Assembly (NCBI GenBank): GCA_021846665.1
Contig: JAJZWM010000007.1
Coordinates: 1 to 35,136 of the forward strand
Reading direction: 5' to 3'
DNA length: 35,136 nucleotides
Origin: Nanobdellota archaeon
Lineage (GTDB): Archaea; Nanobdellota; Nanobdellia; Parvarchaeales; Parvarchaeaceae
Numbering within the stretch: the first letter of the stretch is position 1; every line of letters begins with the position of its first letter. The notes below the pieces were generated by a model. It did not search any database and was not told where the DNA came from. It saw nothing but the letters and a program-made list of their open reading frames with translations. Positions 1 through 35,136 of this stretch are shown here, piece by piece. Position numbers and translations under genes: made by a program.

Positions 1-875
1 CAGTGTTTACATATGAAGTAACTCATATTTTCTATAACACCTATTACAGGGATATTGAGGCTCTTTGCAACAACGACTGTTTTTTTACCAATTAAATTTG
101 AAAGCTCTTGCGGGGTAGTAACTACTACAGTTCCGTCTACAGGTATTGACTGAAAGACAGTTATCGGTGCATCACTAGTTCCAGGAGGAAGATCCAAAAA
201 TAGTATATCTAAACTATCCCAATTGGTGTCATTATACATTTGTTTTATTGCGCTAGAAACCAAAGGGCCTCGCCATATTATTGCTTCAACATCGGTTAGC
301 ATGTCAACTGCCATTATCTTCAGTCCATTTTTTATTATAGGGATTATCTTCCCATCTTGATCAGCATACGCTCTTTCCTTTAAATTAAATAAAGAGGTTA
401 TAGATGGCCCAGATATGTCGCAGTCTAATATGCCAGTTTTATAACCCATAGAATTTGCAGTTTCAGCCAAAAGTTTTACTATTGTGCTTTTTCCAACACC
501 TCCCTTCGCGGAGTAAACTGCTATTATTTTTCTTATGCTTTTTTTCTCATATCTTTCTATGCTTTGTGGCATTGTTATCTGTTCTTTTCTTATAACCTCT
601 TTTATATCATCTAATTCCTGCTTTGACATGAATCCGAAGTTTACTTCTACATCTTCGTATCCCTTTTCTTTAAGCACTTTTTTAACGTCCTTTTCTATTG
701 TTGATGATAAAGGACAGCCAGGAACGGTTAATTTTACATTTACTTTTATTTTTTTGCCTTCCTCTTCTACAGATTCTATCATTTTAAGTTTGACTATACT
801 TATTCCTATCTCAGGGTCCTTTATAGGTTCTATTACGTCAATTATATTTTTGAGTCTGTCACCTTCTAATTTCAT
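1..875 (-). CDS. Mrp/NBP35-type P-loop ATPase (Fe-S cluster carrier) with N-terminal MIP18/DUF59-like domain; 3' end truncated by window edge
   Basis: Reverse-strand translation MKLEGDRLKNIIDVIEPIKDPEIGISIVKLK...VPGCPLSSTIEKDV... then IIAVYSAKGGVGKSTIVKLLAE (deviant Walker A), DCDISGPSI, LDILFLDLPPGTSDAPI. Open to the window edge, so not in the ORF track. Confidence 0.9.
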   Translation of the reverse strand, partial: MKLEGDRLKNIIDVIEPIKDPEIGISIVKLKMIESVEEEGKKIKVNVKLTVPGCPLSSTIEKDVKKVLKEKGYEDVEVNFGFMSKQELDDIKEVIRKEQITMPQSIERYEKKSIRKIIAVYSAKGGVGKSTIVKLLAETANSMGYKTGILDCDISGPSITSLFNLKERAYADQDGKIIPIIKNGLKIMAVDMLTDVEAIIWRGPLVSSAIKQMYNDTNWDSLDILFLDLPPGTSDAPITVFQSIPVDGTVVVTTPQELSNLIGKKTVVVAKSLNIPVIGVIENMSYFICKH

Positions 876-894
876 GCTTTACCAACAAAATGGT

Positions 895-1932
895 TTATTT
901 TTTCTTTTCTTCTTCTATGTCAGCTATCCCATTAGATGTTATTTCAAAAGAAGCTTCTCCTTCAGGCAAACTTGGCGAGTCTACAAGTTTTCCAACTCTA
1001 GATCCTTTCTTTCCTTTTCTTAGATATATCCTGTAAGTAGCTACGTGCCCTATTATGTGCCCGCCTACAGCTGCGGTTGGATCTCCAAACATAACGTCTG
1101 GTCTGGCCATTACTTGGTTTGTTATATAAACCGCTACATTAAAGCGGTCTGCTAATCTTTGAAGATTATGTAAAACTACATTTACTTTTTGCTGTCTGTC
1201 AGCAAGCGTTCCTCTACCTACATATTCAGCACGGAATAATGCCATCATACTGTCTACAACTATAAGTTTTATCTTAGGGTCTGCGTTTATAAGCTCGGGT
1301 ATTTTGTCTACCAAAAGGACTTGATGATCAGAAGAGTAAGCTCTACCTATTTTTATGTTTTGTAATGCCTGTTTGGGATCAAGGCCCTTTACTGCTGCCA
1401 GTTGCTCAATCCTCGATGGCCTAAAAGTTCCTTCTGTATCAATCCATATTGCATGGCCTTCTAACCCTCCTTTTTCTAAGGGTAATTGTACATCAACGGC
1501 TAATTGGAATGCAAGCTGGCTTTTTCCTGAGCCGTATTCACCATAGCATTCTGTTATAGACTGTGTTTCTATCCCCCCACCTAATAAAATATTAAGAGCT
1601 TCACTGCCAGTGGATATCCTTTGTACACTTTTCCTTTTATCTTCAAACTCCAATCCTGACATGAAATTCATTTTTGATGCTTCTCTTGCTTCAGCAACTA
1701 TCTTTCTAGCAGTTGGTTCTCCTATCCCGCAGGCCTCTACTAAAATTAAAGGGTTTGCAGTTGCAAGAGCTATTATATCTTGGTAACCAGCATTTCTTAT
1801 CTTTGAAGCTATAGTACTTCCAACTCCAGGCAAATCTTTTATGTCTTTATATTCAAAGTCAGAATGTAATTCCTCTGCCTTTTCTTCATTTTCATTTTCT
1901 TCTTCAACATGTTCAATTTCATCGTCTTCCAT
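895..1932 (-). CDS. radA: DNA repair and recombination protein RadA (archaeal RecA/Rad51 family)
   Basis: Helix-hairpin-helix N-terminus (DLPGVGSTIASKIRNAGY), Walker A GEYGSGKSQ, Walker B LIVVDSMMALFRAEYVGRGTLADRQQ, TNQVMARPD, GGHIIGHVATYRIYLRKGK. Confidence 0.97.
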   Translation of the reverse strand: MEDDEIEHVEEENENEEKAEELHSDFEYKDIKDLPGVGSTIASKIRNAGYQDIIALATANPLILVEACGIGEPTARKIVAEAREASKMNFMSGLEFEDKRKSVQRISTGSEALNILLGGGIETQSITECYGEYGSGKSQLAFQLAVDVQLPLEKGGLEGHAIWIDTEGTFRPSRIEQLAAVKGLDPKQALQNIKIGRAYSSDHQVLLVDKIPELINADPKIKLIVVDSMMALFRAEYVGRGTLADRQQKVNVVLHNLQRLADRFNVAVYITNQVMARPDVMFGDPTAAVGGHIIGHVATYRIYLRKGKKGSRVGKLVDSPSLPEGEASFEITSNGIADIEEEKKK

Positions 1933-1938
1933 TTTACC

Positions 1939-2187
1939 TCACTTTACTTTGTTTAGTACTATTGTAGTATCCGTTCTGCCTACACCTTTTTCTTTTCTTA
2001 ATTGTGAAACGACAAAGTTTGACAGCTCCTCTATATTGCTGTATTTTAGTCTTATTAATAAATCCCATTGTCCGCTTATTAACATTACCTCTACCACTTT
2101 TTCATCGCCGCTTACCGCTTTAGCTATCTCTATTGCTGAGGATCCTTGCGAAACTTCAACAAATATAAGTGCTTCCATCTGTTCCAT
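1939..2187 (-). CDS. Stand-alone Lrp/AsnC ligand-binding (RAM) domain protein
   Basis: 82 aa, MEALIFVEVSQGSSAIEIAKAVSGDEKVVEVMLISGQWDLLIRLKYSNIEELSNFVVSQLRKEKGVGRTDTTIVL; RAM fold pattern, no HTH. Confidence 0.8.
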   Translation of the reverse strand: MEQMEALIFVEVSQGSSAIEIAKAVSGDEKVVEVMLISGQWDLLIRLKYSNIEELSNFVVSQLRKEKGVGRTDTTIVLNKVK

Positions 2188-2311
2188 ACCCCTTTAAAGT
2201 TCTACGTGTATTTATAATTTTTACTTTTTACAGAGAAATGTTTTAATTTAAATATCAAACATATAAATTAAAGATAAAAAGGCCTAGTTCGTATAGCAAA
2301 TTAAATGCATT

Positions 2312-2902
2312 TTATAGTTTTCCTATGTCTTTTACAGTATCTACATCCATTGTTTTTATGGTTTCAGTTGGTTTCGCTATTGCAGGTACAATACATATGT
2401 GGCCTTGAGATTCCTTTGCATTGTATATTGTTTTAAGGCCTTTAAGGGCAAACATTATATGGCCAACGTCTTTGCCAAGTGCATCATTAAATATCGAATA
2501 GTACTGTAGTTTTCCATCAGGGTCTATGATAACCATTCCTCTTCTAGCACCACCAGTTTCACTGTTTAGGAAACCATAATTTGTTATTATCTCTTTTTTA
2601 GGGTCTGCTATCATAGGTATCTTACTTTTACTTACTCTTGGAGAGGCTTGAACCCATCCTTTATGTGAAAAGACAGTGTCCGCGCTTATTACAAAAACAG
2701 CAATGTCCTCTTTTTCAAATTCACTATACTCATCCATTAGCGCTTCAATATCTGTTGCACATACAAATGTGAAATCTCCAGGATAGAAAGTCAAGAGAAC
2801 CCACTTTCCACGGTATTCTTTCAAGTCAACTTCCTTTATTTCATCACTATCTGGAAAATATGCCTTTTCCTTAAATTCAAATACTTCTTTTCCTATTTCC
2901 AT
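2312..2902 (-). CDS. Peroxiredoxin (AhpC/TSA family)
   Basis: LLTFYPGDFTFVCATDIEAL peroxidatic Cys motif, resolving-Cys region GHICIVPA; SD-like GGAGGT just upstream of ATG on minus strand. Confidence 0.93.
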   Translation of the reverse strand: MEIGKEVFEFKEKAYFPDSDEIKEVDLKEYRGKWVLLTFYPGDFTFVCATDIEALMDEYSEFEKEDIAVFVISADTVFSHKGWVQASPRVSKSKIPMIADPKKEIITNYGFLNSETGGARRGMVIIDPDGKLQYYSIFNDALGKDVGHIMFALKGLKTIYNAKESQGHICIVPAIAKPTETIKTMDVDTVKDIGKL

Positions 2903-2993
2903 ATTACCTCCTAGAATTATTATATAACTATAATATACATGCCTAGTTTAAATATTTTTTAAATTATTTATTATCACATTAAGTTATAACATA

Positions 2994-3473
2994 ATGAATA
3001 GACCAAGCTGGGACGAATATTTTACTGAAATAACAAAAAAAGTCTCAGAAAGATCGACTTGCGATAGAGGACATGCGGCCTGCGTTATTGTTAAAGAAAA
3101 CAGGATTCTTGCCACTGGTTATGCCGGTTCACCAAAAGGGATGCCCCATTGCGATGATGCTGGCCATATGCTAAGAAAGCAGTATGATAATGAAACTGGA
3201 GAAATAACTACACACTGTGTAAGAACTGTACATGCAGAGCAGAATGCAATAACACAGGCAGCCAAGTTTGGTGTTTCTCTTGATGGTTCAACAGTTTACG
3301 TAACTATGGAACCCTGTTTTACATGTGCAAAAATGCTTGTTCAAGTAGGAGTTAAAAGAGTTATTGCATTTAAAAAATACCATGATGATAAAGATACGAT
3401 TGATCTTTTCGATAAATCTGGCATACTGTTAGAAGTAAAGGAAGAGAAAGAAGAAGATTACACAAATAAATGA
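2994..3473 (+). CDS. dCMP deaminase / ComEB-like zinc-dependent deaminase
   Basis: TVHAEQNAI (HAE) and TMEPCFTCAKM (PCxxC) zinc motifs; N-terminus RPSWDEYF. Confidence 0.93.
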   Translation: MNRPSWDEYFTEITKKVSERSTCDRGHAACVIVKENRILATGYAGSPKGMPHCDDAGHMLRKQYDNETGEITTHCVRTVHAEQNAITQAAKFGVSLDGSTVYVTMEPCFTCAKMLVQVGVKRVIAFKKYHDDKDTIDLFDKSGILLEVKEEKEEDYTNK

Positions 3474-3476
3474 GTC

Positions 3477-4493
3477 TTATTTGTATATAATACTACCACG
3501 GTATATTTTAGCATGCTTGTTTATCTCATGCTCTAGTGTTTCATTATGGTTTATTATATGTGTGACTGAGAAGTTTTTTGTAGTAATTAAATCGGATATA
3601 AGGGAACGATGGCAATTCCACGGCAGTATCTCAGCACACATAATTACTGTTCTTTTTTTAATAGATATTCTAATAAGTTTATTTATACCATCTTTGAATT
3701 CTTTTTTCTGCATATAATCTGCAAAGCCTCTAAAAGAATAGTTTTTCCAGAAAGTATTAATTGAATTGTTATTAGTTTTCCTTAAGCCGCCAAGCTCTTT
3801 TAAATGTTTGTATTCTATTCTGTTTTTTATTAATATAGCCTTTAAATTTTCTGAGTTAAACTGCGGGTTATGCCTAGATTTTGGTATTGTTCTTATGTCT
3901 ACAACTTCCTTAATTCCATATTCTTTTATTAGTAGAATAAAATCATCGATATCTCTAGTAGAATGCCCTATAGTAAATATCCTGTTACTTCCTGTTCTTT
4001 CAATGTTTTTTATTCTTTCTATTCCATTTGTTTTATGTATGACTTTTAAAGTTGCTTTCGGTACCAAATCCTCTATATTTTTATTTTTTAATATTGTCTT
4101 TCTTATATTTGTACCAGAGAATTTATCAATATGAAAATAATCAACAGTTTCTACCCTCTGTTTGTTATCAGAAAGTATTCTCTTTACGAGTTTATTCCCT
4201 GTATAGCATACATCAAAGTTACCAACAGTGCTTATAAGATCTTTGTACCATCTTTTGTATTCATTCTTATCCTCTAAACCAAATATTTCGAAACTTTTGA
4301 AATTCTGGTCCTTCAGAGAGCTTTCAATCATTTCTTTTCTTTCTTCAAATGTAAATGGGTTTATTTTAGTAAATGAGAATTGCTTGCTTCCTATAACTAT
4401 TTTTATTTTATCTTTGTTTTTGCAGATCGAAACTATAGTTTTAATGTGGCCTTCATGAAAAGGCTGGAACCTGCCTATAAAAAGTATGATCAT
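3477..4493 (-). CDS. Nicotinamide-nucleotide adenylyltransferase (NadM-like) fused to C-terminal DUF488 domain
   Basis: N-term IILFIGRFQPFHEGHIKTI, FSGTNIRKTI (nucleotidyltransferase); C-term FTIGHSTRDIDDFILLIKEYGIKEVVDIRTIPKSRHNPQF, HLKELGGLR, FRGFADYM, CAEILPWNCHRSLI (DUF488) in one uninterrupted ORF. Confidence 0.9.
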   Translation of the reverse strand: MIILFIGRFQPFHEGHIKTIVSICKNKDKIKIVIGSKQFSFTKINPFTFEERKEMIESSLKDQNFKSFEIFGLEDKNEYKRWYKDLISTVGNFDVCYTGNKLVKRILSDNKQRVETVDYFHIDKFSGTNIRKTILKNKNIEDLVPKATLKVIHKTNGIERIKNIERTGSNRIFTIGHSTRDIDDFILLIKEYGIKEVVDIRTIPKSRHNPQFNSENLKAILIKNRIEYKHLKELGGLRKTNNNSINTFWKNYSFRGFADYMQKKEFKDGINKLIRISIKKRTVIMCAEILPWNCHRSLISDLITTKNFSVTHIINHNETLEHEINKHAKIYRGSIIYK

Positions 4494-4551
4494 TTGATTT
4501 TTAATTATTTATCGTTTTAATGTATTTAAATTTAAAAAGACATAATTTTAA

Positions 4552-4704
4552 ATGAATATGGGACATAAAAGAGACCCAGTATGCGGAATGGAAGTAAACA
4601 GTGATAGTAAATACAAAAGCGAATACGATGGTGAGATCTATTACTTCTGTTCCAATGCTTGCAAGGAAAAGTTTGAAGTAAACCCGATAAAGTACACGAG
4701 ATAA
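4552..4704 (+). CDS. Stand-alone YHS domain mini-protein (50 aa)
   Basis: MNMGHKRDPVCGMEVNSDSKYKSEYDGEIYYFCSNACKEKFEVNPIKYTR; stop TAA overlaps the next ATG (TAATG). TTTAAA box about 25 nt upstream. Below the ORF-track length cutoff. Confidence 0.88.
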   Translation: MNMGHKRDPVCGMEVNSDSKYKSEYDGEIYYFCSNACKEKFEVNPIKYTR

Positions 4705-6752
4705 TGCCAACCGATCCAGTTTGTGGGATGTTTGTTCCTCAAAATACTAATATTGTATTGATAAAAGATAGTGATACATATTATTTTTGTTCTACCACAT
4801 GTAAGATAAAGTTTCAGCAGCCTATAGAAGCAAGGAAAAAAGATAAATTAGCGCTCATAGTAGCCTGGAGCTTTGCTATTCCCGTGCTAATTATAACTTA
4901 TTTTATTTCCTTTGGTATGAAGGATTATGTGATGCTTGTACTGTCATTACCTGTGCAGTTCTATTCTGGGCTTAAATTCTATAAAGGTGCTTATCAAGCC
5001 ATAAAAATGCGTTCCGGAAACATGGACCTGCTTATAGCTTTAGGTACCTCAGTGGCGTTCTTCTTTTCCATAGCCATCATAGTATTCCCTTCGTTTATAC
5101 CGACTAATACTACTTATTTTGACACTTCTACCTTCATAATAGCTCTTATTTTAACAGGCAGTTATATACAGGACATAACGGAGTCGAAGGCTAATGATGC
5201 TGCGAATGAATTGATCAAACGTCTACCTTCACGCGTTAATCTTATAGATGTAAACGGTACCACAATAACAGTAAGTCTAGACAAGTTAAAAAAAAATAAT
5301 ATAATTTTAGTGAAGCCTGGAGAAAATGTGCCAGTCGATGGAACAGTTATTGATGGCGAAACTGAAGTGGACGAATCTATGATAAGTGGAGAGCCTGAGC
5401 CTGTTGTAAAGATAAAAGGAAGTAGTGTAATATCCGGAACCACTAATTTAAATGGTGTAATAAAGGTAAGAGTTGACAGCGTAGGCAAGGACTCGACAAT
5501 AAATAAAATATCCGAACTTATAGAACATGCGGCTGCAGGAAGGGTTAAATCGCAGAAGCTGGCGGACATATTCTCTGCTTATTTCGTGCCGGTAGTAATA
5601 GGGGTATCGATTGTGGCGGCTTTTTTTTGGTATGGTTTTCTTTCCTATGCTGGCAGCAGCGCAGTGTATGAAATTACAGTATTGTCATTCGTTTCTGTTA
5701 TAATAATAGCATGTCCATGCGCAATTGGCTTGGCGGCACCGATAACACTTTTAGTGGCTTCTAATGCTTCCTTAAAAAATCACTTGCTATTGAAGAATAT
5801 ATCGAGCCTTGAAAAACTCGCCAAAATAAATTTGGCCGTTTTTGATAAGACAGGCACATTGACCGACTCAAGGCCTGATATAGACAAAATAGTCGTTAAA
5901 GACGGCAGATATAATGATGTATCTGTATTAGAGTATGCTGCGTCCTTGGAGCAATACTCTAATCATCCGATTGCAAGCGCTATAATTAAATATGCTAAAA
6001 GTAAACACATAACTTTTAAAGACATCTCACGGGTGGAAGAAAAACCAGGAGAAGGAATTTATGGAAGATTTAATGACAAGAATCTCGTAATAAAGCGCGG
6101 AGACAGCCTAAACAGCGTGAGCTTGTATGTAAATAATGTCTTAATTGGAGATATTCTCCTGTCTTATCATATAAAAAAGGATGCTGTTGTTGTAATAAAG
6201 AAACTGCATTCTATAGGTATTAAGACGGCCATTATAACTGGGGACAGGCTGGCAGAAGCAAATCGAGTAGGGTCAATGCTTAATATAGATTATATCCATG
6301 CGGAGATTACTCCAGAAAAGAAGTCTGAAATAATAAAAAAGTATCAAAAGCAAGGATACTATGTTATGTATGCTGGTGATGGTATAAACGATGCAATAGC
6401 TCTAGAGACAGCGGATGTAGGCGTAGCTATGGGAACTGGAAGTGATATAGCCAAAGAAAGTGGCGATGTTATAATTCTTAAAGACGATTTGCTACTGGTA
6501 TATTACTTGAAGAAAGTTGGAGATTACACACTGTCAAAAATAAAGCAGAATATTTTATGGGCAATAGGTTACAATGCCATACTTATACCTGTAGCAGCAG
6601 GCGTACTTGTTCCTATATTTGGTCTAGGGATGTACTCTTTGTTACCGATATTTGCTGCATTAGCAATGGGTATGAGTTCTGTAAGTGTAGTATTAAACTC
6701 TTTACTTTTAAAACCTAAATTGAACAAAGTTCAGCAGTATACATTAATGTAG
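4704..6752 (+). CDS. Copper-type P1B ATPase (heavy-metal translocating) with N-terminal YHS domain
   Basis: YHS MPTDPVCGMFV...YYFCSTTCKIKF; CPC in IIIACPCAIGLAAP; phosphorylation loop FDKTGTLTD; HP motif SNHPIASAI; hinge AGDGINDAIALETADVGVAMG. Confidence 0.95.
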   Translation: MPTDPVCGMFVPQNTNIVLIKDSDTYYFCSTTCKIKFQQPIEARKKDKLALIVAWSFAIPVLIITYFISFGMKDYVMLVLSLPVQFYSGLKFYKGAYQAIKMRSGNMDLLIALGTSVAFFFSIAIIVFPSFIPTNTTYFDTSTFIIALILTGSYIQDITESKANDAANELIKRLPSRVNLIDVNGTTITVSLDKLKKNNIILVKPGENVPVDGTVIDGETEVDESMISGEPEPVVKIKGSSVISGTTNLNGVIKVRVDSVGKDSTINKISELIEHAAAGRVKSQKLADIFSAYFVPVVIGVSIVAAFFWYGFLSYAGSSAVYEITVLSFVSVIIIACPCAIGLAAPITLLVASNASLKNHLLLKNISSLEKLAKINLAVFDKTGTLTDSRPDIDKIVVKDGRYNDVSVLEYAASLEQYSNHPIASAIIKYAKSKHITFKDISRVEEKPGEGIYGRFNDKNLVIKRGDSLNSVSLYVNNVLIGDILLSYHIKKDAVVVIKKLHSIGIKTAIITGDRLAEANRVGSMLNIDYIHAEITPEKKSEIIKKYQKQGYYVMYAGDGINDAIALETADVGVAMGTGSDIAKESGDVIILKDDLLLVYYLKKVGDYTLSKIKQNILWAIGYNAILIPVAAGVLVPIFGLGMYSLLPIFAALAMGMSSVSVVLNSLLLKPKLNKVQQYTLM

Positions 6753-6761
6753 GGTTTAATC

Positions 6762-8096
6762 TTATAGTTTGTAGTCTAAGTCTTGTTTGAATTTTTCTAG
6801 GTAAAACTGTTTTTCATTATAATCTGCAAGGTAAAGGCAGTTATCCATTGCTTCCTTTAAGCAAGAGGTCGCGCCAGGCGAAGGCGTTACTGAAAAAAGG
6901 GCACCATTTCCTTCTATCGCAGTTCCTCCCAGTGCAAGTTGTTTTTTCTTTGTGTCTATTATCTGTGGGCGTATCCCACCAACATTTTCTGCAAGTTTAA
7001 GAGCATCAGGTTTAAGTGAAGGAATTATTTTATTTACTTCATTTTTTGTAAAGGATATCTTACCAATAAAAGGGATAGAATAAATTAAGTTTTCCTTAAC
7101 TATTTTTGAAATTGTTTTATCAAATAGTATATTCTCTAGGCTCTTAGCAGTGTTTTCATTAAAGTTTAGCGAGCGGAAGTAATCCGGCATTGAATAGATA
7201 TTCCCCTTTTCAAGCTCAGGGTATATATTAACAGTTGGCCCAAATCTTGTTATATTTGGGTCTGTAATGTCTGGATCTCCATGTACAGCTGCAAATGGTA
7301 TACCCTCTCTTTCAACTCTGTAAACTTTTCCTTTCAAGACCTTTTTTGAGTAATAGAATTTACCTCCTACAGATAATATTCCAAGTTCTTTACCATACCC
7401 CAATTTTTTAGCAAAGAAAAGACTATACGCACCAGCAGTTACTAAAACAGAATCTGAAATAAATTCGTTTTTACTTGTTTTTACTATATAGCCTTTGGAA
7501 GTTTTATTTATCTCCTTTACTTCTTCATTGAATTTTGCTTTAAATGAATTATTTTGAAGGGCTATCTTCATAAATGATTTTGAAAGGTTGTGATAATCAA
7601 CCATGTATCCATTATCTGTGAAAAGTGCAAGCAAATTTTCATTTTTTTCTCTTCCTTTTACTACGTTCGGTTCAACCTTTGCGATATCTTCTCTTTTATC
7701 CAGTTTTTTAACATATGGGAAAATCTCCTTAAATTCAGAGTCATACCTTTTTTCAAGCTTGTCTATTTCATCGTTTCCAACTGCAAGCGTCATTTTCTGG
7801 CATTTCTGTATAATTTTCTTTCTTTCATCCTTACCTAATTCTTTATTTGCATAACTTACAACTAGTTTTGCGTTTTCCTTTGTTTCTTTTGTTTTTTCTA
7901 TTGAATAGTTCGTTTCTATCTCTCCGGAATGAAGTGTTTGGCTATTATTATTGCTGTTTGAATTAAGCATTGCAACATCCTTTTCTTTTTCTATTATAAG
8001 CACATCTTTAAAATCAGAATATTTGCTTAAAGCGTACATACTTGCTGTTCCAACTACACCGGCACCTACTATTATAATACTATATTTTTTTATCAT
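6762..8096 (-). CDS. FAD-dependent oxidoreductase, malate:quinone oxidoreductase-like
   Basis: Rossmann YSIIIVGAGVVGTASMYAL, NSNNNSQTLHSGEIETNYSIEKTKETKENAK; C-term GGIRPQIIDTKKKQLALGGTAIEGNGALFSVTPSPGATSCLKEA. Confidence 0.78.
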   Translation of the reverse strand: MIKKYSIIIVGAGVVGTASMYALSKYSDFKDVLIIEKEKDVAMLNSNSNNNSQTLHSGEIETNYSIEKTKETKENAKLVVSYANKELGKDERKKIIQKCQKMTLAVGNDEIDKLEKRYDSEFKEIFPYVKKLDKREDIAKVEPNVVKGREKNENLLALFTDNGYMVDYHNLSKSFMKIALQNNSFKAKFNEEVKEINKTSKGYIVKTSKNEFISDSVLVTAGAYSLFFAKKLGYGKELGILSVGGKFYYSKKVLKGKVYRVEREGIPFAAVHGDPDITDPNITRFGPTVNIYPELEKGNIYSMPDYFRSLNFNENTAKSLENILFDKTISKIVKENLIYSIPFIGKISFTKNEVNKIIPSLKPDALKLAENVGGIRPQIIDTKKKQLALGGTAIEGNGALFSVTPSPGATSCLKEAMDNCLYLADYNEKQFYLEKFKQDLDYKL

Positions 8097-8210
8097 AGTA
8101 CCTTAATAAGTTTCTAAGATTTAATTGTATCGTAAACAATAATTGAAGTTAATTATCACTGAAATATAGGATCATTTAAAATAATTTTACTAGTCATAAA
8201 CAAAAATAAT

Positions 8211-8281
8211 TGCGGTCAGCGGGATTCGAACCCGCGTTCTCAGCTTGGAGGGCTGATGTTCTACCACTATACTATGACCGC
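8211..8281 (-). tRNA. tRNA-Gly (UCC)
   Basis: Reverse complement GCGGTCATAGTATAGTGGTAGAACATCAGCCCTCCAAGCTGAGAACGCGGGTTCGAATCCCGCTGACCGCA folds as a cloverleaf; anticodon stem TCAGC/GCTGA with loop CCTCCAA; no encoded CCA, no intron. Confidence 0.95.
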
Positions 8282-8323
8282 ATTTTAAGAATTTGTTTAC
8301 GAACGGATAAATAGTTTGTTTTA

Positions 8324-8929
8324 TTATATATTAGATTTTTTTAGATATTCCGGTACATTATAATTATTGTATTCATTTAAGAGTTTTCTTCCAAATATAA
8401 GTCTTGAGAATGCTTCTGCCTCCATTTTTGCTCCATTTAATCCATTATGTGGTTTAGACTCAGAAGGCAAACCAACATAGTTAAATACATAATCAGAGTT
8501 TATATCAGTTCTTTTATTTTTTAATGGAATTTTTAGTCCTCTGCTTAATATAGATGCATAGACAAGAGAGTGGGTATCTAAAACTCTATGTCCAAATGAG
8601 AAATTTAAGTTGTATCTTTTGAAAGAATAGTTTAGAAATCCGGCATCAAAGTTTACATTATGGCCACCTATCGTTTTATCTTCTATAGGTTCCATCCACT
8701 CAAGAAATTCATTTAATATACTCTCAAGAGTTTTCTTTTTTGGATCATTTAATTCCTCTTTTTTAAAACCATTTACCTTTAAAGCTTCCTCTACGTATTC
8801 CTTGTCTTTTTCCATTTGGCATTCTTGATAGAATTGCCTTTCTGGATTAGAAAAATCAACTGCTCCAATACTCAATATCGAATTTTTATATGGGTCTAAT
8901 CCAGATGTTTCAATGTCTACAACTATCAT
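8324..8929 (-). CDS. DnaQ/RNase T-like DEDD 3'-5' exonuclease
   Basis: Exo I IVVDIETSGLDPYKNSILSIGAVDF; Exo II TIGGHNVNFDAGFL; Exo III-like HNGLNGAKMEAEAF. Confidence 0.85.
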   Translation of the reverse strand: MIVVDIETSGLDPYKNSILSIGAVDFSNPERQFYQECQMEKDKEYVEEALKVNGFKKEELNDPKKKTLESILNEFLEWMEPIEDKTIGGHNVNFDAGFLNYSFKRYNLNFSFGHRVLDTHSLVYASILSRGLKIPLKNKRTDINSDYVFNYVGLPSESKPHNGLNGAKMEAEAFSRLIFGRKLLNEYNNYNVPEYLKKSNI

Positions 8930-8989
8930 ATTACCTCAATAATATAAGTTGCGTAAAGCTTAAATACATTGATTTGACATTAAATAACA

Positions 8990-9217
8990 ATGGTAAAAGC
9001 CATTGTACTTATTAATGTTATACCCGAGAAAACAGAAAAGATCTTTAATAATATTAAGAAATTTCCAGAAATTAAAGAAGCTTTTTTGGTTTATGGGGAG
9101 TATGATGCAGTTTTAGTTATAAATACAAAGACAACTCATGATGTTCAGGAATTTGTAAGAGAAATAAGAAAGATTAATGGAGTAGTGAGAACAGTTACAG
9201 TTATAGAAATGATATGA
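8990..9217 (+). CDS. Stand-alone Lrp/AsnC ligand-binding (RAM) domain protein
   Basis: 75 aa, VKAIVLINVIPEKTEKIFNNIKKFPEIKEAFLVYGEYDAVLVINTKTTHDVQEFVREIRKINGVVRTVTVIEMI. Confidence 0.85.
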   Translation: MVKAIVLINVIPEKTEKIFNNIKKFPEIKEAFLVYGEYDAVLVINTKTTHDVQEFVREIRKINGVVRTVTVIEMI

Positions 9218-9405
9218 TACCGATGAGATGTTACAGTTGTGGAAAGCCATTGTCGCAGTACTGGGAAGCTTATAAGAAGGGAATAGCAGAAAAATCTCCA
9301 AAAGAGGTTCTTGACGAATTAGGGATAAAGAGATACTGCTGCAGAGCCGTATTTTTAGGAACTGTAGATGAAGATAATATAATAAACTTTTCAAATATGG
9401 AGTAG
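9214..9405 (+). CDS. rpoN: DNA-directed RNA polymerase subunit N (RPB10 homolog)
   Basis: MIPMRCYSCGKPLSQYWEAY...LDELGIKRYCCRAVFLGTVD: RpoN CxxC...CC zinc pattern. Overlaps preceding ORF by 4 nt. Confidence 0.95.
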   Translation: MIPMRCYSCGKPLSQYWEAYKKGIAEKSPKEVLDELGIKRYCCRAVFLGTVDEDNIINFSNME

Positions 9406-9454
9406 TTTATTAGATAGTATACATTTAAATACCAAATATCTTCATTATTTTTTG

Positions 9455-9907
9455 ATGGTTTACAGAAAAAATAGCCTAGAAAGTAGGTTATTGTCTAATA
9501 CCACAAGTGATCTTTCTCCTAATAAGAGGATACTGCTTAATGAAATATTCGAACTCAACAGCAGTTGCAAAGAGAATCATGAGGCATTCTTTATAGATAA
9601 TTTGGAGAAATTTGTTTATAGCTTGGAAGATAGTCTTAACTCCGAAGAAAAATATAAAATAGAGGAAATCACGGAAAATCTTGAATTTATCTATAATTTA
9701 AAGGAATTAAAGGATAACTACAAATTTGGTAATCTCCCTGAGAAAGGAGAGGAAGAGAACATAATAGAATTATATAAGGTTATTGCTAATAACTGTGAAA
9801 AGTTAAGTTATAAACAACTTAGTAAAGCCGCAAGTTTAGTACACTATCTAAGTAATTCAGATAAATGGGAAAAGGTTAACTATATCTCTTTTCTTAGCTA
9901 TTATTGA
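9455..9907 (+). CDS. Hypothetical helical protein (about 150 aa)
   Basis: ATG at 9455 preceded by TTTAAATA at about -30; ORF track start at 9452 uses a TTG. No recognisable family. Confidence 0.6.
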   Translation: MVYRKNSLESRLLSNTTSDLSPNKRILLNEIFELNSSCKENHEAFFIDNLEKFVYSLEDSLNSEEKYKIEEITENLEFIYNLKELKDNYKFGNLPEKGEEENIIELYKVIANNCEKLSYKQLSKAASLVHYLSNSDKWEKVNYISFLSYY

Positions 9908-10020
9908 TATTTTAATATTATTTTATGAAAATTTCAAAAATTTGTTGTTTCTTAGAGAGATAAAGCAGGTAGGAGTAGAACTTAAGCTTAAAAATAATTA
10001 TAATAAGTAATAGAATAACT

Positions 10021-10031
10021 TATTATATAAG
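10021..10031 (+). promoter_or_regulatory. Probable archaeal TATA box for tRNA-Pro
   Basis: TATTATATAAG about 25-30 nt upstream of the tRNA 5' end. Confidence 0.5.
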
Positions 10032-10054
10032 AATGGATATCTCTTACGTTGTAT

Positions 10055-10129
10055 GGGGCGGTGATCTAACTTGGTTATGATGCCAGACTTGGGCTCTGGA
10101 TGTTCCGGGTTCAAATCCCGGCTGCCCCA
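10055..10129 (+). tRNA. tRNA-Pro (UGG)
   Basis: GGGGCGG...CTGCCCC acceptor stem, anticodon stem CCAGA/TCTGG with loop CTTGGGC, T-arm CCGGGTTCAAATCCCGG; no intron, no encoded CCA. Confidence 0.95.
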
Positions 10130-10333
10130 TTTTTATAAGTAATTCGTTTAAATGTCAATAAACCTTGTTTAAAGAATCTTGATAAATCATATTGAATTTG
10201 AAGAGTAAAAATATACTTTACAAATTATAGTAGCTATAATAAAATAATGAATATTTGCAGTAATCTTTTAAAACAAAGAATTTTATCAAAGAAATATTAT
10301 AAAATTATATAAAAAATAAAAATGATAATTTGC

Positions 10334-10522
10334 TTAGAAAAGACCCTTCTTTTCCTTTATTGCAGCTTCTACTTTTTGCATTACATCTTGTGGGATAGGG
10401 TCCATACCATGTTTTTCTTTAGCATGCTTTGCTATTAATGGCAAGAGTTCCTCTTTCGTCTTCGCTTTAGTCTTGAACCCACAGTCCATTCCTATATCCT
10501 TACACTCAAATGTGTATGACAT
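10334..10522 (-). CDS. DUF1059-like small protein
   Basis: 62 aa MSYTFECKDIGMDCGFKTKAKTKEELLPLIAKHAKEKHGMDPIPQDVMQKVEAAIKEK; GAGGTG SD upstream. Confidence 0.85.
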   Translation of the reverse strand: MSYTFECKDIGMDCGFKTKAKTKEELLPLIAKHAKEKHGMDPIPQDVMQKVEAAIKEKKGLF

Positions 10523-10655
10523 AACACCACCTCAAATCTTTATTGGATTTTAGGTGATAAATAGCTTGTTTTATATTTTAATTGCTACTCATTAGAAATT
10601 CTTTATTTAGGATAAATAGTTTTTAAATAAGCACATCATTAAAAATGTTTATAAT

Positions 10656-11402
10656 ATGAAAAAACAGCCAAAGATTTCAGTAATTATACCTGTTTACAAT
10701 GAAGAAAGTTACGTTTCAGATCTTATTAAATCAATAAAGCAGCAGACATATAAGGATTATGAAGTAATAGCAGCGGATTCTTCAACAGATAATACGCCAG
10801 AAATACTTAAGGATTTCCATGTAAAAGTAATAAGAATCCCTAAGACAAATGTATCGGCTGCTAGAAATGCTGGAATTAAGAAAGCGAAGGGCGAAATCCT
10901 TGCATTGATAGACGCAGATTACATACTGCAAAAGGGCCTTTTTGAATCAGTTATAAAATACTTTGATACCCCTAAAAATAAACAAGTAGTATGCATCGAA
11001 CCTAGGCCCAAATTGAATCTAAAGGACCTAAAAAAGCGAAATATAATAAGGTTCAAACTATTGAATGAGCTTATATATTTATACAAAAGAATAAGCTTCT
11101 TTACTTGGGTACCTGCTGCATATGGCTGTGATTTCTGCAGGGCGGATGCAGTAAAGAAATCCGGCCTTTTTAATGAAGAAATAGACGTTGCAGAGGACAA
11201 GGAGTTCTTTTCAAGATTAAGAAGACTAGGCAAGTTTAGAATGATTAAAGATCATGTTAGAATGTCATACAGAAGACATTCTAAAGAGGGTACGATAAAG
11301 ACTGGTTTGATTTACTTTTTTGCCGCAGTTTCGGCGCTTTTTACAAAGAGATTTAAGTTCAAGTTTAAGTCTATAAGGAGAAAAAGCAAAAATAAACGTT
11401 AA
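10656..11402 (+). CDS. Family 2 glycosyltransferase
   Basis: KISVIIPVYNEESYVSDLIKSIKQQTYKDYEVIAADSSTDNTPEIL...NVSAARNAGIKKAKGEILALIDADYIL. Confidence 0.92.
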   Translation: MKKQPKISVIIPVYNEESYVSDLIKSIKQQTYKDYEVIAADSSTDNTPEILKDFHVKVIRIPKTNVSAARNAGIKKAKGEILALIDADYILQKGLFESVIKYFDTPKNKQVVCIEPRPKLNLKDLKKRNIIRFKLLNELIYLYKRISFFTWVPAAYGCDFCRADAVKKSGLFNEEIDVAEDKEFFSRLRRLGKFRMIKDHVRMSYRRHSKEGTIKTGLIYFFAAVSALFTKRFKFKFKSIRRKSKNKR

Positions 11403-12523
11403 TAACGCCGTTTTCCGTACTTTAATGCTATATCCCTTAATGTAAATGCACTAGGTTTTATTATTCTCCTTTTTGTTAAATTGTCAAAACCAACTATCCC
11501 AAAATTCTTGTTATAGCCAAAGTTCCATTCAAAATTATCTAGAAAAGACCAATGAAGATAACCAATAACCGGCACACCTTTTCTTTTTGCAGATATAAGC
11601 TCTGAGAAATGGTCATTAATAAATTTGGACCTATATTTTTCATCCAATGTATCGACACCATTTTCTGTTATCATAATCGGTTTTTTGAAAAGTTTGTATT
11701 CTCTCTCTGTTATCTTTCTTATTCCTTTTGGATCTACAAACCATATTTTTTTACTGCTTTTTTTTACTCTGGAAGCTAAAAATCGCATTGCATCTATGGT
11801 TTTGTAGTAATTTATTCCTATGAAATCAAACCTAGTTTGAAGCAGAGGTCGCTGATTAAATAAGTAATCAAGAAATCTTGCAAAGGGATAAAATACAGCA
11901 TCACTTTTGAATTCCATAAAATTGTTTGCAAATGATACTGTGTAACCGTTTGCTTTTAAAATATCGTATACCTGGTTATGCAGTAAAAGTATGTTATTTA
12001 ATACTCTATTAAATTTAATGTAAGAACTTGCAAATGGAGGATATTCTCTTGAAAGGTAGGCTTTAGAAGCATATATGACCGGCTCGTTTATTGTTAGTAC
12101 ATATTTAACATCCAAGTCATTTTTCAGCAGAGAGTCAACATACTTTATAAAATATGTAAAGTTTTCCCTCCTCTCAAATCCATGTATATTATAAAACCAA
12201 AGGGGCAGGGTATAATGCCAAAGTGTAGGTATAGGTTCTATTCCTGCATTTTTTAATTCTTTTATTAAAGATTTATAATGTTTTATTGCGGCCATATTTA
12301 TTATGCCTGGAGAAGGCATAACCCTAGAAAAATTTATCTCAAATCTATATGCATTTAAATGTAGGCTCTTCATTATCTGTATATCCCTCTTGAAATATTT
12401 GTATTCCATACACCCACTTCCAGATCTGTATGGAAGCCTATCATTCATTTCAAAATGCCACCAATCTGTATTCTTATCATTTCCCTCTACTTGGTGTGCA
12501 GAGCTTGAAGTACCTATTAGCAT
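11399..12523 (-). CDS. Glycoside hydrolase family 1 (beta-glycosidase)
   Basis: GTSSSAHQVEGNDKNTDWW; acid/base LTINEPVIYA; nucleophile ITENGVDT; GYLHWSFLDNFEWNFGYNKNFGIVGFD. Confidence 0.92.
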   Translation of the reverse strand: MLIGTSSSAHQVEGNDKNTDWWHFEMNDRLPYRSGSGCMEYKYFKRDIQIMKSLHLNAYRFEINFSRVMPSPGIINMAAIKHYKSLIKELKNAGIEPIPTLWHYTLPLWFYNIHGFERRENFTYFIKYVDSLLKNDLDVKYVLTINEPVIYASKAYLSREYPPFASSYIKFNRVLNNILLLHNQVYDILKANGYTVSFANNFMEFKSDAVFYPFARFLDYLFNQRPLLQTRFDFIGINYYKTIDAMRFLASRVKKSSKKIWFVDPKGIRKITEREYKLFKKPIMITENGVDTLDEKYRSKFINDHFSELISAKRKGVPVIGYLHWSFLDNFEWNFGYNKNFGIVGFDNLTKRRIIKPSAFTLRDIALKYGKRRY

Positions 12524-13629
12524 TATTCTTCCCCCAGTACTTTTTTGTACATGTCTTCCAGCTCTTTAATCACTAATTTTTCTTCACATTTCTCAGTATC
12601 TTTATAGGCCTTATTAACATCTATTCTTTTCCATTTCATATTCTCCAATATATCCATAAGATCATTTTCATTTTTGAATTGTAGGGTGTTCCTTTTTACT
12701 ATATCAGGCAACTCCCCTTTTTTGTAAGTTATAACAGGTATTTTACAGCGTTTGGCCTCCATTATAGGCATTCCAAACCCTTCCCAAAGAGAAGGAAAGA
12801 CAAATACATCGAACGAGTTATACATTTTAACTGTATCAGTTGCATGGCCAAAATACTTTATTCTTTTATCATCATTTATTTCAAACGGCAATTTAGCACC
12901 GTATAAGTGTAGTTCTAGTTTATCTGATTTTACTTTTTTGAAAGCCCTTATTAACACACCGACATTCTTATTATAAGCATAACTGCTAAGATGCCCTATT
13001 ATAATTTTGTCTTTTTTGTGTTTTTTCTTTAGTCTTTTAAAGTTTTTTCCGACTATATTATATATTACAGATATTCTAGAAGGTTCGACTCCCAAATTTA
13101 TAAGGTCTTTACGAGTGTTTTCGCTAACACACAATATATGATCGGCTTTTTTAATTGCAAGAATCAGGCCTCTTTTTTCCATAGCATGTGCAAATTTGTT
13201 CATGGCCTTTACTGGAATCGACATGTAACCTTTTGCAGTGGCTTTATTTATGTAGTTGTTTATACCTATCTTTGGTACTTTTTCGAGCATGTCTAAATCA
13301 TGTATTGATACTACCTGTTTTGATTTAATGTTAAAAAATGGCTTAATAACTATGCTAGATACAAATATGCCAGGTGACATATAATGGATTATATCTGGTT
13401 TTTCTTTTATCTTATCATCTGCTAGGTCTTTATCTAAAGTTACTTTTCTATTTATTTTGTCAATTCTATCAAATAATTTCTTGTTTGATAAACTGTAAGC
13501 CTTTGCATCTATACTCTTAGCGTATTTTTTTAATCCCTTATAGAATAATACACCGTGTTCTATTATGCCCAAACCACTTCTTGGTGCAAAACTTACTGAT
13601 ACAAGTAAGACCTTTATTTTGTCCATCAT
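12523..13629 (-). CDS. Family 4 (GT-B) glycosyltransferase
   Basis: ADHILCVSENTRKDLINLGVEPSRISVIYN; FDVFVFPSLWEGFGMPIMEAKRCKIPVITYKKGELPDIV. TAATG overlap with GH1 gene. Confidence 0.9.
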   Translation of the reverse strand: MMDKIKVLLVSVSFAPRSGLGIIEHGVLFYKGLKKYAKSIDAKAYSLSNKKLFDRIDKINRKVTLDKDLADDKIKEKPDIIHYMSPGIFVSSIVIKPFFNIKSKQVVSIHDLDMLEKVPKIGINNYINKATAKGYMSIPVKAMNKFAHAMEKRGLILAIKKADHILCVSENTRKDLINLGVEPSRISVIYNIVGKNFKRLKKKHKKDKIIIGHLSSYAYNKNVGVLIRAFKKVKSDKLELHLYGAKLPFEINDDKRIKYFGHATDTVKMYNSFDVFVFPSLWEGFGMPIMEAKRCKIPVITYKKGELPDIVKRNTLQFKNENDLMDILENMKWKRIDVNKAYKDTEKCEEKLVIKELEDMYKKVLGEE

Positions 13630-14579
13630 ATCCTTTTAATATTTTTATCTAAATTTATAACGCCTATAGTTAAATACCCTACAATTGTAACTAAAAATGT
13701 GTTAAATAATCTAAATATTATAAGAGATGCAAGTGCCAATACCCCTGGAACATTAAATAGAACCATTAATGCGACAAGAGAAATATCCTCCACTCCAATA
13801 CCTGCAGGCAACATAGATATGCCACCAATAGTTACAGAAACGGTAAATATGAATATACCAGTTAATATAGGGATGTTTACGTTAAAGGCAGCAAGTATAA
13901 AGACCAGAAGCAAAGCCTCTGCTATCAATGAGGGTATAAATAAAAGCATCCCGGAAATGAAATATCTTTGTGCCATCAAGCCACGTTGTTTTCTCATTCC
14001 TTCGATGTACTTTAGCCCCTTTTTAATCATTTTAGAGGCTCTCATTCTTTTACTGCTATTTATCAATGCAATAAATTTTTTGTATGGCGATTCAAATCCT
14101 AATATAGTTATGAAAGTATAAGATAATGCAAATATGAATAGAAGATAAAATATAAACTTTGACAGCAATACTGAAGATATAAGAGCAAGAAATACCGCAC
14201 CCATCGCGCCAGTAGTCCCTAAAAACACCATTATACTTACGGAGAAAAATCTAGCATCCTTCTTGAATTTATCGAGTTTTCTCAGAGGTATTAACTGTCC
14301 TACTCCAGCACTTCCCATCCCTAATCCGAAAAAAGCATACATAAATAGGAAACTTTTAATTAATGGTAGCTTAACTTTGACCTTTTTAAGCGTCAATTCC
14401 CATGGGAGAAACTTTAAAGCAGTAAACAATATCCAAGCAAGTAATATATAAGGAATGTAAAGAAGATTTATTTTTCCTAGATCTTTTATTGCCTGTGAAA
14501 GGTTATAGTTTAGAAGAAAATATAATAAAAATATTACAAGTATAATTATTAATACTGTGTTTTCTATCTTTTTTTGCAT
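13626..14579 (-). CDS. Flippase-like/LPG-synthase-type transmembrane protein (UPF0104 family-like)
   Basis: Multi-TM; MYAFFGLGMGSAGVGQLIPLRKLDKFKKDARFFSVSIMVFLGTTG; ISMLPAGIGVEDISLVALMVLFNVPGVLALASLIIFRL. Confidence 0.82.
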   Translation of the reverse strand: MQKKIENTVLIIILVIFLLYFLLNYNLSQAIKDLGKINLLYIPYILLAWILFTALKFLPWELTLKKVKVKLPLIKSFLFMYAFFGLGMGSAGVGQLIPLRKLDKFKKDARFFSVSIMVFLGTTGAMGAVFLALISSVLLSKFIFYLLFIFALSYTFITILGFESPYKKFIALINSSKRMRASKMIKKGLKYIEGMRKQRGLMAQRYFISGMLLFIPSLIAEALLLVFILAAFNVNIPILTGIFIFTVSVTIGGISMLPAGIGVEDISLVALMVLFNVPGVLALASLIIFRLFNTFLVTIVGYLTIGVINLDKNIKRI

Positions 14580-14619
14580 TACTTTAATAGAAAGTATGCC
14601 TTAAAATAACTAACATCAT

Positions 14620-14925
14620 TTACTTTACAATAGTCATATTTGCAGTAAAAGAAGTCATTATTATTTCCTTTTGTTTTAAATTTTTTGCTAGATTTTTAAT
14701 TTCCCTTAAGAACTGCTTATTCTTTGCTAATTTAATATCCTTCTCATACCTTTCTATTGTAAAGCTGTCGCCGACTTTACCATTCCATACTCCCTTCGTT
14801 TTGTATATAGTATAACCCGAAGGGAATATCTTATTCGCCCATTCATATATTATCCGTAAAGCCGCACTTTCTATTTTTATATCTCTATCCATTTCAAAAT
14901 GTATTTTTATAACTAGTACTTTCAT
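14620..14925 (-). CDS. Hypothetical protein (101 aa)
   Basis: Plausible globular ORF; no recognised family. Confidence 0.55.
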   Translation of the reverse strand: MKVLVIKIHFEMDRDIKIESAALRIIYEWANKIFPSGYTIYKTKGVWNGKVGDSFTIERYEKDIKLAKNKQFLREIKNLAKNLKQKEIIMTSFTANMTIVK

Positions 14926-14994
14926 CCTATATAATGTATGCTACCAATTTAATATTTATTTTATATTATCGGCATACTATTATAATATCAAAAC

Positions 14995-15267
14995 ATGGAA
15001 AAATATGAATTTGAAAGGCTTTTGAATAGTGCTAGAATAGAATTAGATGAGGTAGAATCGGCTTCTATAGAGAAAGATATAAAAGATATATTGGTTTTTT
15101 TTGATAAACTTAAGAACATTTCTTTAGACGATGAGGAGCTTGCATTTCATCCAGTTGAGATTCCTGAGAAACTTAGGGAAGATAATACTGAAAATAAAAA
15201 TAAAATAGAGGATGTATTTTACAATGCAGAAAACTACAGATTTTATTTTTTGGGACCAAAGATATGA
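14995..15267 (+). CDS. gatC: Asp-tRNA(Asn)/Glu-tRNA(Gln) amidotransferase subunit C
   Basis: FERLLNSARIELDEVE...DILVFFDKLKNISLDDEELAFHPVEIPEKLREDNTE; immediately upstream of gatA with ATGA overlap. Confidence 0.88.
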   Translation: MEKYEFERLLNSARIELDEVESASIEKDIKDILVFFDKLKNISLDDEELAFHPVEIPEKLREDNTENKNKIEDVFYNAENYRFYFLGPKI

Positions 15268-16592
15268 CTAGCAGTTTTCTTAGTTTTGAAGATAAAGGGT
15301 ATAAAGATTTTATTTCGCGGCTTAAACAGGAGAATGAAAAACTTAATGCATTTAATTTTATAGACGAAAATGATAAGAGTGGGAAAATAATAAGCGTTAA
15401 AGATAACATCTGCGTGAAAGGAATGCCGGCTACAGCTTCTTCTAAAATATTGCAAGGTTACATACCTGGATTTAATGCTACTGTAATTGAAAGACTGGAA
15501 AAAGCGGGTTTTTCAGTAATAGGCAAAACAAATATGGATGAATTTGGATTTGGAAGCTTTGGTTTGAATTCAGAACACTACGCAAGGAACCCATTCAATG
15601 AAGAATATATTACAGGAGGTTCTAGTTCCGGGAGTGCAGTAGCAACTGCCTTAATAAAAGGGCATGTCTCAATTGCAGAGTCAACCGGCGGTTCAATATC
15701 AGCTCCTGCTTCGTTCTGCGGTGTCGTAGGGTTAACTCCAACATACGGCGTGATATCAAGATATGGGTTAATAGATTATGCAAGCTCTCTGGACAAAATA
15801 GGTTTTATGGGGAAAAGTGTTGATAATATAAGAGAAGTGATGGAAAAAACTATTGGCGGCGATCCAAAAGACACAACTTCTCTATCAGTTACAATATCAA
15901 ATAAAAAACCAAACAAGTTATATGTAATTGATAATCTAATGACTGGAGTTAATGAAGTAATAAAGGATAGATTCGAAGATTTGTTAGCTAAATTATCTGC
16001 AAAAGGTTATAAGATTGAACATACAAAAATAGATTACTTAGAATATTCTGTTCCTGCTTATTATATAATATCAATGTCAGAAGCTTCAACAAACCTTGCA
16101 AAATATCAGGGATTCAAGTATGGTTTTAAAGTTAAAGATTTTTCATTGAATTATAATGAATTTTTTATGTCTGCAAGGAAGCAGTTTGGAAAAGAAGCAA
16201 AAAGGAGAGTAATACTTGGAACATTTATAAGGAGTAAAAGTATAACGCAGAGATACTATGAGAAAGCACTTGCTATAAGGCATGCACTAATAGCAAGGAT
16301 GGACAAAATACTTAAAGAGGGGTTTATTATAATGCCAAGTATGCCCATATTTACTCCTAAGATAAGTGAAGTAAAAGACATAAGCCCGGTAGAGGCTTAC
16401 TCTATGGACATGCTTACTGTCCCACCAAACTTATGTGGTTTTCCACATATGTCCTTCCCGTATTTTTATGAGAAAGGCATGCCTATCGGAGCTCAAATAA
16501 TAACGAATCATTTTAATGATTATTCTCTCTTGGACTTCTTATCAGAATGGGAAAGCGATTTTAAGTATAAGTTTAAGGAGGAAATAAGCTGA
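15264..16592 (+). CDS. gatA: Asp-tRNA(Asn)/Glu-tRNA(Gln) amidotransferase subunit A
   Basis: Amidase signature: SVKDNICVKG (catalytic Lys), TGGSSSGSAVA, STGGSISAPASFCGVVGLTPTYGVISRYGL. Confidence 0.95.
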   Translation: MTSSFLSFEDKGYKDFISRLKQENEKLNAFNFIDENDKSGKIISVKDNICVKGMPATASSKILQGYIPGFNATVIERLEKAGFSVIGKTNMDEFGFGSFGLNSEHYARNPFNEEYITGGSSSGSAVATALIKGHVSIAESTGGSISAPASFCGVVGLTPTYGVISRYGLIDYASSLDKIGFMGKSVDNIREVMEKTIGGDPKDTTSLSVTISNKKPNKLYVIDNLMTGVNEVIKDRFEDLLAKLSAKGYKIEHTKIDYLEYSVPAYYIISMSEASTNLAKYQGFKYGFKVKDFSLNYNEFFMSARKQFGKEAKRRVILGTFIRSKSITQRYYEKALAIRHALIARMDKILKEGFIIMPSMPIFTPKISEVKDISPVEAYSMDMLTVPPNLCGFPHMSFPYFYEKGMPIGAQIITNHFNDYSLLDFLSEWESDFKYKFKEEIS

Positions 16593-17878
16593 TGAAAATA
16601 GGATTGGAAGTACATGTTGCGTTACCTACAAAAACAAAGCTCTTCTGTTCAGATCTGGCTTATGAAAATCAGGAGGAGCCTAATTCAAATGTATGTCCCG
16701 TATGTTTGGGTTTGCCAGGGGCAAAGCCAGTTTTGAATAAAAAGGCATTGGAGATATCAGTAAGTATATCCAAGGCCTTGAACTGTGAAATAACTGAAAA
16801 AACATGGTTTGTTAGAAAAGTTTACTTTTATCCAGATTTGCCAAAAGGATATCAGATAACACAGTTGGATGGAGCAGTAGGAATTAAAGGGTATGTCGAT
16901 TTAAATGGTAAAAGGATAAGAATAAGGAGGGTACAGATAGAAGAGGATCCGGCAAGAATAATACACGAAAAAGATTATTCTTTAATAGATTTTAATAGGT
17001 CTGGCGTGCCTTTAAATGAAATAGTTACAGAACCAGATATAACAAGCTTAGAGGAGCTTAAGAATTTTATAGAAGAGCTTAGGAGCATACTTTACTATCA
17101 GGGGGTTAACATAAACCAGGAACTGAAGACGGATCTAAATATATCTCTGGCAGAAAATAGAGTAGAGATAAAAAATGTTACTGGAGTTAGAAATTTGATT
17201 GCCGCAGCAGAATATGAAATAAAAAGGCAAACGGCTCTTATAAATGAAGGCAAGAAAATAAATAAAGAAACAAGGTCATATAAGGAAGATTCAAATGAAA
17301 CAGTTTCTTCAAGAGAAAAAGAAACAGAAGAAGAATATGGTTTCACTTTTGAGCCAGATTTAACATTTTATGACACTACAAAGTTAGAAATACAAAAAGC
17401 AATAATTGCAAGCGTCGTCGCAAAGGAACTTGCATATAAAAATGAGTATAGAGAAAAGACAATAAGAGAATTGATACTATTTAATAAGAAAAATCTATTA
17501 CTGTTAACAAGTTTAAGTAAAGAAGAATTCAAAAAAGGGGTTTCTTTAATAGAGAAATTTGCATCTTTTGGTATAGAAGACTACTCCGAGGAAGATTTTA
17601 AGAAAATGATTAAACAAGATATAAGCTCTATTGAAAAGGGGGAATTTTTGAGGCTTCTAGGCAAGACAAGTAAATATGAAGAAAAAGCGGATGAAAAAGA
17701 GATAGAGAAAGGAATAATTGAAATGTTATCTCAGGATAAAAACTTACTTAAAAGAGGTATTACTGATGGAAAAGCTATGAGTTTTATGATAGGGAAAGTA
17801 AAGGAAAAATATCATGTTACTGGAAAGGAAGCTGCAGATATTATAAAGAAAGTAATAAAAAGCATGCTAAATAACTAA
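16592..17878 (+). CDS. gatB: Asp-tRNA(Asn)/Glu-tRNA(Gln) amidotransferase subunit B
   Basis: IGLEVHVALPTKTKLFC, PNSNVCPVCLGLPGAKPVLNKKA, YFYPDLPKGYQITQ, DFNRSGVPLNEIVTEPDI, VEIKNVTG; C-terminal YqeY-like helical tail. Confidence 0.95.
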   Translation: MKIGLEVHVALPTKTKLFCSDLAYENQEEPNSNVCPVCLGLPGAKPVLNKKALEISVSISKALNCEITEKTWFVRKVYFYPDLPKGYQITQLDGAVGIKGYVDLNGKRIRIRRVQIEEDPARIIHEKDYSLIDFNRSGVPLNEIVTEPDITSLEELKNFIEELRSILYYQGVNINQELKTDLNISLAENRVEIKNVTGVRNLIAAAEYEIKRQTALINEGKKINKETRSYKEDSNETVSSREKETEEEYGFTFEPDLTFYDTTKLEIQKAIIASVVAKELAYKNEYREKTIRELILFNKKNLLLLTSLSKEEFKKGVSLIEKFASFGIEDYSEEDFKKMIKQDISSIEKGEFLRLLGKTSKYEEKADEKEIEKGIIEMLSQDKNLLKRGITDGKAMSFMIGKVKEKYHVTGKEAADIIKKVIKSMLNN

Positions 17879-17882
17879 GAAT

Positions 17883-19655
17883 ATGGATGTATACTGTGGT
17901 GATTTATCTGCTGAACTAGTAGGTAAAGAGATTACTTTGAATGGATGGTGTAGATATATTCGTGATCACGGCGGAAAATTATTTGTAGATTTAGCAGATA
18001 TAACTGGAATAGCTCAGGTTGTTTTTGATGGCCCACTTTTAGAGCAGTCAAAGACTCTAGGGAGAGAGTATGTTATACGGATAAAAGGTTTAGTCAAAGA
18101 GAGAGACAAAGAAACTATCGACGAAGAAAATCCTACAGGAAAGTTCGAAGTAATTGCTAAAGAATTGATTATAATAAACAAAGCTGAAACTCCTCCATTT
18201 GAAATAACTGAGGAAAAAGGTAAGTTTCTCGCTGCAGAAGACTTAAGGTTGAAATATAGGTATTTAGACCTAAGAAGAAAAGAAATGATAAACAATATAA
18301 TCTTTAGGGATAAGATTACCAAGCTTGCAAGACAATTTTTCTGGAAAGAAGGTTTTCTTGAACTAGAAACACCTATGCTAGTAAAAGATACCTATGAAAC
18401 TGGAGCAAGACCATTTATAGTACCTTCTAGGATTAAAAAAGGAGCTTTTTATTCTCTGCCACAGTCCCCGCAGATATATAAGCAGCTGATAATGGTAGCG
18501 GGCTTGGATAAATATTTCCAAGTGGCAAGAGCATTTCGGGATGAAGACCAAAGAGAAGACAGACAACCTGAGTTTACTCAGATTGATTTAGAAGTTTCAT
18601 TTAAGGATGAAAATTATATCATGTCTTTAATAGAAAGCCTTATAGAAAAGATACTAAAATCAATAATGGACGAAGATGTAAAACTACCTTTAAAGCGGTT
18701 GCAATATTACGAGGCTATAAACAGGTATGGTAGTGATAAGCCAGACTTAAGATATGACTATGAGATAATTGATATTACTGATACTATGAAGAAAAGTAAT
18801 TATAACACCGTAAAAAGGGTTCTAGAAAGTAATGGAAAAGTAAAAGCGATTTCATTTTCAGCAGACTTTGGTAAGTCAGAAAGAATAACAAAAGATTTCA
18901 TGCTTGACGTAATAGAAATTGCAAAGGCAAATGGATTAAAAGGCCTTACATGGCTATTCATTGAAAATGGAAAATTAAAATCTATACCCGAGGCAATTGC
19001 AAGTTCGCTGTTAAACATAGAGAATGAACTGATCTCAGCTCTTAAAGCAAAAAATGGCGATATAATAATATTTGCAGCCGATTTAGATGATACGCTTCTT
19101 TTGCAGGCATTGGGAAAAATAAGAAAAGTAATAGGTGATAAAATAGGAAAATTCAACATAAAGTTTTCTTTTCTCTGGGTCGTTGACTTTCCATTGTTTG
19201 AGGTTGACAGCATAACTAAAAAACTAAAGCCATCTCATAATCCATTCACAGCTCCATTTACAGAAGATATAAAATTGTTAGAAAAAGAACCTGAAAAAGT
19301 AAGAGGTAGGCAGTTTGACCTTGTTTTAAATGGAAATGAAATAGGGGGTGGGGCTGTTAGAATAAACAACGCCGATTTGCAGCTTAAAATACTTAAAATG
19401 ATAGGCATGAAAGAGGAGGAAGCTTTGGATGCCTTTGGTTTCCTTATAAATGCTCTTAAGTTCGGTGCTCCAGAGGACATAGGTTTTGCAATAGGCCTGG
19501 ACCGTTTTGTTACTATTTTGAAGGAAAAGCAAAGTATAAGGGATTTTATCTTGTTTCCAAAGACTAAAAGCTTCGATTCACCGATAGATGGCTCGCCGAC
19601 TAAAATAGAAGATAAAAGGATTTTAGAGGATTATAAACTGAAAAGAATTGAGTAG
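17883..19655 (+). CDS. aspS: Aspartyl-tRNA synthetase, bacterial type with GAD insertion domain
   Basis: GWCRYIRDHGGKLFVDL, LRYRYLDLRR-like LKYRYLDLRRKEM, SPQIYKQLIMVAGLDKYFQVARAFRDEDQREDRQPEFTQIDLE (motif 2), LVLNGNEIGGGAVRI, IGLDRFVTILKEKQSIRDFILFPKT (motif 3). About 590 aa with insert, the bacterial architecture. Confidence 0.93.
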   Translation: MDVYCGDLSAELVGKEITLNGWCRYIRDHGGKLFVDLADITGIAQVVFDGPLLEQSKTLGREYVIRIKGLVKERDKETIDEENPTGKFEVIAKELIIINKAETPPFEITEEKGKFLAAEDLRLKYRYLDLRRKEMINNIIFRDKITKLARQFFWKEGFLELETPMLVKDTYETGARPFIVPSRIKKGAFYSLPQSPQIYKQLIMVAGLDKYFQVARAFRDEDQREDRQPEFTQIDLEVSFKDENYIMSLIESLIEKILKSIMDEDVKLPLKRLQYYEAINRYGSDKPDLRYDYEIIDITDTMKKSNYNTVKRVLESNGKVKAISFSADFGKSERITKDFMLDVIEIAKANGLKGLTWLFIENGKLKSIPEAIASSLLNIENELISALKAKNGDIIIFAADLDDTLLLQALGKIRKVIGDKIGKFNIKFSFLWVVDFPLFEVDSITKKLKPSHNPFTAPFTEDIKLLEKEPEKVRGRQFDLVLNGNEIGGGAVRINNADLQLKILKMIGMKEEEALDAFGFLINALKFGAPEDIGFAIGLDRFVTILKEKQSIRDFILFPKTKSFDSPIDGSPTKIEDKRILEDYKLKRIE

Positions 19656-19689
19656 TAAGAAAGATTACAAGAAAACAAATTTAAGATAA

Positions 19690-20808
19690 TTATATAGTTA
19701 TAATCGGTACTTCCATTTCATCGTTTGATAATCCGCCGTGATTAGATAACGGCTCATTTTTGTTCTTTACTTCTTTTTTGTTAAGCCTATAACTGAATGT
19801 AAACCCAAAATCTTCTTCAGCTGCACCAAAGTAATCTGGTAAAGTATCCTCTATATCTTTGTTTATTTTACCAAGAAGCAGTTCTCTTTCATTTTTATTG
19901 AATACCTTCATAGGATATCTTTCTAAATCCTTTGTTATCTCATATCTGGATCTAAACAAAGGAGCACGCGTGTCGCCATAAGGAGGTATTTCAAGTTTCT
20001 TTATCAATTTTTTATCTTTTCTTAAGTCTATTATCTTATTTACTTTTTTGTGCCCATGGTCTGCAGTTATTATCGTATTTGTCTTTTTTCCTGCATTTAA
20101 TTCAGCAGTCTTTTTTAGTATATATTCCGCCGCTTCTTTAACTTCCATGTTTTCATATCCATACATGTGTTCAAGTGTATCTACATATGGAATGTAAAAA
20201 TGTATGAATTTTATGGAGTCATTTTCAAGTGCCTTTCTGTAAATATAAAATGCGTCCCATATATTCTCATAGCCAATTAATTCCGTAGCTCCTGAGAATA
20301 TTAAAGAACTAAAAGAGGAGTTTACTGTAAATGAGGGAGTTATTACAAGACTACGTATTTTTTTCTTTGATAAAGCATTAAATATTGTTTTTATTTTAAT
20401 CATATCACTTAGTTTTTCTATATGGCTTAAAAGATTATTTATGTGCGGAGCCGATGCATAAGTATTCTCTAAAGGTTTTACTATTGCGCCTGTTAGTTTT
20501 AAAAAGGCCTTGTATCCTATAACTCCATGCATTCCAGGATTTAAGCCGGAAACCAATGAAATTGAAGCAGTGTCTGTGCTTGATGGGAATACACTGCTTG
20601 CTTTTACTTTTTTAAAGTTTGTAAAGTATTTTGTATTCAAGTAAAGATTCCAACCAAAACCATCTATGAATAGAAGACTAGTTTTTTTACCTGATTTTAG
20701 ATCTATCCCTATCTTTTTGCCGTTATTCTCTATACCAAATACAGAAAGCTCCTCATTAAATATATTGCATATACTATTGTTATAGTCTGGAAGAATAAGT
20801 TTGCTCAT
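19690..20808 (-). CDS. Type I phosphodiesterase/nucleotide pyrophosphatase-like (alkaline phosphatase superfamily)
   Basis: SLLFIDGFGWNLY, FPSSTDTASISLVSGLNPGMHGVIGY (nucleophile Thr region), IPYVDTLEHMYG, TIITADHGHKKV, SNHGGLSNDEMEVPII. Confidence 0.85.
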   Translation of the reverse strand: MSKLILPDYNNSICNIFNEELSVFGIENNGKKIGIDLKSGKKTSLLFIDGFGWNLYLNTKYFTNFKKVKASSVFPSSTDTASISLVSGLNPGMHGVIGYKAFLKLTGAIVKPLENTYASAPHINNLLSHIEKLSDMIKIKTIFNALSKKKIRSLVITPSFTVNSSFSSLIFSGATELIGYENIWDAFYIYRKALENDSIKFIHFYIPYVDTLEHMYGYENMEVKEAAEYILKKTAELNAGKKTNTIITADHGHKKVNKIIDLRKDKKLIKKLEIPPYGDTRAPLFRSRYEITKDLERYPMKVFNKNERELLLGKINKDIEDTLPDYFGAAEEDFGFTFSYRLNKKEVKNKNEPLSNHGGLSNDEMEVPIITI

Positions 20809-20840
20809 TATATCAACTATACTTAATTAATTTTAAGCTT

Positions 20841-21668
20841 TTAGACAAGCTTCTTTCCCAATTTGTTGTCTACTCCAAGTATAATTTCTATATACATGCT
20901 ATCTATTGCATCAGGAGGAACCTGCATTCTATCTCCAACTTCAGATACAACCATTGGAAATGCATATGGCGGATTATTTTTATAATTTAATACAGAATCT
21001 TCAAAGTAACCTATCCCTACTACAACATCTCCAGATCTAGGTCTAGGAAAACCATAATAATCTGCTATTTTGTCAGTTATTTTTGAAGAAATTAGGCCAG
21101 CACCCTGCCCTATATTCTTTATAGTCTTGTAATTAATAGTCGGCTTAATGTTTGTTTTATCATTATTTGAAAGTTTTCTAAGCAAGTAAGCTCCATTCGT
21201 AAAGTAATCACTTACCTTGCCTTTTTCTAAACCAACTAAGTAATCTAAATTCACAACACCAAGGAATTCCTTATTTCCTCTTTTTACTGGGCCAGTTTCC
21301 TTATCTAAATTATTAAACTCTTCAATATTTATTCCAATAGATATAGGATTAATGTAAGCTACACCAGGTATCATGCTATCATACACATTTTTCAAGTCCT
21401 GTTTATCTCCCTTTTTGTTGCCTTTTAAAGAAATAGGTATAAGTTCATAAACGCCATGAAAAAAGTAAGATTCTCTGCCTTTCTCTTCTTTTATTCTACC
21501 AACCAATGTGACGGCATCTCCGGGATTTTTTGCACTTATGCTTTTTTCCAGTCCATTTTCTTTTGTCCATATCTCATTGCTTGTTACACCAGAATTAAGA
21601 CTAAAGTAAACAGCACTCGAACCTTCAGATATTAGCTTTTCAAGTCTATGTTGATTTATCATATTCAA
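20841..21668 (-). CDS. Hypothetical protein, no recognised family (275 aa, Cys-free)
   Basis: Long ORF, 4-nt overlap with upstream 21665..22513, no cysteine. Confidence 0.75.
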   Translation of the reverse strand: MNMINQHRLEKLISEGSSAVYFSLNSGVTSNEIWTKENGLEKSISAKNPGDAVTLVGRIKEEKGRESYFFHGVYELIPISLKGNKKGDKQDLKNVYDSMIPGVAYINPISIGINIEEFNNLDKETGPVKRGNKEFLGVVNLDYLVGLEKGKVSDYFTNGAYLLRKLSNNDKTNIKPTINYKTIKNIGQGAGLISSKITDKIADYYGFPRPRSGDVVVGIGYFEDSVLNYKNNPPYAFPMVVSEVGDRMQVPPDAIDSMYIEIILGVDNKLGKKLV

Positions 21669-22513
21669 TTGTTCTCCTCTTCTTTTTCAATGGAATATGC
21701 TCCTTTAAGGTCAAGAATGCTCATTAAGTCCTTTACTCTTTCCTTAGTCATTGGCTTTGTTGATACTACACTTACTCTTGGTCCGACTAAAAGTCCTTTA
21801 ATTGTTCCTCCCAAAATTGCCTGCATTGCTTTGTAAGCTATTCCGTGCCTATACAAAACACTATTATCTCTTAAGTCGATACTTCTGTAATCATAGCTAC
21901 CTCCCCATCTATAAGGAGAAAGAAATTCTACTTGAAGGTCATCTGCATAAACTCTCTCATTGAACCATTTTCTCTCGAAATCACCAAAATGAATTCTTTT
22001 ATCTGTTGAATTCTGTAGTACTTTTAAAGCTAGGTCATGCATGTTTTGATGATAAGCCTTTTTTCTGTCTATAAGCCTGTAACCATATTCTATCTTTAAT
22101 CTAAACATCTTTTGTATGTCTTCCTTACCAGTTGCGTCATACGTTTTCAATGTACCAGCATCTACAATTTCATATCTTAAAAGCTTAAATGGACCAAGGT
22201 TCTTGTGTGGTTCTAAACCAGCCTGCTCCAATTGGTTTAATCTCCTTATCTCTGAAAGTTTATCTTCCAAACCTACAACTTTTGCGCCTGGCATTTCTGA
22301 AGCTACCTGTACCTTTGCAATTTCATTGTAAGCCATCAAATCTGCTATGTTGCCAGTTCCCATTTCTCTTTGCAATGAATTAGTGAAATTCTGCAGATTA
22401 TATTTTCGATTATCATTCCATTGTGTATAATCAAAGCTTTTCCCTATCGCACTAGGGCCATTTGTATTTACTGCTTTGTACCCTACTCCAGAAACAAATC
22501 CTATGACTTTCAT
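21665..22513 (-). CDS. Hypothetical protein, no recognised family (282 aa, Cys-free)
   Basis: Long ORF with strong SD (TAGGAGGTATTTTATG); no cysteine. Confidence 0.78.
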   Translation of the reverse strand: MKVIGFVSGVGYKAVNTNGPSAIGKSFDYTQWNDNRKYNLQNFTNSLQREMGTGNIADLMAYNEIAKVQVASEMPGAKVVGLEDKLSEIRRLNQLEQAGLEPHKNLGPFKLLRYEIVDAGTLKTYDATGKEDIQKMFRLKIEYGYRLIDRKKAYHQNMHDLALKVLQNSTDKRIHFGDFERKWFNERVYADDLQVEFLSPYRWGGSYDYRSIDLRDNSVLYRHGIAYKAMQAILGGTIKGLLVGPRVSVVSTKPMTKERVKDLMSILDLKGAYSIEKEEENN

Positions 22514-22523
22514 AAAATACCTC

Positions 22524-23522
22524 CTAATAACTCATCCCCATATCAGATCCGGCAGCATATGGGTTAATGCCCAGCATCTTTGCCATATCCTCCGGGTTAA
22601 TTTTACCACTGTTTCCAGTTGTGTTCTTAGACGCGTTCAAAGCAAGATATAAACCTGTTGTGGCATCTGGATTTACATTATTGAAAGAGTTGACAGAGTG
22701 CGTTTTATCTAAGTTGGAAAACTGTTTACTACTTTCTTCTGACAGTATGTTAGTCATCGAATACATAAGTCTCTTTTTGTCTTCTTCCTTTAAGTCTGAA
22801 GACAAATCTTTGAAAAGCTTATTTGTATCATCCATCATCTTATCTATCTCTTCATCTTTAAGGTTAAGTTTTCTGAAAGCCTCTTTATTGTAAGGTATCT
22901 TCTCAAAGTATTCTCCTAATCTTGAAAAGTCATTGTTTTTTAAGTCCGCGTTTATGTCCTTTGTAAGCTGGCTAAGTTTTATATTTTGGTTGTAAGAATC
23001 GTTTTTGCTTAACTCCTGTTTAAGGTTATTTGCGAAGGGGCTGAACATTATCATAGGATCATTCAGAGAATTTTGCACCATGTTATGGTAATGGTCTGGA
23101 GATAGGCTAGCTTTTATTTTAGTGTATTCTGCTGTTAGCAATGGTGTAACCTGATTTATTGCTCTTTGCATATACTGTTTTTTCTTTTCAGTGTCTACAG
23201 ACTTATCTGTAAGAAGCGAATTTAAACCCAACAAATAACCGTTCATTATCTTTGAGTCGTCTTTAAGCGGCGTTTGCTGAAGATAAGCACCTAAGCTTGA
23301 AACAAAGTTTTTGTTTAATTCTGAGAAATTGTCATATCTTTTGTTTTCAAATTGCTTTATGCTTCTTACTAAAACATTCAATGCATTATAATAATCCCCA
23401 TTTTCACGTATTAAATCGTCTAATGTCTGTTTTTTATTGGTTTCTCCCATATCTGTTTCAGGCATAGGCTGTTGTGCCTGTTCTTTATTATCATTTTCAT
23501 TTGGGTTTTTAGCTGCTTTCAT
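22524..23522 (-). CDS. Hypothetical helical protein with Q/N/E-rich N-terminal tail (332 aa, Cys-free)
   Basis: N-term MKAAKNPNENDNKEQAQQPMPETDMGETNKKQ; long predicted helices; C-term INPYAAGSDMGMSY. Confidence 0.78.
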   Translation of the reverse strand: MKAAKNPNENDNKEQAQQPMPETDMGETNKKQTLDDLIRENGDYYNALNVLVRSIKQFENKRYDNFSELNKNFVSSLGAYLQQTPLKDDSKIMNGYLLGLNSLLTDKSVDTEKKKQYMQRAINQVTPLLTAEYTKIKASLSPDHYHNMVQNSLNDPMIMFSPFANNLKQELSKNDSYNQNIKLSQLTKDINADLKNNDFSRLGEYFEKIPYNKEAFRKLNLKDEEIDKMMDDTNKLFKDLSSDLKEEDKKRLMYSMTNILSEESSKQFSNLDKTHSVNSFNNVNPDATTGLYLALNASKNTTGNSGKINPEDMAKMLGINPYAAGSDMGMSY

Positions 23523-23564
23523 GTTCTATATATGATGTTTAACTATATAAATACTTTACTATTA

Positions 23565-24134
23565 TTATGTAGATAAATTTTTATAGCTATTAAAAGCCAT
23601 TGATAAGTCATCTAAGAATGCCCTTCTCGCAGACGGAAAGCGCATAGGAAAGGAAGGGTGAAAAGTAACAAGGCACTTAAACTGTCTTCCGTCAAGTGTA
23701 ATATCTATAAATCTGCTTTTTATCTCGCTTAAATGCTTGAATTCAATGCCCAGAGAAGAAGCTGCCGAAGTTCCCAGTGCTAATATAAGGTTTGGCTGTA
23801 TAATAGAAAGTTGTCTTATTAAATAAGGCCTACAAGTAATTATCTCTTCCTTTTTTGGTTTCCTATTGTTTGGCGGTCTGCACTTTACAGCGTTTGTTAT
23901 AAAAATCATTGATCTATTTATTCCAAGGCTTTCCAGAGATTTTGAGAGGAATTTGCCAGACATGCCTATAAAGGGCCTTCCTTGTATATCTTCATTTTTA
24001 CCAGGCGCCTCTCCTATTATTACAATTCTGGCTCTTTCATTTCCTTCTCCAGGCACTGCATTATTTCGTTTTATACATAAATCACATAGTGTGCATTTTT
24101 CTATTTCCTTAGCAACATCAGTCAGGTTTTCCAC
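23565..24134 (-). CDS. Family 4 uracil-DNA glycosylase (Fe-S)
   Basis: CTLCDLCIKRNNAVPGEGNERARIVIIGEAPGKNEDIQGRPFIGMSGK; TNAVKCRPPNNRKP; CRPYL; VTFHPSFPMR. Confidence 0.94.
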   Translation of the reverse strand: MENLTDVAKEIEKCTLCDLCIKRNNAVPGEGNERARIVIIGEAPGKNEDIQGRPFIGMSGKFLSKSLESLGINRSMIFITNAVKCRPPNNRKPKKEEIITCRPYLIRQLSIIQPNLILALGTSAASSLGIEFKHLSEIKSRFIDITLDGRQFKCLVTFHPSFPMRFPSARRAFLDDLSMAFNSYKNLST

Positions 24135-25009
24135 AGTTTATTAATCTCTTCTACCAACTTTTCATCCACTTTTCCGTTTATTGAACTCTCATTAATGCTG
24201 CCATTGAAATTTAGTGTCTTTAATTTTTCTCCAAGTTCCAAAAGATCGATTTTACAATTTTTCCCTTTCATGATTATTATCTGCTGTAAATTTGTTATAC
24301 CTATATATGTCTCTGCATGCGTTTTTATAAAATAATTAAGTTCTCCGTAGAATTTAGAGATCTTTACGCCTTTTAATACTATTAGATTATGGCTGTTCTC
24401 TAGTAATCTATAAAGCATTTCTTTTTCTTCTTTTTCTATTTCAATCATCCTTTCATTTTCGTTTTTTATGTACTCCGAAAGCTTCTCTGGTACAAAGTGT
24501 CTGTACATCGCAGATTCAACTACTTCATTTTTTATCTGCAGAAGAAAAATCAAAGCATCATCCCCAGCAAGAAATTCTATCTCAGTTTCACCACCAAGGT
24601 AGGAAATGCGTTTTACGGTAAATAGTATTATCTCACTTGTCTGTTTTACATGTCTGTGTTTGCAGGCTGAAAAGTCATACTGGCCTATAGTTACTACTCT
24701 TACCTGTTTCTCTTTATCGAGTCTATCTTCATTGAACCTCAATTTTGGGTTTTTCCTCATTGCATCATCTAAATTCTCAAAGTTTTCTTCTGTTACAGGG
24801 AGGTTTTCAATAATTTTTGCATTAACAGTTTTTTCTGCTTCAATTATTTTTTCAAAAGAGATTATCTCTTTTACATATGCCTTCCCGATATTGTCAGCTC
24901 TGTAAGTGTCAGCTTTTCTCACATGTATATCTAATCCTTGTTCCTGCAGGGCTCTTGCGAACATATGCTCGGCGGTATGAAGCCTGGCTCCCTTAATACT
25001 TTCTTCCAT
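24122..25009 (-). CDS. AlaX-like trans-editing protein / AlaRS editing-domain homolog
   Basis: HTAEH (HxxxH) and CKHRH (CxxxH) zinc/editing motifs; SAD-like core followed by coiled coil and possible DHHA1-like C-terminus. Confidence 0.8.
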   Translation of the reverse strand: MEESIKGARLHTAEHMFARALQEQGLDIHVRKADTYRADNIGKAYVKEIISFEKIIEAEKTVNAKIIENLPVTEENFENLDDAMRKNPKLRFNEDRLDKEKQVRVVTIGQYDFSACKHRHVKQTSEIILFTVKRISYLGGETEIEFLAGDDALIFLLQIKNEVVESAMYRHFVPEKLSEYIKNENERMIEIEKEEKEMLYRLLENSHNLIVLKGVKISKFYGELNYFIKTHAETYIGITNLQQIIIMKGKNCKIDLLELGEKLKTLNFNGSINESSINGKVDEKLVEEINKLWKT

Positions 25010-25068
25010 TTCTATTGTAATTTTACTAAAGATTTAACTTTTTTGTTAAAAACCTAAGCTATATAAAA

Positions 25069-25092
25069 TATTTTAACTAGTATTTTAACTGG
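25069..25092. repeat. 12-bp imperfect tandem repeat in the divergent intergenic region
   Basis: TATTTTAACTAG / TATTTTAACTGG (11 of 12 identical) between the divergent AlaX-like gene and aspS2. Confidence 0.6.
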
Positions 25093-25172
25093 TAATGCAA
25101 GGTATATCTTTAATCTTAATTTTTAATCTTTTTAAATTATGGAAATACATTTATTAATCTAGAGACAGAAGG

Positions 25173-26462
25173 ATGTTTATGATAATCAATAAAAATGGAG
25201 ATATTGAGATAAAAGGATGGGCAGAAAACGTCAGGAATCTTGGAGGCCTAGCTTTTATTACATTGAGGGATATAAACGGAAAATATCAGATAACAGTTTC
25301 TAAAAATTCAAATTCAGAACTATTTGAAAAACTTCCGGATATAAAAGCTGAATCAGTGCTTGAGGTAGTAGGAGAAAAAAAGAACAATGAAAAGGCTGTT
25401 AACGGCTATGAAATAATACCTAAAAAGTTAGAGATACTGACAGTGGCGGAGCAGCCAGTCCCTTTAAATTTAAGCGAGAAGGTGCAATCCTCCTTGGACA
25501 AAGAGCTTGATTTTAGATTTTTAAGTTTAAGGAAGCCAAAGACAGCAGCTATCTTTAAAATACAAAGCACTGTAAGCAATGCGATAACAAAGTTTTTCGA
25601 AGACAATGGGTTTTACCAGATACATTCCTCAAAGATAATATCACAGGCAACAGAGGGAGGAGCAAATGTTTTTCAGATTATTTACTTCGACAGAACTGCT
25701 TTTCTTGCCCAATCACCACAGTTTTATAAGCAGATGATGATGGCTGCAGGTTTCGAGAAAGTCTTTGAAATAGGGCCTGTTTTCAGGGCTGAACCTCATC
25801 ATACCAGCAGACATTTGACAGAGTATACAAGTGTAGATTTAGAAATGAGTTTTATAAATTCGTATGAAGATGTGATGACAGTAATGGAAAATCTTATGGT
25901 AAGGATTTTCAAGGAAGTTAAGGAAAGAAATAGGAAAGATCTGGAACTTTACGGCATAGAATTAGAGGAGCTGAAAACTCCCTTTCCAAGAATAACGATA
26001 AAGGAAGCAGGTGAAATACTCAAGAAATACGGAAACAAGTTAAAAGACGATGGGGATATTGACCCTGAAGGGGAAAGGATAATGGGCCAGTATGTAAAAG
26101 AGAAATACGGAAGTGACTTCTTCTTCTTGACTGAATTTCCATGGTCAATTGCACAATTCTATCACATGAAGAAAGAAGGAAATGAAGATGTTACAAACAG
26201 GGCTGATTTAATATATAAAGGACTAGAAATAACAACACTGGCACAGAGAGAGCATAGGTATGATGTTCTTATAAAACAACTAAATGAAAAGAATTTAGAT
26301 CCCGAGAAATTCAAGTTTTACACCGATTTTTTCAGATACGGAGTACCTCCACACGGAGGTTCAGGCACAGGCTTAGAGAGGATAGTAAAACAGATGCTTA
26401 ATCTTGAGAATGTAGCCGAGGCAACGCTTCTTCCAAGAACGCCGGATAGACTAGTGCCTTAA
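25173..26462 (+). CDS. Aspartyl-tRNA synthetase, archaeal type (no GAD domain)
   Basis: IKGWAENVRNLGGLAFITLRD, DFRFLSLRKPK, SPQFYKQMMMAAGFEKVFEIGPVFRAEPHHTSRHLTEYTSVDLEM (motif 2), GLEITTLAQREHRYDVL, GVPPHGGSGTGLERIVKQMLNLENVAEATLLPRTPDRLVP (motif 3). Confidence 0.9.
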   Translation: MFMIINKNGDIEIKGWAENVRNLGGLAFITLRDINGKYQITVSKNSNSELFEKLPDIKAESVLEVVGEKKNNEKAVNGYEIIPKKLEILTVAEQPVPLNLSEKVQSSLDKELDFRFLSLRKPKTAAIFKIQSTVSNAITKFFEDNGFYQIHSSKIISQATEGGANVFQIIYFDRTAFLAQSPQFYKQMMMAAGFEKVFEIGPVFRAEPHHTSRHLTEYTSVDLEMSFINSYEDVMTVMENLMVRIFKEVKERNRKDLELYGIELEELKTPFPRITIKEAGEILKKYGNKLKDDGDIDPEGERIMGQYVKEKYGSDFFFLTEFPWSIAQFYHMKKEGNEDVTNRADLIYKGLEITTLAQREHRYDVLIKQLNEKNLDPEKFKFYTDFFRYGVPPHGGSGTGLERIVKQMLNLENVAEATLLPRTPDRLVP

Positions 26463-26496
26463 TAAAATAGCTTCTATTCAAAGTTATTTCTGGTGC

Positions 26497-27345
26497 TTAT
26501 CTATACATGTCTGCTGGAGGTTTACTATCAGGGTGATATGTTTCTTCTTCGTCTTGGCCTAAAGAAAACACCTTTTCATTTGGGTTTTTCTTTGCCATTT
26601 CTGCGACATTATATATAAAATCGAGTCCCTTTTCTTTTTTATCATGCACCGTCATTTTTACTATCTCTTTTCCTTCTTCATCTTTGATGCTTTCCATTTG
26701 GTATATTAGATTGTTCTTTGTGTCCACTATCGAAAAAATATTGGAAACAGATACAAAGTAATCCGCATCTTCATTTTTAAGGCTGCTTAGGTAATTTATT
26801 ATTTGTTTACCTTCTTTTCCAAGTTTAGATAATTCGGTTAAATAAAATTCAACTCTATTTTGGCTGTTTGCCAATATCACTTTTACCGCTTTGTCCTTTA
26901 TCTTGTATGAAACATCATACATTTTAGCGTATTTTAAATCATCTTTGGTTTCAACCTTCTCTGCTTTTAAATAAAGGTTATGGAGATTTTTTGCCTGATT
27001 GCCGTTTATCTTTTTTTGTGTTATATTATATTCTATTTTCAGGCCTTCGAAATTTTGATTTAAGTATTTTACTTCTTTGTTGGTAACATCAACGAACATA
27101 ACTGGGTGTTTAAGAGCAGCATAAAGTATGTCTATTTTATCTAAATCCATTCCATTTATCTTTTCAAGATATTTTGGATTATTTGGAGAGATACTAAGGT
27201 AGTAAAGTCCGAATCCAACTGGATCCTTTACTAATTTTAGGTCCTTTTTCATCTTTGCAGAAAATCTGAGAATGCTAGCTGCAGTCTTGTCTATTTCTGC
27301 TTCTCCATCACTTATAATGTTATCAAGATTATTTTCATCGCTCAT
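26497..27345 (-). CDS. Hypothetical protein (282 aa, Cys-free)
   Basis: Long ORF with SD (GGGAGGTAG); no recognised family; C-term HPDSKPPADMYR. Confidence 0.72.
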   Translation of the reverse strand: MSDENNLDNIISDGEAEIDKTAASILRFSAKMKKDLKLVKDPVGFGLYYLSISPNNPKYLEKINGMDLDKIDILYAALKHPVMFVDVTNKEVKYLNQNFEGLKIEYNITQKKINGNQAKNLHNLYLKAEKVETKDDLKYAKMYDVSYKIKDKAVKVILANSQNRVEFYLTELSKLGKEGKQIINYLSSLKNEDADYFVSVSNIFSIVDTKNNLIYQMESIKDEEGKEIVKMTVHDKKEKGLDFIYNVAEMAKKNPNEKVFSLGQDEEETYHPDSKPPADMYR

Positions 27346-27442
27346 ATTCTACCTCCCTTATTCAAGAAAAAAGCACTTTTAATCAAAACTGGCATTTTTT
27401 CTTATTGAGTAAAAAGAATGCAGCTAATATTTAAGCTTTAAA

Positions 27443-28084
27443 TTAAGCGGTTTTCTGTGTTTTTAAATCGTCTATAAGGTCTCTTAATTCTTTTATGCTA
27501 TCACTTATCGCAGGTATTAATCTATCTATTACCTTTTCAAAGGCCTGTAATTCAACGTTAACATCTGAAATAGTCTTATTATATTCTTCGGTTTTACCTA
27601 CCATTGTGTTCTGTATACTATCTATTCTCTGATTTAGCTTTTCTAAATTATCTTTTATATTTTCTATCGAGTTAGTATTTATATTTACACTAGATCTCAG
27701 GGAGTTAAGCTCTGTTGCAGAGCTTTTCCATTTTTCATTTATTATCTGTTCAAGTATCTGTTGTATACTTTCAAGGTTTTGATTACTAATTGTGTTATTA
27801 TTGTTCTCATAGCTTTGTCTGTTTTCCTGAATACTTGGCTGTTGTATGTTCTGTACTCTTTGAACAGGCTCCTCTTGCATTTGTTGTATCGGTTGCTGTG
27901 CAGTCTGTTTTCCAGCGTTGCTTTTAAATGCATTTAAAAGTGCATTTTTGATTGTGGTGCTATCATAACCTTGCTGCCTTAAACTATCTATTATATCCTG
28001 TTGGCTCATACCGTTGTTAAGCATAGAACTTATGTCTGGTACATCATTTTCGTCTTTTTTCTTAAATGCATTCATTAAGTTCAT
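27443..28084 (-). CDS. Coiled-coil protein with N-terminal short helical (UBA-like) module and Q-rich linker
   Basis: SMLNNGMSQQDIIDSLRQQGYDSTTIKNALLNAFK; Q-rich linker QPIQQMQEEPVQRVQNIQQPSIQ; C-terminal heptad-rich region. Confidence 0.75.
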   Translation of the reverse strand: MNLMNAFKKKDENDVPDISSMLNNGMSQQDIIDSLRQQGYDSTTIKNALLNAFKSNAGKQTAQQPIQQMQEEPVQRVQNIQQPSIQENRQSYENNNNTISNQNLESIQQILEQIINEKWKSSATELNSLRSSVNINTNSIENIKDNLEKLNQRIDSIQNTMVGKTEEYNKTISDVNVELQAFEKVIDRLIPAISDSIKELRDLIDDLKTQKTA

Positions 28085-28087
28085 ATT

Positions 28088-28453
28088 TTAGCTCCATTTC
28101 TTACTATTCATATAGTCATTTACAATTTTAATAACGTCTTCTTTATTTAAAAACCTTGAAGGATCTACGAAGCTCAGATATTTTTCTATTACTTTTATAT
28201 CCTGTGCCTTCGCATATGTTTCAGACTGTCTTTCAAGTCTATTTAAAGCATCATCAAGCTCAAAGATCTTTGTTTTACTGCTAGAAAGTTCGTTGTTTAT
28301 CTCCTGTAATGCAACTTTTATTTCTTTGTATTTTTCAAGGTTATTCTGATCAACCATCTTGATAGTATCTCTAAGCTGAGAAATTCTCTGCTCGAATATC
28401 TTTAAAGATTCTCTAAGTTCTACTACATTTCTTGTTAAATCTGTCTGCTCCAT
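28088..28453 (-). CDS. Small coiled-coil protein (121 aa)
   Basis: Heptad-like VVELRESLKIFEQRISQLRDTIKMVDQ...; 3 nt upstream of 27443..28084 gene. Confidence 0.75.
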   Translation of the reverse strand: MEQTDLTRNVVELRESLKIFEQRISQLRDTIKMVDQNNLEKYKEIKVALQEINNELSSSKTKIFELDDALNRLERQSETYAKAQDIKVIEKYLSFVDPSRFLNKEDVIKIVNDYMNSKKWS

Positions 28454-28683
28454 TCAATTATATTACTATAGTTGTTTTTATGTCTTTTTGTCCTACATTT
28501 TATAGAGGAAAACAGTTGTAATTTTCTCTCTTTAAATTTAAGTATGGTATCGAATTTATCTGTCATAACAAAGAAAGAGGTTTTATCTAATGTAGCGATA
28601 AAGCTTTGAAAATAAAGGCAAAAAGAATAATTCATACCATACCTTGTTTGTCTTAATTTCATACCGAAAGTACGAAAAGCCAT
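28435..28683 (-). CDS. Possible small basic protein (82 aa), uncertain
   Basis: Only ORF filling the 28454-28683 gap; overlaps next gene by 19 nt; no recognised family. Confidence 0.35.
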   Translation of the reverse strand: MAFRTFGMKLRQTRYGMNYSFCLYFQSFIATLDKTSFFVMTDKFDTILKFKERKLQLFSSIKCRTKRHKNNYSNIIEWSRQI

Positions 28684-28709
28684 AAATAAGCTTAAAACTT
28701 ACTAATATA

Positions 28710-30125
28710 ATGGTTAATTTAGTGCTGTTTGATGCAGGACTGATGGGTTACTCATTAGCAGTACATATCCTTTTGGTTACTGTCGGAATGACATTGCCAA
28801 TAATAATGAGTATAGCAGAATTTGTTTCGATAAAATACAAGGTAAAAATATATGACGTGCTAGCTAAAAGACTTGCAAATGCGCTTATAATATTCTTTGC
28901 AGTTGGAACTGCAAGCGGGGTTGTAGTTGCTATTGAGCTTTTTGTTCTCTGGCCCAAGTTTATTTCTGTATTAGGCCAGGTCGGTATACTTCCGCTTTAT
29001 ATGGAGGTCTTTGCATTTTTCACCGAAGCCATCTTTTTAGGGATATACATTTATTTCTGGAATAAATTCAAAAGCAGGATTAGGCACTGGCTTCTTTCAG
29101 TTTTCATTGCGATAGGCGCAGTAATGTCAGGAGTTTTCATAACAATGATAAATGCATTTATGAATACACCAAAAGGTTTCAATATTCCCTATTATCTAAG
29201 TACAAGTAAAATAATAGACGTTAATCCATTTGCGGTTTTGAATACGCCCACAACATGGGTAGAAATTGGGCACGTAATCGGATCCACAATATTCGCGGGT
29301 TCAGCCTTCTTTCTGGCGTACTTTGCATATAAATTGCTAAAGACGAAGGGAACTGAAAGAGAGTACTATAAAAAAGCTGCGAAAATCGCAGCCGCGATAG
29401 TTATAATTGCTATAATCCTGACAGTCATATTAGGTATAGAATCGATTACAGCACTGATGGTTTATCAGCCAGAAAAATTCGCTGCATTAGAAATGAACTT
29501 TAATTCAGGGCCACATGTAGCAGAGGTACTTGGAGGTTTCCTTGTAAACAACAAAACTGTCGATTCAATAAATATTGCTGGTTTGATGAGTTTCCTTGCC
29601 ACTGGAAAGTTTAATGGAGTTATAGCAAGCAATGATTCATTATTGTCATATGCAAAGAGTACCTGGCCTCCAGTAAGTGTAGTACACAATACATTTGATA
29701 CAATGGTTGCTATTGGCGTTTTGATAGGTATTATTATGGTTATATTCTTAATAATCTGGCTTTTGAATGTAAATAAAATAAGAAATAAATTCAAATCAAA
29801 CAAGTTTTTCAGTAAATTATTATCAAGAAAGATATTTTCTGATCCTTTTGACAATCCTCTAATACTGAAGGTATTGATAGTGATCGGAGTACTTGCCGCT
29901 TTTCTTTTAGAGGATGGATGGGTAACTGATGAAGTAGGGAGGCAACCATGGATAATATATAATGTTATGACAGTTTCTGCAGCAGCTAATACCTCTCCTT
30001 CTGTCATTCCTGTCGGAATAGCAATAATATTCTTTTATATCTTAGTCTTGCCCGCCACTGTTTTATTCGTTAGAAGGGTAATGAAGAAAAGAGACCTTAA
30101 TAAAGAGCTGAGGATTAAACCATGA
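28710..30125 (+). CDS. cydA: Cytochrome bd-type quinol oxidase subunit I
   Basis: His-bearing GYSLAVHILLVTVG, LYMEVFAFFTEAIFLGIYIYFW (conserved Glu), TTWVEIGHVIGS (conserved His), MVYQPEKFAALE, GWVTDEVGRQPWIIYNVMT. Confidence 0.94.
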   Translation: MVNLVLFDAGLMGYSLAVHILLVTVGMTLPIIMSIAEFVSIKYKVKIYDVLAKRLANALIIFFAVGTASGVVVAIELFVLWPKFISVLGQVGILPLYMEVFAFFTEAIFLGIYIYFWNKFKSRIRHWLLSVFIAIGAVMSGVFITMINAFMNTPKGFNIPYYLSTSKIIDVNPFAVLNTPTTWVEIGHVIGSTIFAGSAFFLAYFAYKLLKTKGTEREYYKKAAKIAAAIVIIAIILTVILGIESITALMVYQPEKFAALEMNFNSGPHVAEVLGGFLVNNKTVDSINIAGLMSFLATGKFNGVIASNDSLLSYAKSTWPPVSVVHNTFDTMVAIGVLIGIIMVIFLIIWLLNVNKIRNKFKSNKFFSKLLSRKIFSDPFDNPLILKVLIVIGVLAAFLLEDGWVTDEVGRQPWIIYNVMTVSAAANTSPSVIPVGIAIIFFYILVLPATVLFVRRVMKKRDLNKELRIKP

Positions 30126-31033
30126 ACACTTATATAACAATAAATTACGTTTTACTTGCTATAGTATTTACTTTTCTTTTTGTCGAGGGTATGTCGGCCA
30201 TTTCATTTATATATGATAGAAAGAGTTTGCCGAATGTTAAAAAATATCTTGATCCCGTATGGGGCATAGTTGGAACTTTCGTTGTATTTTTCGTTGTAAA
30301 TACCGAAGTTATTTATCCGGCGATAATGCCATCAATTGATTATATGTATGTTTTCCCCATACTTTTAGCGACACTACTATTTATAGGAAGAAACGTTTTT
30401 CTTATCTTTTCAGAATATATTTGGAAAGATTCTAAATTCAGCCAGTTAATGCTTGCAAGGATATACTCTCTGATAACGTTTATAATAATAATTATACTGC
30501 TTTCTATATTCATTTCTATAATATCAGGTGTAGGTACAAATTCAACATTAACAGGATTTTCAACCACTGTATTTTTATCTAATCCGTATATTCTTGGTTT
30601 CATAGCTGGAACTCTCCTTATAGCACTTGGTTTATCGTTTGTTTTCTATAAAATAGAAAAGATGAAGTTTTTATCGCCGATATCTACCATTTTTGGTCTT
30701 TTATTGTTTGTATTCTCTATAAACAGGTTGGGCCTAAATGTAAACTATATAACTTATGTACTTGGAGCGGCAATAGCATTAATTTCAATTTTTTATTATG
30801 CTACAGGAAAAGCAAGAAGAGAAACGGTTTTTATAGCAGTATTCCTTTCTGTTATATCAATTAACTTTCTAAATTACGGAAAGGTTTTTGGAGTAGATTC
30901 ACTGACTTCATACCTGAATAATTCTGCAGTTTCTTATGCTTCCATACTTGTAACTGTTGTAGGTGGATTATTGCTTACTGCAATGCTTCTCTTTTTCTTA
31001 TATATGTACAGGCTTCCAAATAAAGAGCAATAA
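30122..31033 (+). CDS. cydB: Cytochrome bd-type quinol oxidase subunit II-like
   Basis: Multi-TM; ATGA overlap with cydA; FLFVEGMSAISFIYDRKSLPNVKKYLDPVWGIVGTFVVFFVVNTEVIYP fits CydB N-terminal region. Confidence 0.85.
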   Translation: MNTYITINYVLLAIVFTFLFVEGMSAISFIYDRKSLPNVKKYLDPVWGIVGTFVVFFVVNTEVIYPAIMPSIDYMYVFPILLATLLFIGRNVFLIFSEYIWKDSKFSQLMLARIYSLITFIIIIILLSIFISIISGVGTNSTLTGFSTTVFLSNPYILGFIAGTLLIALGLSFVFYKIEKMKFLSPISTIFGLLLFVFSINRLGLNVNYITYVLGAAIALISIFYYATGKARRETVFIAVFLSVISINFLNYGKVFGVDSLTSYLNNSAVSYASILVTVVGGLLLTAMLLFFLYMYRLPNKEQ

Positions 31034-31085
31034 ACAGATAATTACCAGCAAAGTAGCAGTGAATATTAAAAAATAAGCAAGCAAA

Positions 31086-31096
31086 CTTATATATAA
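31086..31096 (+). promoter_or_regulatory. Probable TATA box for the eS26-like gene
   Basis: CTTATATATAA about 25-30 nt upstream of the ATG at 31118, consistent with a leaderless transcript. Confidence 0.5.
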
Positions 31097-31117
31097 TCCC
31101 TAATAATAATAAAGTGA

Positions 31118-31531
31118 ATGGGAAAGAATATAAGGCGGGGAAGGACAGGAAACGTTAGATGCGCTTCGTGTGGTCAGATAACCCGAAGAGATAGGGCCGT
31201 TTATCTTTTCAAAGATGGTATAAAGGCATATTACTGCCCAGACTGTGCGAAGAAAATACATGGACAAAGGCTTTACAAAGGTATGCCTAAATATGTAAAA
31301 AGGGTAGGCAGCTCAAAGGTAAAGAGAAAATTCACAATATTTGCAACAGAAGGGGTAGAAAGTCAAATAAGTGAAAATGAAGTTCATGAGGAAACTTCTA
31401 ATGAAAGAGAGGCCGAAGATCTGAAGGAAGATAATCAAGAGAATAATGAAGAAATAGCAGAAAATAGTGAAGAAAAAGAATCAGAAACTAATCAAGAGAA
31501 TAACGAAGAAAATAATCAAAACAGTGAGTAG
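31118..31531 (+). CDS. Zinc-ribbon protein resembling ribosomal protein eS26, with acidic Asn/Glu/Gln-rich C-terminal tail
   Basis: GRTGNVRCASCGQITRRDRAVYLFKDGIKAYYCPDCAKKIHG (two CxxC); tail EDNQENNEEIAENSEEKESETNQENNEENNQNSE. Confidence 0.6.
   Translation: MGKNIRRGRTGNVRCASCGQITRRDRAVYLFKDGIKAYYCPDCAKKIHGQRLYKGMPKYVKRVGSSKVKRKFTIFATEGVESQISENEVHEETSNEREAEDLKEDNQENNEEIAENSEEKESETNQENNEENNQNSE
31432..31511 (+). repeat. Imperfect 23-nt direct repeat in coding sequence of acidic tail
   Basis: TAATCAAGAGAATAATGAAGAAA at 31432-31454 and TAATCAAGAGAATAACGAAGAAA at 31489-31511. Confidence 0.7.
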
Positions 31532-31537
31532 TGGTTC

Positions 31538-32329
31538 ATGGTAACACTAAGAATTTCTGCTTCATTTTTGTGGCTTTTAATTATAGTCATAATAATCTTA
31601 GTTGCGGTTTTCGCATTTGTGAAATTAAATAAAGCGCCAACGACTGTAAGTACAAAATCAATTCCTTCCTCCGTACAGTACGCTTTGGAATATTTTAATG
31701 CAGCGCACAGAAACGAAACAATACTTGTACCTTCGCAATATTATACAGCCGCTAAAGCGCTTTCGATAGATGGCAATAAAGTTGTAGAAAATAACAGTTT
31801 GTATAACTCGATTCTTTTTGGCAACGCAAAATTGCCTATAAACTATAATATATTAATAGACATGGAAAATGCATCTGCTTTGCCTTCTCTGATTTATTTT
31901 CCATATAATTTCACTACTGAGAACCTAAGTAATTCACTTAGAGACTGCGAAGTTGCAAGGAGCAAAATCGATGCATTTGCAGTCTGTTCGGTTTATTCAA
32001 ATATATCAGTTCCGGTATTAAATGGAACTTACATAAACAAAAGTATAAACATCGGGTTTGGCACTTTTGCAGCGTTCCCAAATAGCACAGCCTTGTATGA
32101 GATAAATGGAACAATAACATATAACGGCCAAAATTCTACTTATATTCCTTCAATAAGAATAAATAATACTCCTTCTTACAATGGAATCATGTTTCTATAT
32201 GAAAATACTGCTGCCTTCTATCTTTCTAGGCCAGATTTAAACACATTTTACGGAAAGGAGATGTTTCTTCCAAATTCAACGCTGAAAAATGTTGTAGCAA
32301 ACTTCCTTTCTGTGAGAATAATCTCATAA
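31538..32329 (+). CDS. Predicted membrane-anchored or secreted protein, sequon-rich (263 aa)
   Basis: N-terminal TM LRISASFLWLLIIVIIILVAVFAFV then extracellular-looking region with about a dozen N-x-S/T sequons and two Cys. Confidence 0.75.
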   Translation: MVTLRISASFLWLLIIVIIILVAVFAFVKLNKAPTTVSTKSIPSSVQYALEYFNAAHRNETILVPSQYYTAAKALSIDGNKVVENNSLYNSILFGNAKLPINYNILIDMENASALPSLIYFPYNFTTENLSNSLRDCEVARSKIDAFAVCSVYSNISVPVLNGTYINKSINIGFGTFAAFPNSTALYEINGTITYNGQNSTYIPSIRINNTPSYNGIMFLYENTAAFYLSRPDLNTFYGKEMFLPNSTLKNVVANFLSVRIIS

Positions 32330-32375
32330 TGAAAGCTTTTTAAACTTAGTATTACCATAAGTATTATTCGAAGCT

Positions 32376-32807
32376 ATGAAACTAAAAGAACTGGATGTAG
32401 AGCTATTAGATCTCTTTAAAAAAGGGGTAAATGTAAAGGATATAACAAAAAAGTTGAATATCCCTCAGTCAACGATTTATTATCATTATAATAAACTTAA
32501 GAAAAATGGGTTCATAAAAGGACTAAAAGTAGAGATATATTACGATGAATCAAAAACCTACGAAAAAGCATTTATCCTTGTTTCATTAAATAGCGTTCAT
32601 ACAACCGATTTTGAAAAATTTTTCCAAGATCTAAAAGAAGACAAAGTTGTAAAAGAAATTTTTGAAGTAAGTGGAGACTGGGATTTTATTTTATCTGTAA
32701 GCGGGCAAAAAGGGGAAATAATCAATTTTGTTCATGAAAAATTGCAGAATCTACAAAACGTGAAGAAAATACAATCTATATTTATAATGAGACACGTAGA
32801 AATATAA
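32376..32807 (+). CDS. Lrp/AsnC-family transcriptional regulator (HTH + RAM)
   Basis: ELLDLFKKGVNVKDITKKLNIPQSTIYYHYNKLKKNGFIKG HTH followed by RAM domain (KEIFEVSGDWDFILSVSG). Confidence 0.88.
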   Translation: MKLKELDVELLDLFKKGVNVKDITKKLNIPQSTIYYHYNKLKKNGFIKGLKVEIYYDESKTYEKAFILVSLNSVHTTDFEKFFQDLKEDKVVKEIFEVSGDWDFILSVSGQKGEIINFVHEKLQNLQNVKKIQSIFIMRHVEI

Positions 32808-33148
32808 TGAGCTTAGCGGATAACTATAAGAAGGAATTAAAGTCCCAGGGAATAAACGTAGAAATAAACAATATAAAAATTAAGAAAGATAGGACAAAAC
32901 TAATCCTTATAATTATAGGCATAATCTTAGTTATACCTCTTTACTTTCTGATATTTACAAATTACAATTCCTGTTCTATTGCGGCTTCATCACTTTCAAG
33001 CACAACAAAAGACATTTCGTCTATTTCTGGTTCTTTTTATTTTAAATGCGATTTGGATGCAGCAATGTATTCAGTTTCTGCAGCTCTTATTATATCTATT
33101 ATATTACTTATAATCCTTAAAATAATAAAAAAGAGAAGGAATCATTGA
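32807..33148 (+). CDS. Small two-TM membrane protein (113 aa)
   Basis: LILIIIGIILVIPLYFLIF and AALIISIILLIILKII; 1-nt overlap with the regulator gene. Confidence 0.65.
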   Translation: MSLADNYKKELKSQGINVEINNIKIKKDRTKLILIIIGIILVIPLYFLIFTNYNSCSIAASSLSSTTKDISSISGSFYFKCDLDAAMYSVSAALIISIILLIILKIIKKRRNH

Positions 33149-33214
33149 ATATTTCTGCACAACAAGCAAGATAGGAATTTAAAAGAAATTAATAAATAAA
33201 AACCATAAAATAAG

Positions 33215-33838
33215 ATGGTACAACTGTGTTTGCTAAGGCACGGAGAATCCCTTTGGAATAAGGAAAACAGATTTACTGGATGGGTAGATGTCCCTTTAAC
33301 AGACTTTGGAAGGGAACAAGCAGAGAAAGCCGGTGAATCGATAAAAAAAGAAGGTGTGCAGTTTCAGGTTGTATACACAAGTGTTTTAAACAGGGCCATA
33401 GAAACACTTGAGATAGTGATGAAGACAATACAACAAAATATCCCTATTATAAAAGATTCTGCATTAAATGAAAGAATGTATGGAGATTTGCAAGGATTAA
33501 ATAAGGAAGACACGGCCAAAAAATATGGCGCAGAACAAGTGCATATCTGGAGAAGAAGCTACGACATAAAACCTCCAAACGGAGAAAGCTTAGAAGACAC
33601 ACAGAAAAGAACAATACCTTTTTTCATGAACTGCATAATGACAGATATAAAGGAAGGTAAAAATGTATTAGTAGTTGCTCACGGAAATAGCCTACGCTCT
33701 ATAGTTATGTATCTAGATAAACTGTCAAAGGAACAGGTATTATCATTGGAACTGCCGACTGGCCTGCCCATATTATATTCAATTGATTCCAATGGCAGAG
33801 TAACTTCAAGAAAAGAACTTTCAATTGACAATATATGA
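33215..33838 (+). CDS. gpmA: 2,3-bisphosphoglycerate-dependent phosphoglycerate mutase (histidine phosphatase superfamily)
   Basis: LCLLRHGESLWNKENRFTGWVDVPLTDFG, TSVLNRAIETLEIV, LNERMYGDLQGLNK, PPNGESLEDT, VVAHGNSLRSIVMYL. Confidence 0.93.
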   Translation: MVQLCLLRHGESLWNKENRFTGWVDVPLTDFGREQAEKAGESIKKEGVQFQVVYTSVLNRAIETLEIVMKTIQQNIPIIKDSALNERMYGDLQGLNKEDTAKKYGAEQVHIWRRSYDIKPPNGESLEDTQKRTIPFFMNCIMTDIKEGKNVLVVAHGNSLRSIVMYLDKLSKEQVLSLELPTGLPILYSIDSNGRVTSRKELSIDNI

Positions 33839-34608
33839 TAATAACATTAATTCAATATCTATTTTCCGTTATCTCCGGATTTTTAGTAGGGTTTTCTCTT
33901 GGTTTAATAGGCGGAGGTGGCTCTATCCTAGCTATACCATTATTACTTTATTTTGTAGGTATAGACAAACCACATTTAGTTATTGGTACAACGGCATTGG
34001 CAGTCGGAATAAACGCTTATATAAATTTCATCGGCCACTTTAGAAAACATAATACAGATTTGAAAATCGGCTTAATATTTTCAATAGTCGGTGTAGTTGG
34101 CGTTTTAATAGGAACAACATTAGGATTAATAACTCCTGGGGAAAGTTTAATCGGGGTATTCTCCGTTTTAATAATCATAGTAGGGCTTTATATGCTTCTT
34201 ACTAAGTGTAAAAAGTGTACACATAATAAAAAATCAAAAAAGTCAATAATAAACAAAAAGAAGGTTAGTGTATTTAGTTTAATCGCTGGCTTTGCATCTG
34301 GGTATTTTGGAATTGGAGGAGGATTTCTTATAGTCCCTTCCATTTTATACTCCTCAAATACAAATATAAACAAAGCAGTAGGTACATCTCTACTTGCAGT
34401 AGGAACTTTTGGCATCGTAACCGCTATAAGGTATGCATTTGCAGGCGATCTAATTATATCTATAGCCTTGCTATATGTATTAGGGGGATTTTTCGGAGGA
34501 TTAGTAGGCACTAAAATTACTACCTCTATAAGTAAGTCTCTGCTAAGAAAAATATTTGCAATTATAATTATGGCTGTGGGGATTTACATGCTGATCCCAT
34601 TTATATAA
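33835..34608 (+). CDS. TauE/SafE-family permease (sulfite exporter-like)
   Basis: FLVGFSLGLIGGGGSILAIPLLLYFVG and FASGYFGIGGGFLIVPSILY repeated halves; ATGA overlap with gpmA. Confidence 0.9.
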   Translation: MIITLIQYLFSVISGFLVGFSLGLIGGGGSILAIPLLLYFVGIDKPHLVIGTTALAVGINAYINFIGHFRKHNTDLKIGLIFSIVGVVGVLIGTTLGLITPGESLIGVFSVLIIIVGLYMLLTKCKKCTHNKKSKKSIINKKKVSVFSLIAGFASGYFGIGGGFLIVPSILYSSNTNINKAVGTSLLAVGTFGIVTAIRYAFAGDLIISIALLYVLGGFFGGLVGTKITTSISKSLLRKIFAIIIMAVGIYMLIPFI

Positions 34609-34678
34609 GTCAATAGTTGAAAAGGTTATTTGTTAAAGGTAATAAAAAGTTATTAATGATGTGCCATCTTTATTATCT

Positions 34679-35136
34679 ATGATAAATGAAAAATTTATCG
34701 ATATAAGAAATCAAAAGAGTATATTAGAATCATTGCTTTCGAATCTTAAAAAAAATTCACCTTACAGTTCAGCTTTTGATAAAACTAAATATTATATAAC
34801 TAATTCTAATGGAATGTTTTGTGGGAAGTATGCTAAATACGATGACAAAATATTAGTTGATAAGTGGTTCCTTTACGATTCTATGTGCTCTAATAAATTC
34901 GATGACATTGAAAATCTTCTTATACATGAAGAAGCGCACAGGCAGAGTAATTTGTTAGGGACATATGAAAGCGAAAAACCTGATCATTGGATAGAATGGT
35001 TGAAAATATATCTAAAAATTGGAGGTAGAATCCCAAAGGTTTACTTAAAAGAAAAATTATATGAGCATGAAAAAGGATACGAAGAGATAAAAGAAGAAGA
35101 TTTTAAAAACATAATAATTCTGGGATATGAAAACAG
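34679..35136 (+). CDS. Hypothetical protein with HEEAH (HExxH) putative zinc motif; truncated by window edge
   Basis: MINEKFIDIRNQKSILESLLSNLKKNSPYSSAF...FDDIENLLIHEEAHRQSNLLGTYESEKPDHWIEWLKIY...; open to window end, so absent from ORF track. Confidence 0.65.
   Translation, partial: MINEKFIDIRNQKSILESLLSNLKKNSPYSSAFDKTKYYITNSNGMFCGKYAKYDDKILVDKWFLYDSMCSNKFDDIENLLIHEEAHRQSNLLGTYESEKPDHWIEWLKIYLKIGGRIPKVYLKEKLYEHEKGYEEIKEEDFKNIIILGYEN

What the first reader, a model, noticed from the sequence alone, without database searches (positions are those of the whole stretch)
20841..28453. Six unrecognised, completely cysteine-free proteins in two co-directional blocks around the second AspRS
Block 1 (22524, 21665, 20841; 332+282+275 aa) and block 2 (28088, 27443, 26497; 121+213+282 aa) are all minus strand and match no family I recognise. 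Together they contain zero Cys in about 1,505 residues, while neighbouring housekeeping proteins have Cys. Both blocks include helical or coiled-coil members with Q/N/E-rich disordered tails (22524 and 27443), and 26497 and 22524 end in similar short tails (PPADMYR, GSDMGMSY). This could be one lineage-specific structural assembly, such as a surface, scaffold or secretion-like apparatus. Function is inference.
Basis: partly seen in the sequence, partly recalled or inferred. Interest (0 to 1): 0.62.

Follow-up and report, generated by a model that had tools for sequence, protein, structure and literature searches.

The report
Two unrelated gene blocks, not one assembly
The six unknown proteins of this tiny symbiotic archaeon are two separate things: one block carries the coiled-coil partners of a pilus machine found in nearly all its relatives, and the other is a family-specific, jointly controlled trio of unknown purpose.

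Summary
All six ORFs exist at the stated coordinates and lack cysteine, but that means little: 91 of 242 ORFs of 100 aa or more in a 264 kb sample of this genome are also Cys-free, as are the adjacent AspRS, CydA and CydB. The host is a Parvarchaeota-like DPANN archaeon. The blocks have different distribution, constraint and upstream elements, so one common assembly is not supported.

Block 2: 27443 is near-universal in the phylum (266/279 genomes). In 80 of 100 genomes where both were listed it lies within 3 kb of a FlaI/TadA-type pilus ATPase (76 head-to-head), with 28088 and TadC. The pair matches the 'CCP' coiled-coil proteins described for DPANN type-IV-pilus loci (PMC11291902). Here it has left that operon and is followed by 26497, a fast-evolving family whose members all share a penultimate-Tyr tail (27/27).

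Block 1: 22524, 21665 and 20841 were found only in Parvarchaeaceae and match no family. They form an operon behind an 18-bp promoter-like element. In two relatives where the operon is split, both halves carry that exact element, so the set looks co-regulated. 20841 folds confidently, with a weak p97/VAT-N resemblance. Its biochemical role is inference.

The parts
28088..28453 (-). 28088: 121 aa coiled-coil protein with conserved C-terminal DP-[ST]-[RQ]-[FY]-L-x-K-[ED]-[DE] motif; first gene of block 2; CCP-type partner of a type-IV-pilus-like machine
   Evidence: In 43 of 55 relatives, next to 27443; dN/dS about 0.02
27443..28084 (-). 27443: 213 aa; N-terminal helical motif, Q/N-rich linker, C-terminal coiled coil; second CCP-type protein
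   Evidence: 266 of 279 phylum genomes; within 3 kb of the pilus ATPase in 80 of 100 genomes with both listed, 76 divergent; weak coiled-coil match to reovirus sigma-1, 6gao/6gaj
26497..27345 (-). 26497: 282 aa, fast-evolving protein, third gene of block 2, member of a slot-specific family with a C-terminal penultimate-Tyr tail
   Evidence: hhalign 77-96% with c40, c74, c75, c124 and a G006 singleton; tail in 27 of 27 family members against 11 of 1,202 other proteins
28474..28487 (-). Conserved AAAGACATAAAAAC sequence upstream of 28088, probable block 2 promoter
   Evidence: Same sequence, with few changes, upstream of 28088 in the relatives compared
22524..23522 (-). 22524: 332 aa, helical, Q/N-rich disordered N terminus; first gene of block 1
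   Evidence: 24 of 32 Parvarchaeaceae genomes with a profile; alignment A9
21665..22513 (-). 21665: 282 aa, disordered N terminus, long helix, beta domain, mostly conserved acidic/Asn C terminus; second gene of block 1
   Evidence: 10 of 279 phylum genomes, all Parvarchaeaceae; AF2 model pLDDT 62.6
20841..21668 (-). 20841: 275 aa (or from ATG at 21662), beta-rich globular protein; third gene of block 1, paired with 21665
   Evidence: AF2 pLDDT 84.4, pTM 0.84; weak Foldseek similarity to p97/VAT N-domains; 17 of 55 relatives
23545..23562 (-). ATAGTAAAGTATTTATAT, BRE/TATA-like promoter element of block 1
   Evidence: Only match in the window and only exact copy in 264 kb of the genome; exact copies before both 22524 and 21665 in G007 and G017

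Best explanation
The finding covers two separate units. Block 2 (28088-27443) encodes the two coiled-coil accessory proteins ('CCPs') of the type-IV-pilus-type machine that nearly all members of this DPANN phylum carry. They are most likely cytoplasmic and work on or beside the FlaI/TadA-type ATPase and TadC platform, as adaptor or scaffold, in pilus assembly and so in attachment to the host. In Parvarchaeaceae the pair has left the ATPase/TadC operon (in this genome that operon is on another contig) and is followed by 26497, a fast-evolving protein whose conserved C-terminal tail probably docks on a partner. Block 1 (22524-21665-20841) is a Parvarchaeaceae-specific operon of soluble cytoplasmic proteins expressed as one set from a characteristic promoter. 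It most likely forms one heteromeric complex, with 20841 as a beta-rich adaptor domain and 22524 as a flexible helical part. Shown: distribution, linkage, shared promoter-like element, tail conservation, and the 20841 model. Inferred: cytoplasmic location, complex formation, docking, and the attachment role.
For: 27443 in 266/279 and the ATPase in 266/279 phylum genomes; 80 of 100 within 3 kb, 76 divergent; T2SSE and T2SSF assignments of the neighbours; own ATPase/TadC on contig C19 behind an S53-like protease whose homologue lies downstream of 28088-27443 in G023; same reovirus sigma-1 resemblance as the published CCPs (PMC11291902). 26497 family and tail. Block 1: family restriction, same 18-bp element before both halves where the operon is split, co-occurrence in 22 genomes, no TM or signal-like stretch.
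Against: No direct comparison with the named CCPs (NAR1_03220, NAR1_01690) was possible. Coiled-coil matches to sigma-1 are generic. In Parvarchaeaceae the pair is not beside the ATPase, and no interaction was modelled. The block 1 element could simply be a strong core promoter: near-copies precede a few other genes, and part of the family (G004, G012, G013, G016) lacks it. 20841 was not seen in several genomes that have 21665.
Confidence: 0.72

Rival explanations
1. All six proteins form one lineage-specific surface, scaffold or secretion assembly.
For: Both blocks lie within 8 kb in close relatives with the same gene order; all six lack Cys and known families.
Against: Distributions differ by orders of magnitude, the upstream elements differ, an opposite-strand AspRS separates them, and the blocks are unlinked in other family members.
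Confidence: 0.06
2. 27443/28088 are coiled-coil proteins for some general cell function and neighbour the pilus ATPase only by inherited gene order.
For: They are head-to-head with the ATPase rather than co-transcribed with it; in Parvarchaeaceae they sit elsewhere.
Against: The linkage recurs across dozens of families, and presence of the two genes tracks closely, with largely the same genomes lacking both. In this family the pair is still often flanked by proteins with a class-III-signal-like start and, in G023, by the S53-like protease.
Confidence: 0.12
3. Block 1 is a decayed or domesticated viral or mobile element (for example capsid or scaffold proteins).
For: Orphan, family-restricted proteins with a disordered, helical, scaffold-like member; ARMAN cells are often virus-infected (PMC4110969).
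Against: No relatives in IMG/VR, no convincing PHROGs or BFVD match, one conserved chromosomal copy under purifying selection, stable housekeeping neighbours.
Confidence: 0.06
4. Block 1 genes are merely neighbours: 21665-20841 is one pair and 22524 an unrelated gene with a similar strong promoter.
For: 22524 is unlinked in about half of the family and interrupted in G011; near-copies of the element precede other genes.
Against: Exact 18-bp copies at both and nowhere else in 323 kb of G017; co-occurrence in 22 genomes.
Confidence: 0.2

Closest known systems
CCP (coiled-coil protein) genes of cluster-2 DPANN type-IV-pilus-like loci (PMC11291902)
   Same: Two coiled-coil genes beside a CpaF/TadA-type ATPase and TadC, same sigma-1 (6GAO) resemblance, DPANN-wide
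   Different: In Parvarchaeaceae the pair has moved away from the ATPase/TadC operon and is followed by 26497-type proteins. That paper's list of lineages with these loci does not name Parvarchaeota
Archaellum accessory proteins FlaC/D/E, and arCOG07564, the coiled-coil protein of a haloarchaeal T4P locus (PMC4858521)
   Same: Soluble, partly coiled-coil proteins encoded with a FlaI-like ATPase; possible functional analogues
   Different: No FlaC/D/E Pfam match among the families listed; divergent gene arrangement; no sequence kinship shown
N-terminal domains of p97/VAT/Pex1-Pex6 (double-psi barrel type)
   Same: Recurrent top Foldseek targets for the 20841 model
   Different: No sequence match, no AAA domain, E above 0.001 and low TM-scores; a hint only

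Membership tests
DPANN T4P-locus CCPs (PMC11291902) | Predicted coiled-coil structure | tested here: met
   Profiles of both match many coiled-coil chains, including sigma-1 6gao
DPANN T4P-locus CCPs (PMC11291902) | Gene up- or downstream of pilus ATPase (CpaF) and TadC | tested here: met
   Met by orthologues across the phylum (80 of 100 within 3 kb); not met by the window copy itself, whose ATPase/TadC operon is on another contig
DPANN T4P-locus CCPs (PMC11291902) | Sequence homology to NAR1_03220 and NAR1_01690 | not testable with these tools
Archaellum FlaC/D/E | Match to FlaC or FlaD/E family models | tested here: inconclusive
   None for window 27443 and none among the families listed for 28088 or for the alignments, but those lists are cut at 25
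Type IV pilus machine | Linked secretion-type ATPase (PF00437) and platform protein (PF00482) | tested here: met
   PF00437 above cut-off for the ATPase, PF00482 weak, below cut-off, for TadC; TadA/FlaI-like but far below equivalog cut-offs
p97/VAT N-domain (20841) | Significant fold match | tested here: inconclusive
   Best hits E 0.004-0.07, probability 0.4-0.87 for most, TM-score 0.37 or less
Viral structural proteins (block 1) | Homologues in viral collections | tested here: not met

The most novel reading that the evidence does not exclude
Block 1 encodes the building parts of a Parvarchaeaceae-specific cytoplasmic structure, for instance the unexplained tubular structures seen inside ARMAN cells by cryo-tomography (PMC4110969). 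22524 would be the flexible helical subunit and 21665/20841 the core.
Probability: 0.06. Interest if true: 0.85.

Novelty: new variant of a known kind. Interest (0 to 1): 0.45.

Why it matters
DPANN archaea live attached to host cells, and their pilus-like machine is a prime suspect for attachment. The phylum-wide head-to-head linkage of two coiled-coil proteins with its ATPase makes them a core, testable part of that machine and ties Parvarchaeota to it. Block 1 is a compact, apparently co-regulated, family-specific set in acid-mine archaea whose cells contain unexplained structures, so it is a short list for finding what those are made of. The case also shows that absence of cysteine is a poor marker of shared function in such genomes.

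Tried and rejected
Cys-freeness as a signature: rejected as genome-wide background. Kinship between the blocks or between the 26497 and 22524 tails: profile comparisons negative. Viral origin of block 1: IMG/VR, PHROGs and BFVD searches gave nothing convincing. Fold of 21665: model too weak, no match. Pfam hits such as Phage_int_SAM_5 (22524), DUF7651 (26497) and Apolipoprotein (27443) all fall below cut-off and were taken as chance or coiled-coil noise. First search for related loci attempts with wide alignments failed for lack of conserved stretches.

Full report
OBSERVATION. The window is contig C2 of a 725 kb genome. Named relatives carrying 21665 are Candidatus Parvarchaeota / Nanoarchaeota MAGs, so the host is a Parvarchaeum-like DPANN archaeon. 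All six ORFs exist as stated, on the minus strand. They have no cysteine, no family above cut-off, and dN/dS of about 0.02-0.23 where it could be estimated against two relatives, so they are real genes under purifying selection.

The Cys signal is weak. In 264 kb of this genome Cys is 0.67% of residues and 91 of 242 ORFs of at least 100 aa have none. The AspRS between the blocks and the neighbouring CydA and CydB are also Cys-free. Orthologues of four of the six proteins contain Cys in some relatives.

DISTRIBUTION SEPARATES THE BLOCKS. Among 55 genomes searched, 27443 is found in 44 and 28088 in 43, reaching most families of the class. 21665 is found in 22, 22524 in 18, 20841 in 17 and 26497 in 9; the first three are confined to the family and 26497 to close members of the genus. 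With profiles over the phylum, 27443 is in 266 of 279 genomes and 21665 in 10 of 279, all in this family. Within the family 22524 is in 24 of 32 genomes. Constraint differs too: dN/dS is about 0.02-0.03 for 28088 and 27443 where measurable, about 0.1 for block 1, and 0.16-0.23 for 26497.

BLOCK 2 IS PART OF A PILUS-TYPE MACHINE. In most of the roughly 20 genera examined outside the family genus, 27443-28088 stand head-to-head with a gene of about 760 aa (T2SSE ATPase, PF00437) followed by one of about 690 aa (T2SSF/TadC-like) and are mostly flanked on the other side by two or three multi-TM proteins of about 190 aa. The ATPase resembles TadA and FlaI but lies far below the equivalog cut-offs. 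The ATPase profile hits 266 of 279 genomes. In the 100 genomes where both genes were among the listed matches, 80 have them within 3 kb and 76 of these are divergent (the lists were cut at about 150 best matches each).

In this genome the ATPase/TadC pair lies on contig C19 behind an S53-like secreted protease (the protease assignment is my reading of the sequence). In G023 the homologue of that protease lies downstream of 28088-27443. Proteins with an archaeal class-III-signal-like start (SALEYMMTYGWAIL) and LamG-like architecture lie near the pair in several family members.

A 2024 paper (PMC11291902) describes 'CCP' coiled-coil genes next to CpaF and TadC in cluster-2 DPANN, with resemblance to reovirus sigma-1 (6GAO). 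27443 gives the same resemblance. I therefore read 27443/28088 as these CCPs. Direct comparison with the named proteins was not possible. Their mechanism, as adaptor or scaffold at the ATPase/TadC base, is inference by analogy with archaellum FlaC/D/E and the T4P-linked coiled-coil protein of haloarchaea (PMC4858521).

26497. In Parvarchaeaceae the slot between 27443 and AspRS is often filled by one or two proteins of 110-310 aa that differ strongly between species. Profile comparison links 26497 with c40, c74, c75, c124 and a singleton from G006 at 77-96% probability, and c36 indirectly through c74 (91%), while control pairs with unrelated families stay below 2%. All 27 members end in [M/L/F/S/G]-Y-x, against 11 of 1,202 other proteins. 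One of the 27, a second G006 singleton, is linked only through c75 (90%). The pattern was defined after seeing the data, so the contrast is descriptive, but a penultimate Tyr kept in a family this divergent suggests a docking tail.

BLOCK 1 IS A CO-REGULATED SET. 21665 and 20841 are adjacent wherever both were seen in the loci read. 22524 precedes them in the near relatives and is unlinked elsewhere. Directly upstream of 22524 lies ATAGTAAAGTATTTATAT, a BRE/TATA-like element, often with CTACA before and TCAT after it. In G007 and G017, where 22524 and 21665-20841 are on different contigs or far apart, exact copies stand before both. In 323 kb of G017 these two are the only exact copies, and in 264 kb of the window genome the only exact copy is at 22524. 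A one-mismatch copy precedes one other gene in each sample. 21665 and 22524 co-occur in 22 genomes (Fisher p 0.005, uncorrected for phylogeny and draft gaps, with unequal search depth). No such element lies at block 2, which has a different conserved upstream sequence.

STRUCTURES. 20841 models well (pLDDT 84.4, pTM 0.84). Its best PDB matches are repeatedly p97/VAT N-domains and Pex1/6, but only weakly, and viral structures give nothing convincing. 21665 models poorly (62.6) and matches nothing. None of the three proteins has a clear signal-like or TM-like stretch, so a cytoplasmic complex is my working reading.

VERDICT. One assembly of six is not supported. Block 2 is a displaced, slightly extended version of a known DPANN pilus module. 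Block 1 is a new, family-specific, apparently co-regulated set whose function is open. A speculative link is to the unexplained cytoplasmic tubes of ARMAN cells (PMC4110969).

Noticed in passing
window 17883-19655 and 25173-26462: Two class II synthetases of the AspRS group: a 590 aa form with a GAD domain (bacterial type) behind a GatB gene and probable GatC and GatA genes (14995-17878), and a 429 aa form without GAD (archaeal type) between the two blocks.
   Followed up: no
window 28710-31033: Cytochrome bd oxidase subunits (CydA PF01654; CydB weak) stand head-to-head with the coiled-coil pair; in the closest relatives they are in the same neighbourhood.
   Followed up: partly
window 31118-32329: A zinc-ribbon protein followed by a one-TM protein, conserved beside the coiled-coil pair through much of Parvarchaeaceae (clusters c11 and c8); function unknown.
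   Followed up: partly
L186:7199-9619 and L191:4026-6422: S53-like secreted protease with a C-terminal TM stretch, directly before the pilus ATPase in this genome and downstream of the coiled-coil pair in G023; possibly a processing enzyme or adhesin of the same system.
   Followed up: partly
L115:753-2330 and equivalents in other loci: Two or three tandem multi-TM proteins of about 190 aa beside 27443 in most genera outside Parvarchaeaceae, with no Pfam family above cut-off; not seen beside the pair in Parvarchaeaceae.
   Followed up: no
L140:7923-8759 (G011): The 22524 homologue is interrupted by an in-frame TAG while 21665 and 20841 stay intact; decay or sequencing error.
   Followed up: no
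L149:8171-9112 and L150: In one subgroup of the genus a protein of about 310 aa that looks transglutaminase-like by eye precedes 21665; no Pfam match.
   Followed up: no
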